NCBI RefSeq assembly: GCF_001921205.1
Contig: NZ_MSIE01000045.1
Coordinates: 1-64,000 of the forward strand
Reading direction: 5' to 3'
Length of the DNA stretch: 64,000 nt
Origin: Actinophytocola xanthii
Lineage (GTDB): Bacteria; Actinomycetota; Actinomycetes; Mycobacteriales; Pseudonocardiaceae
Shown: positions 1 through 64,000 of the stretch, one piece after another
Position numbering within the stretch: the stretch's first letter is position 1
Layout: every line of letters starts with the position of its first letter
The notes under the pieces: model-generated
Databases searched by the model: none
Told to the model about the DNA's origin: nothing
Seen by the model: the letters and a program-made list of their open reading frames with translations, nothing else
Position numbers and translations under genes: made by a program

Positions 1-30
1 GACCTGGCCACCCTCACCCTCTGGCTTTGA
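1..30 (+). CDS. C-terminal tail of a gene that starts before the window (possible)
   Basis: The first 30 bases read as ten codons ending in TGA (residues DLATLTLWL). No other frame gives a sensible gene end here. The fragment is far too short to identify. It is listed only because the following 130 bases hold no other gene and the sigma-factor gene starts at 164. Confidence 0.25.
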   Translation, partial: DLATLTLWL

Positions 31-163
31 GGACGCTCCCTAGGGACGTGGCCCGTCGGAGGAGCCTCGAACATCTCGTCGGTAGCGTTACCGCGCCGGT
101 GCGAGTCACCGACCGGGCAGCCGACGGTGGCGTGATCGAGATCGTTGTTGATCGGTGTGATCA

Positions 164-679
164 GTGACAGACTCAGTCGAGGACTTCTACCTCTCGACGG
201 CCGAGCGGACCTTCGCAGCCGCACGCAGGGTTTCGGGCAATCTGCATGTCGCCCGGGACGCCACTCACGACGCGTATGTGGTGATGTTGGACCGGTGGGC
301 GGAGCGGATGAACTGTTCCCTTGCCGACAACCAGCGCTATGTGATCGGCATCGCGGTCAAGAAGGTCGCGGACTGGTACCGAGCGCACGGGCGTTTCGTG
401 GCACTGCCCGAGGATGACGACCCACCAGCGGTGGACCATTCCTATGACGACGTGCTCGATCAACTGTCCTTGTGTAAGGAAGTACGCCGGTTTCTGGAGG
501 ACCGACCCGTCGTGTCACGAACAGTCGGCATCCTTTACTTCCTCGAGGACTTCCCACAAGCGGAGATAGCGGAGATCATCGGCATCGATGCGTCTACCGT
601 CCGCACCCACGTGTACCGCCTGCGGAAACAGCTACGGCCAATGGTCGAACGCATCAGCAAGCTGGACGAAAGGAGGTGA
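164..679 (+). CDS. ECF-type RNA polymerase sigma factor
   Basis: 171-residue sigma-70 family protein of ECF size, predicted to redirect RNA polymerase to a small set of promoters. Region 2-like helices occupy about residues 5-75 (AERTFAAARRVSGN, then DATHDAYVVMLDRWA). Region 4 covers about 110-165, with the helix-turn-helix core QAEIAEIIGIDASTVRTHVY. No anti-sigma gene is recognisable next to it; the next gene, 5 bases downstream, encodes an FHA-like protein, so the pair probably forms one operon. Start is a GTG with no strong Shine-Dalgarno sequence. The pair converges on the SIR2/nSTAND1 operon. That it controls this operon is inference only. Confidence 0.8.
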   Translation: MTDSVEDFYLSTAERTFAAARRVSGNLHVARDATHDAYVVMLDRWAERMNCSLADNQRYVIGIAVKKVADWYRAHGRFVALPEDDDPPAVDHSYDDVLDQLSLCKEVRRFLEDRPVVSRTVGILYFLEDFPQAEIAEIIGIDASTVRTHVYRLRKQLRPMVERISKLDERR

Positions 680-684
680 CCGGG

Positions 685-1590
685 ATGGCCGACCACAACG
701 ACGACACGTACGAAGACGAAGCCGCCCGTGAACTGGTTCGTCGGGCGTACGCCGCTGCCCCGGAAACGGGAGACTTCGACGCGTTGGCTGGACTCCAACG
801 GCTTCGGTCCCGCCAGCCGGTCCCGGTGACATCGGGAAGCAACGCCGAGCCCGGCGTGGAGCCCCTCGGCGACGACGGCGGGGGTCTGCTGACCGTGATG
901 TCGGTACACGGCGGATTTCGCATGGCCCGGCGCGAAGGAGCGACCCTCCTGTTTGGCCGGCATGTGAGCAACGTGCAGGTCGCGTTCGGAGTGGACGATC
1001 GGCGTGTGAGCCGGCTACAGGGTGAGGTGGTTTGCCGCGATGGTCAGTGGTGGCTGCGGAACCGCGGCCGAAACCCGATCCGAGCCGACTCTCGGTTCCT
1101 GTTGCCCGGCGACGAGTGGGGTCCGTTGCCGATCGGGCCGGCACAGGTGTTCGTCACTGGTGAGGAGGGCCGGCAGCACATGCTCGCGCTACATGTTGCC
1201 AGCCAGGGGGACTATCGGCGGCACCTGGACCCGGATCACGCGACCTCCCCTCCGCGTGCGTGGCCGCTGGACCAGAAGGAACGACTGGTACTCGTCGTCG
1301 TGTTCCAGCGGTACCTCCGTGGTGACGTGCTCCCCAGGCCGCTGCCTCGGCGGCGGGCCGCCGAACAACTCATGGCACTGGACGCGACCGGCGAATGGAC
1401 GCCGAAGCAGGTCGAGCACGTGATGAGCGCTCTCCGGGAGCGACTGTCCAGCGCCGGTGTTTATGGCCTGACCTTGGAGGATGCTGAAACGCTGTCCCCA
1501 GACAGGTTGCAGCACAACCTGATCACCGAGCTGATGTCGTCCGCGACGCTAAGGCGCACTGACCTGTGGCTGCTCGAACGGACGGAATGA
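685..1590 (+). CDS. FHA-like domain protein paired with the sigma factor
   Basis: About 301 residues. An FHA-like domain spans residues about 66-165: the conserved GR is at 91-92 (LLFGRH) and the second conserved strand is VSRLQGEV around 108-115. The usual SRxH phosphothreonine-contact motif reads SRLQ, so phosphopeptide binding may be altered. The C-terminal third (about 195-300) is helical and resembles a winged-helix segment (KERLVLVVVFQ, then KQVEHVMSALRERL). The ATG at 685 is preferred over the in-frame GTG at 676 because the perfect AAGGAGG at 670-676 lies 8 bases before it. It is cotranscribed with the sigma gene. An adaptor or anti-sigma role is possible but not shown. Confidence 0.65.
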   Translation: MADHNDDTYEDEAARELVRRAYAAAPETGDFDALAGLQRLRSRQPVPVTSGSNAEPGVEPLGDDGGGLLTVMSVHGGFRMARREGATLLFGRHVSNVQVAFGVDDRRVSRLQGEVVCRDGQWWLRNRGRNPIRADSRFLLPGDEWGPLPIGPAQVFVTGEEGRQHMLALHVASQGDYRRHLDPDHATSPPRAWPLDQKERLVLVVVFQRYLRGDVLPRPLPRRRAAEQLMALDATGEWTPKQVEHVMSALRERLSSAGVYGLTLEDAETLSPDRLQHNLITELMSSATLRRTDLWLLERTE

Positions 1591-1668
1591 TCCGTACCTT
1601 CCGCGCCCATGTTGAGCGACGTCGGCGGGCTGCCGACACGCTTCGGTGAGATCGACGTGCGAGCGCGA

Positions 1669-2430
1669 CTACGGCAGCCGTGCGTTCGACCAGAGTTCCT
1701 CGAACTGGTGCGCCCAGTAGCGAAACCACCGGTCGCTGTCGCGGCGGGTCAGCGTGATGTGCATTCTCGAACCGGTGGCCTCGTTACGATAGCCGTGGAA
1801 TTCGACGACGATGCGGCCGTCCCGGTGTGTCGGGTTGATGGCGACGATGCTGAAACCGGGGTTGTAGTCGACGAAGCGGTACGCGAAGTTGCCCGCGACC
1901 TGCCAGGACGACATCCGACGCAGCTGGCTCACGCTGGTGGACAGCGACGCCCGCAAGTCCTGGACGGGGTACTGGAGCGACTCGTCCAGCTGTCTCACGC
2001 CGAGAGCCACGGCCGCCTCGTTGTCCGGGTCGAGCACCGCCACCCGGACATCACCCGTGCCCTTGACCAGCACCAGCTCGCGGATTGCCGTGCAGTGTTG
2101 CGGGTTCAGTAGATTGATCGCAGACGGCGCGAAGATCCACAGCTGTGTCGCGTCGCGCAACAGGCTCGTGAACTGCACGTTGACGAACTCGTCGCGGTCC
2201 GCGAGCAGCCCGTCAACGGTAGGCGCCGGAGCAGCCGGCAGCGTGATCCGGAAGAGCAGCAGGGCCAACGCCGCGAACACCGCCGACCATTTCAGCGCCT
2301 CCGGTACCAGGTCGCCGATCACGCCGAGCGCGGCGAAGACCGCGGCAATCATGGTGACCACGTAGGCGTCGAGATTTCGCCCGGCCCGCACGTCGGACCA
2401 CATCTGGCGCACGGCACGCATGTCGCTCAC
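1669..2430 (-). CDS. Two-TM protein with a PLD-like cytoplasmic domain (putative conflict-system component)
   Basis: 253 residues. Two transmembrane helices lie near the N-terminus (about residues 18-38, AYVVTMIAAVFAALGVIG, and 44-62, KWSAVFAALALLLFRITL). A roughly 180-residue soluble domain follows with an alternating strand/helix pattern (LLRDATQLWIFAPSA, then VRVAVLDPDNEAAVALG) reminiscent of phospholipase-D-like domains of DUF5919 type. No HxKxxxxD motif is visible, so it is probably a sensor or scaffold rather than a nuclease. The GTG start overlaps the upstream stop as GTGA (2427-2430), so it is the last gene of a four-gene translationally coupled operon. The fold assignment is tentative. 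Confidence 0.6.
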   Translation of the reverse strand: MSDMRAVRQMWSDVRAGRNLDAYVVTMIAAVFAALGVIGDLVPEALKWSAVFAALALLLFRITLPAAPAPTVDGLLADRDEFVNVQFTSLLRDATQLWIFAPSAINLLNPQHCTAIRELVLVKGTGDVRVAVLDPDNEAAVALGVRQLDESLQYPVQDLRASLSTSVSQLRRMSSWQVAGNFAYRFVDYNPGFSIVAINPTHRDGRIVVEFHGYRNEATGSRMHITLTRRDSDRWFRYWAHQFEELWSNARLP

Positions 2431-3077
2431 GCTCCCCGCGATCGCCGACGACGGCTGCCCACCATGCCGGCGAGCCCGCCAAGTACCCACAGCGCGACCG
2501 TGAGCACCGTCCAACCGAGCACCGTGATATCGACGGCCACAGTGGCGTCGAGGCGCACCTGCGCCAGTACGGAGCCAAGCGCGAACCCGCCGCACCAGCC
2601 GAAGAACCCATTGCCGAGTCGCCTCAACTGCGCCACCGCGGTGACGAGCAACAGTGCGCTCATCGCGATCTCGCTCGGTCGGATACCGACGAGCATGCCG
2701 TAGTGGTACAGGTCCGCCAGATCCCTGTCGAGGACCCCGATCGCGAGCGCCGTCATGCTGGCCGCCACCCCGAAACCGAGGGACGCCGCAGGAAGGCCCT
2801 TCCCCACGTAGAAGGTCAGGACAGCGCGGCGGATGTCGAACGAGTTCTCCGCCGCCTGCGCGCGGCCCGCGGCGAGCATCTTCGGATCCTGAAGGTCGTC
2901 GATGGCTGCCAGGAGGAACAACGTCAGCACAACCTGCAGCGCAAGCGCGTAGCCGGCCAGCGTCGGGAGCCCGCCCCGCACGGTGGGCTGGGCGACCGGG
3001 GCGAGCAACAACAGCAGGGCGCCGATGACCGTGAACGCGATTGCCGGGGAGCTGAGCCTGTACAGCCGCATCGTCAT
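2427..3077 (-). CDS. Small polytopic membrane protein of the SIR2/nSTAND1 operon
   Basis: 216 residues (214 if the second ATG, at 3071, is used). I do not recognise the family. Four to five hydrophobic segments are visible: AIAFTVIGALLLLLAPVA, YALALQVVLTLFLLAAI, GFGVAASMTALAIGV, IAMSALLLVTAVAQL, and a C-terminal pair around ITVLGWTVLTVALWVLGG. The tail is basic (SRRRRSRGA). The ATG at 3077 overlaps the nSTAND1 stop (ATGA); the ATG at 3071 has better spacing (6 bases) to GGGAGG. Its stop overlaps the next start. It is probably the membrane platform, or possibly a pore-forming effector, of the system; this is inference from the operon. Confidence 0.65.
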   Translation of the reverse strand: MTMRLYRLSSPAIAFTVIGALLLLLAPVAQPTVRGGLPTLAGYALALQVVLTLFLLAAIDDLQDPKMLAAGRAQAAENSFDIRRAVLTFYVGKGLPAASLGFGVAASMTALAIGVLDRDLADLYHYGMLVGIRPSEIAMSALLLVTAVAQLRRLGNGFFGWCGGFALGSVLAQVRLDATVAVDITVLGWTVLTVALWVLGGLAGMVGSRRRRSRGA

Positions 3078-5509
3078 CCTCCCTGGCCCGGTGTCCGGAC
3101 GACCGACAGATCCAATGTGGATCGTCCCTCCGGGGCCTGCGTGTGGCTGAACCAGAACGTGCACCTGGCGTTCCCGGCAACGTAGGCGAGAAGTCGACCG
3201 TTGACGGTGGTCATCACCTCATCCGCTTGCCTGTCGCACAACAGGGACGCGGACAGCTCGGCGGGTAGTTCCGCGGTGAGCACCGCGTCCTCGGCGAGCC
3301 GGACGGCGACGGCGCTCGTCGCCACGTCGGCGTGCAGCCCGACGCGGTAGACGCCGAAGGTGCTCAGCGCGTCGCCGCTGAACGAGCGCACGGACAGTGT
3401 GCACGCGACGCCGCCCAGGTGGTCAGCTGCGCTGGCGAGCACGATGCTGTACTCACCCGGCTGCAGCCTCAGCGGAACGATGCTGGGTTCCGGGCCGAAC
3501 TGGCTTTCGACCGCGGCGTCCTCCTGGGTGTCGTTCCTGGACACGGCCACGTGCGCCGACGGGCTGCATCGGCCCTGGAGCCCGAGCGGCGTGGGGGAGT
3601 CCGGGACGGTGAAGGACACGACCTGGGCGCGGGAGAAACTGAGCGGGATCACCTCGTCCTGGTTCATCGGGCGCGGCCCGGGGAGCCGCTCGCGAAGTAC
3701 CGTCGCGGACGCCGGCGGATCCGTCGACGTCAGGTCCTCCAACTGGAGCACCGTGATCTGGTCGTCGCGCGTACCTTCCACGACGGCCAACTCATCGACG
3801 TAGACCAGCACGTTCCCGCCACTCACGCCCACCAGGTCGCCGCCGTGCACGGACACGAGATGGCGTTCGTGCTCGGCCAGCACCACGCCGAGCCGCCCGT
3901 CGGACACCTCCGACACGCGCTCCGCGCCCTCCGGCATCAGCGGGAGGTCGGAGACCGACAACTGGTAGCTGACCTCGTCATCGGGTCGCTCGGCGCGCAG
4001 CACCACCTCGTACCACCGGTCGGAGCGGGTTCGAGCACCGACGAGCGAGCCCACCGCCGTGCCCGGAACGAGCTCCACCGTGTCCTCCGCGAGAACGTCG
4101 GCCGATCCACCGCGGGGCACCACCCGTAGGGTCAGCGACTGCGCCCGGGTCTGCGGGAGTGCGGAAACCCAGATGTCGACGACGACGGCCTGCTCGCCTC
4201 CCTGGAACGACACCCGGGTCTCGGTCTCTCCCAACGCCCCCGACGTCTCGGCGAGCCTGCCCTCCTCGGTGATCAGCAGGAACGGAAATGCTCCGAGCAG
4301 ACCCAACAAGATCACGAACAACAGTGCCGAGACGCGGCGACGGATCTGAGCCCGCACTCGCAGCCACGCCTCGTTGGACGCGCGTACGCCGTCGGTCATG
4401 CTGTCGTGCGTCAGCTCGACGAGCCGGGAGCCGTGCCGCTGCTCGAGCTGTACCAGCTTCACCTCGGCCAGCCCTGTCAGCAGCGCGTTCGGCAGTCCGG
4501 CGGAGTCCTCCTCACCGACCTGGACGAACGCGCGCCGGCCGGACGACGTGATCAGCCGATGGCTCAGCCACCAGCGGACCGCCGCCTCGGCCCGATGGTT
4601 GTGGCCGACCGCCGCGGCGATCGCGTCGTCCACGAAACGCACCATCGAGTCGGTGAGGCTGACAGCGGAGCCGGAGGCGAGCACGGCCTGCACCGGGCCT
4701 TCCTGCTGCCGCACCTCCTCCCAGAGTTGGCGGCACACGATCTGTAGCTGGATCGTGTTGACGTAGCGGGCGCGTACGTGCGGCCGGACCGGGTCCACCA
4801 GCAACATGTCCATCAACGTCCGCAGGTCGCCGCTGGCAAGGGTGAGGCCCGTCGCCGTGAACGCCGCCCGGACCGCCTCCGTCGCCGCCTCCTCGGACAG
4901 CGGTTCCAGCTGGTAGCGGACGGTCAGACCGTCGTCCGGCAGGAGCCGCTCGTACGGCGCGAGCTCGGCCAGGTAGTCGCTGCGCAGGGCGATGATCGCG
5001 CGCAACCAGGTGTGCCGGTCCAGGGTCGAGGACAGGGTCGCGAAGAACTCCTCCCGCTCCACCCACAGCTCCGGGTCGGCGAATACCTCCTCGAACTGGT
5101 CGAGAACCAGGAGTACACGCCCCGCGGTGTCCGCCGGCCGGCACCGCTCGACCACGTCGTTGAGGTCACCCGGGTCGCCGGAGCCGCCGGAGATCGCGTC
5201 CCGTACGGCGCGGATGAAGGGGTTGGCCACGTTGCCGCCCCCGTCGGTGCGGGCTCCGGTACCAAGGTGCACAGCCGGCAGGACCCTGAAGTCGAACCGC
5301 TGCTCGAGGTGCGGCGCCACACCCGCCTGTACCAGCGACGACTTCCCGGTGCCGGAAGGCGCGTACAGGAGGGTTGTACTGGTCGACAGGACGAGCGAGG
5401 TGAGGTCCTCGATCTCGTTGGTCCGTCCGAAGAACCAGTCCCGCTCGTTCCGGCCGTAGGCCTGCGGCCCGGGAAACGGGTTGGTCTGGCACTGGCTGTC
5501 GACGGTCAC
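3074..5509 (-). CDS. nSTAND1-family NTPase with TM helix and beta-rich extracytoplasmic region
   Basis: 811 residues. A STAND-type P-loop NTPase spans about residues 10-390: Walker A PSGTGKSSLV at 51-60, Walker B VLLVLDQFEEVF at 132-143, and the arginine-sensor-like ALRSDYLAEL at about 174. The winged-helix end SRLVELTHDSMTDGVRASNE (361-380) is typical of nSTAND1. One transmembrane helix follows at about 393-413 (ALLFVILLGLLGAFPFLLI). Roughly 400 beta-rich residues after it have no motif I recognise. STAND NTPases are signal-sensing switches that oligomerise and activate an effector. The GTG start overlaps the SIR2 stop (GTGA), which points to stoichiometric co-production with the NADase. The external domain may be the sensing surface (inference). 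Confidence 0.85.
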   Translation of the reverse strand: MTVDSQCQTNPFPGPQAYGRNERDWFFGRTNEIEDLTSLVLSTSTTLLYAPSGTGKSSLVQAGVAPHLEQRFDFRVLPAVHLGTGARTDGGGNVANPFIRAVRDAISGGSGDPGDLNDVVERCRPADTAGRVLLVLDQFEEVFADPELWVEREEFFATLSSTLDRHTWLRAIIALRSDYLAELAPYERLLPDDGLTVRYQLEPLSEEAATEAVRAAFTATGLTLASGDLRTLMDMLLVDPVRPHVRARYVNTIQLQIVCRQLWEEVRQQEGPVQAVLASGSAVSLTDSMVRFVDDAIAAAVGHNHRAEAAVRWWLSHRLITSSGRRAFVQVGEEDSAGLPNALLTGLAEVKLVQLEQRHGSRLVELTHDSMTDGVRASNEAWLRVRAQIRRRVSALLFVILLGLLGAFPFLLITEEGRLAETSGALGETETRVSFQGGEQAVVVDIWVSALPQTRAQSLTLRVVPRGGSADVLAEDTVELVPGTAVGSLVGARTRSDRWYEVVLRAERPDDEVSYQLSVSDLPLMPEGAERVSEVSDGRLGVVLAEHERHLVSVHGGDLVGVSGGNVLVYVDELAVVEGTRDDQITVLQLEDLTSTDPPASATVLRERLPGPRPMNQDEVIPLSFSRAQVVSFTVPDSPTPLGLQGRCSPSAHVAVSRNDTQEDAAVESQFGPEPSIVPLRLQPGEYSIVLASAADHLGGVACTLSVRSFSGDALSTFGVYRVGLHADVATSAVAVRLAEDAVLTAELPAELSASLLCDRQADEVMTTVNGRLLAYVAGNARCTFWFSHTQAPEGRSTLDLSVVRTPGQGG

Positions 5510-6471
5510 GACGCCACCCGGGGTTTGGGCGACCGCTCGACCCGGCGCAGCAACTCGGCCAGGAAGGGACCGGCGTCGCCCCAGTGAACGTCAACGGACG
5601 AGGACGTCTTGAGGTAGACCTCGAGAAACTTCTCGGCTCGCCTGCGCCGGTCGGGCGGCATCCTGTTGTTGGCCAGCTGGATGCTGATGCTGTTGCGGGC
5701 GTTGTGCGGCTGGATCTTCTGCTGCTTCATGAGGTGGCGCATCAGAACCCGGAAGTTCCAGTCCTCGAGGCTGTAGCCGATGAACAGCAGGTTCGTGTTG
5801 GCCAACGCTCGCCGAACGTAGAGCGGGACCATCGGGTTCTTCTGGTTGTTGCGCTGGGCGAGGCTCACCGTGAAGTCCACGTAGTCGTCCTCGGTGAGCA
5901 GCAGGGAGCTGGGCGTCCGAAGGTGGCCGTGCAGGTGGAAGATCCGGGGGGTCGCGGCGGACTGTTCCCGCCGCGCGGGCCGGCCTGGCTCCGACTCGAA
6001 CTGGTCGTGCCAGCGACATATCTCCACCAGGGGCTGGACACCGGTGATGGACGCGACCGCCCGCTCCAGGTAGTCGTCATAGTTCGTCGTGACGTAGATG
6101 GGCAGGCCGAGCCTGGCCAGGCGCAGGTGGTTCGCCGGGAGCCCGCCGCCGAGTTTCCGCTCGGCAACCCTCTGCTTTCGCTCGAGGTAAGCGCACACCC
6201 GCCGTTTGACGAAGGCCGGTTCGTGCGAGCTCGCGATGTACTGGGCGACCCGGGCGAGGTTGGTGACGTCGTCGAGCGGATACTCGTACCTTCTGGCCAG
6301 CACTTTCGCCAGAAGACCACCGGTCGGGAGGTAGGGGACGGCCACGCCGGCGCCAAGAAAGGGCGTACATTCCCCGTGCACCACCGAATCCACCAGGGTT
6401 TCCCACGTCTCTGGTTTCAGCGACTGCCCGTCCGCGTCGCCCTCGGCCGCGCCGGCGTTCAGAGAACTCAT
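5506..6471 (-). CDS. SIR2-like NAD-hydrolysing effector
   Basis: 321 residues, a SIR2_2-type Rossmann protein. Diagnostic motifs are in order: FLGAGVAVPY (38-47) for dinucleotide binding, VTTNYDDYLERA (127-138) with the conserved Asn, FHLHGH (178-183) with the catalytic His, and FIGYSLEDWNF (230-240). In antiphage systems such as ThsA, DSR and Avs5, this subfamily destroys NAD+ on activation; protein deacetylation is unlikely because no zinc-binding cysteine set is visible. It is first in the operon. The ATG at 6471 lies 11 bases after GGGGAGG, a loose but acceptable spacing. In Avs5, SIR2 and STAND modules are fused; here they are separate genes joined by a 4-base overlap. Confidence 0.85.
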   Translation of the reverse strand: MSSLNAGAAEGDADGQSLKPETWETLVDSVVHGECTPFLGAGVAVPYLPTGGLLAKVLARRYEYPLDDVTNLARVAQYIASSHEPAFVKRRVCAYLERKQRVAERKLGGGLPANHLRLARLGLPIYVTTNYDDYLERAVASITGVQPLVEICRWHDQFESEPGRPARREQSAATPRIFHLHGHLRTPSSLLLTEDDYVDFTVSLAQRNNQKNPMVPLYVRRALANTNLLFIGYSLEDWNFRVLMRHLMKQQKIQPHNARNSISIQLANNRMPPDRRRRAEKFLEVYLKTSSSVDVHWGDAGPFLAELLRRVERSPKPRVAS

Positions 6472-7187
6472 GAGGGCGTCATCCTCCCCGTACCCGCTGC
6501 ATGTGAGGATCCTCGCGCGGGAGCGAGAAAATGTTTCGTCACGTCCCTGGGGCGGGGGGTTTCGCGACTGTTCTGAAACATCTGTCGGCCAACGCCAACC
6601 GAACAACGTCCATTCAGGACAATGGTGCTTCGTAAGCCCACTCGACCATGGGCTGCTCGAGCCGCCGCGGGGCGTGGACCCTCGTGGCGAGGGCGGAGCA
6701 CCTCCGCGGCCACGGCAACGACCGAACCTGACAGCGTGTCCTCCGCGTCGCGGTACGCCGTCGTGTCCGTTCCTCGGATGGTCCGTCGCCATGCGCGTGC
6801 GTGCCCGAGCTCGGCTGAGACATGTACGCACATGGAACACGCTGTAACGGTTCGTCGGCGTCAGCCGACTTCACACGACAAGAGGCAACGTCGATGGCAG
6901 GGGGCGTCGGTGGCGGACCCTGGAAGCCTGTGCCTGATCTGAAACGGCACCTTGGGATCCTTGATGTCGGCATATCAAACGTACCGTTGTCTGGGAAGCG
7001 CCAGCGAGTCGCCTTCGGTGCCCGAATCTGGTGTCTGGGGCGAGGAAGCCGTAGTGGATGTCCGGGCGGCGGTCCAGCGGTCGGGTTGTGTCGAGGGGTG
7101 TCCGAGCTCCCGCGGACTGCGGGGGATCGCGTTCAATTAGACCGGTGGCGTGTAGGGGTTGAACGTATACCTCTACCCTGGTGAGCC
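6472..7187. other. 716-bp gap upstream of the SIR2 operon without a convincing gene
   Basis: No reading frame here has gene-like composition plus a ribosome binding site. It must hold the promoter of the minus-strand SIR2 operon; I see no clear -35/-10 pair. A perfect 10-bp palindrome GAGGATCCTC lies at 6506-6515, just upstream of the SIR2 gene. Confidence 0.5.
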
Positions 7188-7448
7188 ATGAATAGAACAG
7201 ATGCGCAGGCGATCGCGAAATCGGTCTGTGAGGAAGTCGCAGGATGGCCGACGCAGTTGATCGCGGATTTGTTGAATGATAAGCAGCGGCGATCGGTAAG
7301 TTTGAACGGCGTAGATTATACTGTTGTTATAGACGCTCTAGACGAATCCGATGACGAAAATATCATTCACGTCATCGTCTCGGTTGACGACGGCACCGCC
7401 ATGGGTGCGATCCGTCCAGAAGTATGGGGTGCGTGGATTCGATCTTGA
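7188..7448 (+). CDS. Small acidic hypothetical protein, low GC
   Basis: 86 residues, family not recognised. The N-terminal half is helical (AQAIAKSVCEEVAGWPTQLI). A strand-rich acidic half follows (DYTVVIDALDESDDENIIHV). The size and acidity resemble small immunity or antitoxin proteins, but no family motif is visible. Base composition is markedly less GC-rich than the neighbours (for example around 7310-7370), which suggests recent acquisition. ATG start with only a weak GGTGAG upstream. It lies between the SIR2 operon and the tRNA. Confidence 0.6.
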   Translation: MNRTDAQAIAKSVCEEVAGWPTQLIADLLNDKQRRSVSLNGVDYTVVIDALDESDDENIIHVIVSVDDGTAMGAIRPEVWGAWIRS

Positions 7449-7573
7449 CCGTCGCTCTCGCGGAAGCGATACGTCTTCCGGCGCCGGTCGACGACAACAT
7501 CGCCCGCCCGTGCCGCATGATCACCAGCGGTAGGCCGATGAGCGCCGGCCTCTCGGGGCTTCTCGCCGAGTAA
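7445..7573 (+). CDS. Possible 42-residue coupled ORF
   Basis: A TTG overlaps the stop of the preceding gene (TTGA at 7445-7448) and opens 42 codons (TVALAEAIRLPAPVDDNIAR at the start) ending in TAA at 7571. The composition looks coding. It may be a genuine translationally coupled small gene or the leftover of a broken one. No function can be proposed. Confidence 0.3.
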   Translation: MTVALAEAIRLPAPVDDNIARPCRMITSGRPMSAGLSGLLAE

Positions 7574-7864
7574 ACCCACACCCGTTCGACGGGGTGCTCG
7601 CTCAGCGACGCCAACGAGCGGCGCGCCCAACTCCGCACCCAGCGCGGACAGCTCGAAGCACAGCTCGTAGAAGTCGAACAGCGCATCCTGCCCGCAACCT
7701 GCCGGGTCACTCTCACCGGGCCCACCATCACCGCCGCGAGCCGGACCGCCCACGACGCGGCAGTCGTCTCGCTCGGCAACGCGCGACAGCGTCGTGATCA
7801 GCGCAAACAAGCCGACAGGGAACCGGAGTCACCCGTAACGGGCGGCGACCTGTTCCCATCCTCG
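7574..7864 (+). pseudogene. 5'-truncated coding remnant abutting the tRNA
   Basis: From 7601 onward one frame reads as a charged, coiled-coil-like protein (SDANERRAQLRTQRGQLEAQ at its start, later TITAASRTAHDAAVVSLGNA). It has no start codon after the TAA at 7571, and it reads straight into the antisense of the tRNA gene. It is best explained as the tail of a gene truncated by recombination at the tRNA, for example from an integrated element. The family is not recognised. Confidence 0.45.
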
Positions 7865-7941
7865 TGGTGCCCCCGGTGCGATTCGAACGCACACTGGACG
7901 GGTTTTGAATCCGTTGCCTCTGCCGGTTGGGCTACGGGGGC
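7865..7941 (-). tRNA. tRNA with CAA anticodon (tRNA-Leu by anticodon), class-I shape
   Basis: Read on the minus strand: a perfect 7-bp acceptor stem (GCCCCCG/CGGGGGC), T8, D arm, anticodon stem-loop with loop TTCAAAA (anticodon CAA), T arm GTGCG-TTCGAAT-CGCAC, discriminator A, and an encoded CCA at 7867-7865. The variable region is only 5 nt (CCAGT) and the body is 74 nt without CCA. Leucine tRNAs normally carry a long variable arm. The last pair of the anticodon stem is an A-C mismatch. The gene sits between accessory DNA (at its 3' side) and the core gene pdtaR. Confidence 0.85.
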
Positions 7942-8133
7942 TGGCGGGCTAAGACTTTACGGGATCACCCACCCGCCCCCTCCCAGGCCCCGGCCCCACC
8001 CGCCATGACCCAGGTCACGGTGAATGTTGCCGGTTCGTTACGGTGTGGTGATCACCGTCTCTGGGGACGGCTCTCGGGGGGCTCCCGCCGGTAGGCTGGG
8101 GTTTCAGCGCACCGATACATCAGGAGGACCCCG

Positions 8134-8742
8134 GTGACCGAGCAGGCTGCCGAGGCCCAGTCCGGCCCGGCCGTACAGCGTAGTGTCCTTGTCGCCGAAG
8201 ACGAGGCCTTGATCCGGCTCGACCTCGTCGAGATGCTCAAGGAAGAGGGCTATCACGTCGCGGGCGAGGCTGCCGACGGCGAGCAGGCTGTCGCCATGGC
8301 CACGGAGTTGCGGCCCGACCTCGTCATTCTCGACGTCAAGATGCCCAAGATGGACGGTATCGACGCCGCCGCGGCCATCGCGGGGGAGCGGATCGCCCCC
8401 GTCGTCATCCTCACGGCGTTCAGCCAGCGGGACCTGGTCGAGCGAGCGCGGGACGCGGGGGCCATGGCCTACCTCGTCAAACCGTTCGCCAAGCAGGATC
8501 TCGTGCCGGCCATCGAGCTCGCCGTCTCCCGCTTCTCCGAGCTGCACGCCCTCGAGACCGAGGTCGCCACGCTCACCGAGCGCATGGAGACCCGCAAGCT
8601 CATCGAACGGGCCAAGGGCCTCCTGATGACCAAGCAGGGCCTCACCGAGCCCGAGGCCTTCCGCTGGATCCAGCGCACGGCCATGGACCGGCGCGCCACC
8701 ATGAAGGCCGTCGCCCAGGCCGTGGTGGAGAACATCAACTAG
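8134..8742 (+). CDS. pdtaR: PdtaR-type response regulator with ANTAR output domain
   Basis: 202 residues. The receiver domain spans about 17-135, with phospho-acceptor Asp in LVILDVKMPKMDG and the conserved Lys in LVKPFAKQDL. A C-terminal ANTAR RNA-binding domain follows (RKLIERAKGLLMTKQGL, then EAFRWIQRTAMDRRATMK). By analogy with Mycobacterium tuberculosis Rv1626, it binds ANTAR hairpins to prevent transcription termination when phosphorylated by the kinase PdtaS, which is not in this window. The GTG start follows AGGAGG (8122-8127) by 6 bases. The location near polA/rpsA/coaE is conserved in actinobacteria. Its end overlaps the convergent next gene by 8 bases. Confidence 0.92.
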   Translation: MTEQAAEAQSGPAVQRSVLVAEDEALIRLDLVEMLKEEGYHVAGEAADGEQAVAMATELRPDLVILDVKMPKMDGIDAAAAIAGERIAPVVILTAFSQRDLVERARDAGAMAYLVKPFAKQDLVPAIELAVSRFSELHALETEVATLTERMETRKLIERAKGLLMTKQGLTEPEAFRWIQRTAMDRRATMKAVAQAVVENIN

Positions 8743-10690
8743 TCACCGTGAACGTCAGCAGCGCGGACTGGGGACGCTCGTCACCCAGCTGATACTGCCG
8801 TACCTCCACGGTGTGGTCCTCCACGCTCAGGCCCCCGACGGCCAGTGACAGCTTGTAGGTACCGCCCACCCCGGGACCATCCGTCGCGGTAGGGATGCCG
8901 GCGATCAGGGTGCCGTCCAGCCGCACCTCGATCCCGGTCACCCCGGCCACGGTCCCGGTGTCCCACTGCGCCTCGGTCGCGTCCGAGCGCACGGTCAGCA
9001 CGAGCTGCCCCCGCCTCGGCACCGTCCGCGTGTCCAGCGGCTCACCGGCGGCGTTGCCCAGCTCGGGCACCACCTCCGGCGCGGCGTCCGGCACACGACG
9101 CTCCCGGTCCTCGGCCGCCCTCTCCGGCGCCCGCCAGGCCGGTGTGGGCGTGATCTCCAGGTACGTCTCGAGCACGGCCGCTGTCGGGTTCGCCCCGGCC
9201 GCGCGCAGGACGAACGGCGTGACCGTCGTCGAGCCGCGCGGGCCGAGCAACGCCGCCGGCACCTCGGCGACGACGGTCAGCGACGCTCCCTGGTGCCGCG
9301 CCGGTCTCGCCACGGCCGGTCTGGCCGGCACCCGCACCTCGCCGAACTGCACCGCGACCGCCCGCGGGTCCAGCTCACGGTTCACCATCAGCGTCGCGAC
9401 CAGCCGTGCCCGGGTGGCCGAGCGCAGCGGCGTCCTCGCCATGCCCACGCCCGGCGCCGGGTCCCCCGGGGCCAGGACGCGCTGGGTCGCCAGGATCACC
9501 GGGGCCTCCACCACCGCCGGCCGCGGGCTCGACGGCCCGCTGAACCCGGCCGAGGCCAGGTGCACCCGCGCCTGCCGCCCGTCCGGACCGCGGAACCCCA
9601 GCAGCACCCACGCCTCCCGCCACTGCGGCACCACCGCGCGACCGGCCACCGCCAGGCCGTCCTGGTACACCCGCACCCCCGACGTCGTCAGCACGACCTC
9701 GAACAGATGCGTCACCCCTGGCCCGCGCCGCGGCGCGGGGTGGACCTCCGCCGACTGCGCCGAGGACCCTGGCACGTCCGGGGCGACGCCGACGAGCGTG
9801 CCCGCGTCCGAGACCGACACCCGCACCGAGCCGCCCGGCAGCGCAGGGTCCCGTTCCTCGGCCCGAGCGGCCCGCAGCGTCCCCACCCCGACCTGGTCCG
9901 CGCGGCCGGGAACCAGGTCGACGGTCAGCTCACCGCCCGGCCCGGCCGCGTCGGTGCGCACCACCACCCGCCCGAGCTCGCCCCGCCCTCCGCTCAGCCG
10001 CAGCGGCGTTCGCGCCCGCAGCACGGCCGTGTCCGCTCCGCAGTCCAGGTCGATCGGCAGCCCGCGACGGTCGGCCTGGCCGGCCCGCACCCGAACGCAG
10101 CCGCGGTAGCCGGACACGTGCCACCGCGACCCCGGGTAGTCCGCCGACACCGCGGACGTCCCGTTCGCCCCCGGCTCGGTGAAGTCCTCGTAGAGACCGG
10201 TCAGGCCGTTGCGCCAGGACCGGTCACCCCGTCCCGGTACGCCCGTCTCCTCCGTGGGCGGTGAGCGCCGGCCGTAGGCGTCCACGGTCCGCACCCGGAT
10301 CCGGTAGCGGTGGCCGTCGTCCAGGCCGTCGAGCTGCACGTCCGGGGCCGCGACCAGGCGGACCCGCTCCCGCCCGACGCCGTCCACCCGCGCCCAGCGC
10401 ACCTCGTAGCCGGACGCCCCGGCCAGTGGCCGGCCGGCCGGGACCGCGTCCGCCCAGTACACGCGCAGCTGGCCGGGTTCGGGGCTGACCAGGAGCCGGC
10501 GCGGCTGCTCGGGCCGGCGACCGGGGGCGGGGAGGACCACGCTGTCCGCGGCGTACCTCTCCACTACATGGCGTGACGACTCCTCGCCCTCGTCACGCGT
10601 TCCGGGGTCGGTCTCGCGTAGGACGACCACCGCGGACGTCACCAGGACCACGCCTGCGAGCCAGGCGAGCAGCCGCCTCCGTTTCGCCAC
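8735..10690 (-). CDS. Secreted or membrane-anchored fibronectin type III domain protein
   Basis: 651 residues. It has a basic N-terminus and a hydrophobic segment (RRRLLAWLAGVVLVTSAVVV), consistent with a signal anchor. About residues 60-150 form a fibronectin-III domain (RRLLVSPEPGQLRVYWADAV, then YRIRVRTVDAYGRRSPPTEE). The remaining 500 residues are beta-rich, with jelly-roll-like stretches (HLFEVVLTTSGVRVYQDGL) and a C-terminal beta-sandwich (QLVLTVRSDATEAQWDTG). No catalytic motif is recognised. The likely role is in extracellular binding or cell-envelope structure. It is transcribed toward pdtaR with overlapping stop codons. Confidence 0.75.
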   Translation of the reverse strand: MAKRRRLLAWLAGVVLVTSAVVVLRETDPGTRDEGEESSRHVVERYAADSVVLPAPGRRPEQPRRLLVSPEPGQLRVYWADAVPAGRPLAGASGYEVRWARVDGVGRERVRLVAAPDVQLDGLDDGHRYRIRVRTVDAYGRRSPPTEETGVPGRGDRSWRNGLTGLYEDFTEPGANGTSAVSADYPGSRWHVSGYRGCVRVRAGQADRRGLPIDLDCGADTAVLRARTPLRLSGGRGELGRVVVRTDAAGPGGELTVDLVPGRADQVGVGTLRAARAEERDPALPGGSVRVSVSDAGTLVGVAPDVPGSSAQSAEVHPAPRRGPGVTHLFEVVLTTSGVRVYQDGLAVAGRAVVPQWREAWVLLGFRGPDGRQARVHLASAGFSGPSSPRPAVVEAPVILATQRVLAPGDPAPGVGMARTPLRSATRARLVATLMVNRELDPRAVAVQFGEVRVPARPAVARPARHQGASLTVVAEVPAALLGPRGSTTVTPFVLRAAGANPTAAVLETYLEITPTPAWRAPERAAEDRERRVPDAAPEVVPELGNAAGEPLDTRTVPRRGQLVLTVRSDATEAQWDTGTVAGVTGIEVRLDGTLIAGIPTATDGPGVGGTYKLSLAVGGLSVEDHTVEVRQYQLGDERPQSALLTFTVTS

Positions 10691-10963
10691 GCATGCAGGG
10701 TATGAGCAGGCAGGAACCTCGGCGCTACCCGTTGTGAAGTTGGAACAGTGTTAAAGGGACATGACCGATTGGTGGGAGTTCGTCCGGTCAGCGGACGGTC
10801 GTGGCGGTTTCGTTGCAGTCTGGTCACGAGCGGTCCAGGCGCGTGACGAGCATGGCCAGGGGTTACTACGTTCCGCCCCAGCCCTCTGTCATCCCCGAGG
10901 GCGGGGTTCGGCATGCTATGCGCCAAAGCTCGGACGAACAGTGTGTGAATGAAGGGACGTCAC

Positions 10964-12202
10964 GTGCGAAACCAGACGGTGAAGGCCGCGGCCCTGGTAG
11001 CAGCTGGAGTACTGCTACTGGCGGCCTGCAGCACGAACAAGGAGGAGACGCCGGCTGGCGAGGGCGGCAACAACAGCGCCGCCTGTGACACCAGCAAGGG
11101 CACGCTCGTGCTCGGCGTCATCGCTCCGCTGAGCGGCGAGCTGTCCGCGCTGGGCAAGGGCATCGAGAACTCGGCCCGGCTCGCCGTCGACGAGGCCAAC
11201 GAGAAGTGCACCGTTCCCGGCTACAAGGTCGCCGTCCAGGCCGAGGACGACCAGAAGAACCCGCAGCTGGGTGCCCAGGCCGCGACCAAGCTCTCCGCGA
11301 CCCCGAACGTGGTCGGCGTGGTGTCCACGCTGAACTCGTCGGTCTCCCAGACCGTGCAGCCGATCCTGGACCAGGCGGGCATCGTGCAGATCTCGCCGGC
11401 CAACACGGCCGACACGCTCACCAAGGGCGAGGACTTCCTCAACAGCCCGAAGCGGGCCTACAAGACCTACTTCCGTACCTGCACCGTCGACTCGCTGCAG
11501 GGCCCGTACGCGGCCGACTACCTCATCGAGAAGTCGGGCAAGAAGAGCATCGCGATCGTCACCGACGGTCTGACCTACGGCGAGGGCCTGGCCGACTCCT
11601 TCGCCAAGCGCGCGCAGGAGAAGGGCGCCACGATCGTCACCCGCCAGAAGGTCGGTGACAAGGACACCGACTTCTCCGGTGTGATCGCCACGGTCAAGCA
11701 GTTCAACCCGGACGCTGTCTACTTCGGAGGCCAGTACCCGCAGGCGGGTCCGTTCTCCAAGCAGCTCGCCAGTGCGGGCCTGAACGTCCCGGTGATGGGT
11801 GGCGACGGCATCTTCGACGACACCTTCATGGAGCTCGGCGGCAAGGACGGCGACCTCGCCACCTCCGTCGGCGCGCCGACCGAGGACCTGGACAGCGCCA
11901 AGGCGTTCGTCGAGGCCTACGAGGGCAAGGACTACGCCGAGGGCTTCAGCGCCTACGGTGCGTTCTCCTACGACGCCGCCAACGCGATCCTGTCCGCCCT
12001 GGGCGAGACCATCGGTGACGGCGAGTGGTCCGACGACATGCGGCCGGACCTGGTCGAGGCCGTCCAGAACTACGAGGGTGACGGTGCCACCGGCAAGGTC
12101 GCGTTCGACGAGTTCGGCGACAGCACGAACAAGGTTCTCACCGTGTACCAGGTGGGTGGCGGCGAGTGGAAGGCCGTCGAGACCGGAGAGTTCGCCGGCT
12201 GA
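10964..12202 (+). CDS. livK: Branched-chain amino-acid ABC transporter substrate-binding lipoprotein
   Basis: About 412 residues. A type II signal peptide ends in the lipobox LLAAC (VLLLAACSTN), so the mature protein is lipid-anchored outside the membrane. A Peripla_BP_6 (LIVBP) fold follows: LVLGVIAPLSGELSALGKGI, the first-lobe stretch VVGVVSTLNSSVSQTV, and YAADYLIEKSGKKSIAIV. The GTG at 10964 is preferred to the ATG at 10949 because GAAGGGA precedes it by about 8 bases while the ATG has no ribosome binding site. It is the first gene of livKHMGF and is separated from livH by a strong hairpin. Substrate is probably leucine/isoleucine/valine or a related compound. Confidence 0.92.
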   Translation: MRNQTVKAAALVAAGVLLLAACSTNKEETPAGEGGNNSAACDTSKGTLVLGVIAPLSGELSALGKGIENSARLAVDEANEKCTVPGYKVAVQAEDDQKNPQLGAQAATKLSATPNVVGVVSTLNSSVSQTVQPILDQAGIVQISPANTADTLTKGEDFLNSPKRAYKTYFRTCTVDSLQGPYAADYLIEKSGKKSIAIVTDGLTYGEGLADSFAKRAQEKGATIVTRQKVGDKDTDFSGVIATVKQFNPDAVYFGGQYPQAGPFSKQLASAGLNVPVMGGDGIFDDTFMELGGKDGDLATSVGAPTEDLDSAKAFVEAYEGKDYAEGFSAYGAFSYDAANAILSALGETIGDGEWSDDMRPDLVEAVQNYEGDGATGKVAFDEFGDSTNKVLTVYQVGGGEWKAVETGEFAG

Positions 12203-12244
12203 CAGGTAGATAACACTTCTTTCCACTGTGAACACGAATACGAC

Positions 12245-12273
12245 GGCGGGGGTGGGCCCAGCCCACCCCCGCC
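12245..12273 (+). terminator. Hairpin between livK and livH (attenuator or processing stem)
   Basis: A perfect 13-bp stem (GGCGGGGGTGGGC at 12245-12257 with its complement at 12261-12273) and a 3-nt loop lie just after livK. No T-run follows. Such stems commonly stabilise the binding-protein transcript and reduce readthrough into the permease genes. Confidence 0.75.
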
Positions 12274-12289
12274 GCCTGTGGAGGCGAAT

Positions 12290-13207
12290 GTGACGACCCT
12301 GTTACAGCAGATCGCGAACGGGCTCGTGCAGGGCGCGACGATCGGACTGATCGCGCTCGGTTACACGATGGTGTACGGCATCATCCAGCTGATCAACTTC
12401 GCTCATGGCGAGGTGTTCATGGTCGGCACGTTCGGTGCTCTCGCGGTCTACCGCTGGGTGCTCCCGGAGAGCGTTCAGGACCAGTGGTACGTCGCCCTGC
12501 CCCTGATGCTGCTGGGCGGCATCGTGGTGGCCGTGGTGGTCGCCGTGTTGATGGAGCGGTTCGCCTACAGACCGCTGCGCAACGCACCCAGACTCGCGCC
12601 ACTGATCACCGCGCTCGGGGTGTCGGTGGCGCTGCAGGAAGTTGTCCGCCTCTGGTTCCCGGACGCGGAGGCTGCCCAGTCGTTCCCGCGGGTCTTCGTC
12701 GATGCGCAGGTCGACCTCGGACCGGTCCAGATCTCCGCGACCGGGCTGCTGCTGATCGTGGTCTCGGTCGTGCTGTCGGTGCTGCTGCAGACCTACGTCA
12801 ACCGCTCCAGGATGGGTCGCGCCATGCGCGCCACCTCCCAGGACCGGGACACCGCGCGCTTGATGGGCGTCAACCCCGACCGCGTCATCGTGCTCACCTT
12901 CGTCCTCGGTGCGGCGCTCGCCGGCGTCGCCGGCGTGCTCTACGGCGCCCACCTCAACTCCGTGGACACCAACGACGGTTTCCAGACCGGGATCTTCGCC
13001 TTCACCGCGGCCGTGCTCGGCGGCATCGGCAGCCTCCGCGGCGCGGTGATCGGCGCGTTCATCATCGGGCTGATCAAGACCCTGGGCGGCCAGTACCTGC
13101 CCGGGGGTACCCAGTACGACTACGTGTGGATCTTCGTGGTGCTGATCCTGGTCCTGGTGTTCCGGCCGCAGGGCCTGTTCGGTGAGGCGGAGAGGGTGCG
13201 GGCATGA
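12290..13207 (+). CDS. livH: Branched-chain amino-acid ABC transporter permease LivH
   Basis: About 305 residues. It is an eight-helix BPD_transp_2 permease. The N-terminal signature GLIALGYTMVYGIIQLINFA and the cytoplasmic coupling loop RAMRATSQDRDTARLMGVN (EAA-like) are present. The C-terminal helix ends with LVLVFRPQGLFG, shared with LivM. GTG 12290 is chosen over the in-frame GTG at 12278 because GGAGG (12280-12284) sits 5 bases before it. It forms the membrane channel with LivM, energised by LivG and LivF. Its stop overlaps the livM start (ATGA). Confidence 0.93.
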   Translation: MTTLLQQIANGLVQGATIGLIALGYTMVYGIIQLINFAHGEVFMVGTFGALAVYRWVLPESVQDQWYVALPLMLLGGIVVAVVVAVLMERFAYRPLRNAPRLAPLITALGVSVALQEVVRLWFPDAEAAQSFPRVFVDAQVDLGPVQISATGLLLIVVSVVLSVLLQTYVNRSRMGRAMRATSQDRDTARLMGVNPDRVIVLTFVLGAALAGVAGVLYGAHLNSVDTNDGFQTGIFAFTAAVLGGIGSLRGAVIGAFIIGLIKTLGGQYLPGGTQYDYVWIFVVLILVLVFRPQGLFGEAERVRA

Positions 13208-14973
13208 CGAGGTTGACCGGATTCCTTCCGCCCGCGCTCGCGCGTCCGTTCAACGCGGTGGGGGCGGCCCTGCTCGTCATCGCGGCGCTGCTGCCGTGGG
13301 CGACGTTCCTGCTCAACGACGGGGCCTTCCCGGACAAGGCGACGCTCCAGTTCTTCGACGCGCCGCTCGCGGTCACGGGCTTCCGCTGGCAGCTGCTGCT
13401 GATCGGGGTCGCCGCGCTGGTGCTGGCGTTCGTGCGGATTCCCGGCCAGGGTCGCGTGCTCCGGGCGCTCGGCTGGGGCGGCCTTGCCATCGGCGTCGTG
13501 GGTGCGATCTTCATCGCCAGCGAGGGCGGCGGCCTGGGTGCCATCACCGCGGCCGACGGCACGACGGCGTTCGGCAGCATCGTCGCCGTGCTCGGCGGCG
13601 TCGCGCTGGTCCTCGGCTCGACCGCCCTGGGCATCCCGGACATCCCGGACTGGCCGACGCGGTTCTTCGGCCTGAGCGGCTGGCCGCTGCGGCTGGCCGC
13701 GTGGGTCGTGCTGGTCGTCGCGTTCGGCGGCGTGCTCTATCTGGTGTCGCTGACGCTCACCGCCGGCGGCATCGGCGGTGCGGCCGACCCCTACGCCGGT
13801 CCGATCTTCCTCGCGTTCCTCGGGTTCGCCGGCGCACTGCTCGGCGCCCTGCACGGCGCGGGGGTCACCCGCTGGGTGTCCCGCCTGTCCGAGGAGCACC
13901 GGGGGTTCAGCATCCTGGTGCTGGTGGCCTGCGCCTTCGCCCTGCCGTTCACCGAGGCCGGCAGCCAGTACTGGATGCAGGTCGCGGCCACCATCGGCGT
14001 GTACGCGGCGACGGCGATCGGGTTGAACATCGTGGTGGGCCTGGCCGGCCTGCTCGACCTCGGCTACGTCGCCTTCCTGGGCATCGGCGCGTTCGTGGCG
14101 GCCAACCTGTCCGGGGCGGGCGCCTCGGCGCTCGGCTGGGACCTGCCCTTCCCGGTGGCCGCGCTGATCGCGGCGGCCGTCGCCGGCGTCTTCGGCGCGA
14201 TCGTCGGCTCGCCGACGCTGCGGGTGCGGGGTGACTACCTGGCCATCGTGACCCTCGCCTTCGGCGAGATCTTCTACCGCTCCGCCCAGAACGACATCGG
14301 CGAGCTGACCGGCGGCGCGAGCGCCATCCCCGGCATTCCGCCGATCTCGATGTTCGGTACCGCGTTCAACGAGCCGCTCGAGCTGTTCGGCGCCGAGCTG
14401 CCAAGCGGTGTCCTGTACTACTTCCTGATCGTGCTGGTGGTCGCGGCCATCATGGCGGTGTTCGCGAACCTCAAGAACAGCAGGATGGGCCGGGCCTGGA
14501 TCGCGATCCGGGAGGACGAGGACGCCGCCAGGGCCATGGGCATCCGCACCGGCAAGGCGAAGATCCTCGCGTTCCTGGTCGGCGCCACGCTGGCCGGGCT
14601 CGCCGGCGCGATCTTCGTGCACAAGCTGGGCACCGCCTCCTACGAGAGCTTCCAGTTCCTGGAGTCGGTGACGCTGCTGGCCGCGGTGATCCTCGGCGGC
14701 ATGGGCACGATCCCGGGCGCGGTGCTCGGCGCCTCGCTGCTGTTCGTGCTCCCGGAGAAGCTGCGGGAGTTCGACGAGTACCGGCTGCTGGTGTTCGGTC
14801 TCGCGCTGATCCTCATCATGCGTTTCCGCCCGCAGGGGCTGGTGCCCGACCGGGTCCGGCGAGCCGAGCTCGCCGGGGAGACCGCGATGGGCAAGTCCAT
14901 CGAGGAGGCCGAGGAACAGGCAGTGCTCGAACACGAAGAGGCGCTCTCCGCCCAGAAGGAGGACCGGCGATGA
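13204..14973 (+). CDS. livM: Branched-chain amino-acid ABC transporter permease LivM with N-terminal membrane extension
   Basis: 589 residues, much longer than a typical LivM (about 330-430). The canonical permease part starts around residue 255 (GLNIVVGLAGLLDLGYVAFL) and includes the EAA-like loop WIAIREDEDAARAMGI and the end MRFRPQGLVPDR. The first 230 residues add about five to six hydrophobic helices (for example WQLLLIGVAALVLAFV), separated from the core by a short soluble stretch. The C-terminus has a charged tail (EEAEEQAVLEHEEAL). ATGA overlaps join it to livH and livG. Confidence 0.92.
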   Translation: MTRLTGFLPPALARPFNAVGAALLVIAALLPWATFLLNDGAFPDKATLQFFDAPLAVTGFRWQLLLIGVAALVLAFVRIPGQGRVLRALGWGGLAIGVVGAIFIASEGGGLGAITAADGTTAFGSIVAVLGGVALVLGSTALGIPDIPDWPTRFFGLSGWPLRLAAWVVLVVAFGGVLYLVSLTLTAGGIGGAADPYAGPIFLAFLGFAGALLGALHGAGVTRWVSRLSEEHRGFSILVLVACAFALPFTEAGSQYWMQVAATIGVYAATAIGLNIVVGLAGLLDLGYVAFLGIGAFVAANLSGAGASALGWDLPFPVAALIAAAVAGVFGAIVGSPTLRVRGDYLAIVTLAFGEIFYRSAQNDIGELTGGASAIPGIPPISMFGTAFNEPLELFGAELPSGVLYYFLIVLVVAAIMAVFANLKNSRMGRAWIAIREDEDAARAMGIRTGKAKILAFLVGATLAGLAGAIFVHKLGTASYESFQFLESVTLLAAVILGGMGTIPGAVLGASLLFVLPEKLREFDEYRLLVFGLALILIMRFRPQGLVPDRVRRAELAGETAMGKSIEEAEEQAVLEHEEALSAQKEDRR

Positions 14974-15835
14974 ACGCGGCACGGCACAGTGCCGAGACGG
15001 TGCTCGAGGCGAGCGGCGTCACGATGGTCTTCGGCGGTCTGACCGCGCTCAACGACGTGTCGCTGTCCCTCCCCGAGGGGCGCATCGTCGGCCTGATCGG
15101 ACCCAACGGCGCGGGCAAGACGACGTTCTTCAACTGCCTGACCGGCCTGTACACCCCGACCAGGGGCGCTGTCCGGTTGCGCGGCAAGGAACTGCCGCAC
15201 GACCCGGCGAAGGTGACCACGGCCGGTATCGCCAGGACGTTCCAGAACATCCGGCTGTTCCCGAACATGTCGGTGCTGGAGAACGTGCTGGTGGGCCGGC
15301 ACATCCGGATGCGCCAGGGCCCGCTGGCCTCGCTCTTCCACGGACCCGGGTTCCGGCGCGACGAGCGCCGGGCCCGGGAGAAGTCGCTGGAGCTGCTCGA
15401 GTTCGTCGGGCTGCGCGGTGTGGAGGACGAGGTCGCGCGCAACCTGCCCTACGGCGACCAGCGCCGGCTGGAGATCGCGCGGGCGCTCGCGACCGAGCCG
15501 GACGTGCTGCTGCTCGACGAGCCGACCGCGGGGATGAACCCGCAGGAGACCGAGGACGCCCGGCAGCTGATCTTCCGGATCCGGGAGACCGGCATCTCGG
15601 TCGTGGTGATCGAGCACGACACGAAGTTCATCTTCAGCCTGTGCGACACCGTCTCGGTGCTGGTGCAGGGCGAGGTGCTGGTCGAGGGGTCGCCCGACGT
15701 CGTCCGCGAGGACCCGCGGGTGATCGAGGCCTACCTCGGCAAGCCACGCGAGGAGGTCGAGGCGGAGGTCGCCGAGGCCGCGGCGCACCACGGGGCCGAC
15801 CACCAGGGCCCGGCAGCGGGCAGGAGGGATGACGC

Positions 15836-15839
<4 letters not shown>
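14970..15839 (+). CDS. livG: Branched-chain amino-acid ABC transporter ATPase LivG
   Basis: 289 residues. Walker A GPNGAGKTTFFN (about 46-57), the signature loop in the LivG form NLPYGDQRRLEIARA, Walker B DVLLLDEPTAGMN, and the switch His in VVIEHD are all present. The C-terminus extends about 30 residues past the usual end with an acidic and His-rich tail (EAAAHHGADHQ). It hydrolyses ATP to drive import through LivHM. ATGA overlap with livM and a 4-base GTGA overlap with livF. Confidence 0.93.
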
Positions 15840-16552
<713 letters not shown>

Positions 16553-16565
16553 CCTCGAACGCCAC

Positions 16566-16598
16566 GGCGCCCCCCACCCCGACCGGGTGGGGGGCGCC
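16566..16598 (+). terminator. Bidirectional terminator hairpin between livF and the LLM oxidoreductase
   Basis: A perfect 14-bp stem (16566-16579 with 16585-16598) and a 5-nt loop, followed by GTTT on the + strand. It separates two convergent genes and can serve both. Confidence 0.85.
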
Positions 16599-16605
16599 GT
16601 TTCGG

Positions 16606-17487
16606 CTACCTGACCGGCGGCACCAGCTCGCGGACCTGCTCGGCGGTGAACCGGACGAGACCCTCGAGGTCCGGCTCGTCGGCGGCGTGCTGCAGGATGA
16701 CGCGGTCGGCGCCGGCGTCCACGAGCCGCAGGGCGGCCTCGGCGACGGCACCGGCGTCGCCGGCGGCGCCGAGTTCGGGACCCGGCTCGTCGCCCCAGAT
16801 CTCCTTCTCGCGCTCGAGCCGTGCCTGCGCGTCGGGCCCGGTCGTCGTGTGCATGTAGACCACCAGCTCGTGGTGGTCGGTCCGACCGGCCGCGGCCCGG
16901 CCCTCGTCGATGTGGTCGCGGGCCCGGCGGACGGCCGCCGGACCGTGGCTGGCGTGGAGGACGGTGCCGTCGGCGAGCTCACCGGACAGCCGCAGGGACC
17001 GCTCGCCTTCCGCGCCGACGAAGATCTTCGGCGGCGACGGTGGCGGCCAGTCCAGTGCCACCTCCTCCAGCCGCACGTAGCGGCCCGACGTGGTGACCCG
17101 CTCGCCCCGGAGCAGCGCGTGCAGTGCGGTCAGCTGCTCCCGCATGAGGGTCAGCGGGGACTCCGGCCGGACCCCCGCCTGGCCCATCCAGTCCTGTGCG
17201 CCGTGCCCGACGCCGAGAACCACCCGATCGGGGAACATGCGGACCAGCGTGGTGGCTTCCATCGCGGTCAGCGCCACGTTGCGCAGCGGGAGGGGCAGGA
17301 TCCCGACTCCCACCCGGAGCCGGGAGCTCCAGGCCAGCGCCGCGCTCATGCTGGCGATACCGCTCTGGTAGAAGCAGTCCTCCCACAGCCACAGCTCGTC
17401 CAGGTTGGACTCCTCGGCCGCCCGCACCACCTCGCGCAGCCGTTCGGGCGGGAGCTGGGGGCGGAAGACAACGCCGAGCGCGGTCAC
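16606..17487 (-). CDS. LLM-class (probably F420-dependent) oxidoreductase
   Basis: 293 residues with the bacterial-luciferase TIM-barrel pattern: GVVFRPQLPPERLREVVRAA at the start, WLWEDCFYQSGI, RLRVGVGILPLPLRNV, RVVLGVGHGAQDWMGQAG and KIFVGAEGERSLRLSGELAD. In actinobacteria most proteins of this type use F420, but FMN cannot be excluded. The substrate is unknown. The GTG start overlaps the stop of the upstream thioesterase gene (GTGA at 17484-17487), so the two are coupled. Confidence 0.85.
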   Translation of the reverse strand: MTALGVVFRPQLPPERLREVVRAAEESNLDELWLWEDCFYQSGIASMSAALAWSSRLRVGVGILPLPLRNVALTAMEATTLVRMFPDRVVLGVGHGAQDWMGQAGVRPESPLTLMREQLTALHALLRGERVTTSGRYVRLEEVALDWPPPSPPKIFVGAEGERSLRLSGELADGTVLHASHGPAAVRRARDHIDEGRAAAGRTDHHELVVYMHTTTGPDAQARLEREKEIWGDEPGPELGAAGDAGAVAEAALRLVDAGADRVILQHAADEPDLEGLVRFTAEQVRELVPPVR

Positions 17488-17924
17488 GAGCCCGGAGGCC
17501 GTTCGCGGACGATGCAGGTGAGCCGCGCGGTGCAGGTGCGGTGGCCCTCCTCGTCGGTGATCACGATCTCGAACGTCGAGGTGCTGCGGCCCACGTGCAG
17601 GGGCGTGGCCACGCCGGTCACCAGGCCGGACCTGGCCGCGCGGTGGTGGGTACAGGACAGCTCCAGCCCCAGCGCCACCTGGTCCTCGCCGGCGTTGAGA
17701 GCCGCGGCGACCGAGCCGACGGTCTCGGCCAGGGTCGCGTTCGCGCCGCCGTGCAGCAGGCCGTAGGGCTGGAGGTTCCCCTCCACCGGCATCGTCGCGA
17801 CCACCCGCTTGGGGTCCAGCTCGGTGATCTCGATACCCATCTTGGTGGGCAGCAACTGGTCGGCAATGTCATGGCGCACGCCGGGCATGCCGGGCGGGAA
17901 CGCCTTGTCGGGGGTACTCGTCAC
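17484..17924 (-). CDS. PaaI-type hotdog-fold thioesterase
   Basis: 146 residues. The hotdog motif GLLHGGANATLAETVGSVAA (His-Gly-Gly plus a downstream Glu) is characteristic of PaaI/YdiI acyl-CoA thioesterases. It is followed by ALGLELSCTHHRAA and the C-terminal strands TSTFEIVITDEEGHRTCTAR. It probably hydrolyses an aryl- or acyl-CoA. The GTG at 17924 is preceded by a GAGGAG-type site. Divergent from polA (57-bp gap), an arrangement often seen in actinobacteria. Confidence 0.88.
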   Translation of the reverse strand: MTSTPDKAFPPGMPGVRHDIADQLLPTKMGIEITELDPKRVVATMPVEGNLQPYGLLHGGANATLAETVGSVAAALNAGEDQVALGLELSCTHHRAARSGLVTGVATPLHVGRSTSTFEIVITDEEGHRTCTARLTCIVRERPPGS

Positions 17925-17981
17925 GCTCTCTCCTCGCTGGCGGGCGTCACCAGTGTCGGTGCTCCACCCTAGACTCGCCAT

Positions 17982-20714
17982 GTGCCTGAGACGCCCGACA
18001 CGCGCAACCACCCGAACGCCACCCCTGACCAGCGGCTCCTGTTGGTCGACGGCCACTCCATGGCCTACCGGGCGTTCTACGCGCTCCCCAAGGAGAACTT
18101 CTCCACGGGCACGGGTCAGCACACCAACGCGGTCTACGGCTTCACCTCGATGCTGATCAACCTGCTCCGCGACGAGCAGCCGACCCACGTCGCCGTCTGC
18201 TTCGACGTCTCCCGCAAGACCTTCCGCAGCGAGCAGTACGCCGAGTACAAGGCCAACCGCTCCGCGAGCCCCGACGAGTTCAGGGGGCAGGTCAGCCTGA
18301 TCGAGGAAGTGCTCCGCGTGCTCGACGTGCCGGCGCTGGCCAAGGAGGGCTACGAGGCCGACGACCTCATCGCCACGCTGACCACGCAGGCAACCGCCCA
18401 GGGCTTCGCGGTGTCCATCTGTACCGGCGACCGGGACGCGTTCCAGCTGGTCAACGAGCACGTCACGGTGCTCTACCCCTCGCGCGGCGTGTCGGAGATG
18501 GCCAGGATGACCCCGGAGGCGGTGCTGGCCAAGACCGGCGTCCAGCCCGGTCAGTACGCCGACTTCGCCGCGCTGCGGGGCGACCCGTCGGACAACCTGC
18601 CCAAGATCCCCGGGGTGGGGGAGAAGACCGTCGCCAAGTGGATCAACCAGTTCGGCTCGCTCGCCGACCTGGTGGACCGGGTCGACGAGGTCAAGGGCAA
18701 GGCCGGCGACGCGCTGCGCGAGAACCTGTCCAACGTGATGATGAACCGCCAGCTCACCGAGCTGGTTCGGGACGTCCCGCTGGACGTGACGCCCGAGGAG
18801 CTCACCCGTCGGCCGTGGGACCGGGACGCGGTGCACCGGCTGTTCGACGAGCTCGAGTTCCGGGTGCTGCGCGAGCGGCTGTTCGGCGAACTCACCACGG
18901 CCGAGCCCGAGGCCGAGCACGGGTTCGAGGTCGCCGGCGGCGCCCTGGAGCCGGGGGAGCTGCCGGGCTGGCTCGCCCGCCACGCCGGGCCTGGTACCCG
19001 GGTCGGGCTGTCCTTCCGGGACGTGTCGACGGGCGTGGCCGGGGAGTCGGTCGAGCTGAGGTCGGTCACGCTGGCGCTGGCCGACGGCACCGGCGCGTTC
19101 GTCGACGTCACCACGCTCACCGAGGACGACGAGCGCGCCCTTGCGGCCTGGCTCGCCGACCCGGCGGTGCCCAAGCTGGCCTACGACGTCAAGCGGTCGC
19201 TGCACGCCCTGCGCCACCGCGGCTGGACGCTCGAGGGCCTGGTGACCGACACCCAGCTGGCCGCCTACCTGGTGCGTCCGGGGCAGCGCTCGTTCGCACT
19301 CGACGACCTGGTGCTGCGGTACCTCAAGCGGGAGCTGCGCGTCGAGCAGCAGCCCGAGGAGCGTCAGCTCTCCCTGCTCGACGGCGAGGACGGGGACGCG
19401 GCCAAGGTCGCCGAGAGCGAGATCGTGCGTGCCAGGGCCATCGCCGAGTTGGCCGACGCGCTGGACGTGGCGCTGGAGAACACCGGCGGGGCGAAGCTGC
19501 TCGCCGAGATCGAGCTGCCGCTGCTGCACGTGCTGGCCGAGCTCGAGGCCGTCGGCATCGCCGTCGACACCGCCCAGCTCGCCTCCCTCGAGGCGCACTT
19601 CGCCGCCCGGGTCAAGAGCGCCGAGCAGGAGGCGTTCGCGGTCATCGGCAAGGAGATCAACCTCGGCTCGCCCAAACAGCTGCAGGTCGTGCTGTTCGAC
19701 GAGCTGCAGATGCCCAAGACCAAGCGCACCAAGACCGGCTACACCACCGACGCCGACGCCCTGACCAGCCTGCACGAGCAGACCGAGCACCCGTTCCTGC
19801 GCCACCTGCTCGAGCACCGGGACGCGAGCAGGCTCAAGGTCACGGTCGAGGGCCTGATCAAGTCGGTGTCCGACGACGACCGGATCCACACCACCTACAG
19901 CCAGACGATCGCCGCCACCGGCCGGCTGTCCTCCACCGAGCCCAACCTGCAGAACGTGCCGATCCGCACCGACGAGGGCCGCACCATCCGGGACACGTTC
20001 GTGGTCGGCTCCGGCTTCGCCGAGCTGATGACCGCCGACTACAGCCAGATCGAGATGCGGATCATGGCCCACCTGTCCTGCGACGAGGCGCTGATCGAGG
20101 CGTTCCAGTCCGGGTTCGACTTCCACGCCGCCACCGCCGCGCGGGTGTTCTCCGTCGAGCCGACCGAGGTCAGCGGCGGGCAGCGGGCCAAGATCAAGGC
20201 GATGAACTACGGGTTGGCCTACGGCCTGTCCGCCTACGGGCTGTCCCAGCAGCTGCGGATCTCCACCGAGGAGGCCCGAGGGCTGATGGAGGAGTACTTC
20301 GACCGCTTCGGCGGCGTTCGGGACTACCTCAACGAGATCGTCGCCAAGGCGCGCAAGGACGGGTACACCTCCACGATCTTCGGTCGCCGCCGCTACCTGC
20401 CCGACCTCACCAGCGACAACCGGCAGCGCCGCGAGATGGCCGAGCGGATGGCGCTCAACGCGCCGATCCAGGGCAGCGCCGCCGACATCATCAAGGTCGC
20501 GATGCTCAACGTGCACCGCGAGCTGACCGGAGCCGGGCTGCGCACCAGGACGCTGCTCCAGGTCCACGATGAGCTCGTTCTGGAGGTCGCCGAGGGCGAG
20601 CGGGAGGCGGCCGAGGCCTTGGTGCGCAAGGGAATGGGCAGCGCCTGCGAGCTCGCCGTGCCGCTCGACGTGTCGGTCGGCTTCGGACGGTCATGGAATG
20701 ACGCTGCCCACTGA
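17982..20714 (+). CDS. polA: DNA polymerase I
   Basis: 910 residues. The 5'-nuclease domain spans about 15-300 (LLLVDGHSMAYRAFYALP, CTGDRDAFQLV, H3TH region LRGDPSDNLPKIPGVGEKT). The 3'-5' exonuclease region (about 320-510) lacks the acidic DxE motif; it reads VELRSVTLALADG, so proofreading is probably absent, as in mycobacterial Pol I. The polymerase domain has motif A TADYSQIEMRIMAHLS, motif B KIKAMNYGLAYGLSAYG and motif C LLQVHDELVLEV. It fills gaps in repair and Okazaki-fragment maturation. GTG start. Confidence 0.96.
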   Translation: MPETPDTRNHPNATPDQRLLLVDGHSMAYRAFYALPKENFSTGTGQHTNAVYGFTSMLINLLRDEQPTHVAVCFDVSRKTFRSEQYAEYKANRSASPDEFRGQVSLIEEVLRVLDVPALAKEGYEADDLIATLTTQATAQGFAVSICTGDRDAFQLVNEHVTVLYPSRGVSEMARMTPEAVLAKTGVQPGQYADFAALRGDPSDNLPKIPGVGEKTVAKWINQFGSLADLVDRVDEVKGKAGDALRENLSNVMMNRQLTELVRDVPLDVTPEELTRRPWDRDAVHRLFDELEFRVLRERLFGELTTAEPEAEHGFEVAGGALEPGELPGWLARHAGPGTRVGLSFRDVSTGVAGESVELRSVTLALADGTGAFVDVTTLTEDDERALAAWLADPAVPKLAYDVKRSLHALRHRGWTLEGLVTDTQLAAYLVRPGQRSFALDDLVLRYLKRELRVEQQPEERQLSLLDGEDGDAAKVAESEIVRARAIAELADALDVALENTGGAKLLAEIELPLLHVLAELEAVGIAVDTAQLASLEAHFAARVKSAEQEAFAVIGKEINLGSPKQLQVVLFDELQMPKTKRTKTGYTTDADALTSLHEQTEHPFLRHLLEHRDASRLKVTVEGLIKSVSDDDRIHTTYSQTIAATGRLSSTEPNLQNVPIRTDEGRTIRDTFVVGSGFAELMTADYSQIEMRIMAHLSCDEALIEAFQSGFDFHAATAARVFSVEPTEVSGGQRAKIKAMNYGLAYGLSAYGLSQQLRISTEEARGLMEEYFDRFGGVRDYLNEIVAKARKDGYTSTIFGRRRYLPDLTSDNRQRREMAERMALNAPIQGSAADIIKVAMLNVHRELTGAGLRTRTLLQVHDELVLEVAEGEREAAEALVRKGMGSACELAVPLDVSVGFGRSWNDAAH

Positions 20715-21132
20715 GTTCCACCTGAGGCGGGCGCGCGACCTCATCGACGCGCGCTACGGCGAGCCCCTCGAGCTCGACGACCTGGCCGCCGCGGCGGGGT
20801 TCTCCCGCTACCACTTCGCCCGCGAGTTCCGCAGCGCGTTCGGGGAGACCCCCGGCGGTTACCTGAGCCGGCGCCGCGTCGAGCGGGCCAAGGACCTGCT
20901 CGCCTCGGCGAACCTCACCGTGACCGAGATCTGCGTGCTGGTCGGGTTCACCAGCCTGGGGTCCTTCTCCCGCCGGTTCACCGAGCTGGTCGGCTGCTCG
21001 CCCAGCGAGTACCGGCGACGCATGGTCGCCCGCGGCGGCCCACCGCCGATCCCCGGCTGCATCGCCATGGCCTGGACACGTCCGCTGCCCCCAGCAATCG
21101 CGGATAAGCAGCCCGAGGGGCCGCGCTCGTAG
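20698..21132 (+). CDS. AraC-family transcriptional regulator (DNA-binding domain only)
   Basis: 144 residues, essentially the AraC HTH_18 domain without a large sensor domain. The first HTH is LELDDLAAAAGFSRYHFARE; the second is VTEICVLVGFTSLGSFSRRF followed by GCSPSEYRRR. The short tail (about 35 residues) has no recognisable domain. The ATG at 20698 lies inside the last codons of polA in another frame, giving a 17-base overlap. The next gene, a VOC protein 32 bases downstream, is a common partner of such regulators and the likely target. Confidence 0.85.
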   Translation: MTLPTEFHLRRARDLIDARYGEPLELDDLAAAAGFSRYHFAREFRSAFGETPGGYLSRRRVERAKDLLASANLTVTEICVLVGFTSLGSFSRRFTELVGCSPSEYRRRMVARGGPPPIPGCIAMAWTRPLPPAIADKQPEGPRS

Positions 21133-21164
21133 GTTGGTGTCCTCATCGAACAGGAGGGCCCCAG

Positions 21165-21602
21165 ATGATCACCAAGCTGACCCACACCACCGTCTACGTG
21201 CTCGACCAGGACCGGGCCAAGGAGTTCTACCTGGAGAAGCTGGGGTTCGAGCTGCGGACCGACTTCGCCATGGGGGAGGGGTTCGAGGAGGGCGGCCAGG
21301 GCTTCCGGTGGCTGACCGTGAGCCCGCCCGGTCAGCCGGACCTGCAGTTCGTCCTCGCCGACTGCCGGATGGGGCACTCGCCCGAGAACGCCGAGGAGCT
21401 GCGGGCGCTCGTGGCCAAGGGCGCCCTCGGCGGCGGCGTGCTGGCCGCCGACGACTGCCACCAGACCTACAAGGAGCTCAGCGAGCGGGGCGTGGTGTTC
21501 CTGTCCGAGCCCGCCGAGCGCCCCTACGGCATCGAGGCCGTCTTCCGCGACGACTCCGGAAACATGTTCAGCCTGACCCAGGGCCACGCCACCGAGTCCT
21601 GA
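21165..21602 (+). CDS. VOC (glyoxalase/bleomycin-resistance) superfamily protein
   Basis: 145 residues with two beta-alpha-beta-beta-beta units: LTHTTVYVLDQDRAKEFYLE with its His start and FYxxxLGF motif, and the second unit TYKELSERGVVFLSEPAERP ending with FRDDSGNMFSLTQ (metal-ligand Glu/Asp region). It may act on a thiol adduct or bind a drug; the substrate is unknown. ATG preceded by AGGAGG. Linked to the upstream AraC regulator. Confidence 0.88.
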   Translation: MITKLTHTTVYVLDQDRAKEFYLEKLGFELRTDFAMGEGFEEGGQGFRWLTVSPPGQPDLQFVLADCRMGHSPENAEELRALVAKGALGGGVLAADDCHQTYKELSERGVVFLSEPAERPYGIEAVFRDDSGNMFSLTQGHATES

Positions 21603-21665
21603 TTTCGCGCGCCCGCACGAAAAGATCGGTAGTCTGGCAGAAGCTTCCCTGGTAGCGGAGGTCGG

Positions 21666-22208
21666 ATGACCGGACAGCGGGCTCTCGTTCTCGGTGGGAC
21701 CGGCATGCTGGCGGGTTGCGCCGAGGCGCTCGTCGCCGACGGCTGGCGTGTCGTCCTGCCCAGTCGGCGTTCCACCCCGATCGCGGACGGCAACGGCGAA
21801 CACCGCAAAGCGGTATGGGTCAAGGCCGACTGGTTCGACCTGCCGGCGCTGGCCCGAGACGCGCGCGAGGCCCTCGAGGGCCCGGCCGACCTGCTCGTCG
21901 CCTGGGTGCACCGCGAGGTGCGGGTGGCCGTGCTGCGCGCCGTCGCGCCGCTGCTCGCCCCGGGCGCCCCGGTGGTGGAGGTCCACGGCAGCGCGTCGGC
22001 CAACCCGGTCGGCGGCTGCCCGGACCCGGTCCTGCCCGACCACCCCACCCAACAGATCGTCCTGGGCTTCGTGCGCCACGCGGGCCGCACCCGTTGGCTC
22101 AACCACCAGGAGATCTCGGCCGGCGTGCTGGACGGCGTCCGCCGCGCCGTGGACGGAAGGCCTCCGGCGGTGCACCAGGTGGGAGAGTTCCGCCCGGTGC
22201 ACCGCTGA
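21666..22208 (+). CDS. Short SDR-like Rossmann protein
   Basis: 180 residues. The N-terminus ALVLGGTGMLAGCAEALVAD has a glycine-rich dinucleotide-binding loop, followed by DGWRVVLPSRR. The usual YxxxK catalytic pair of short-chain dehydrogenases is not visible, so it may be a non-catalytic or atypical family member. Similar short proteins are often annotated as short-chain dehydrogenases in actinobacteria. ATG preceded by GCGGAGG with 4-base spacing. Ends 19 bases from the convergent BTAD regulator. Confidence 0.7.
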   Translation: MTGQRALVLGGTGMLAGCAEALVADGWRVVLPSRRSTPIADGNGEHRKAVWVKADWFDLPALARDAREALEGPADLLVAWVHREVRVAVLRAVAPLLAPGAPVVEVHGSASANPVGGCPDPVLPDHPTQQIVLGFVRHAGRTRWLNHQEISAGVLDGVRRAVDGRPPAVHQVGEFRPVHR

Positions 22209-22226
22209 GCCCGCGTCGGGGCTGAG

Positions 22227-22997
22227 TCACCCCCCTGGCCCGGTCACCACGCCGCGCCGGTCGGCCCGCAGCACCTCCTCGTGAGCGCGCCGCAGCTCGG
22301 CACCGGGGTCGACGCCGAACTCCTCGGCGAGTCGTTCCCGCACCGTCACGTAGCAGCCCAACGCCTCCGCGAGCCGACCGGCCGTGGCCAACGCCCGCAT
22401 CAGCACGGCCGCGGCGGACTCGGCCGTCGGATGGTCGACGGTCAGCCGCCGCAGTCGGTGGATCACCAGGTCCGGCCCGCCGGCACACAGCTCGGCCGCT
22501 GACCAGGCGACCACCGCGTCGAGATGCCGTCGGCGCCAGGCCTCCCGCACCCGTTCCGCCCACGCGCCGGGGACACCGCAGAACGGCTCACCGCGCCACA
22601 CCGTGAGCGCCTCCCGCAGCAGCAGGAGCCGGTGGTGGTCTGCCGGCTCGCACGTCCTGGCCCGGTCGACCAACCGGTCGAACCGGTGCAGGTCGACGTC
22701 GTCGGGGTCCACACCGGCCGAGTAGCCGCCCGAGTGATACGGCAGCGGGACCGTGGCGCCGGCCTGCTCGAGCAGCCGGCGCAACCGCGTCAGGTGGCTG
22801 TGCAGGGTGCGGCGCGCGTGCGGCGGCGGTCGCTCGCCCCACACGCGTTCGACCACGGTGTCGACCGGCACCACCCGGTCCGCGTCAACCACCAACGCCG
22901 CGAGCACCGCGCAGCGCTGGGGTGGGCCGACCGCCCACACCCGTTCTCCCGAACAGATCGCCATTCTTCCGAGCACGTGAACACGCACCACGCTCAT
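22227..22997 (-). CDS. SARP-like regulator: winged helix plus bacterial transcriptional activator domain
   Basis: 256 residues. An OmpR-type winged helix covers about 1-95 (VRVHVLGRMAICSGERVWAV, then HARRTLHSHLTRLRRLLEQA). A BTAD TPR-like domain covers about 97-245 (DLHRFDRLVDRARTCEPADH, ending with VRERLAEEFGVDPGAELRRA). This is the AfsR/SARP architecture without the NB-ARC part. Such proteins usually activate secondary-metabolism genes through direct heptamer repeats. No biosynthetic cluster is in view; the only divergent neighbour is a small secreted protein. Confidence 0.88.
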   Translation of the reverse strand: MSVVRVHVLGRMAICSGERVWAVGPPQRCAVLAALVVDADRVVPVDTVVERVWGERPPPHARRTLHSHLTRLRRLLEQAGATVPLPYHSGGYSAGVDPDDVDLHRFDRLVDRARTCEPADHHRLLLLREALTVWRGEPFCGVPGAWAERVREAWRRRHLDAVVAWSAAELCAGGPDLVIHRLRRLTVDHPTAESAAAVLMRALATAGRLAEALGCYVTVRERLAEEFGVDPGAELRRAHEEVLRADRRGVVTGPGG

Positions 22998-23108
22998 CCC
23001 CCCAGTCGCCGCCCCCCGGCGGCCCGCGTCAACAGTGCGTCAATCCTGTGACAAGCGCCAGGGGTGAGGCTAGAACGCGAAGTTGTCCAGGGGGAAAGGA
23101 CTTTCGTC

Positions 23109-23567
23109 ATGAGAAACCGAGTTCTCGCCGCGGCCGCCACCTTCGCGATGACCGCGGCGGCGGTGCTCACGTTCACCGCCCCGGCCGGTGCGGAGGTGAC
23201 CGTCAAGCCGAAACCGGTGCCGGCGGCGCAGGCGCCGGACACGCCCACTCCACGGCACTGTTCGGGCCACACACCGCACAACGACATCGACCAGCGCGGC
23301 TACGCCCGGTTGGTCACCGGGGACAACGTCAACCAACGCCGGTACCCGCACACCGGCTGCGTCTCCGACGGGCAGGCCCAGCGCACGCACTCCATCGACT
23401 ACCACTGCTGGCGCGACGGGGACGCGGTCACCCGCAACGGCGTCACCTACTACACGTGGACCTACCTGCGCAACGACACGACGGAGGTGCAGGGCTGGGT
23501 CAGTGACGCCTACCTGGCCAGCAACCCGAACGGAACGACGGGGAGCACGGTCCACTGCGACGACTGA
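23109..23567 (+). CDS. Small secreted SH3-like protein
   Basis: 152 residues. A Sec signal peptide is clear (RNRVLAAAATFAMTAAAVLT, cleaved near PAGAEV). The mature part contains four cysteines (in HCSG, TGCVS, HCWR and HCDD), which could form two disulfides. Its strand pattern resembles extracellular SH3-like domains (RLVTGDNVNQRRYP, then GWVSDAYLA). The ATG at 23109 follows GGAAAGGA by about 8 bases. It is divergent from the BTAD regulator, which may control it (inference). Confidence 0.8.
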   Translation: MRNRVLAAAATFAMTAAAVLTFTAPAGAEVTVKPKPVPAAQAPDTPTPRHCSGHTPHNDIDQRGYARLVTGDNVNQRRYPHTGCVSDGQAQRTHSIDYHCWRDGDAVTRNGVTYYTWTYLRNDTTEVQGWVSDAYLASNPNGTTGSTVHCDD

Positions 23568-23624
23568 CCACACGGGAGGCGGCCACTGACCGCGTGGCCG
23601 CCTCCCGGCGGCACTCGTCCGGGC

Positions 23625-24557
23625 TCAGCGCAGGGCACCGGCCGGCCGGACCTCCCAGATCGTCCAGAGTGGACGGTAGCCCTGTCGCGCCCAGAACACC
23701 GACGCGAGGGGGTTCGGGGGGTTGTAGTACAGAAAGGTCCCCAGCGCCCCGTAGGTCGCCAGCTCGGCGTGCGCCACCGCCATCAACCGCCGCCCCACGC
23801 CCGTCCCGCGGGCCTCCGGCCGCACCGACACGCAGTTGACGTACCCCCAGCGGCCCGCCGGCAGCCGCGTCGCGCTGACCGCCCCGGGCCCGGCGTCCAC
23901 CAGCCGGCAGTGGGCCAGGCCGACCGGCACCCCGTCCCGCTCGGCGAGCCAGATCGGGTCGCCCTGCTCCAGGTGTCGGCTCAGCGCCGCCCGTTTCACC
24001 GCCCGCTCGTCCGGCCGCCGCACCGCCGCACCGACCAGCGCCGAGTAGGCCAGCTCGGCCAGCTCCAGCTCGAGTGCCACGTCGAGGTCGCGCATCGTCG
24101 CCAGCCGCACGGCGGTCCCACCGGCCGGCCCGCCCACCTCGGGGTCCGCCGAGGCCTGCCGCACGGCCAGGCTCGACAGCGGCGCGAAGCCGTGCGCGAG
24201 CAACGCCCGCACCGCCTGCGCGTCCCGGCTGGGCCAGGTCACCACGCACGCCGAGTCGGGGCCGGGCGTGAGCCGGTCCAGGACCCGGCGCCATTCCCGC
24301 AGCAGGACGTCCAGCCCCGCACCGCCCGCCGCGCCGACCAGCGGGTGCAGCTCCCAGACCTCCCGGGCCGACCACAGTGTCGGCGCCGTGCCCGCCTCGT
24401 ACCGGTCGCGGACCAGCACGCCGGCCACCCGTTCCCCGTCGGGCAGGGCCGCGGTCAGCACGTCCCCGTCCGGCGGCGGTGCCGCGGGCGGCAGCGACCG
24501 GTCGACGAACTCGAACCACGCGGTCTGGGCCTGCAGCAGCGCTCCGGCCACGCTCAT
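23625..24557 (-). CDS. GNAT-family N-acetyltransferase (two-domain)
   Basis: 310 residues. The C-terminal GNAT domain (about 165-300) has the acetyl-CoA loop SVRPEARGTGVGRRLMAVAH followed by FLYYNPPNPLASVFWARQGY. The N-terminal 150 residues look like a degenerate GNAT repeat (RDAQAVRALLAHGFAPLSSL). Substrate unknown. The ATG overlaps the stop of the upstream methyltransferase (ATGA at 24554-24557), so they form one operon. Confidence 0.82.
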   Translation of the reverse strand: MSVAGALLQAQTAWFEFVDRSLPPAAPPPDGDVLTAALPDGERVAGVLVRDRYEAGTAPTLWSAREVWELHPLVGAAGGAGLDVLLREWRRVLDRLTPGPDSACVVTWPSRDAQAVRALLAHGFAPLSSLAVRQASADPEVGGPAGGTAVRLATMRDLDVALELELAELAYSALVGAAVRRPDERAVKRAALSRHLEQGDPIWLAERDGVPVGLAHCRLVDAGPGAVSATRLPAGRWGYVNCVSVRPEARGTGVGRRLMAVAHAELATYGALGTFLYYNPPNPLASVFWARQGYRPLWTIWEVRPAGALR

Positions 24558-25447
24558 GGAGCCTGCCGGCACACGAAGATCGCCGTGCCGGGGAACAGCG
24601 CCCCGCGCAGCGGGCTCCACTGGCCCCACACCTCGGTCAACCCGTCCGGCCACTCCGGCTCGACCAGGTCCACCAGCCGGAACCCGGCCCCGGTCAGCGC
24701 GCGCACGAAGTCGCCGAGCGTGCGGTGGTGCTCGACGTAGGTGGCCCTGCCGTCCCCGTCGACCTCCACGTAGGGGGTGCGGTCGAAGTAGGAGCCGGTG
24801 ACCCGCAGCCCATCCAGGCCGGGGTCGTCCGGGAAGATCCAGCGCATCGGATGGGTCACCGCGAACACCCAGCTCCCGCCGGGCCGCAGCACCCGCGCCA
24901 CCTCGCCGAACACCGACTCCAGCGACGCCACGAACGGCACCGCGCCGAACGCCGAGCAGGCGATGTCGAAGGAGCGGTCGGCGAAGGGCAGGCCCTCGGC
25001 GTTGGCCCGCACCAGCGGCACGTCGATCCCGGTGGCCTCGTTCGCCGCCGACGCGTAACGCAGCATGCCGGCCGACAGGTCCAGCCCCACCACCCGCGCG
25101 CCCTGGTCGGCGAGCCACCGGGCGCAGGGAGCGGACCCGCAGCCGACCTCGAGCACGTCCCGGCCGGCGACGTCGCCGAGCAGCCGGACGTCGGCCTCCC
25201 GCACCGCCTCCGGGCACCACACGAAGTCGGCGACGCCGAGGAACTCGCCGTGCTCCACGTGGTAGTCGTCGGCGTCGGCGTCCCACCAGGCGCTGTTGGC
25301 CGCGGCCGACTCCGCCGACGAGGCGGGCCTCCGCTCGCTGCCGACGGTGCCGAGCAGCCGTTCCGCCCTGCGGACCGCCGGGTCCTCGGTGCCGCTGTCC
25401 CGACCGGCCGGTCCGGTGCTCGGCTGGCCCGGTAACGGCATCGACAT
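24554..25447 (-). CDS. Class I SAM-dependent methyltransferase
   Basis: 297 residues. Motif I DVLEVGCGSAPCARWLADQG, motif II VVGLDLSAGMLRYA, and motif III-IV region ANAEGLPFADRSFDIACSAF are present. It belongs to the Methyltransf_11 group; the substrate is unknown. The ATG at 25447 is preferred because a GAGGGG site lies about 6 bases before it, while the in-frame ATG further upstream lacks one. Coupled to the GNAT gene and transcribed away from rpsA. Confidence 0.87.
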   Translation of the reverse strand: MSMPLPGQPSTGPAGRDSGTEDPAVRRAERLLGTVGSERRPASSAESAAANSAWWDADADDYHVEHGEFLGVADFVWCPEAVREADVRLLGDVAGRDVLEVGCGSAPCARWLADQGARVVGLDLSAGMLRYASAANEATGIDVPLVRANAEGLPFADRSFDIACSAFGAVPFVASLESVFGEVARVLRPGGSWVFAVTHPMRWIFPDDPGLDGLRVTGSYFDRTPYVEVDGDGRATYVEHHRTLGDFVRALTGAGFRLVDLVEPEWPDGLTEVWGQWSPLRGALFPGTAIFVCRQAP

Positions 25448-25704
25448 GCGTTCCCCCTCGTACGCGCGCGTGCGCTGATCGGGCACCCACGTTTGCCCGG
25501 CCGACGTGCGGCCACGTAGGATACCGGCGCGCAGTGGTTTCGCGCTGCCGTCCGTCCACCTTGCTGGGAATCAGAGTCGGTCGCGCGGCGTTGGCGGTGT
25601 CGTACACACTCGTTCGCACCCGTCGGCGAACTATGCCGCCGCGCGCCGACAACTGCAAATCCTGCCCGCCTTCTCAACCAATCCGTACCGGAGCCACCTA
25701 GCCA

Positions 25705-27204
25705 ATGTCCACCGACACCACCACTGTCCCGGCTGACACCGCGCCGAATCAGCAGGTCGCCGTTAACGACGTCGGGACGGGGGAGGACTTCCTCGCCGCC
25801 ATCGACAAGACCATCAAGTACTTCAACGATGGTGACATCGTCGAGGGCACCATCGTGAAGGTCGATCGGGACGAGGTCCTGCTCGACATCGGCTACAAGA
25901 CCGAGGGGGTCATCCCCTCTCGTGAGTTGTCGATCAAGCATGACGTCGACCCGAACGAGGTCGTCAAGGTCGGTGACGAGGTCGAGGCCCTCGTCCTCCA
26001 GAAGGAGGACAAGGAGGGCCGGCTGATCCTGTCCAAGAAGCGTGCTCAGTACGAGCGCGCCTGGGGCACGATCGAGGCACTCAAGGAGTCCGACGAGCCG
26101 GTCAAGGGCACGGTCATCGAGGTCGTCAAGGGTGGTCTCATCCTGGACATCGGCCTGCGTGGCTTCCTGCCGGCATCGCTGGTCGAGATGCGCCGGGTCC
26201 GCGACCTGCAGCCCTACGTGGGCCGCGAGCTCGAGGCGAAGATCATCGAGCTGGACAAGAACCGCAACAACGTGGTGCTGTCCCGCCGCGCCTGGCTCGA
26301 GCAGACCCAGTCCGAGGTGCGCAGCGAGTTCCTCAACCAGCTGCAGCGCGGCCAGGTCCGCAAGGGCGTCGTCTCCTCGATCGTCAACTTCGGTGCGTTC
26401 GTGGACCTCGGCGGCGTCGACGGTCTGGTGCACGTGTCCGAGCTGTCCTGGAAGCACATCGACCACCCCTCCGAGGTCGTCGAGGTCGGCCAGGAGGTCA
26501 CGGTCGAGGTGCTGGACGTGGACATGGAGCGCGAGCGCGTGTCGCTGTCGCTCAAGGCCACCCAGGAAGACCCGTGGCGCCAGTTCGCCCGCACCCACGC
26601 GATCGGTCAGATCGTGCCGGGCAAGGTCACCAAGCTGGTTCCGTTCGGTGCGTTCGTCCGCGTGGACGAGGGCATCGAGGGCCTGGTGCACATCTCCGAG
26701 CTGGCCGAGCGCCACGTGGAGATCCCCGAGCAGGTCGTCCAGGTCGGCAACGACGTCATGGTCAAGGTCATCGACATCGACCTCGAGCGCCGTCGGATCT
26801 CGCTGTCGCTCAAGCAGGCCAACGAGGGCTTCACTCCGGACACGGAGTTCGACCCGACGCAGTACGGCATGGCCGCCGAGTACGACAACGAGGGCAACTA
26901 CATCTACCCCGAGGGCTTCGACCCGGACACCCAGGAGTGGCAGGAAGGCTTCGACAAGCAGCGCGAGGAGTGGGAGCGCCAGTACGCCGAGGCGCACACC
27001 CGCTACGAGCAGCACATGAAGCAGGTCGTGAAGGCTGCCGAGGCCGAGGCCGAGGCGGAGTCCGAGGGCGGCGCCGAAGGTGCCGACGCGGGCGACGGCA
27101 ACTACTCGTCGGGTGGCGGTGACGCCCAGAAGAAGAGCGGCGGCACCCTCGCCAGCGACGAGCAGCTGGCGGCCCTGCGCGAGAAGCTCTCCGGCGGTAT
27201 GTGA
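25705..27204 (+). CDS. rpsA: 30S ribosomal protein S1
   Basis: 499 residues with four S1 (OB-fold) repeats: about 35-105 (GDIVEGTIVKVDRDEVLLDI), 120-190, 208-275 (GVVSSIVNFGAFVDLGGVDG) and 293-362 (GKVTKLVPFGAFVRVDEGIE). An acidic, glycine-rich tail follows (EAEAESEGGAEGADAGDGNY), matching the four-repeat actinobacterial form rather than the six-repeat E. coli form. It binds mRNA at the ribosome and contributes to translation initiation. ATG with no clear Shine-Dalgarno sequence. Followed by a strong terminator. Confidence 0.96.
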   Translation: MSTDTTTVPADTAPNQQVAVNDVGTGEDFLAAIDKTIKYFNDGDIVEGTIVKVDRDEVLLDIGYKTEGVIPSRELSIKHDVDPNEVVKVGDEVEALVLQKEDKEGRLILSKKRAQYERAWGTIEALKESDEPVKGTVIEVVKGGLILDIGLRGFLPASLVEMRRVRDLQPYVGRELEAKIIELDKNRNNVVLSRRAWLEQTQSEVRSEFLNQLQRGQVRKGVVSSIVNFGAFVDLGGVDGLVHVSELSWKHIDHPSEVVEVGQEVTVEVLDVDMERERVSLSLKATQEDPWRQFARTHAIGQIVPGKVTKLVPFGAFVRVDEGIEGLVHISELAERHVEIPEQVVQVGNDVMVKVIDIDLERRRISLSLKQANEGFTPDTEFDPTQYGMAAEYDNEGNYIYPEGFDPDTQEWQEGFDKQREEWERQYAEAHTRYEQHMKQVVKAAEAEAEAESEGGAEGADAGDGNYSSGGGDAQKKSGGTLASDEQLAALREKLSGGM

Positions 27205-27219
27205 GTGTTGTAGACACCA

Positions 27220-27251
27220 AGGGCCCCGCCGCCAGGCGGGGCCCTGTGTTT
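27220..27251 (+). terminator. rpsA rho-independent terminator
   Basis: A perfect 11-bp GC-rich stem (27220-27230 with 27235-27245), 4-nt loop GCCA, and a T-rich tail GTGTTT, 15 bases after the rpsA stop. Confidence 0.9.
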
Positions 27252-27291
27252 ATTTGTATGTGTTTATTGTTCGCTTCGCTCAGTCGCTGAC

Positions 27292-27359
27292 CCACCGTCT
27301 TCCCTCGTCACGTCCTCGGCGCTGGCGCGCCTGCGGGCGCTCCTCAGTCCAGACGGTGG
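27292..27359. repeat. 9-bp inverted repeat in the rpsA-coaE gap
   Basis: CCACCGTCT at 27292-27300 is matched by AGACGGTGG at 27351-27359, 50 bases apart. No gene lies between them. It may be part of a non-coding or remnant element together with the tandem repeats that follow. Confidence 0.4.
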
Positions 27360-27410
27360 ACGCTCCTTCGCTTTCGCTCACGCAGCCGCGGGCCTCACCT
27401 CGCCCGAAGG

Positions 27411-27525
27411 AGTTGGCTGTTGTGCGTCCCGGCATGGGCAGCTGCGCGGGGTTGTGTGCACCTGGGAGTTGACTGTTGGTGCATCCGGGCCTGGGCAGCT
27501 GCGCGGGGTCGGGTGCGCTCGGGAG
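27411..27525. repeat. Imperfect tandem duplication of about 57 bp
   Basis: Two copies (27411-27467 and 27467-27525) share the start AGTTGxCTGTT and the core GGGCAGCTGCGCGGGG, and both end in GGGAG. No gene covers them. Function unknown. Confidence 0.75.
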
Positions 27526-27621
27526 TGGGTGTGCTCCCGCGCTTCCGTTGATCTCTGCTCCGGTGGCGTCCGAGGACGCCCTCGTCCTCGCCGCGTCGTC
27601 GAACCCTCGCTCGACGAAGGG

Positions 27622-27840
27622 TCAGCCGACCGCGGGTGCCCAGGCTCGTTCGGCGGCTGCCGCGGCGGCGCGTCTGCGTAGCCCGGCCAGGCTGTGCTTC
27701 GCCGTCGGGACGAGGATCGCCGTCCACCACGTCCGCCGGTACTCCTCGAGCGCTTGCGCGACGGCGGCGTGGTCCAGACAGTGCCTCAGGCCGGGCGCAC
27801 CGAGCCGGTGCCTCCCCGGCTGCCTGCGGCGACGTGGCAT
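27622..27840 (-). CDS. Small basic hypothetical protein
   Basis: 72 residues, family not recognised. The N-terminus is arginine-rich (PRRRRQPGRHRLGAPGLRHC) and the rest is helical and alanine-rich (AVAQALEEYRRTWWTAILVP, then AGLRRRAAAAAAERAWAP). The ATG follows GGAGG by 4 bases, which supports translation. It stands alone on the minus strand between rpsA and coaE. Confidence 0.5.
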   Translation of the reverse strand: MPRRRRQPGRHRLGAPGLRHCLDHAAVAQALEEYRRTWWTAILVPTAKHSLAGLRRRAAAAAAERAWAPAVG

Positions 27841-27982
27841 GGGGCCTCCATGTGGGTGACGCGGTGGCGGTCACCGTAGGGCATCGGGTGGGCCGGTCGG
27901 CGGATCTCGTGCCGCGTGTCCGGCTGACCTGACCCGAACAGGTGGCGGCAGCGGCCGGTGATCTCCCTGCCAGAATGCGGGC

Positions 27983-29155
27983 ATGCTGCGAGTAGGTCTG
28001 ACCGGTGGCATCGGCTCCGGAAAATCCACTGTGGCCGGTCGGCTGGCCGAGCACGGTGCCGTCGTGATCGACTCCGACCGGCTCGCCCGCGAGGTCGTCG
28101 AGCCGGGAACCCCCGGGCTCGCCGCGGTGGTCGCCGCGTTCGGCACGGACATCCTCGACGAGGCGGGCGCGTTGGACCGCGCCCGGTTGGCGAGCCGGGT
28201 CTTCGCCGACGAGGAGGCGCGCAAGACCCTCACCGGCATCGTGCACCCGCTGATCGGCGAGCGGACCGCGGAACTCATGTCCGCGGCCCCGGCCGACGCG
28301 ATCGTCGTGCACGACGTTCCCCTGCTGGTGGAGAACAACCTCGGGCCGGCCTACCACCTGGTGATCGTGGTGGACGCGCCGGTCGACACCCGGGTGGCGC
28401 GGGTGGTGCGCGACCGGGGCATGACCGAGGCCGACGCCCGGGCCCGGATCGCGGCCCAGGCGACCGAGGAGGCCCGGCGCGCGGCGGCGGACGTGTGGCT
28501 GGACAACGGTGGCGCCATCGACGAGGTGCTCGCCGCGGTCGACGCGCTCTGGGCGGACCGGCTGGTCCGCTACGAGGGCAACCTCCGGCTCGGCCACCAC
28601 AACCGCTACGGCGGGCCTCGGCTGGTGCCCTCCGACCCCACCTGGCCGGCTCAGGCCCGCCGGTTGGCCGCCCGGATCCGCACGGCGATCGGCGACCTGT
28701 CGGCGCGGGTGGACCACATCGGCTCCACCTCGGTACCCGGCCTGCCGGCCAGGGACCTCGTCGACCTCCAGCTCGGGGTCGACTCGCTCGACCGGGCCGA
28801 CGCCCTCGCCGGTGCGCTGGCCGCGGCCGGGTTCCCGCGCCACCCGGGGGGCGACCGCGACGAGCCCGACGAGTGGCGTCTGCACGTCTCCGCCGACCCG
28901 GGCCGGCTCGCGCACCTGCACGTCCGGGTGACCGGCGGACCGGGCTGGCGGCTGGCCCTGCTCGTCCCCGCCTGGCTGCGCGCCGACGACGCGGCCCGCG
29001 CCGAGTACCTGGCGGTCAAGGAGGACCTCGCCAGCCGCCACGACGGTGAGGACGACATGACCGGCTACACGCGGGACAAGAAGCCCTGGTTCGCCGAGGC
29101 GGCCTCCCGGGCGGAGGACTGGGCGCGGCGCACGGGCTGGTCGCCGGAGGCCTAG
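27983..29155 (+). CDS. coaE: Dephospho-CoA kinase fused to a UPF0157 (GrpB-like) domain
   Basis: 390 residues. Residues 1-200 are CoaE, the last step of coenzyme A synthesis (P-loop [20 protein letters not shown], lid-region [19 protein letters not shown]). Residues about 205-375 are a UPF0157/GrpB domain of the nucleotidyltransferase fold ([20 protein letters not shown], then [20 protein letters not shown]). The same fusion is known for Rv1631. The role of the GrpB part is not established; assistance in folding of the kinase has been proposed in mycobacteria. Ends overlap convergent moaA by 4 bases. Confidence 0.93.
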
Positions 29156-30192
29156 CCGCCCCTGGTGTGCATCTCGAGGTGCGGGTTGGACCGCAGCATG
29201 GCGAGCGGGACGAACGGTGTCCGGTCCCGCTCGGCGAGGCGGTCGACGGCGCCGCGGTCGGTCCTGGCCGCCCACCTGCCGGTGATCAGCTGGCGCAGCT
29301 CCTCGAACGAGGCGCCGTCCCGGAGCGGGTCGCGCAGGTTGGTGCCCTCGATCGCGTAGAGGCAGCGGAACCACATGCCGTCCGCGGTGAGCCGGCTGCG
29401 GTCGCAGGTGGCGCAGAACGGCTGGGTGGTCGAGGAGATGATCCCGAACGTCGTCCCGTCGGGCAGGGCGAACCGGTCGGCCGGCGCGACGTCGGAGGCG
29501 GGCAGGGGGGTGATCGGGCCGTAGTGCGCGGTCAGCGTCTCCAGCATGTCCGCACGCGAGAGCACCAGGTCCGGCGACCAGGTCGTGGCGCCGCCGACGT
29601 CCATGTACTCGATGAACCGCACCTCGGCCGGCACCGTGCGGGCGTACTCGACCAGGTCCACCAGCTCGTCGTCGTTGATCCCGCGCAGGGCGACGGTGTC
29701 GATCTTCGTGTCGGTGAAGCCCGCCGGCGCGATCGAGGCAAGCCCGGCCAGCACCTGCGGATGGGTGTTGCGCTGGGACAGTGTCTTGGACCGCTCGGCC
29801 CGCAGGGTGTCGAGGCTGACCGTCAGCCGGCGAAGCCCCGCCGCCCGCAGCGCCTCGACGTGGTCGGCGAGCAGCACGCCGTTGGTGGTCATGGCGAGGT
29901 CGCGCAGGGGCTTGGCGGCCAGCATGCCCACCAGCGTCGGCAGGTCGTGGCGCAGCAGCGGCTCGCCGCCGGTGACCCGGACCTTGTCCACGCCCAGCGA
30001 CATGAACACGTCCACCAACGTCGAGATCTCCTCGAACGTCAGCAGGTCGCGGCGCGGGAGCCAGACGTACTCCGCCTCCGGCATGCAGTACCGGCACCGC
30101 AGGTTGCACCGGTCGGTGACCGAGATCCGCAGGTTCCGCAGGGGGCGTCGGTAGCGGTCGAGGACAGGGCCGGAGGCGTCGGTGGCTGACAC
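29152..30192 (-). CDS. moaA: GTP 3',8-cyclase MoaA (molybdenum cofactor synthesis)
   Basis: 346 residues. The radical-SAM cluster motif is CNLRCRYC near residue 28, followed by the SAM-binding GGEPLLR. The C-terminal cluster ligands are in [10 protein letters not shown] plus FRCLY. The chain ends in the GG dipeptide (HTRGG) required for activity in characterised MoaA. It converts GTP to 3',8-cyclo-GTP with MoaC as partner. No other moa gene is in the window. Convergent with coaE. Confidence 0.95.
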
Positions 30193-30295
30193 CCCGTCAC
30201 GGTATACACAACGGCCGACAAGCGCCAGAAACAGGAAAGCGCCTTTATCGGTCGATCAATTCAGGTGATTGCGGCACATTTCCGCGGAATCGCGG

Positions 30296-30937
30296 TCACC
30301 GCCCCGTGCTGAGGTAGCCGCGTTCGAACGCGACGGCAACCGCGGCGGCACGGTCCTTCACCCCGAGCTTCGCGTACACGTGCAGCAGGTGGGTCTTCAC
30401 CGTCGCCTCGCTGATGAACAGCGCGGCGGCCGCCTCCCGGTTGGTCGAGCCGCGGGCGATCAGGCCGAGCACCTCCAGCTCCCGCTGCGAGAGCGGTTCC
30501 GAGACTGGCTGGCGCATCTGTCCCATGAGCCTGCTCGCCACCGCGGGGGAGAGCGCGGCCTGGCCCCGGGCAGCCGACCGCACCGCCCGGAGCAGCTCCT
30601 CGCGCGGGGCGTCCTTGAGCATGAACCCGGTCGCGCCCGCCTCGATGGCCGGCAACACATCCCGGTCGGTGTCGTAGGTGGTCAGCACGAGCACCCGCGA
30701 GGGCACGCCGCGCCTGGCCAGCTCCCGGATCGCGGTGACACCGTCGACCTCGGGCATGCGCAGGTCCATGAGGATCACGTCGGGGCGCAGTCGTTCGCCC
30801 ACCGCGATCGCCTCGGCCCCGTTCGCGGCCTCGCCGAGCACCTCGAACCCGGGCTCGCCGGTGAACATGCCGCGCAGCCCGTCGCGGACGACCGGGTGGT
30901 CGTCGACGATCAGCATCGTGATGGACGTCCCGCTCAC
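30296..30937 (-). CDS. NarL/LuxR-family response regulator
   Basis: 213 residues. Receiver: acidic pair IVDDHPVVRDG, phospho-Asp in DVILMDLRMPEVDG, Lys in GFMLKDAPREEL. LuxR HTH: LSQRELEVLGLIARGSTNRE and ISEATVKTHLLHVYAKLGV. The GTG start overlaps the stop of the sensor kinase gene (GTGA at 30934-30937), so the two form one operon and almost certainly a cognate pair. Target genes are unknown. Confidence 0.92.
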   Translation of the reverse strand: MSGTSITMLIVDDHPVVRDGLRGMFTGEPGFEVLGEAANGAEAIAVGERLRPDVILMDLRMPEVDGVTAIRELARRGVPSRVLVLTTYDTDRDVLPAIEAGATGFMLKDAPREELLRAVRSAARGQAALSPAVASRLMGQMRQPVSEPLSQRELEVLGLIARGSTNREAAAALFISEATVKTHLLHVYAKLGVKDRAAAVAVAFERGYLSTGR

Positions 30938-32217
30938 CGCGCTCCCTCCGCCGGAATGGCCGGAACGGTAGCGGACACCGCCGTTCCACCCCCCGGCTCC
31001 GACTCGATCTCCAGGCGACCGGCCAGCCGCTGCACCCGCTGCCGCATGCCGGTCAGGCCGAAACCCCCGGTCGCCGAGGCCGGAGCGCTCGCGCGCCGTC
31101 CGTTCGGCTCGAACCCGACGCCGTCGTCCCGGACGTCGAGGGTGACCAGGTCCTCCATGTAGGACAGGGTCAACCCGACCCGGGTCGCCCTGGCGTGCTT
31201 GGCCACGTTGGCCAGTGCCTCCTGCGCGGCGCGCAGCAGCGTGACCTCGACCTCCGGGTGCATGGGCCGCGCGTCGCCGGTGGTGGTCAGCACGGCCGGT
31301 ACCTCGTGCGTCGAGGTCCAGTTGCGGACGACCTCGCCGATCGCGTCGGGGAGCCGCGCCTGCTCGAGCGCCGCCGGTTCGACCGCGTGCACCGAGCGGC
31401 GCGCCTCGGTGAGGCTCTCCCTGGCCAGCGCCGACGCCGTCTCGACGTGCCGCTGCCACTCGGCGCGCTGGTCGTACGCCTGCTGGGCGGCCTGGAGCTG
31501 GGTGAGGATCCCGGCCAGCCCCTGCGCCAGCGTGTCGTGGATCTCCCTGGCCATCCGCTGGCGTTCGTCGTGCACGCCGGCCTCCCGGGCCTGCACGAGC
31601 AGCTGGGCGTGCAGCGCGGCGTTCTCCTCCAGCGCCGCCTCGAGCTTGGCGTTGGCCTCGCCCAGCTCGGTCAGCGCCCGCCGCTGGCGGCGCGTGCGCT
31701 GCTCGGACTGCTCGCCGGAGTACGCGAACGTCCCGGCCACGAGCGCGTTGAACACCACCAGCACCAGCCAGGCCCACCAGGTCCGGTCGTTGATGTTGGC
31801 CACCCCGCCGATCTGGCTCGTCCCGGCCAGTGCCGCCGTGACCACGACCCCGAGGATCTGCCAGCGACCGACGAGGACCTCCATCGCCTGGATGTAGCCG
31901 ATGAACGAGAAGACGCCGTACCAGGGGGACACCACCACGAGGGCGGTGGCCAGCACCATGAGGCCGGCGTAGTAGACGCCCATCAGCCCGCGCCGTGTCC
32001 GCCACTGCGGATGGGTGGTGTGCAGGACGGCGATCCACCCGACGGCCAGGACCGTGAGCGATATGACCAGGGTGGACCTGTCCGGCATTCCCCACAGCGG
32101 CTGGAGCAGGGCGATGAGGGTGCCGACGGCCAGCAGGAAGTAGGGGAGTGCCCGCAGCAGCGCCGACTCCTTGCGCTCCCAGCGTTCCTGCTGGGCGACG
32201 AGCTCCGCCTCGGTCAT
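30934..32217 (-). CDS. Membrane sensor histidine kinase (HisKA_3 type)
   Basis: 427 residues. About five to six transmembrane segments lie in residues 20-165 (for example ALPYFLLAVGTLIALLQPLW and WWAWLVLVVFNALVAGTFAY). A coiled-coil segment follows (ALTELGEANAKLEAALEENA). The phospho-accepting His is in RMAREIHDTLAQGLAGILTQ, and the HATPase_c domain carries LDVRDDGVGFEPN and GFGLTGMRQRV. No extracytoplasmic ligand domain is evident, so the signal may be sensed within the membrane. Cotranscribed with the NarL-type regulator. Confidence 0.92.
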   Translation of the reverse strand: MTEAELVAQQERWERKESALLRALPYFLLAVGTLIALLQPLWGMPDRSTLVISLTVLAVGWIAVLHTTHPQWRTRRGLMGVYYAGLMVLATALVVVSPWYGVFSFIGYIQAMEVLVGRWQILGVVVTAALAGTSQIGGVANINDRTWWAWLVLVVFNALVAGTFAYSGEQSEQRTRRQRRALTELGEANAKLEAALEENAALHAQLLVQAREAGVHDERQRMAREIHDTLAQGLAGILTQLQAAQQAYDQRAEWQRHVETASALARESLTEARRSVHAVEPAALEQARLPDAIGEVVRNWTSTHEVPAVLTTTGDARPMHPEVEVTLLRAAQEALANVAKHARATRVGLTLSYMEDLVTLDVRDDGVGFEPNGRRASAPASATGGFGLTGMRQRVQRLAGRLEIESEPGGGTAVSATVPAIPAEGAR

Positions 32218-32395
32218 CTCGCACCCACTCCCAGCGGACGTCGCCCGGTGATCGTACGTCCGCGTGGAGCGGTTGCCGCACGTGTCCAGTCTCGTCGTTC
32301 GGGGTCGCCGGCGGATCGCCCGCGCGGTCAGCGTGGGCCGACCCGCCGGTGGGCGGGGGCATCAACCGATCGGTGGAGCCCAATCGGGGGACGGT

Positions 32396-32917
32396 TCAGT
32401 ACGGCGGCCAGACGTCGAAGATGTGCTTGTGGGCGAGCCAGGCGGACAGGTCGTGGCGCAGCCTGCTGAACTCCTCGAGCGTCTTGTGCACGGTGCACAG
32501 CGCGAGGTCGGCGTCGCTCGCGCGCAGGACCCGGCCCGCCACGGCCGCCGCGAACTCCTCGCAGCGCACGATCCGGGCCGTGGTGCCGCCGGGCACGGCC
32601 AGTCCCAGGAGCAGGTCGGTCGTCTTCCAGTACCGGCCGTCGCTGGTCGCCCGGACCACGGTCAGCACGCTGGGGTTGGGCTTGGCGTGGCGGGAGCGCG
32701 GCCGGTGGTGGGTCAGCCGCAGGTTCAGCTCGGGGAGCAGCCAGGTGACCTCGGCGTCGTGGAAGGGGTCCTCCGGCGTCGGGCACTCGGTCCGCAGCCC
32801 CCACCGCTCGACCTGGCAGGTGCGCAGGCGCCGGTTGCTGCCGGTGGAGACGTAGTTGCGCGACGACGTGAAAGTGTCGACGATGTCGACCAACTGGGGG
32901 GTGATCGCCGTGGCCAC
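32396..32917 (-). CDS. DUF402-family protein (first paralogue)
   Basis: 173 residues. It resembles DUF402/FomD-like proteins: YVSTGSNRRLRTCQVERWGL, the central TWLLPELNLRLTHHRPRSRH, and the C-terminal helical region LCTVHKTLEEFSRLRHDLSA. Some family members are nucleotide pyrophosphatases or phosphatases; activity here is unknown. Arranged in the same order and strand as a second related protein just upstream (33053-33562). Confidence 0.65.
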   Translation of the reverse strand: MATAITPQLVDIVDTFTSSRNYVSTGSNRRLRTCQVERWGLRTECPTPEDPFHDAEVTWLLPELNLRLTHHRPRSRHAKPNPSVLTVVRATSDGRYWKTTDLLLGLAVPGGTTARIVRCEEFAAAVAGRVLRASDADLALCTVHKTLEEFSRLRHDLSAWLAHKHIFDVWPPY

Positions 32918-33052
32918 GGGTCCAGAGGGTAGTCGCCGGCATGCGGTGGGTGATGATCGGATACGATTCGTTATGTCACGACTCGATTCCGAACGTATAT
33001 CGATCTGAGTACGAAACTCTCGAAATCGACGAGGGCTATTGACGCCTGCCCG

Positions 33053-33562
33053 TCAATCGGCCGTCCAGGTGAGCGGCAGGTTCAGCCACGACTCGACCAC
33101 GTGACCAGCGCCGGCGATGCCCGCGACCGCGGCGAACGTCCGCTCGAACGCGCGGTGCGCGGTCGGCGCGTCGAGCAGTCCGGCGACGTGTGCGGCGAGC
33201 ACCTCGTCGATGTCCAGCACCCGTACGTCACGGCCGTCTCGGACGAGGAGGTCGAGGTAGAGGTCCACCGTCCGCCAGACCGCACCGGCCGAGGTGTCGA
33301 CAACCTCGATGTCGACGATGTCGATGTAGACGTCGTAGCCGAGCTCCTTGCCCGGGTGCGGCGTCCACCGGCCCAGCCGCAGGCCGTGCTCGGGCAGCAG
33401 CCAGGAGCGGAAGTAGGCGATGTCCGGGTGGTCCGCGAGCGGGCGCGCCATGTACAGGCCGAAGTCGGTCACCCGGTAGTGGTCGACCACGCGGTCGATC
33501 CCCTTGGGGTCGGTGTTGGTCATACCGGCGACGTCGAAGAGCTCGATCTTGGGCGCGTGCAC
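33053..33562 (-). CDS. DUF402-family protein (second paralogue)
   Basis: 169 residues. Typical DUF402 features: [39 protein letters not shown], the acidic strand pair [20 protein letters not shown], and [20 protein letters not shown]. In actinobacteria this type is commonly found beside uvrB or coaE. GTG start at 33562. It shares overall layout with the protein at 32396-32917, suggesting an old duplication. Divergent from uvrB. Confidence 0.75.
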
Positions 33563-33643
33563 GGCCCAAGCCTGGCACGTGCGGCCCCTGCCAGCGCAAA
33601 GACCTTTCTGTCGGTGCCCGGGCGTAGCCTCGTTCCCGTGGCA

Positions 33644-35785
<2,142 letters not shown>

Positions 35786-35941
35786 CAGGCCCCTGACCAC
35801 GGTCTCCGGCCGACCAGCGACAAGACACCGGCGCGGGCGGATACCGGTCCCGGTTCCGCCGGTGCCTCCCACTGGTTGCCCCGGTGGCCGCCCGCGGTGT
35901 CGCGGCGGGGTCTCGAGAGCGGTGGTGATCGCTGCGACGAG

Positions 35942-36120
35942 CTAGTCGCCCATCGGTGGTGCGTGCGCGGCTCCGATCGATATCAGCGACCGCGGCTTGG
36001 GTTCACTGTTGGGCAGCGGCCCGTCGTGCAGCCGCTTCCCATCCGGGTCCAGACCGACCGCGCGGGGTTCACCCTTGTGCCGGCATCCAGGCCGAGGAGC
36101 ACGGCGAAACCGCTGCTCAT
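35942..36120 (-). pseudogene. IS110-family transposase N-terminal remnant with frameshift
   Basis: An ATG at 36120 opens SSGFAVLLGLDAG, and after a one-base frame change the sequence continues as KGEPRAVGLDPDGKRLHDGP and LPNSEPK. This is the start of the DEDD (RuvC-like) domain of IS110 transposases, with the first catalytic Asp in GLDAG. The remainder of the about 400-residue enzyme is missing. It marks an old insertion downstream of uvrB. Confidence 0.7.
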
Positions 36121-36748
36121 CCACTATGCCGCTGGTCACGACGAGACCTACAGGCTCCTTGATCAGGAAAAGGTGACTGGCCGCCCGGTGCGGAGGGTGC
36201 GGTCGGCTCGATGCGGATTCATCCCCGGTCCGTGGAATGCAGCGGACTCGCTCGCACTGGCCCGCCCCGAACGGACCAGTGCAAGAGCAGCTCGAGGCCC
36301 GTTGTCGCGTGGCAGTCCCACCACGTATGTCAACCAACTACCGTCAAGACGGCGTCTACCAGCGAGGATACCGATCATGAGCGCACCGACACGCCGAAAC
36401 CGTCGCCGGTTCAAGAAGCAGACTCCCGAACGGCAGGCGGTTGTGCCGTTCACGTCGGACGACGACGCGGCGTTGTGCTGTATCCGTCAATCGCACTTTT
36501 CGGACGAGAGCACTTCCGGTGAGGTCCAGAAGCGGGAGACGCACCGATGGGCGAACGCTTACGGTGTTCCGATCGTCGACGTCGTTGCTGCCGATGGTTT
36601 GCATTGCCCCTGGGGTCGGCGATTCGTGCGGGCGCGGGGCCCCTGGGTTTCTCGGTTCGCGACCGACGGAGAACCCTCGGCACTTGGCGGAGGGTTCTCC
36701 GTCATCAGGGTCGGCCAGGTAACCGCCAGGCCCTCGGTCAGCGGGTCG
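36121..36748. other. About 630 bp with no convincing gene
   Basis: A 152-codon + strand frame begins at an ATG at 36377 with a GAGGA site upstream (starting SAPTRRNRRRFKKQTPERQA). A 13-bp hairpin lies inside it, and no family is recognised, so I do not call it. The rest shows scattered, mutually overlapping frames typical of degenerate DNA next to the IS110 remnant. Confidence 0.4.
36666..36702 (-). terminator. Terminator-like hairpin
   Basis: A perfect 13-bp stem (ACGGAGAACCCTC at 36666-36678, its complement at 36690-36702) with an 11-nt loop. It lies 46 bases downstream of the minus-strand frame ending at 36749. No T-run is seen on either side. Confidence 0.55.
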
Positions 36749-36982
36749 CTAGTGAAGTCGCTGCACGCGGCTCAGCACTTCGCACACTGCACCGATCCTG
36801 GTCGCCACCTGGTGGACATCGGCTCCGTCAACTGACGCCCAGAGCGCGCCATCTGGACCCTGCGTGAGCGTCGCCGGAACCTGATCGGTAGCCGGCGCAG
36901 CATGTTCGTCGTGGCCGTAACCCCTTCTCGGTGGCGGTACTGTCACCGTCCGGTAGGTGCTAGTGAGATCGAAAGCATACAA
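36749..36982 (-). CDS. Possible small hypothetical protein
   Basis: 77 codons from a TTG (or 65 from an internal GTG at 36946). The C-terminal half has protein-like composition (LTQGPDGALWASVDGADVHQ, then VATRIGAVCEVLSRVQRLH). The family is not recognised, and no good ribosome binding site is seen. AT-rich DNA upstream and a hairpin downstream support a transcription unit, but the call is weak. Confidence 0.35.
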   Translation of the reverse strand: MYAFDLTSTYRTVTVPPPRRGYGHDEHAAPATDQVPATLTQGPDGALWASVDGADVHQVATRIGAVCEVLSRVQRLH

Positions 36983-37356
36983 GTGATCGAGGGAAAAACT
37001 TTTGATTCATTTGATTTCCATGCCGGGTTGGAGATATGGGTATACCCGGCAAGGAATGAAGGCTGGCCAAAGACCGGGCGACTCAACGGTGATATTCCGA
37101 ACAAGAATACCTATCGCGGGCAGATATTCTCTCTGGCGAATGCTGGCTGCCTCCGCGCCGTGCCAACGCGGGGACGCAACGGCGCGAACATCGCCCGATC
37201 CTTTCGCCGGAAGCCCTCATGCTTTCCTCCGACGCACGTCTATGTCACCAACGTCCCTGCCGAGCGTAGACCCCCGTGGCTGTCGCGTACGGCAGGTCGA
37301 GGAGAAGCGGTGCGTCCGTCCCCAGGACGTCCTCGTGGTCCCGTTCGATCCCGGGT

Positions 37357-37602
37357 TCAGCCCGACCGAGCTGAAGGCCCATCAGATGGCAGATCGATGC
37401 TGCGCAACTGGGGACGATCAAGAGGTGGTATAGGCGGGTCGGCCTTGCCTCGCGAGATCTCTACCAGTCTGCCGATGCGGACACGCATCTCCGACTTTGC
37501 CGATCGAACCATGACGATCGCGAACCCGAGCAAACTCACGACGAGCGCCACTACGGCGACGGCAGCCCAGGGGCCGACGGTTGCCCATACCGATCCGGTC
37601 AC
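37357..37602 (-). CDS. Small single-TM protein
   Basis: 81 residues. One clear transmembrane helix (about residues 11-32, PWAAVAVVALVVSLLGFAIV) is followed by a short basic cytoplasmic tail (RSAKSEMRVRIGRLVEISRG) with prolines. GTG start at 37602 with an AGGAGAGAGG stretch upstream and a good sigma-70-type promoter at 37659-37688. Function unknown; the tail could bind a partner protein. Confidence 0.6.
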   Translation of the reverse strand: MTGSVWATVGPWAAVAVVALVVSLLGFAIVMVRSAKSEMRVRIGRLVEISRGKADPPIPPLDRPQLRSIDLPSDGPSARSG

Positions 37603-37658
37603 CGCTAGACACCTCTCTCCTTAAATGATCAAGATGAGAGAGGAGAGGAGGTGGATGA

Positions 37659-37688
37659 GATATACCTAGATCGAAAACTTGTTGTCAA
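37659..37688 (-). promoter_or_regulatory. Vegetative promoter for the small TM gene
   Basis: Read on the minus strand: perfect -35 TTGACA (37688-37683), 18-base spacer, -10 TATATC (37664-37659). The predicted start of transcription is about 50 bases before the GTG at 37602. It is one of the best consensus promoters in the window. Confidence 0.7.
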
Positions 37689-37959
37689 GGGATGCTGGGT
37701 CCCATTAAAGGGGGTGGAGACCTTGGGTTCAGGAGTTTTCGCACGTCAGAGCAGCACCCGAACGTGTGTCACCTGAACCATAGTATTGACGTGGCGTGTG
37801 GTGTTGTCGGCTGACGGACTTGGCAGGCATCCGACGCCACCGCCGAACGCCCGCAAGAACTACGCGGGAGCGCGCCTACTACGGCGGGCAATGAGCCCAC
37901 AGCAGTTCCGTCGTCTGAGGAGCTGCGTGCGGGGCCTGTTGTCGGTGCTCGGACCTACC

Positions 37960-38697
37960 ATGCAGAGCAGGACGCGGTACGTCGACGAAGATCTGCATGG
38001 TGCGGAGTTCCGCGAGTGCGACCTGACCGGGGCACGCCTGATCGGCGTGGTCATGCAGGACGCCGTGATCGACGGGCACATCACCAACCTCGTGGTGAAC
38101 GGTGTCGAGGTCACCGAGTACGTCGAGGCAGAGCGTGACCGGCGGCATCCGGTGCGGGTGTTGATCCGCTCCGAGGACCCCGCCGATCTGCGCGAGGCAT
38201 CGCGTCAGCTCCATGCCGGCTGGGCCGCCACCGTCGAGCGGATCCGCCGTACGCCCGGCATCGAGCGCCGCGGCGTGAACGACGAGTGGTCGGCGGCGCA
38301 GACGATGCGCCACCTGGTCTTCGTCCACGACTCGTGGTTCCGCCGTTGCTGCCTCGGCTCGACGGACCTGTTCACGCCGATGGGCATCGGGCCGACCGAC
38401 GAGCCCTACCGTGAAGCACACGGGCTCGACCCCTCACTCGATCCGGCCTTCGACGAGATCGTGCGCGTGCGCGAGGCACAGGCAGCCGAGCTCGAGGCCT
38501 GGCTCGACGAGGTCACCACCGCGCGGCTCGCAACGCCAGCGCCAGTCCCCGACGACGATGTCTGGCCGCCGTACTCCCGGGGCCGCTCGGTGCGGCAGTG
38601 CCTCGCCACGGTGCTCAACGAGACCTTCGAGCACCACCGCTTCTGCGTCCGCGACCTCGACCTGATGGAGGCACAGGACCCCGAGTCCGGCCGCTGA
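37960..38697 (+). CDS. DinB-family protein with N-terminal pentapeptide-repeat segment
   Basis: 245 residues. An N-terminal stretch shows pentapeptide-like repeats (DLHGAEFRECDLTGARLIGV, then VMQDAVIDGHITNLVVNG). The C-terminal four-helix bundle resembles DinB_2 (EWSAAQTMRHLVFVHDSWFR with its His, and VLNETFEHHRFCVRDLDLM with the HxxxH-like pair), a family of probable metal-dependent thiol transferases. This fusion is common in actinobacteria. The ATG at 37960 is chosen because the longer upstream frame reads non-protein-like; the ribosome binding site is weak. Confidence 0.78.
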   Translation: MQSRTRYVDEDLHGAEFRECDLTGARLIGVVMQDAVIDGHITNLVVNGVEVTEYVEAERDRRHPVRVLIRSEDPADLREASRQLHAGWAATVERIRRTPGIERRGVNDEWSAAQTMRHLVFVHDSWFRRCCLGSTDLFTPMGIGPTDEPYREAHGLDPSLDPAFDEIVRVREAQAAELEAWLDEVTTARLATPAPVPDDDVWPPYSRGRSVRQCLATVLNETFEHHRFCVRDLDLMEAQDPESGR

Positions 38698-38703
38698 TCT
38701 GCG

Positions 38704-39156
38704 TCACGGATCTCCTCGCCACGAGGCCTGCCCGCGCTGATGGCCGCCGATCGACGACAACATAGGCGCTGGCCGAGCCAGGACGGCCGCACGCCTGCCC
38801 GCAGCGGCGCGGTAGGCGCCGTGGTGGTCGTGGAACCGGTCCACCACGATCAGGTCTCCTCGGACGCTGCCGTTCACGACCTCGACCTCGCCCTCGACCT
38901 CGTGGCCGGTTCGGGTCGCTTCCGGGTACTCGAGCAGCACCTCGGCGGCGAACTCGCGCCAGTCCGGGACACCGGTGGACTTGGTCAGATCGGCGAGGTG
39001 GACGAGCACCACCTCGAGATTCACCAGCCCTCGTCGAGCGTGCAGTTCGGGCGGCACCCCCGGTTCGAACAGCAGGACCAACCGGCGAAGGTAGTCAGCC
39101 AGCTCCTGCCAGCACTCCGCCGTGCCGCACCCCGGCTCGTCGCGCCCCGAGGGCAA
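38704..39156 (-). CDS. Hypothetical protein with unclear or missing start
   Basis: 150 codons from a TTG. The open frame extends upstream to 39225 (EALFDELDEALPSGRDEPG) without any ATG or GTG. The body looks like real protein (CWQELADYLRRLVLLFEPGV, then REFAAEVLLEYPEATRTGHE). The family is not recognised. It may be a 5'-truncated gene, or the true start may be the poorly positioned TTG or a CTG near 39201. Nothing downstream helps. Confidence 0.45.
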   Translation of the reverse strand: MPSGRDEPGCGTAECWQELADYLRRLVLLFEPGVPPELHARRGLVNLEVVLVHLADLTKSTGVPDWREFAAEVLLEYPEATRTGHEVEGEVEVVNGSVRGDLIVVDRFHDHHGAYRAAAGRRAAVLARPAPMLSSIGGHQRGQASWRGDP

Positions 39157-39249
39157 CGCCTCGTCAAGCTCGTCGAACAGCGCTTCGGTGGTGGCAGCCA
39201 GTACCCGAACCCGGTGCTCCGCATGTCATCCACTGCCAAGGAGACAACA

Positions 39250-39498
39250 ATGCGGTCGATACCTCACCAGAATGAGCCCCGCCTCGACGTGATCGTGTTT
39301 CTGGCGGTGCTGGCCTGCGGCCTGCTGTTGGTGTGCCTCGGCGTGCCGGTCGGGTCCCTGGCCACCGCCTCCATCGCGATGTCCGGGCTGTACGGCTCGT
39401 GGTCTTCCGGGGCGCGGCGGGCGGCGGAGGGCCGCGCCGGTGATCTGGGTCACGGATTTCCCAGCCGCGATGAGTCCGGCGGGGTGCGGCGGTCGTAG
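39250..39498 (+). CDS. Small membrane protein
   Basis: 82 residues. The N-terminus is polar, then two adjacent hydrophobic stretches (LDVIVFLAVLACGLLLVCLG and GSLATASIAMSGLYGSW), and a basic tail. Translation is well supported: AAGGAG lies 6 bases before the ATG. Function unknown. It is followed 30 bases later by the reductase-family gene. Confidence 0.6.
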   Translation: MRSIPHQNEPRLDVIVFLAVLACGLLLVCLGVPVGSLATASIAMSGLYGSWSSGARRAAEGRAGDLGHGFPSRDESGGVRRS

Positions 39499-39528
39499 TG
39501 TCCACATCCATACCGAGGAGGACTTCCG

Positions 39529-40101
39529 ATGCGCAGCGTGACCTATTCGATGGGCGTCTCAGTGGACGGCTACATCGCCGGGCCGGACGGGGACTTCGAC
39601 TGGTCGGCGTCCGACGACGAGCTCTTCCGCTTCGCCACCGACCAGCTCCGTGAGGTCGGCGTGCACTTCATGGGCCGGCGGCTGTACGAGTTGATGCTCT
39701 ACTGGGAGACGGCCGACCAGGACCCGTCGCTCGACGAGGCGCGGCTGGAGTGGGCCGCGCTCTGGAAGGCGCTCCCGAAGGTCGTGTTCTCCACCACGCT
39801 CTCGACCGTGCGGGGCAGCAACACCCGCCTGGCCTCCGGCGGCCTGGCGGAGGAGATCGAGACGTGGCGCGCCGAGCCGGGGGAGGGCAACATCGCGCTC
39901 GGCGGCGCGACCCTCGCCGCCGAGGCGGCCGCCCTCGGCCTGATCGACGAGTACCGGCCCAAGGTCCACCCGGTGCTGGTCGGCGGTGGGACCCCGTTCT
40001 TTCCCCAGCACGAGCGCCGGGTGGACCTCGAGATCGTCGAGACCCGCGCCTTCACCTCCCCCTCGAAGGTGATCTACCTCCGCTACCGCGTCGCCCGCTA
40101 G
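39529..40101 (+). CDS. Dihydrofolate reductase-like (RibD C-terminal) family protein
   Basis: 190 residues. RibD_C fold signatures: YSMGVSVDGYIAGPDGDFDW at the start, VHFMGRRLYELMLYWETA, the NADPH-binding loop GNIALGGATLAAEAAALGLI, and PVLVGGGTPFFPQHERRVDL. This subfamily is annotated as dihydrofolate reductase-like, but its members rarely substitute for FolA; the physiological substrate is unknown. ATG preceded by GAGGAGGA. Confidence 0.85.
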   Translation: MRSVTYSMGVSVDGYIAGPDGDFDWSASDDELFRFATDQLREVGVHFMGRRLYELMLYWETADQDPSLDEARLEWAALWKALPKVVFSTTLSTVRGSNTRLASGGLAEEIETWRAEPGEGNIALGGATLAAEAAALGLIDEYRPKVHPVLVGGGTPFFPQHERRVDLEIVETRAFTSPSKVIYLRYRVAR

Positions 40102-40167
40102 TGGATACGGGCCAGGACGGCGTGCGGCGGCAGAAGGAAGCGCGTCCGGGGTGACAGACTGCGATCT

Positions 40168-40726
40168 GTGAATCCGATCGTTGCGCAGGTGTTGACCATA
40201 GCCGGTGTCCTGCTCGGCGCGGCCGCCACGTTCGTGGTCACCTCGGCCACCGAGCGGACCCGTTGGCAACGGGCGCAGTCCGTCCGGTGGGATGACAAAC
40301 GCCTTGTCGGATATGCGGAGTACGCCAACGCGGTCAAGCACATGGTCCGACTGTGCCGCCGCATCGCCGAGACCAAGGGACTGCTGTCGACAGGTCAACC
40401 CGTCGACATCGACTCCACCTTCGCAGCCCTCGCCGACGCGGAAACCCAACGGGCCGCGCAATGGGAGACCGTCCTGCTCCTCGGCGAACCGACGACTATC
40501 GTCGCCGCACGCGCCTGGAGCGAGCAGGTATGGCGACTGGAGCACATCCTTCGTCAGGATCACCCCGAGGCGTCCTCGTTCATCGACGCCTATCAGGAGA
40601 CCATGCGGCGACGCAACCGAGTTCTACGCCCGTGCCCGCGCAGACCTCGGCATCACCAGCGGCCCGCTACCCGAGCTCACCTGGCAATCCCTTCGGCCCT
40701 CGCTCGACGAGCCCACCCCGTCCTGA
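40168..40726 (+). pseudogene. Frameshifted gene for a single-TM protein with cytoplasmic helical domain
   Basis: A GTG at 40168 opens an N-terminal TM helix (IVAQVLTIAGVLLGAAATFV) and a helical domain (AYQETMRRR reached near 40617). After this the frame runs into non-protein-like sequence. The expected ending is in the next frame: TEFYARARADLGITSGPLPE continuing to a TGA at 40724. A single-base change near 40605-40620 therefore splits the roughly 186-residue protein. Family common in actinobacteria but of unknown function. Sequencing error and true mutation cannot be distinguished here. Confidence 0.7.
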
Positions 40727-40840
40727 CGACCGGTCCAGCGCACCCGGGGACGTCACGGTATGCATGGCAACGTGAACGTTCCCCACCTATGGGCTGCCTC
40801 CGTGGTCTAGAAAAGGCGCCATGAGCCGGAGCCTGGACAG

Positions 40841-42763
40841 ATGACCCCGCCCGAGACCGAGACGGCCACCGCGACCGAGGAACCCGAGACCACCCGGCCG
40901 CCGGCGGCAGCGCGGGTCGCCGTCGTCGCCACCTTTCTGGTCGGGGTCGGCGCGGTCGGCGCCTCCTCGGTCCTCTCGTCGGCCGGGGCCCGGGTTGTCC
41001 TGTCGCTCGCGGTGATCGCCGTGGGGTGGGGTATCGCGCGGCGGGCCGAGGAGTCACCGGTGGGGGAGCGGGTGGTCCGGGCCACCGGCACCTCGCTCGC
41101 CGTGCTCGGTGCCTACCTGTTCGGGCTCGCGCTGGTCACCGCGTCCGTGGGCAGCGGGCCGGCCGCCGTCGCGCCCTCGCCGACGATGGTCGTCCTGCTC
41201 GTCTACGGGTTCCCGACGCTGGCGCTGCTCCTGGCCACCGCCACCGGCATGCGGGCCTGGGCTTCCGGCGCCGGCGCGATCCTGCCGATGCTCGCCGTGC
41301 TCCTGCTCGCCGCGTCCGGTGCCTCCGCCGGGCTCGTGGCGGTCCTCATGCTCGGCGTCGCGGTGGTACTGCTCTGGCCGGCGGTGCGAACCCCGGCCCA
41401 CTCGGTCCCGGGCAACCTCGCCGGGGCCGCCGCCGCGATGGCGGCCTCGTTCGCCTTCGGGGCGGGCAGCTCGCCGTTCGGGTCACTCGGCACCACCCAG
41501 CTCGGCGCCGCGGAGACCGAGGACACGGGCGGCGCGCTGAGCGGCGGACCCCAGGCCGCGGTCGTCGCCGGGGCGCTGCTCGTGGCGGTGGTCCTGCTGG
41601 TCGCCGCCGTCCTCCGGCGGGACCTCGCGACCGGCGTGCTCGCCGGCTCGCTGTTCGCCACGCCGCCACTGGCGCTGGTCGCCGACCCGGTCGTCGCCGA
41701 CTGGCCGCTCGCGGTGCGGATCGTCCTGGTCGCGGTGCCGCTGGTCGTGGCGCTTGCCGCCGCGATCGCGACGCGGACGCCTCCACTCCGGACAGCCTCG
41801 GCGCGGGCATGGTGTGCGGTGGTGGTGGCGGGGGCCGCGGTGGCGCTGCTCACGCTGGGACTGCCGGTGCTCGGCTGGGCGCCCGTTGCGCAGGGTGCGG
41901 TTTCGCTGGTGGTGCTCGTCGGGGTGGTGGCCCTGGCGTACTGGTTACCCGGCCTCCCGGGAGCGGCGGCCGCCGTCGTGGCGTTGCTCGGCCTGGCCTG
42001 GGCCTCGCCGTGGTTCCCGCTGCTCGGCGGCGGGCTCGGCATGGACACGGGCACCCGCCCGCTCATCGGGGCGCTCGATGTCGGCGCCGCGGCGGTCGTG
42101 GTCTGGCTGCTGCTCCGCCGGCATCCCCGCGTCGGCGTCTTCGCCGCGTCGGCGTACTCCCTGGCCGCCTCCCTCGCGGCGTTCTTCGGCCTGCTGCTGT
42201 TCGACCCCGGCTACTTCGGCGGAACGACGGGGCCGTTCCCCGGCGAGTGGGCGCCGGTGCTGGTCGTCGGGCTGCCGCTGCTGCTGCTCGTGCTTCCCGC
42301 GGCGGCGCTCGCGTTCGGACGGTGGGCGGCGACCGCCCAGGCGGTCGGTGCGGTCGCGCTGGCCGCCGCCGGGTTCGTGCCGCTGAAGGTGATGGCCGCC
42401 GGGATCGGCGGGAGCGGCGTCGACGGCTACGGCGCACGCCTCGCACTGCAGCCGCTGACCCCGACCGACTGGCTGATGACCTCCAGCACGCTGTCGGAGG
42501 TCAGCGGGACCGCGGCCGTCGCGCTGCTGCTGGTGGTCCTGGCCGCCCTGGTACTGGCCGCGTCCCTGGCCGGACGCCCGTCGGCGCCGCTCGCCGCCGC
42601 GATCGCACTGGTGCTGCTCGCGACCGTGCAGGCCGCGTTGCTCACCGCGCTCGCCGAGTGGTCGGCGGACGAGGCCGAGACGCTCGGCTGGGTGCTCGGC
42701 GCCGCCGCGCTGGTGGCCGGCGCGGTGGCCTGGCTGTCGGTGCGGGTGGCGGAGCGCCGCTGA
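40841..42763 (+). CDS. Large polytopic integral membrane protein of unknown function
   Basis: 640 residues, dominated by roughly 15-18 hydrophobic segments rich in Ala, Val, Leu and Gly (for example AVLGAYLFGLALVTASVGSG and TAAVALLLVVLAALVLAASL). The N-terminus is an acidic, Thr/Pro-rich soluble tail. No transporter motif or conserved charged cluster is recognisable. It ends 16 bases from the convergent TetR gene. I do not recognise the family. Confidence 0.7.
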   Translation: MTPPETETATATEEPETTRPPAAARVAVVATFLVGVGAVGASSVLSSAGARVVLSLAVIAVGWGIARRAEESPVGERVVRATGTSLAVLGAYLFGLALVTASVGSGPAAVAPSPTMVVLLVYGFPTLALLLATATGMRAWASGAGAILPMLAVLLLAASGASAGLVAVLMLGVAVVLLWPAVRTPAHSVPGNLAGAAAAMAASFAFGAGSSPFGSLGTTQLGAAETEDTGGALSGGPQAAVVAGALLVAVVLLVAAVLRRDLATGVLAGSLFATPPLALVADPVVADWPLAVRIVLVAVPLVVALAAAIATRTPPLRTASARAWCAVVVAGAAVALLTLGLPVLGWAPVAQGAVSLVVLVGVVALAYWLPGLPGAAAAVVALLGLAWASPWFPLLGGGLGMDTGTRPLIGALDVGAAAVVVWLLLRRHPRVGVFAASAYSLAASLAAFFGLLLFDPGYFGGTTGPFPGEWAPVLVVGLPLLLLVLPAAALAFGRWAATAQAVGAVALAAAGFVPLKVMAAGIGGSGVDGYGARLALQPLTPTDWLMTSSTLSEVSGTAAVALLLVVLAALVLAASLAGRPSAPLAAAIALVLLATVQAALLTALAEWSADEAETLGWVLGAAALVAGAVAWLSVRVAERR

Positions 42764-42779
42764 CTAGGGCGGACGTGCC

Positions 42780-43421
42780 CTACACCGTCGTCCCGGACTC
42801 GAGCCGGAGCAGGGCCTCGTCGATCAGCGGGACGATGTCCAGGTTCGGGTTCTTGACCCAGTCCAGCGCGACGACGAGCAGCACCCCGACGATGGCGCCG
42901 ACGGTCTGCCGGACCGCCGGGTCGGTCGGCTCCCGGCCGAGGCGGCGCGCGCTCAGCTCGGTCATCGTGTCGATGCCGCGGGTGATGTTGGGCAGCGACG
43001 CCGCCCACAGCTCGGGTACCGACAGGGCGAGCAGGCCGCGTCCGCGCTCGGCGTCGACCTCGCTGTCGGAGAGCCTCGCGAAGGACTCCATCATCGCGTT
43101 GCGCCAGGCTCCCAGCAGGCTCAGCTCGGCCGGCTGGGCCTCGAACGCGGCGAAGACCACCGGGTCGACGAGGTCGGTGGTGACCAGGTCCTCCTTGGTG
43201 GGGAAGTACCGGAACACCGTGCTCGGCGAGACCTCGGCTGCCTCCGCCACCTGCTCGACGGTCGTCGCGGCGAAGCCCTGCGCCCGGAACAGGCGGATGG
43301 CGTGCTGCTGGATCGCGGCCTTGGTCCTCGCCTTCTTCCGCTCACGCAACCCGCCCGGGGCCCCGCCTCCGGCGATGGCCTCAGCGATGGCCTCAGCGTT
43401 GGGTCGGGACGCCGAGCTCAT
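42780..43421 (-). CDS. TetR-family repressor of the adjacent MFS exporter
   Basis: 213 residues. HTH region about 27-75 (RTKAAIQQHAIRLFRAQGFA, then VEQVAEAAEVSPSTVFRYFP). The ligand domain ends in a helix likely used for dimerisation. Its ATG lies 29 bases inside the end of the MFS gene, so the two are cotranscribed. The 11-bp inverted repeat upstream of the MFS gene is its probable operator, giving autoregulation with drug- or metabolite-induced export. Confidence 0.88.
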   Translation of the reverse strand: MSSASRPNAEAIAEAIAGGGAPGGLRERKKARTKAAIQQHAIRLFRAQGFAATTVEQVAEAAEVSPSTVFRYFPTKEDLVTTDLVDPVVFAAFEAQPAELSLLGAWRNAMMESFARLSDSEVDAERGRGLLALSVPELWAASLPNITRGIDTMTELSARRLGREPTDPAVRQTVGAIVGVLLVVALDWVKNPNLDIVPLIDEALLRLESGTTV

Positions 43422-44955
43422 GGTCCGATTCTGCTTTCCGGGCTGCCGCGGCGGCGAGCCGGGGGGCGCGCGCCGGCAGGAAGGCCAAGGTCAGCACGGC
43501 CCCCAGGACGGCCAGCCCGGCCGCGACCCAGAGCATCTGGCCGAACCCGTCCACGAACGCCGTGCGCACGTCCAGCAGCAGCTCGGGCGACCCCAGCCGC
43601 CCGGCGGCCGCGACGCCGGCGTGCACGCTCTCCCGCACGGCCGCGGCCACCCGGTCCGGTAAGCCGGACAGGTCCAGCCCGGAGGTGTAGCCGGAGTTCA
43701 GCACGCTGCCGAGAACCGCCGCGGACAGCGGGGCACCGAGCTTCTGCACGGCCTGGATGACCGCCGAGGCGACGCCCGAGCGCTCGGTGTCGACCGTTGC
43801 CAGGGCGGCGGCGGTAGCGGTGGCCAGCGCGAGGCCGGCGCCGAATCCGCCGATCGCGGTCCAGGTGGCGGCGAGGCCGTACCCTGTCGCGGCCGTGGTG
43901 CCGGTGGCCAGCACGAGCGCGGCGCCCAGCACCACGAAGCCGGCCGCCACCGTGATCTTGGCTCCGAGCTTGTCGACGAGCTTGTCGGCCAGCCCCGCAC
44001 CGAGGATCATCCCGCCGAGCAGCGGGAGCAGCCGGATCCCGCTGCCCATCGGGTCGGCGCCGAGCACGGCCTGGAAGTACTGCGGGGTCGCGAACATGAG
44101 CCCGAAGAACGCGAAGAGCCCGAGGGCCGTGAGGATCGTCCCCCAGGTGAACCGGGCCGAGGAGAACAGCGAGAGGTCGACGAGTGCGCGGCCGGGGGAG
44201 CGCCGGTCCAGGGCCCGCTCCCAGAGCGCGAAGGCCCCCAGGAGCACGAGGCCGACGAGCATCCCGCCCACCGCCCCGGCCGACCCCCAACCGTCCTGAC
44301 CGGCCCGGACCAGCCCGAAGGTGAGCACGGCGAGGCCGGCACTGGAGGTGAGCACGCCGACCGGGTCGAGCGCGGGCGGGACCTCGCTACGCGACTCCGG
44401 CAGCAGTACGGCCACCGCGACCAGCGCGAGCGCGATCACTGGCAGGTTCATCAGGAAGACCCAGCCCCACCAGAAGTTCGACAGCATCCAGCCGCCGACG
44501 ATCGGCCCGAGCGGAAGCGCGATGAAGTTGGCCGCCGACCACACGCCGACCGCCCGTGGTCGCTCCTCCGGGGTGAACATCACCGCGAGCGCGGACAACA
44601 CGAGCGGCAGCACCATCGCGGCGCCGAGCCCGAGCACGGCCTGCGCCGCGATGAACATCTCCGGCGTGGTCGAGAGCGCCGCCAGGACCGAACCGCCCGC
44701 GTACACCACGAGCGCGACGAGCAGCATCCGCTTGCGCCCGAACCGGTCGCCGAGCAGCCCGCCGGGCAGCACCCCCGCCGCGAGCACCAGCGTGTAGGCG
44801 GAGACGAACCACTGCAGCTCCGAGGCGGACGCGTGCAGCGCCGGCGCCAACGTAGACAGTGCCACCGTGAGGATCGTGACCGGCAGCGCCACCGCGATCA
44901 CCACCACGCTCAACGCCCCGAGCGCCCACCACCGCCGAGCCCCGACCCCATCCAT
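43393..44955 (-). CDS. MFS multidrug exporter, DHA2 (14-TM) family
   Basis: 520 residues. MFS motif A GGLLGDRFGRKRMLLVALVV is present near TM2-3; motif C-like VLGLGAAMVLPLVLSALAV; typical DHA2 N-terminus (VVVIAVALPVTILTVALSTL). It probably exports a hydrophobic drug or metabolite by proton antiport. The ATG at 44955 is placed 6 bases after GGAGGGG. Overlaps the downstream TetR gene by 29 bases and is controlled from the palindromic operator at 44985-45016. Confidence 0.9.
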   Translation of the reverse strand: MDGVGARRWWALGALSVVVIAVALPVTILTVALSTLAPALHASASELQWFVSAYTLVLAAGVLPGGLLGDRFGRKRMLLVALVVYAGGSVLAALSTTPEMFIAAQAVLGLGAAMVLPLVLSALAVMFTPEERPRAVGVWSAANFIALPLGPIVGGWMLSNFWWGWVFLMNLPVIALALVAVAVLLPESRSEVPPALDPVGVLTSSAGLAVLTFGLVRAGQDGWGSAGAVGGMLVGLVLLGAFALWERALDRRSPGRALVDLSLFSSARFTWGTILTALGLFAFFGLMFATPQYFQAVLGADPMGSGIRLLPLLGGMILGAGLADKLVDKLGAKITVAAGFVVLGAALVLATGTTAATGYGLAATWTAIGGFGAGLALATATAAALATVDTERSGVASAVIQAVQKLGAPLSAAVLGSVLNSGYTSGLDLSGLPDRVAAAVRESVHAGVAAAGRLGSPELLLDVRTAFVDGFGQMLWVAAGLAVLGAVLTLAFLPARAPRLAAAAARKAESDHELGVPTQR

Positions 44956-44984
44956 GACCCCTCCAGTTGTCACGTGAAAGCTAA

Positions 44985-45016
44985 CTCTGAACTGAAAGTA
45001 CACTGTCAGTTCAGAG
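44985..45016 (-). promoter_or_regulatory. TetR operator of the MFS exporter operon
   Basis: A perfect 11-bp inverted repeat, CTCTGAACTGA (44985-44995) and TCAGTTCAGAG (45006-45016), 10 bases apart, lies 29 bases upstream of the MFS start. A -35-like CTGACA on the minus strand falls within it. Spacing and symmetry fit a TetR dimer-pair site. Confidence 0.85.
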
Positions 45017-45062
45017 CTGGCTACCACTTTCCGCGCGGCGGGAGCGCGGCTGGAGGTGCGGG

Positions 45063-45302
45063 CTACTCCGCGCGGTGGCGGCGACCGCGGGTGGGGCGGG
45101 CGGCGTCGGGTGACGGCGGCGCGGAGGACGGGGTGGCCGCCGGTGCGGGGGCGGTCGTGGCCGAGGCCCCGGTGCTCGGCGAGGGGCCCGGGATGGGGCG
45201 CTCGGTGGGGGGCGGGCTCGGGGTGGCGGGGTCGCTTCGGCCGGCCATCTCGCGCAGCAGCTCGTCGAAGATGGGTGTCGCCGACACGTCGTCCGGGGTC
45301 AT
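45063..45302 (-). CDS. Small hypothetical protein with proline/serine-rich tail
   Basis: 79 residues. A short conserved-looking N-terminal segment (DDVSATPIFDELLREMAGRS) is followed by a disordered Pro/Ser/Ala tail ending in basic residues (RPTRGRRHRAE). The ATG follows AGGAG by 8 bases. No family recognised. It lies upstream of, and in the same direction as, the MFS operon, but a separate operator lies between them. Confidence 0.6.
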   Translation of the reverse strand: MTPDDVSATPIFDELLREMAGRSDPATPSPPPTERPIPGPSPSTGASATTAPAPAATPSSAPPSPDAARPTRGRRHRAE

Positions 45303-45474
45303 GCGAGCTCCTAGGGGCCTGTGGAACGGACGGTGACGCCCGCACCGACACAGCGTGCCAAAGCGATCCGCCCACGATCGGGCTAACTCCTCGCCGCCCT
45401 CGTGGCCACGGCGCGTACGCGAGCTTCGACCGGTGGAGTGGCCGCGGGGCCACCGCCTAGGTGAGGATGAACCC

Positions 45475-46308
45475 ATGACTGCGACGCTGGACGATCTTGT
45501 CAGCCTCCGGGTGGCCACTGTGGACGGGGTCGCCGAGGTGACCCTCGTCGGCCCGGGCAAGGGCAACGCCATGGGGCCGGACTTCTGGCGAGAGCTCCCC
45601 CTGGTCTTCGGCGCGCTCGACGCCGACCCCGAGGTTCGCGCGGTCATCCTGACCGGCGCCGGCCCGAACTTCTCCTACGGCCTCGACCTCCCGGCGATGA
45701 TGTCCACCTGGGCACCCCTGCTCGCCGACCGCGCGCTCGCCGGACCCCGCTCGGCCTTCCTCGACGAGATCCGCGCCCTGCAGGCGGCGGTCACCTCCGT
45801 AGCCGTCTGCCGCAAGCCGGTCGTCGCCGCCGTCGCGGGGTGGTGCATCGGCGGCGGGGTCGACCTGATCGCCGCCGCCGACGTGCGGCTGGCCAGCGCC
45901 GACGCCCGGTTCAGCGTGCGCGAGGTGAAGGTGGCGATCGTGGCCGACCTCGGCAGCCTCCAGCGGCTCGCCGGGATCGTCGGCGAGGGGCACCTGCGCG
46001 AGCTCGCCTTCACCGGCAAGGACATCGACGCGAGCCGGGCGGAGCGGATCGGGCTGGTGAACGACGTCCACCCCGACCGGGACGCGGTGCTCGCCGCCGC
46101 GCGCGAGCTGGCGGGCGAGGTCGCCGCGAACCCCCCGCTGGTCGTGCAGGGCGTCAAGGACGTGCTCGGCCAACGGCGCGAGCAGCAGGTGGCCGACGGT
46201 TTGCGGTACGTGTCGGCGTGGAACGCGGCGTTCCTGCCCAGCGAGGACCTCGGCGAGGCGACCAGCGCGTTCCTCGAGCGGCGGGCCCCGCGGTTCCGGG
46301 GTGAGTGA
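45475..46308 (+). CDS. Crotonase-family dienoyl-CoA isomerase-like enzyme
   Basis: 277 residues. Enoyl-CoA hydratase/isomerase fold with the oxyanion loop in GWCIGGGVDLIAAADVRLAS. Three acidic residues match those of delta(3,5)-delta(2,4)-dienoyl-CoA isomerase: Asp of GGGVDL, Glu of VREVKV and Asp of VADLGSLQRL. That enzyme moves double bonds so that odd-position unsaturated fatty acids can be oxidised. The ATG at 45475 has GAGGA 8 bases upstream. It probably forms an operon with the acyl-CoA synthetase starting 30 bases later. Confidence 0.85.
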   Translation: MTATLDDLVSLRVATVDGVAEVTLVGPGKGNAMGPDFWRELPLVFGALDADPEVRAVILTGAGPNFSYGLDLPAMMSTWAPLLADRALAGPRSAFLDEIRALQAAVTSVAVCRKPVVAAVAGWCIGGGVDLIAAADVRLASADARFSVREVKVAIVADLGSLQRLAGIVGEGHLRELAFTGKDIDASRAERIGLVNDVHPDRDAVLAAARELAGEVAANPPLVVQGVKDVLGQRREQQVADGLRYVSAWNAAFLPSEDLGEATSAFLERRAPRFRGE

Positions 46309-46338
46309 GATGGCCAGCAGAGACAGGAGGCGACACGC

Positions 46339-48045
46339 GTGACGAGCGCGACCGACACGTTCCAGGCAGCCAGGGACTTCCTGCTCGAGTACCGGGAGGA
46401 CTACCACCGCGCCAGCGCCGACTTCGCGTGGCCGAGCCTGACCGAGTTCAACTGGGCACTCGACTGGTTCGACGTGGTCGCCTCGCGGGAGCCGACCGCG
46501 AGCCGCCCCGCGCTCTGGATCGTCGAGGAGGACGGCCGGGAGACCCGGTGGACCTTCGCCGACCTGTCCCGACGGTCCAACCAGGTCGCCAACTGGTTAC
46601 GCGCCAACGGTGTCCGGCGCGGTGACCGGGTGGTCCTCATGCTGGGCAACCAGGGTGAGCTGTGGGAGACGATTCTCGCGGCGATGAAGCTCGGCGCGGT
46701 GCTGATCCCCGCGTCGACCCTGCTGGGCGCCGCGGACCTGCGCGACCGGGTGGACCGCGGCCGGGTCGCGCACGTGGTGGCACGTGCGGAGGACACGCCG
46801 AAGTTCGCCGACGTGCCGGGCTCCTACACCAGGATCGCCGTGGGGGAGCGGGTCGAGGGCTGGCTGGCGTTCGCCGACTCGGCGGGGGCGTCGGGGGAGT
46901 TCACCCCGGACGGCGTCACCTCTGCCGAGGACACTCTGCTGCTGTACTTCACCTCCGGGACCACGGCCAAGCCCAAGCTGGTGCGGCACACCCACGTTTC
47001 CTACCCGGTCGGCCATCTGTCCACGATGTACTGGATCGGGCTCGAGCCGGGCGACGTGCACCTCAACATCTCCTCGCCGGGCTGGGCGAAGCACGCCTGG
47101 AGCAACGTCTTCGCGCCCTGGAACGCCGAGGCGACGGTGTTCATCCACAACTACTCCCGCTTCGACGCGACCGCCCTGATGTCCCAGATGGATCGCTGTG
47201 GCGTCACCTCGTTCTGCGCTCCGCCGACGGTGTGGCGGATGCTCATCCAAGCCGACCTGTCCCAGCTGCGCACGCCGCCGGCGAAGGTCGTCGGTGCCGG
47301 CGAGCCCCTCAACCCGGAGGTGATCGAGCAGGTCTCCAAGGCGTGGAACGTCACGATCCGGGACGGCTTCGGCCAGACCGAGACCTCGGTCCAGGTAGCG
47401 AACACGCCGGGTCAGCCGGTGAAGCCGGGCTCGATGGGCCGCGCCCTGCCCGGCTTCGGCATCGCGCTGCTCGACGCGGCCGGGGTGCCCAGCGACGAGG
47501 GCGAGATCTGCATCGACCTGTCCCGCCGGCCGGTCGGCCTGATGGCCGACTACGCCGACGACGAGGAACGCACCGCCGAGGTCATGCGTGAGGGCTACTA
47601 CCACACCGGCGACGTCGGCTCGCGCGACGCGGACGGCTACATCACCTATGTCGGGCGCGCCGACGACGTGTTCAAGGCGTCGGACTACCGGATCTCGCCG
47701 TTCGAGCTGGAGAGCGTGCTCATCGAGCATGAGGCCGTGGCCGAGGCCGCCGTGGTCCCCTCGCCCGACCCCATCCGCCTCGCCGTGCCCAAGGCCTACG
47801 TCGTCCTGACCGCCGGGCACCGCCCGGACGCCGACACGGCCCGCTCGATCCTCGCCTTCGCCCGGGAGCACCTGGCTCCCTACAAGCGGATCCGCCGGCT
47901 CGAGTTCGCCGACCTGCCCAAGACGATCTCCGGCAAGATTCGCCGCGTCGAGCTGCGCGGTCGGGAGCGGGAGGTCCACCAGGACCCCTCGGCCACGGTC
48001 GGCGGCGAGTACCGCGAGGAGGACTTCCCCGATCTCAAGGCGTGA
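46339..48045 (+). CDS. AMP-forming acyl-CoA synthetase
   Basis: 568 residues of the ANL superfamily. Adenylation motifs: P-loop LLLYFTSGTTAKPKLVRHTH, A5-like DGFGQTETSVQVANTPGQPV, YYHTGDVGSRDADGYITYVG, hinge GRADDVFKASDYRISPFE, and the catalytic Lys near the end (LPKTISGKIRRVELRG). The closest type is medium-chain/aromatic acyl-CoA synthetase. It probably feeds the adjacent isomerase-like enzyme. A 105-bp segment of this gene (47810-47914) is duplicated 2.95 kb downstream. Confidence 0.92.
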   Translation: MTSATDTFQAARDFLLEYREDYHRASADFAWPSLTEFNWALDWFDVVASREPTASRPALWIVEEDGRETRWTFADLSRRSNQVANWLRANGVRRGDRVVLMLGNQGELWETILAAMKLGAVLIPASTLLGAADLRDRVDRGRVAHVVARAEDTPKFADVPGSYTRIAVGERVEGWLAFADSAGASGEFTPDGVTSAEDTLLLYFTSGTTAKPKLVRHTHVSYPVGHLSTMYWIGLEPGDVHLNISSPGWAKHAWSNVFAPWNAEATVFIHNYSRFDATALMSQMDRCGVTSFCAPPTVWRMLIQADLSQLRTPPAKVVGAGEPLNPEVIEQVSKAWNVTIRDGFGQTETSVQVANTPGQPVKPGSMGRALPGFGIALLDAAGVPSDEGEICIDLSRRPVGLMADYADDEERTAEVMREGYYHTGDVGSRDADGYITYVGRADDVFKASDYRISPFELESVLIEHEAVAEAAVVPSPDPIRLAVPKAYVVLTAGHRPDADTARSILAFAREHLAPYKRIRRLEFADLPKTISGKIRRVELRGREREVHQDPSATVGGEYREEDFPDLKA

Positions 48046-48069
48046 GGGCGATCGTCGACGGGCGCCGGG

Positions 48070-49611
48070 TCACCGCACGGAGAGCGCGTGCCGAAAGACG
48101 TTCCCGGGGTCCCAGCGTGACTTCGCGGCACGCAGGCGGGGGTAGTTCGCGTCGTAGTAGAGGGTGTGCCAGGGCCTGCCGGACGTGTTCTGGGTCGGGT
48201 CCGCCAGGTCGACGTCGGGGTAGTTGACGTAGGCGCCGGCCGCGGGAACGCCGCCGGTGTCGGCGTACACGTCCCGGTAGAGCTCGCGCAGCCAGTCGAC
48301 GTGCCGGGCGTCCTGCGCCGGGTCGGCCCAACCCGTGAGGTAGAAGGCCAACATCGTCGAGTCGCGCCGTGCGGTCGCCGTGGCGTCCGCGCGGAGGGAG
48401 TTGATCGCGCCGCCGTAGGTGTTGAGGCTCACCGACCCGGCCGCCGTCTCGTAGCCGGTGCGGGTCAGGTGGTGGTACAGGGCGGCGCGCTGCCGCTCGG
48501 TCAGGCCGGTGCGGTGGAAGGCGGACTTCACCTTCAGCCGCCACCTCTTGCCGTCGTCCTCGACGTGTCGAAGCGTCGCCGCCAGCCAGGGCAGCGTCTC
48601 CTGGGACCGGGACGGCGTGACGTCGACGCCGTCGCTCAGCGCGGCGACCTGGTCGTCCAGCACGTGGGCCGCGTCGGCGGGGACCTGTCCGGACAGGACG
48701 TGCACGCCCGTGCTCCGGCGGTTGAGGACCAGTTCGCCGTAGAGGCTCGTTCCAGGGTCGCCGGGTGCGCTGTTGCGTTCGCACCAGGTGCCGAAGTTGC
48801 CCGCGAGTCGGTGGAAGCCGCGCTCGTCCATGCCGTCCCAGGGCCAGCTGACGTGGAAGTTCAGCACCCGTGCGGGAGGGGCGGGCAGCGACCGGAACCA
48901 GTACCGGGTGACCACGCCGAAGTTCCCCCCGCCGCCTCCGGTGTGCGCCCACCACAGCTCCCGGCGCGGATCGGACAGTTCGCTGGTGGCGACCACGGCG
49001 CCCACCTCGCCCGACTGGTCCACGACGACGACCTCGACCGCGTACAGGTGGTCGCTCGCGAGGCCGTGCAGCCGGGACAACCGGCCGTAGCCGCCGCCCG
49101 CGACGTGCCCGCCCGCCCCGACGCCGGGGCACGAGCCACCCGGGATCGTGACGCCCCAGCCGAGGTAGAGCGCGCGGTACACCTCGCCGAGCGTCGCGCC
49201 CGCCTCGACCGCGTACGCCGCCCGCCTCCGGTCGAAGTAGACACGGTTCAGGCCGGCCAGGTCGATCAGCACCCGCACCTCCGGGTCGTCGACGAACCCC
49301 TCGAACCCGTGCCCGCCGGCGCGCACCGCGACCCGGCGTCCCGAGCGGACCGCGTCCCGCACGGCGTCCACGACCGCGGCGGTGGACCCGACGACCCGCA
49401 CCTCCTCCGGTGCGCCGACGAAGCGGCTGTTGCCCCGGCGCACGAGGTCCTCGTACCGCGGGTCGCCCGGGAGCACGTGAACCGGGCCGAGCGGCGGCGG
49501 GCAGTTCTCGGGGTCGCTGTTCGGCGACGTCGCGCCGAGGCCGGCGGTGGACGCGGCGGCGCCGGCCGCCGCGCCGGCGCGCAGGAGGTTTCGGCGGCTG
49601 TGCTGGGTCAT
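48070..49611 (-). CDS. Tat-exported BBE-type FAD-linked oxidase
   Basis: 513 residues. Tat signal with twin arginine (HSRRNLLRAGAAAGAAAS). FAD-binding PCMH domain: VRAGGHGFEGF carries the His, and PGGSCPGVGAGGHVAGGGYG the Cys, that allow bicovalent FAD attachment in berberine-bridge-like oxidases. The C-terminus ends with a BBE motif (YYDANYPRLRAAKSRWDPGN, then VFRH). It is likely an extracytoplasmic oxidase of a sugar, alcohol or natural product. ATG at 49611 with GAGG 8 bases upstream. Divergent from a TetR gene with a shared operator. Confidence 0.9.
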   Translation of the reverse strand: MTQHSRRNLLRAGAAAGAAASTAGLGATSPNSDPENCPPPLGPVHVLPGDPRYEDLVRRGNSRFVGAPEEVRVVGSTAAVVDAVRDAVRSGRRVAVRAGGHGFEGFVDDPEVRVLIDLAGLNRVYFDRRRAAYAVEAGATLGEVYRALYLGWGVTIPGGSCPGVGAGGHVAGGGYGRLSRLHGLASDHLYAVEVVVVDQSGEVGAVVATSELSDPRRELWWAHTGGGGGNFGVVTRYWFRSLPAPPARVLNFHVSWPWDGMDERGFHRLAGNFGTWCERNSAPGDPGTSLYGELVLNRRSTGVHVLSGQVPADAAHVLDDQVAALSDGVDVTPSRSQETLPWLAATLRHVEDDGKRWRLKVKSAFHRTGLTERQRAALYHHLTRTGYETAAGSVSLNTYGGAINSLRADATATARRDSTMLAFYLTGWADPAQDARHVDWLRELYRDVYADTGGVPAAGAYVNYPDVDLADPTQNTSGRPWHTLYYDANYPRLRAAKSRWDPGNVFRHALSVR

Positions 49612-49650
49612 GGCGCAAGCCTCTCGGCGCGCACGGCCCACGACGAGTAG

Positions 49651-49678
49651 TTTCGTCACACGAGCTGATGTGACGAAA
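49651..49678. promoter_or_regulatory. TetR operator in the FAD oxidase/TetR divergent promoter
   Basis: A perfect 10-bp inverted repeat, TTTCGTCACA (49651-49660) and TGTGACGAAA (49669-49678), separated by 8 bases. It lies between the two divergent starts and touches the Shine-Dalgarno sequence of the TetR gene. Confidence 0.85.
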
Positions 49679-49689
49679 AGGAGTCGGGG

Positions 49690-50496
49690 GTGGAGTGTGT
49701 CGAATGCGCGGGTTCGTTGCCGCGCGACCCGGGGCGGGGACGCCCGCGGCGGTACTGCTCGCGCGCCTGCCAGGCACGGGCGTACCGGCGCCGACGCGAC
49801 CACGTCGCGGCCGGGCGACGCCGCGAACCCGCCGGTCGCCCCGCGACGACCGCCACCACCGTGCGCGAGGGCCTCGTGGAGCTCGCGATCAGGACCGCCG
49901 ACGCCGCCGGTCTCGGCGCTGTCGCCATGCGCACCCTCGCCGAACGTGCCGGGCTACCAGTGCACGCGCTGTACCAGGCCGTCCATGACCGCGCCGAACT
50001 GCTCGCCGCGATGGCGGAGCGCACCATCGGCGACCGCATGCCCCAACGCCCCGCCCCGGCGGACCCGCGCGCCGCGCTCGACCAGCTTGCCCGCGACGAA
50101 TGGGCGATGTACCGCCGCCACCCCTGGCTGGTCACGATCCTCGCCACCGGGCGGCCGCCGACCGGTCCCGCGGTGCTGTCCATCGTGGACCGCGCGGTCG
50201 AGGCGCTCACCCTCGCCGGCTACTCGCCGGCCGACGCGTTCGCCGGCTACCTCGCCCTCGACGGCTACGTCCAGGGGATGGCTCTGCTCGTCGACCGCGA
50301 GACCGCCGACACCACCTACCACACCTGGCGAACAGCCACCCTCCACCGCCTGGAGCGCACCGGCCGCGTCCAGCGCCACCCGTGGCTGGCCGCCGTCCGG
50401 CACAGCGACCCACGGCGAGCCGCCAGGGAGCTGGACACCTGGTTCGACTTCGGGCTCCGCCGCCTGCTCGACGGCCTGCTCCCCGCCCTCCCGTAG
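49690..50496 (+). CDS. TetR-family regulator with N-terminal four-cysteine zinc-finger-like segment
   Basis: 268 residues. Residues 3-27 hold CVEC and CSRAC (Cys 3, 6, 23, 27), a zinc-ribbon-like knuckle followed by an Arg-rich stretch. The TetR HTH is at about 57-100 (VREGLVELAIRTADAAGLGA, then RTLAERAGLPVHALYQAV). The rest matches the TetR_C ligand-binding fold (ALDGYVQGMALLVDRETADT). It probably represses itself and the divergent FAD oxidase through the site at 49651-49678. GTG start 6 bases after AAAGGAG. Confidence 0.88.
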   Translation: MECVECAGSLPRDPGRGRPRRYCSRACQARAYRRRRDHVAAGRRREPAGRPATTATTVREGLVELAIRTADAAGLGAVAMRTLAERAGLPVHALYQAVHDRAELLAAMAERTIGDRMPQRPAPADPRAALDQLARDEWAMYRRHPWLVTILATGRPPTGPAVLSIVDRAVEALTLAGYSPADAFAGYLALDGYVQGMALLVDRETADTTYHTWRTATLHRLERTGRVQRHPWLAAVRHSDPRRAARELDTWFDFGLRRLLDGLLPALP

Positions 50497-50571
50497 CCGT
50501 GGGCGCTCAGACCAAGGCGCTAGGTGACTTGGTCATGAGGTTGGTGACGGTGTGTTGGCTTGATCATGGGT

Positions 50572-50625
50572 GAGGCCTCCGGTGCGGTGGTGATTGCGAA
50601 GTCAGTCACCACACTCGGAGGCCTC
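50572..50625 (+). terminator. Nested stem-loop just before the IS481 transposase start
   Basis: Outer stem GAGGCCTCCG (50572-50581) pairs with CGGAGGCCTC (50616-50625), inner stem GTGGTGA (50587-50593) with TCACCAC (50606-50612). It sits directly upstream of the transposase ATG. Such hairpins protect transposons from activation by outside transcription. Confidence 0.6.
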
Positions 50626-50626
50626 G

Positions 50627-50767
50627 ATGGGACACGCTAACGCTCGTTTGACCGTGCATGGACGCCTGGTGTTGGTTGAGCGGGTCGCTGCTGGCAGACC
50701 GGTCGCTCATGTGGCGAAAGAACTCGGTGTGTCCCGGCAGTGTGCGCATCGGTGGGTGCGCAGCCGC
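50627..50767 (+). mobile_element. IS481-family transposase, N-terminal fragment
   Basis: 47 codons with the IS481 N-terminal HTH: GHANARLTVHGRLVLVERVA, then VAHVAKELGVSRQCAHRWVR. The frame is cut after RSRR, exactly where sequence copied from the acyl-CoA synthetase gene begins. The DDE catalytic domain is missing, so the element is dead. The left terminal repeat may lie near 50530-50580 but cannot be fixed without another copy. Confidence 0.85.
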
Positions 50768-50868
50768 CGGGCACCGCCCGGACGCCGACACGGCTCGCTC
50801 GATCCTCGCCTTCGCCCGGGAGCACCTGGCTCCCTACAAGCGGATCCGCCGGCTCGAGTTCGCCGACC
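50764..50868 (+). repeat. 105-bp duplicate of the acyl-CoA synthetase gene
   Basis: Matches 47810-47914 at a constant offset of 2954 with one substitution that I can see (T for C in CGGCTCGCTCG). It is in the same orientation as the source and fused to the IS481 fragment. It encodes the segment HRPDADTARSILAFAREHLA of the synthetase. Confidence 0.9.
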
Positions 50869-50892
50869 ACGGCCTGCCGTCTCGTGTCCGGC

Positions 50893-51279
50893 TCAGTTCG
50901 CCGGGCTCGGTGTGGACGGTGCCGCGGTGATCACTGTGTTCAGGATCTGGCGGGACGTGGTGAGGTCCTCGATGGCCTGGTCGATCCGGTCGCGTTCCCG
51001 CCGCAGCCGCGCCACGAGGTCCGGACAGATCGGCACCAGTCGCTCGCCGTCCTCCCGGATGCACGGCAACACCGAGGAGATCGTCGCGGTGGACAGGCCA
51101 GCAGCCAGCAGGCCCCGGATCCGGCGCACCACGGCGACGTCGGAGGACAGGTACTCCCGGTACCCGCTTGGTCGGCGTTGCGGTTGGAGCAATCCCTGCT
51201 CCTCGTAGTAGCGCAACAGCCGTTGGCTCACTCCGCTGCGTCGGGACAACTCCCCGATCCTGATCGTCTGCACCGACAC
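50893..51279 (-). CDS. MerR-family regulator of the divergent exporter
   Basis: About 128 residues. MerR HTH: RIGELSRRSGVSQRLLRYYE EQGLL, then YREYLSSDVAVVRRI. A dimerisation helix follows (RLRRERDRIDQAIEDLTTSR). Only one or two cysteines are present (PC, IC), so metal sensing is not certain. The GTG at 51279 has GGGAG 5 bases upstream; an alternative GTG at 51294 adds five residues. It is divergent from the MFS gene, with the operator between. Confidence 0.87.
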   Translation of the reverse strand: MSVQTIRIGELSRRSGVSQRLLRYYEEQGLLQPQRRPSGYREYLSSDVAVVRRIRGLLAAGLSTATISSVLPCIREDGERLVPICPDLVARLRRERDRIDQAIEDLTTSRQILNTVITAAPSTPSPAN

Positions 51280-51300
51280 TGCGACTCCCGCCACACGGCA

Positions 51301-51331
51301 TTGACTCTCACATTCGTGTGAGACTTTACGG
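51301..51331 (+). promoter_or_regulatory. MerR-type promoter/operator of the MFS gene
   Basis: -35 TTGACT (51301-51306) and -10 near 51326-51331 (TTACGG), with an overlong 19-base spacer that contains the dyad TCTCACA-TTCG-TGTGAGA (51306-51323). Long spacers with a central dyad are the hallmark of MerR-activated promoters. The MFS start codon follows only 9 bases later, which suggests a leaderless mRNA. Confidence 0.8.
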
Positions 51332-51339
51332 TCCGCGGT

Positions 51340-52545
51340 GTGACGCCCACAACGATCCCACCCGGTACTCCGGCGCCCGCCACGACGAGGCGCGCGGCCC
51401 CGATCATCGTCGGTTTCCTCCTGTGCATCTTCGCGATCGGCACAGCCGAGCTGCTGGTGAGCGGCCTGTTACCGCAGATCGCGGCCAGCATGCAGGTCTC
51501 CGTGGCCAGCACCGGTCAACTCGTTACCGCATACGCCCTCGGGGTGGTGGTCGGCGGGCCGCTGATCACCGTGCTCACCGCACGGATGCCCCGCAAAGGT
51601 CTGGTTCTTGGTCTGGTCGCGTTGTTCATCGCCGGGAGCCTGGTCAGCGCGGCGGCGACCTCCTATGGCCTGCTGGTGGTCAGCCGGGTGCTGGCGGCGC
51701 TGTCGCAGGGAACCCTGTATGCGATCTCCCTGGTCGTGGTCACGGCCGTCGTGCCACCCGAGCGGGCAGGCCGGGCCATCGCCATCGTGGTTTCCGGCCT
51801 CACCGTCGCGACCGTGCTGGGTGTTCCCCTCGGCGCCCTGCTCGGCCAGGCCTTCGGCTGGCGAACACCGTTCCTCGCCGTCGCGTTGATCGCCGCCGCG
51901 GGTGGTGCGGTCCTGGCCGTGGCGATGCCGCGCACACCGGCCTCGGCCACTGGCGCCCGGTCCGAGCTTCGGGTCCTGGCGCGTCGCCCGGTGCTGTTGG
52001 CCATCACCACGACCGCCGTCGGGTTCGCCGGCGTCGGCATCGTGCTGACCTACCTCGTGCCGCTGTTGACCGAGGTCAGCGGCTTTTCTGGCGGTGCGGC
52101 GTCCGCCCTGCTGCTCGCCTACGGCGTCGGCAGCCTGCTGGGCAACCTGGCCGCCGGCCGGCTGACCGACGTTTCGCCGCTCATGACGGTGCGGATCGTG
52201 TTCCTCGGCCTGACGGTGGTCCTGGCCACCCTCCCGTTCGCGGCCACCTGGCAACCGACCACCTTCGTCGCGGTGCTGGCCTTCGGCCTGCTGGCCACTG
52301 CCACGATCGCGCCATTACAGGGCCTGCTCCTCCAGCACGCCGCCGACGCGCCCACCCTGTCGGTCACCGTCAACGTCAGCGGGTTCAACCTCGCCAACGC
52401 GTTCGGCGCCGCGCTCGGCGGGGGCATCGTCGCCGCGGGCGCGTTGCGGTGGAACGGCCTGGCCGGAGCCACCCTCGCGCTGGCCGGTCTCGGCCTGTCC
52501 TGGCTGGCCATGTCCCGCACGGCAACCGCCCCTCAGGAGGCATGA
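51340..52545 (+). CDS. MFS exporter, DHA1 (12-TM) family
   Basis: 401 residues. Motifs: IFAIGTAELLVSGLLPQIAA at TM1, motif A region GGPLITVLTARMPRKGLVLG, LSQGTLYAISLVVVTAVVPP, and motif C-like VSGLTVATVLGVPLGALLGQ. This is the arabinose-efflux/AraJ-like DHA1 group of drug or sugar exporters. The GTG start has no Shine-Dalgarno sequence, fitting a leaderless transcript. Its stop overlaps the oxidoreductase start, so the two are coupled under MerR control. Confidence 0.9.
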   Translation: MTPTTIPPGTPAPATTRRAAPIIVGFLLCIFAIGTAELLVSGLLPQIAASMQVSVASTGQLVTAYALGVVVGGPLITVLTARMPRKGLVLGLVALFIAGSLVSAAATSYGLLVVSRVLAALSQGTLYAISLVVVTAVVPPERAGRAIAIVVSGLTVATVLGVPLGALLGQAFGWRTPFLAVALIAAAGGAVLAVAMPRTPASATGARSELRVLARRPVLLAITTTAVGFAGVGIVLTYLVPLLTEVSGFSGGAASALLLAYGVGSLLGNLAAGRLTDVSPLMTVRIVFLGLTVVLATLPFAATWQPTTFVAVLAFGLLATATIAPLQGLLLQHAADAPTLSVTVNVSGFNLANAFGAALGGGIVAAGALRWNGLAGATLALAGLGLSWLAMSRTATAPQEA

Positions 52546-53432
52546 TGCGCGCTGTCCAACTCGACCGGCCCGGCGGGCCCGACGCACTGACGGTGCGCGA
52601 CATCCCGGTCCCCACCCGAGCAGACGGCGAGATCCTCATCCGCACCGTCGCCAGCAGCATCAATCCGGTGGACTGGAAGACCCGGACCATGGTCGGCGCC
52701 GACCGGCTGCCGATGACCCTCGGCTGGGACCTCGCCGGGGTCGTACTCGCGAGCGATCATCCCGGCTTCGGCACGGGTGACCGCGTGATCGCGATGTCCG
52801 CACAGTTCGCCACCGGCCGGGGCACCTGGACCGACATCGTCTCGCTGCCCGCCGACCTGGTCGCCGCCGCGCCGGCGACCGTCAGCCTGCCCGAAGCCGC
52901 GACGTTGCCGCTGGCCGGCCTGACCGCATTACAGGTTCTGAACAGACTGCGGCTCACACCGGGACAGACACTGCTGGTCACGGGTGCGGCAGGCGCGGTC
53001 GGAGGACTGGCCGTGCAGCTCGCCGCCCACGAAGGAATCGTCGTCCACGGCCTCGTGTCCCGACCGGAACACCTCGACGCCGTCCGTCAACTCGGAGCCG
53101 ACGAGGTGACCGACCAGACGGGAGCGTTGGGCCGTTACGACGCCGTCTTCGACACAGCCGGGGTCCACGTCCCGCACGCGGTCAAGGACGGTGGTCGATA
53201 CATCACCGTCGGCGCTGACGCCGTGACCGACGAACTCGCCGAGCGCACGATCGACGCCGGCCCCAACTACGTCGAGCAGGACGGCGCCGGTCTGACCCGG
53301 CTCGCCGCGCTGGTCGACGCCGGGGGACTGCGCCTGCGAATCGGCACTCACTACCCGATCCACCAGATACACCACGCACATCGACGAGCGGAGCGGGGCG
53401 GCATGCTCGGCAAGGTCGTGCTGACCTTCTGA
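52545..53432 (+). CDS. NADP-dependent quinone oxidoreductase-type MDR protein
   Basis: 295 residues, zinc-free medium-chain dehydrogenase. N-terminal GroES-like part (VRDIPVPTRADGEILIRTVA, then SINPVDWKTRTM) and nucleotide-binding loop LLVTGAAGAVGGLAVQLAAH. Two ATGs are possible: 52542 overlaps the MFS stop (ATGATG), while 52545 is 5 bases from AGGAGG and is preferred. It probably reduces a quinone or enone, matching export and detoxification by the same operon. Confidence 0.88.
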   Translation: MRAVQLDRPGGPDALTVRDIPVPTRADGEILIRTVASSINPVDWKTRTMVGADRLPMTLGWDLAGVVLASDHPGFGTGDRVIAMSAQFATGRGTWTDIVSLPADLVAAAPATVSLPEAATLPLAGLTALQVLNRLRLTPGQTLLVTGAAGAVGGLAVQLAAHEGIVVHGLVSRPEHLDAVRQLGADEVTDQTGALGRYDAVFDTAGVHVPHAVKDGGRYITVGADAVTDELAERTIDAGPNYVEQDGAGLTRLAALVDAGGLRLRIGTHYPIHQIHHAHRRAERGGMLGKVVLTF

Positions 53433-53613
53433 CCGCGCGCCGTCCACGAGAGCGAGTCCGCCCGCCGGAGGGGACCAGGCGCTCGCCGGGAGGGTGCCGG
53501 CGGACCCGCCCGGTCTAAGGCACTGGGCCATCCGATCTGAGTCTTTGCCCGATGCGTAGCGCTGGCGCCTGATCGACGATGAAACACGTCGGACTCGGTG
53601 GCAGGAGACGAGA

Positions 53614-54411
53614 ATGCCCTCAGCAGTGATCGACGGACTGGCACGCGGCGCGCGGGAGCAGGACTGGCCGCCGCTGCCGGAGTGGGAGCACCGCCCGCTG
53701 CACCGGGCCGTGCTCGGCGCGCTCGGGCCGGTGGACGGCCTCCGCCTGCTGGACGTCGGCTGCGGTGTCGGCCTGCTGCTGCGCTCGGCGGAGAGCCGGG
53801 GTGCGCTGGTCGCCGGGGTCGACTCCGCCGTCGAATCGCTCGAGATCGCCCGGTGGGCGTTGCCCGAGGTCGACCTGCGGGTCGGCGACGCGACCGCGGT
53901 GCCGTTCCCCGACGCCGCCTTCGACGTGGTCACCGCGAGCACCGCGGTGCCACCCGGCGGGCGGGACCGAGTAGCCGTCCTCGCCGAGCTCGCCCGGGTG
54001 ACGCGAGCCGGTGGACGGGTGGCCGTCGGAGGTTGGGCGCACCCCGCCGGCTGCTGGGCCCAGGAGTTCGGCAGCCGCCTGCGCCGGTTGGCGCCGGACG
54101 GACCGCTGACCACCGGGACCGGTGCCGAGCCCGGCCTCGCGGGTGACCTGTCCGCCGCCGGGCTGACCGTGCTCGGCGGCGGCGAGCTCGACTGCCCGGC
54201 CGTGTACCCCACCCGGGGCGCGATGTGGGCGGCGATGCTCGGGAGCGAGCAGCTGCTGCAGGTCATCGGCTTCGCGGGGGAGCGCGCCGTGCACGAGGCC
54301 TTCCTCGCCTCGGTCGAGCCCGTCGTCGCGGCGGACGGCTCGGTCCACGTCAGCAAGGCCTTCCGCTTCTCCGTCGCCGCCGTGGCCGGTCCGCCGTGTT
54401 TCGCCCAATGA
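53614..54411 (+). CDS. Class I SAM-dependent methyltransferase
   Basis: 265 residues. Motif I LRLLDVGCGVGLLLRSAESR, acidic loop VAGVDSAVESLEIAR, and the post-II region VGDATAVPFPDAAFDVVTAS. The C-terminal substrate-binding part carries a conserved-looking GAMWAAMLGSEQLLQVIG. Substrate unknown. ATG preceded by a GGAGACGAGA stretch. The upstream 180 bases (53433-53613) show no gene. Confidence 0.85.
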   Translation: MPSAVIDGLARGAREQDWPPLPEWEHRPLHRAVLGALGPVDGLRLLDVGCGVGLLLRSAESRGALVAGVDSAVESLEIARWALPEVDLRVGDATAVPFPDAAFDVVTASTAVPPGGRDRVAVLAELARVTRAGGRVAVGGWAHPAGCWAQEFGSRLRRLAPDGPLTTGTGAEPGLAGDLSAAGLTVLGGGELDCPAVYPTRGAMWAAMLGSEQLLQVIGFAGERAVHEAFLASVEPVVAADGSVHVSKAFRFSVAAVAGPPCFAQ

Positions 54412-54509
54412 CGATCTTGTGAATACCGGCGAAACCGCTCAGTATCGGTGACCGGCTGTCGACAGAATGGGTGCGAGCACGACCACACCCCGAGACTGTG
54501 AGTAGTCCA

Positions 54510-54722
54510 ATGAGCACCGAAACCGCCGTCCTCAACCCGACCCGGACCACCGAGAGCCTGCCCACCGCCCTGTGCAGCGTGGTGTGGAGCCAGGGTCACT
54601 GCTACGTCCGCGAGGGTTCCCTCGGCCGGTCGCGCTGGGTCGGGATGGACCACCGGGGACGCGCGGTCTCGCTCACCGACGCCGACCTGCGCCGCCGCGG
54701 CTGGAGCCTGCGGCGCGCGTGA
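54510..54722 (+). CDS. Small hypothetical protein
   Basis: 70 residues, family not recognised. It reads as a small beta-rich domain (ALCSVVWSQGHCYVREGSLG, then RWVGMDHRGRAVSLTDADLR) ending in basic residues. The ATG is weakly preceded by GTGAG. Located between the methyltransferase and the phosphatidyltransferase. Confidence 0.55.
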   Translation: MSTETAVLNPTRTTESLPTALCSVVWSQGHCYVREGSLGRSRWVGMDHRGRAVSLTDADLRRRGWSLRRA

Positions 54723-54758
54723 CCTCGCCCGCCGGCGGCGGCCCTATAGGGTCGCGCC

Positions 54759-55379
54759 ATGGCGGAGAGCGTGCGGCCGGCCAGGCCCGAGGACGTCGAC
54801 GAGCTGCCCGACCGGCTGCTGACGATCCCGAACCTGTTGAGCGTCATCCGGCTCGCCGGCGTGCCGGTGTTCCTCTGGCTGCTGCTGGTGCCGCGAGCGG
54901 ACGGGTGGGCGCTCGCGATCCTCGTCTTCAGCGGCGTCTCCGACTGGGCCGACGGCAAGATCGCTCGCCGGTTCAACCAGATGAGCCGCTTCGGAGCGGT
55001 GCTCGACCCGGCCGCCGACCGCCTCTACACCCTCGCGACCATCGTCGCCTTCGTCGTGCGGGACATCGTCCCCTGGTGGATCGCCGCGATCCTGGTCGGC
55101 CGCGACCTCATGGTCGGCCTCTGCATCTGGGTGCTCGGCCGCAACGGCTTCGCCCCGCCCGAGGTCACCTACGTCGGCAAGGCGGCCACGTTCAACCTCA
55201 TGTACGCGATGCCGTTGATGCTGCTGGCCCAGGGCGGCTCGACCGCGGCCACCCTCGTCCGGCCCGTCGCCTACGCCTTCGCCGTCTGGGGCGGTGCCCT
55301 GTTCCTCTGGTCCGGCCTGCTCTACCTGGTGCAGACCCGCGCGGCACTGCGGTCGGCGCCCGCCGCGCGCCCCCTCTAG
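54759..55379 (+). CDS. CDP-alcohol phosphatidyltransferase family protein (PgsA-like)
   Basis: 206 residues. The catalytic CDP-alcohol motif is complete: DWADGKIARRFNQMSRFGAV followed by LDPAADR (D-x2-DG-x2-AR-x8-G-x3-D-x3-D). Four to six TM helices surround it (VPVFLWLLLVPRADGWALAI and others). It makes a phospholipid head-group linkage, probably phosphatidylglycerophosphate or a related product. A pgsA-like gene before gcvH/garA matches the mycobacterial order (Rv1822 pgsA2), but the exact product is not shown. Confidence 0.88.
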   Translation: MAESVRPARPEDVDELPDRLLTIPNLLSVIRLAGVPVFLWLLLVPRADGWALAILVFSGVSDWADGKIARRFNQMSRFGAVLDPAADRLYTLATIVAFVVRDIVPWWIAAILVGRDLMVGLCIWVLGRNGFAPPEVTYVGKAATFNLMYAMPLMLLAQGGSTAATLVRPVAYAFAVWGGALFLWSGLLYLVQTRAALRSAPAARPL

Positions 55380-55421
55380 GCTGTCGGCCGACATATCGCG
55401 TCGAGCGTGAAGGACGGGCCT

Positions 55422-55805
55422 GTGACGACGCCGGAGGACCTCAAGTACACCGAAGAGCACGAGTGGCTGGCGACCACGGCCGAGACCGTGCGGGTCGGCA
55501 TCACCGACTATGCCCAACAGCAGCTCGGTGACGTGGTTTTCGTCGAGCTGCCGGAGGTCGGGCGGACCGTCAACGCGGGCGACCCGGTGGGGGAGGTCGA
55601 GTCCACCAAGAGCGTGTCGGAGATCTTCGCGCCGGTCAGCGGCGAGGTCACCGCGGTCAACACGGCCCTCGACGAGACCCCGGAGCTGATCAACAGCGAC
55701 CCCTACGGCGACGGCTGGATCATCGAGCTCGCCGTCACCGACCCCGGCGCGGTCGACGCGTTGCTGGACGCGGAGGCCTACCAGGCCCTCACCGAGAAGG
55801 ACTGA
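55422..55805 (+). CDS. gcvH: Glycine cleavage system H protein
   Basis: 127 residues. The lipoyl-carrying Lys is in VGEVESTKSVSEIFAPVSGE. The N-terminal EDLKYTEEHEWLATTAETVR is standard. It shuttles the aminomethyl group between GcvP, GcvT and the L protein. The GTG at 55422 is preferred to that at 55407 because AAGGA lies 8 bases before it. gcvP with its glycine riboswitch lies 3 kb downstream; gcvT is not in the window. Confidence 0.94.
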   Translation: MTTPEDLKYTEEHEWLATTAETVRVGITDYAQQQLGDVVFVELPEVGRTVNAGDPVGEVESTKSVSEIFAPVSGEVTAVNTALDETPELINSDPYGDGWIIELAVTDPGAVDALLDAEAYQALTEKD

Positions 55806-55920
55806 TCGGGTACCCGCCGGGCCGCTCCGCACGCGCTGCGGGGAGTCACCGTCTGGCCTGCTGATCGAGCACGGTACGTTTGCTGTCGTAGAGGTCAGCA
55901 CCAGCAGGAGGAGAGCTCAG

Positions 55921-56367
55921 GTGAGCACCAACGACGGGCCCGGCGTCCCGCCGGAGCAGTCTCCGGAGCGGACTTCGGTCTTCCGGGCAGACTTCTTCGC
56001 CGAGGCCGAGACCACCGAGCCGCCAGCTGAGCCGGCTGTCGCCGGTGTCGACGCCCTGCCTGCCGGCTCGGCGCTGCTGGTGGTCAAGCGCGGCCCCAAC
56101 GCCGGCTCGCGCTTCCTGCTCGACCGGGACACCACCAGCGCCGGTCGCCACCCGGACAGCGACATCTTCCTCGACGACGTGACGGTCTCCCGCCGGCACG
56201 CGGAGTTCCGTCGCGAGGGCGGGGAGTTCGTCGTGATCGACGTCGGCAGCCTGAACGGCACCTACGTGAACCGGGAGCCGGTCGACCAGGCCGTGCTCGC
56301 CGGTGGCGACGAGGTGCAGATCGGCAAGTTCCGCCTGGTCTTCCTCACCGGTTCGAACGCCTCCTAG
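55921..56367 (+). CDS. garA: FHA-domain regulator of the GarA/OdhI type
   Basis: 148 residues. The N-terminal phospho-acceptor motif is ERTSVFRADFF (cf. ETTSVFRADF of GarA). The FHA domain spans about 50-145 with GRHPDSDIFLDDVTVSRRHAEF and LNGTYVNREPV. In related bacteria, the unphosphorylated form binds and inhibits the 2-oxoglutarate dehydrogenase complex and controls glutamate metabolism; phosphorylation by Pkn kinases makes it bind itself. Located between gcvH and ftsR as in mycobacteria (Rv1827). Confidence 0.93.
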   Translation: MSTNDGPGVPPEQSPERTSVFRADFFAEAETTEPPAEPAVAGVDALPAGSALLVVKRGPNAGSRFLLDRDTTSAGRHPDSDIFLDDVTVSRRHAEFRREGGEFVVIDVGSLNGTYVNREPVDQAVLAGGDEVQIGKFRLVFLTGSNAS

Positions 56368-56385
56368 GGTCGCGCGGAGTCGGGT

Positions 56386-57123
56386 GTGACGGCTGCCGGG
56401 CGGCCACGAGGCGACGGGGCGGGCGCGCGGTTGAGCATCGGTGCGGTGCTCGGCCGGTTGCGTCCGGAGTTCCCCGACGTCACGATCTCCAAGATCCGTT
56501 TCCTGGAGGCCGAGGGCCTGGTCCGGCCTGCCCGAACCGCCTCCGGCTACCGCCAGTTCACCGAGCCCGACGTGGAGCGGTTGCGGTTCGTGCTGGCCGC
56601 CCAGCGCGACCACTACCTCCCGCTGAAGGTCATCAAGGAGCAGCTCGAGGCGGCCGACCGGGCGGAGACCGGGCCCCAGCCGCCGCGGCCGGTGCTGATG
56701 GCGGTCTCGCGGAACGGGCTGCCCGCCGCGGAGGAGTTCGTCGACGAGCCGGTGCGCCGGCTCACCCGGGAGGAACTGCTCGAGCAGGCCGGCATCGACG
56801 CGGTCGCGCTCGCCGAGCTGGAGCAGTACGGCCTGGTCCGGCCCGGTCCCGCGGGCTTCTACGACTCGGACTCCGTCGAGGTGGCCAGGATGGCCAGGGC
56901 GCTGGGCGAGTACGGCATCGAGCCGCGGCACCTGCGTGCCTACCGCGCCTCCGCGGACCGCGAGGTGGGGCTGCTCGAGCAGGTCGTGGCGCCGATGTTC
57001 CACCAGCACGGCGAGGAGGCCCGGGGTCGGGCGGAGGAGGCCACGCGGGAGCTGGCCGCGCTCTCGGTCGGTCTGCACACCCTGCTCGTGAAGGCTGGGT
57101 TGCGCCGGATGTCCGGCCGGTGA
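56386..57123 (+). CDS. ftsR: MerR-family cell-division regulator FtsR
   Basis: 245 residues. MerR HTH: RLSIGAVLGRLRPEFPDVTI, then LVRPARTASGYRQFTEPDVE. A second, C-terminal HTH-like domain follows (LTREELLEQAGIDAVALAEL). It matches Rv1828/FtsR, which in Corynebacterium activates ftsZ. It sits 18 bases after garA. GTG start without strong ribosome binding site, so coupling to garA is likely. Confidence 0.9.
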   Translation: MTAAGRPRGDGAGARLSIGAVLGRLRPEFPDVTISKIRFLEAEGLVRPARTASGYRQFTEPDVERLRFVLAAQRDHYLPLKVIKEQLEAADRAETGPQPPRPVLMAVSRNGLPAAEEFVDEPVRRLTREELLEQAGIDAVALAELEQYGLVRPGPAGFYDSDSVEVARMARALGEYGIEPRHLRAYRASADREVGLLEQVVAPMFHQHGEEARGRAEEATRELAALSVGLHTLLVKAGLRRMSGR

Positions 57124-57290
57124 CGACAGAGTGTCGACGGGTCCGTTACGTGCTGTTTTCGCATCGTGACGTGGATCGCTATCGGATAACACAAGCATCG
57201 GAAGCAGAAGGCGGGTAGCGTCGAGGCCAGCGATGAGCGATCCTCGAAGCATGGGTGTCCTCATCGAGCGAGCGGAGGGAGGCGATCCCG

Positions 57291-57764
57291 ATGAGCGAGA
57301 TGCGCGTCGTGGGCGTGCGGGTGGAGTTGCCCGCAAACCAACCGATCTTGCTGCTGCGCGAGACGGATGGTGAGCGTTACCTCCCGATCTGGATCGGCTC
57401 GGTGGAGGCCACCGCGATCGCCCTGGAGCAACAGGGCGTCCGGCCGGCCCGGCCGTTGACCCACGATCTGCTCAAGGACGTGATCGGTGCGCTCGGGCGC
57501 GAGCTCGAGCAGGTCCGGATCACCGACCTGCGGGAGGGCACCTTCTTCGCGGAGCTCGTGTTCGACGGCGATGTCCGGGTCTCGGCCCGGCCCAGTGACT
57601 CGGTGGCGCTCGCCCTGCGCATCGGGGTGCCGATCCATGCCGAGGACTCGGTCCTGCAGGAGGCCGGGCTGATCATCCCGGACGAGCAGGAGGACGAGGT
57701 CGAGAAGTTCCGCGAGTTCCTCGACTCGGTCTCGCCCGAGGACTTCCGCGGCGCCGACACCTAG
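57291..57764 (+). CDS. Bifunctional nuclease (BFN/DUF151) family protein
   Basis: 157 residues, DUF151: MRVVGVRVELPANQPILLLR, LPIWIGSVEATAIALEQQGV, TDLREGTFFAELVFDG and RPSDSVALALRIGVPIHAED. Some plant members have nuclease activity; the bacterial role is not established. Corresponds to Rv1829 in gene order. The ATG at 57291 follows GGAGGGAGG. Confidence 0.9.
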   Translation: MSEMRVVGVRVELPANQPILLLRETDGERYLPIWIGSVEATAIALEQQGVRPARPLTHDLLKDVIGALGRELEQVRITDLREGTFFAELVFDGDVRVSARPSDSVALALRIGVPIHAEDSVLQEAGLIIPDEQEDEVEKFREFLDSVSPEDFRGADT

Positions 57765-57805
57765 CCGCTCGCTCGGTGCCGCTCGCTCGGTGCCGCTCGC
57801 TCGGT
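57764..57805. repeat. Three perfect 14-bp tandem repeats
   Basis: GCCGCTCGCTCGGT occurs three times head to tail at 57764-57777, 57778-57791 and 57792-57805, starting in the stop codon of the BFN gene. Copy number could vary between strains. Confidence 0.92.
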
Positions 57806-57976
57806 CCGACCCGGGGCGCAGCCTCGACCTCACGTAGAGGTTTGGACCGGTTGCCCGCGCGTCGCGTTGACCGTCAACCCCGCCGGACCTACCGTCGAAC
57901 CTGAGCGAATTGCGAGGGTGTCGTTCACTCGGACCCCTCGCGGTGACTCGCGGGTGGTTGGAGAGCGGAGGCAGGC

Positions 57977-58543
57977 GTGGTCGAGGAAGGTCCCGTCGAG
58001 GCTGTCACCGGTGAGCAGGGAGAGCTGTTCCCTGACGAGTCGGCGCCCGACGAGCTTGTCGGCTACCGCGGTCCGGCCGCGTGCCAGATCGCCGGTATCA
58101 CGTATCGCCAGCTGGACTACTGGGCCCGAACCGGACTGGTTGCCCCGACCATCCGCAGCGCGCACGGTTCCGGCTCGCAACGGTTGTACTCGTTCAAGGA
58201 CATCCTGGTGCTCAAGGTGGTCAAGCGGCTGCTGGACACCGGGGTCTCGCTGCAGAACATCCGCGTCGCCGTCGACCACCTGCGCCGTCGGGGCGTGCGC
58301 GACCTGGCCAGGATCACCCTGTTCAGCGACGGCACGACGGTCTATGAATGCACCTCACCCGAGGAGATCGTCGACCTGCTCCAGGGCGGGCAGGGCGTGT
58401 TCGGGATCGCGGTGTCGGGTGCGATGCAGGAGATCAACGGCACCATTCACGAGTTCCCCGCCGAGCGCGCCGACGGCGCCGTGGTCGAGCCGGTCGCCGA
58501 GGACGAGCTCACCGCGCGCCGCAAGGCGCGCAACGCCGGGTAA
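57977..58543 (+). CDS. MerR-family regulator (Rv1830 type)
   Basis: 188 residues. HTH about 28-70: YRGPAACQIAGITYRQLDYW, ARTGLVAPTIRSAHGSGSQR and LYSFKDILVLKVVKRL. A dimerisation helix region follows (VSLQNIRVAVDHLRRRGVRD). The C-terminal half contains a small conserved domain (LFSDGTTVYECTSPEEIVDL). Position between the BFN gene and gcvP matches mycobacteria; function unclear (Rv1830 has been linked to cell growth). Confidence 0.9.
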   Translation: MVEEGPVEAVTGEQGELFPDESAPDELVGYRGPAACQIAGITYRQLDYWARTGLVAPTIRSAHGSGSQRLYSFKDILVLKVVKRLLDTGVSLQNIRVAVDHLRRRGVRDLARITLFSDGTTVYECTSPEEIVDLLQGGQGVFGIAVSGAMQEINGTIHEFPAERADGAVVEPVAEDELTARRKARNAG

Positions 58544-58569
58544 GCTCACGCGCGTAGTCGTAGATCCCA

Positions 58570-58772
58570 CGCGGGAGAGTCCGAGCGGCCGGTGCGGGTC
58601 GGCTCGGCGCCGAAGGAGCAAATCCTCCCCGGAACCTCTCAGGCACCCGAACCGCGCGGGCGAGACGCCTCTGGAAAGCGGGTGGCCGGTCCGCCCCGCC
58701 GAAGGTGCAAGTCCACCACGCGTGGACGAAGCTCTCAGGCGCACGCCGTAGCGTGCGGGGACAGAGGGGGAG
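58570..58772 (+). promoter_or_regulatory. Tandem glycine riboswitch upstream of gcvP
   Basis: Two glycine aptamers in series. Aptamer I starts GCGGGAGAGTCCG and contains GCCGAAGGAGCAA and CTCTCAGGCACCC. Aptamer II starts CGAGACGCCTCTGG and contains GCCGAAGGTGCAA, CTCTCAGGCGCAC and the closing GGGGACAGAGG. Glycine binding should switch on gcvP. Expression platform is probably between 58745 and the start at 58821. Confidence 0.93.
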
Positions 58773-58820
58773 GCGGTCGGACGACGGTTCGGCCTGCCCA
58801 CCTTCCTCCCGGAGGCGACG

Positions 58821-61708
<2,888 letters not shown>

Positions 61709-61721
<13 letters not shown>

Positions 61722-62577
61722 ACCCGGCCGGTGGCGACGACCGCCTCGGCCAGGAGCTCGTCGCACAAAGAGATCAACCGGGCCCGCAGCGGGGCCGCTC
61801 GGGCCGTGAACGCCGCCTGCCGGCGCGCGTACTCGGCCCGGCCCCGTGCGGTCTCGATCTCCACCGGCTCGTACCCGAGCGCGCTCAGGTCGTAGGGGCT
61901 CGCGCACATGTCCAGCACCCGGATGTCGTGCGCGAGCTCGAAGCAGTCGGCCACCAGGTCGGACGGGGCGAACGGGTCGAGCTTGTAGGCCCACTTGTAG
62001 AGGTCCATCCCGGCGTGCAGGCAGCCCGGCTGTTCCTGGGCGAGCTGGTCGGGGCGGGACAGCTGTACCTCGTTGAGCGGGCGTGCGGCGGGGGTGAAGA
62101 ATCGGAACGCGTCGAAGTGGGTACAGCGCACCGGCAGCGACTCCACCACCCGGTCGGTCCCCGCCGCGCCCAGCCGCAGCGGCCACGACTCGTGCCGCAT
62201 GGCCGAGGTGCGGTAGACCATGGCCCACTCGTGCAGTCCGAAGCACCCGAACCGCGGCGTCCGCTCGGCCGTCGCCGCGAGCAGCGAGCGCACGAACCGG
62301 ACCGCCGCGCCGCGTGACTCGGGCAGCGGGCCCAGCGCGACTCCGCCGGACACCGTGCGGTAGGCGGGCCAGCGCAGGTACTCCCGTGCCGCCGGGCCGG
62401 TCAGCACCACGCCCGGGCCCGGGTGCCAGCGCAGCAGCCGGGAGGGCCGGTAGGAGTAGTAGGTGAACAGGAAGTCCAGCACCGGGTGCGCGACGCCGCC
62501 GGCCCGCCGTTCCCGGACCGGGTCGGTCCACGCCCGGACCCGGGCCTGGTGCGCGGCCCGCCGGGACTCCCACGAGG

Positions 62578-62581
<4 letters not shown>
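61709..62581 (-). CDS. Conserved actinobacterial protein annotated as 3-methyladenine DNA glycosylase-like
   Basis: 290 residues. Recognised by similarity to actinobacterial proteins often labelled 3-methyladenine DNA glycosylase: [58 protein letters not shown] and [20 protein letters not shown]. The conserved [10 protein letters not shown] with LHAGMDLYK suggests an active site, but glycosylase activity is not proven, so the name is provisional. GTG start overlaps the stop of the CNNM gene (GTGA). Confidence 0.7.

Positions 62582-64000
<1,419 letters not shown>

Follow-up and report, generated by a model that had tools for sequence, protein, structure and literature searches.

The window analyzed here is a 64,000-nucleotide stretch of the Actinophytocola xanthii genome (contig NZ_MSIE01000045.1), which begins at the contig start, where the left flank of the locus also ends. 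Four genes run on the minus strand from 6471 to 1669, and each adjoining pair overlaps by 4 bases, with GTGA at 5506-5509 (SIR2/nSTAND1 junction), ATGA at 3074-3077 (nSTAND1/polytopic junction), and GTGA at 2427-2430 (polytopic/2-TM junction), exactly as an earlier sequence-only reading of this DNA had described. The encoded proteins are 321, 811, 216, and 253 amino acids (aa) long in gene order, and the last stop codon is the TAG at 1669-1671. The SIR2 reading frame stays open upstream to 6840, with the ATG at 6471 as its most probable start codon. The features of the locus are as follows.

5506..6471, minus strand: SIR2 (SIR2_2) protein P0001, 321 aa, predicted NADase effector (from Pfam, PDB matches, and invariant residues)
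3074..5509, minus strand: nSTAND1 NTPase P0002, 811 aa, with a TM helix at residues 395-413 (from Pfam, hydropathy, and charge bias)
2427..3077, minus strand: polytopic membrane protein, 216 aa, 4-6 hydropathy segments (from hydropathy; weak relative only)
1669..2430, minus strand: 2-TM protein P0004, 253 aa, with a predicted cytosolic PLD-like (TrmB/Nuc-type) domain without HKD
7865..7941, minus strand: tRNA-Leu(CAA), edge of a genus variable region
8134..8742, plus strand: response-regulator-like gene (named by reading), on the fixed side of the tRNA-Leu hotspot

Both Pfam families that had been proposed were recovered over cut-off, with SIR2_2 as the sole match of P0001 (E 1.1e-25) and nSTAND1 (PF20703) as the best family of P0002 (E 3.9e-35, 122.7 bits). 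The polytopic and 2-TM proteins have no Pfam family over cut-off, and P0006 has none in the scan of six proteins at or beside the operon. Convergent with the operon, positions 164-1590 on the plus strand hold a Sigma-70/ECF-type sigma factor gene, followed by a second gene (ATG at 685) whose product is FHA-like by reading and has no Pfam match.

The SIR2_2 domain of P0001 contains the catalytic Asn and His. Its core motifs TTNYD (N130), HLHGH (H181), and GYSLEDW are intact, and N130 and H181 are invariant in nine aligned SIR2 proteins, including that of the window, in agreement with the intact catalytic core first read from the sequence. The PDB matches of P0001 comprise ThsA, KomC, and other SIR2 proteins. 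N130 and H181 align with two Ala sites of chain 9v12, whose near-identical sister chain has Asn and His there, and PDB entry 9xvc is named KomC(H146N), a name that we take to refer to the His matching H181. The best PADLOC model for P0001 is ThsA (57.3 bits), which matches the SIR2 part only (residues 25-249), and the ThsA, LmuA, PDC-S25, Dsr1, and Dsr2 models are its only PADLOC matches at E up to 1. No SLOG family was found in P0001 (Pfam, E up to 1).

In P0002, Walker A (SGTGKSS) and Walker B (LVLDQFEE) are intact, again as had been noted, and their key residues are invariant in an alignment of 13 nSTAND1 proteins that includes the window and leaves out L054 and L071. nSTAND3 is absent among the five Pfam matches of P0002 at E up to 1. 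Hydropathy gives one TM helix at residues 395-413, followed by 398 residues, and the charges flanking the helix are +4 on the N side versus -3; the 398-residue C-terminal tail is therefore predicted to lie, probably, outside the membrane, as the sequence-only reading had it with its single helix and about 400 outside residues. Across the 13 proteins the NTPase motifs are fixed and the C-termini differ, being TPR-like by reading in L052, L061, L063, L064, and L067, WD40 in L070 (with a TM helix) and L094 (without one at the threshold used), multi-TM in L055 and L056, a short TM tail in L053, a TM helix with weak beta-propeller signals in Ensifer L135, and a TM helix with an ectodomain lacking a family assignment in the window; the L134 protein stops shortly past its NTPase part. 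Three of the 13 proteins (window, L070, and Ensifer L135) have a single TM helix with 398-802 residues behind it, which gives some support to the proposed membrane sensing, but this is not a general property, as 7/13 lack a TM helix at the threshold used. In L135 (5902-11937), on the Ensifer adhaerens conjugative megaplasmid pB, a SIR2 gene precedes the gene for the TM-anchored nSTAND1 protein, which has about 800 residues past the TM helix, and a periplasmic binding protein gene overlaps the end of the nSTAND1 gene; this locus is possibly an immune switch reading a periplasmic ligand.

P0004 has two TM segments by hydropathy and then a cytosolic domain, with residues 67-253 predicted to fit PLD folds of the TrmB/Nuc type; at an E threshold of 0.001, Foldseek returned nothing from the PDB. 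The name "PLD-like" given to this protein in the sequence-only reading fits the predicted fold but not the catalytic motif, since the HxK of the HKD motif is absent from P0004 and occurs, at any position, in only one of 14 2-TM family members. A catalytic phospholipase or nuclease role is disfavored by the missing HxK and by the absence of a PLDc_2 profile signal: the family against PLDc_2 gave E 0.4 (best shuffled E 0.057 in 20), and DUF5919 against PLDc_2 gave E 0.006 at 6% probability (best shuffle 0.14), both being rough tests with a PLDc_2 set of 19 rows, one of them (L128) apparently in the wrong frame. P0004 itself has no DUF5919 (PF19319) match. A distant relative (G012:C29) matches DUF5919 at 35.5 bits (cut-off, 23.5), and aligning the cytosolic part of the family to DUF5919 with hhalign gave E 7e-4 at 27% probability (best of 10 shuffles, E 0.086). 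No Macro match was found in the 14 members at E up to 1, and the Macro fold is absent among the VIA rows listed, a list that cannot exclude unlisted folds. SLATT_3 is a weak match in one of the 14 members (best E 0.075). The invariant polar residues of the cytosolic domain in 14 sequences are E210, H212, R222, and H224.

The polytopic protein has 4 (strict) to 6 (relaxed) hydropathy segments. A search of 150 family genomes gave, apart from the protein itself, a single weak match (G118, E 4.6e-4), and the gene neighborhoods examined contained none. Because this gene was found only in the present operon, a conserved four-gene system was rejected; of the four-gene co-occurrence that had been anticipated, the SIR2-nSTAND1-2TM core recurs, but the exact set of four was found only here.

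Split SIR2-nSTAND1 pairs were found at 15 loci (window, L052, L053, L054, L055, L056, L061, L063, L064, L067, L070, L071, L094, L134, and L135). Start sites in these neighborhoods are approximate (own gene caller), and the named SIR2 and nSTAND1 genes were confirmed by blastp, tblastn, or Pfam. Nine of the 15 pairs also have a 2-TM gene, and because six of these nine were fetched via that gene, the fair count is 3/9, namely, the pairs reached without it that have it adjacent (window, L052, and L094). The cleanest case is L094, in which separate SIR2 and 2TM searches of 396 phylum genomes hit the same 10.85-kb contig. In these searches the SIR2 alignment matched 11/396 genomes and the 2TM alignment 3/396, and P0001 and P0004 each matched 7/150 family genomes, the own genome being included in every count. 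The gene overlapping the end of the L094 2TM gene by 4 bases (7117-7656) has a weak Usp signal (17.4 bits; cut-off, 24). No nSTAND1 gene was found in the short flanks of ten SIR2 loci (L081-L090, nine phylum genomes), and in Nonomuraea the SIR2-nSTAND1 pair and the 2-TM gene are both present and unlinked.

Recurrence was also followed from the 2-TM gene. When the genome_contigs collection (84,980 species) was scanned with a pattern from the 2-TM alignment, 89 stretches matched and 21 loci were confirmed. Thirteen of these carry a SIR2_2 gene over the curated cut-off, and L073, just under it (23.7 bits versus 24.5), was counted as the 14th; L075, with a weaker SIR2_2-like gene (19.6 bits), was not counted. 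The 14 loci, in all of which the SIR2 gene was seen within the locus itself, compare with 0.064 expected by chance, calculated with 16.7 kb per locus and SIR2_2 counts from 23 genomes, 21 of which carry loci; two further SIR2_2 entries, one in G582 and an additional one in G583, appear by coordinates alone and were left out of the count. The neighbors are SIR2 and nSTAND1 in L061, L063, L064, L067, L070, and L071, and other designs include SIR2-NACHT (L060), SIR2 with a SLOG signal under cut-off (L069), and SIR2 with DUF4020 (L072). The 2-TM protein is thus the membrane partner that recurs, and it often adjoins SIR2 enzymes of different designs. The remaining six loci have no SIR2 match; L068 has a Macro-domain gene beside the 2-TM gene (22.7 bits; cut-off, 22), L078 (same place as L049) has a Nudix gene with an NrtR winged helix, and L059, L065 (same place as L048), L066, and L077 (a 5-kb contig) have neither SIR2, Macro, nor Nudix. 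Five more distant 2-TM relatives (four at 26-27% identity, and G456) have no SIR2 match to P0001 within the stretches viewed (19.5 kb for L050 and L051, 3.7 kb for L036 and L038, and a 12.4-kb contig for G456). A distance test of SIR2 and 2-TM proteins from nine loci, with frames from three of the nine hand-trimmed, indicates co-inheritance, not contact, and the correlation may partly reflect organism relatedness.

Several of these loci have further features. In L072 to L076 (Actinoplanes group and Micromonospora), the 2TM gene is followed by genes for SIR2-like (by reading) proteins of 571-668 aa. In these proteins SIR2_2 exceeds its cut-off in L074 alone (44.6 bits), falls short of it in L072, L073, and L075, and was not found in L076; L072 and L074 also have a second, divergent SIR2 gene, and L073 has a gene with a sub-cut-off methyltransferase signal. 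In L069 (8120-11883), a 2TM gene, a SIR2 gene (weak STALD/SLOG signal), a DprA-family gene, and a phosphoribosyltransferase-like gene (by reading) lie in a row. A SIR2-2TM fusion in L079 was rejected, as the 2TM piece lies in a different reading frame from SIR2 and is therefore a decayed copy.

The operon lies at a tRNA-Leu hotspot. The tRNA-Leu(CAA) and its response-regulator-like neighbor (92.9-96.5% identical in five sister genomes) are kept in the window and these five genomes, with genes between them in G005. Beyond the tRNA-Leu, G004 carries a phage integrase and AbiEii, G001 and G002 carry other genes, and in G005 only the contig edge is present. At the hotspot in G003, L097 (11031-14599) encodes a caspase and a DEAD/DEAH helicase in one protein, overlapping a SEFIR/TIR gene. 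Carriage by phages was rejected, as 45 stretches of viral_contigs match the pattern and none encodes a relative, and in the plasmid collection a 2TM relative was found only in one 11.85-Mb Nonomuraea record.

We consider it the best explanation, with a probability of roughly 60%, that the operon encodes a STAND immune module of two parts, with effector and switch on separate proteins, plus a membrane partner. The gene content, the intact residues, and the linkage of SIR2 with both nSTAND1 and the 2-TM gene were observed, and the fold of the partner is a prediction. The nSTAND1 protein would detect an insult with its C-terminus, which is lineage-specific and in this operon predicted to lie outside the membrane, bind ATP and oligomerize, and in that state would switch on SIR2 in trans; SIR2 would then cleave NAD+, and the cell would arrest or die ahead of phage release, with the 2-TM protein acting at the membrane on or with the SIR2 output. 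The adjacency of the 2-TM gene in only 3/9 pairs, the unlinked genes of Nonomuraea, and the SIR2-less 2-TM loci count against this explanation, and the polytopic protein is left unexplained by it.

For the 2-TM protein, we favor the role of a membrane executioner that responds to a nucleotide, in function like TM-macro ThsA, over that of a membrane anchor for SIR2, which is our second choice. At one locus (G051), a gasdermin gene stands where G047 and G201 have the 2-TM gene, which argues for the executioner role, although this single swap is suggestive only. In a more specific and tentative version, the dead-PLD 2-TM protein would be a general membrane receptor and executioner for SIR2 enzymes, with a nucleotide from NAD+ cleavage by SIR2 binding the TrmB-like domain and the TM hairpins then clustering to breach the membrane. 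On the prevailing view, SIR2 immune enzymes work by draining NAD+; if this version is true, SIR2 systems would not only do so but, like TIR systems, also signal to a membrane effector by means of a second messenger.

As an anchor or scaffold, the 2-TM protein would keep SIR2, and thereby nSTAND1, at the membrane near the sensor and would neither bind a nucleotide nor form a pore. Its company with SIR2 proteins of varied architectures, such that it may contact the SIR2 domain, and the foci that Avs5 forms at the poles or along the membrane during infection, according to the available part of PMC12931631, are consistent with such a role, but the protein also occurs without a SIR2 neighbor, beside a Macro-domain or NrtR-type Nudix gene, and its four invariant polar residues exceed the needs of a tether, leaving this explanation possible but doubtful. 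It is less likely still that the module is not antiphage but a regulated cell death or envelope stress switch with which mycelial actinobacteria respond to an extracellular cue. The predicted outside location of the nSTAND1 tail in three loci (window, L070, and Ensifer L135), the periplasmic binding protein encoded next in Ensifer, and the link between conflict systems of multicellular bacteria and apoptosis-like processes made in the accessible portions of PMC8195603 and PMC7159879 point this way, but the patchy distribution, the tRNA hotspot, and the conjugative megaplasmid fit defense better, and several soluble relatives have WD40 or TPR-like (by reading) tails, as known phage sensors do. 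Defense genes cluster in genomes, and six of the 21 2-TM loci lack a SIR2 match, but that the 2-TM gene merely shares defense islands with SIR2 genes, with no joint function, is very improbable, given that SIR2_2 is rare (6 matches in 31 genomes, own included; 35 rows in the 23 genomes, 34 over cut-off and 1 below), that only 0.3-2.8 kb separate the 2-TM gene from the SIR2_2 domains counted, that this gene overlaps the next by 4 bases in L073, L075, and L076 (own gene caller), and that in 8/23 genomes the sole SIR2_2 is the one adjoining it.

On the preferred explanation of a two-part STAND module, the separation of effector and switch makes trans activation testable, and the TM-anchored version provides a bacterial STAND protein with a sensor that may be exposed on the cell exterior. 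The 2-TM protein, whose predicted fold is of a ligand-binding type and which accompanies varied SIR2 enzymes (and at one locus a Macro domain), would be a SIR2 partner for which no published assay was found in the literature available in part. Its frequent position beside SIR2 enzymes of different designs points to an overlooked part of bacterial suicide-type immunity.

The operon had been left without a named type, and this is upheld by PADLOC, in which no model matches P0002, the polytopic protein, or P0004 at E up to 1; among the matches listed, the open-licence literature, available in part, names neither the split SIR2-nSTAND1 module nor its 2-TM PLD-like partner. According to the available part of PMC12931631, Avs5 is a single Sir2-nSTAND3 (PF20720) fusion protein that hydrolyzes NAD+ upon phage infection. 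Like the operon, it places a SIR2_2 effector under the control of a STAND NTPase whose C-terminal sensor varies, but it does so in one polypeptide, with nSTAND3 and TPR/Sel1/PPR-type repeats, whereas the operon has two proteins, nSTAND1, a TM-anchored ectodomain, and extra membrane partners. Avs5 membership was rejected on the basis of the separate SIR2 and STAND genes, nSTAND1 instead of nSTAND3, and the lack of a PADLOC Avs5 match; the split, unlike the fused arrangement of Avs5, had been recognized from the sequence and holds. Thoeris membership was also rejected, there being no SLOG and no TIR (ThsB) match among the six proteins scanned at or beside the operon (Pfam and PADLOC). For TM-macro ThsA, nucleotide-induced oligomerization in the membrane is proposed in the accessible text of PMC11204291, and its TM segment and small cytosolic domain, adjoining an NAD-cleaving enzyme, resemble the 2-TM protein. 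In that system, however, NAD is cleaved by a TIR enzyme, the small domain is of the macro type, and no STAND protein is described in the same text, whereas the operon has SIR2 and a predicted PLD fold. SLATT 2-TM effectors, which occur beside nucleotide- or NAD-processing domains and are predicted nucleotide-responsive pore formers in the part of PMC7159879 available, share with the 2-TM protein the adjoining NAD-processing domain, but the latter has a predicted PLD-fold domain after its TM hairpin. Among the loci found here, L053 (G051, 8854-15057) packs CHAT, SIR2, and a pore former into four genes, in the order alpha/beta hydrolase-like gene, CHAT-SIR2, nSTAND1 (C-terminal TM), and gasdermin. 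It shares with the operon the SIR2-nSTAND1 order, at 30.8% (SIR2) and 29.9% (nSTAND1) identity, and a membrane-active third product, and it differs in the fusion of SIR2 to CHAT, the alpha/beta hydrolase-like gene upstream, and the gasdermin that replaces the 2-TM protein.
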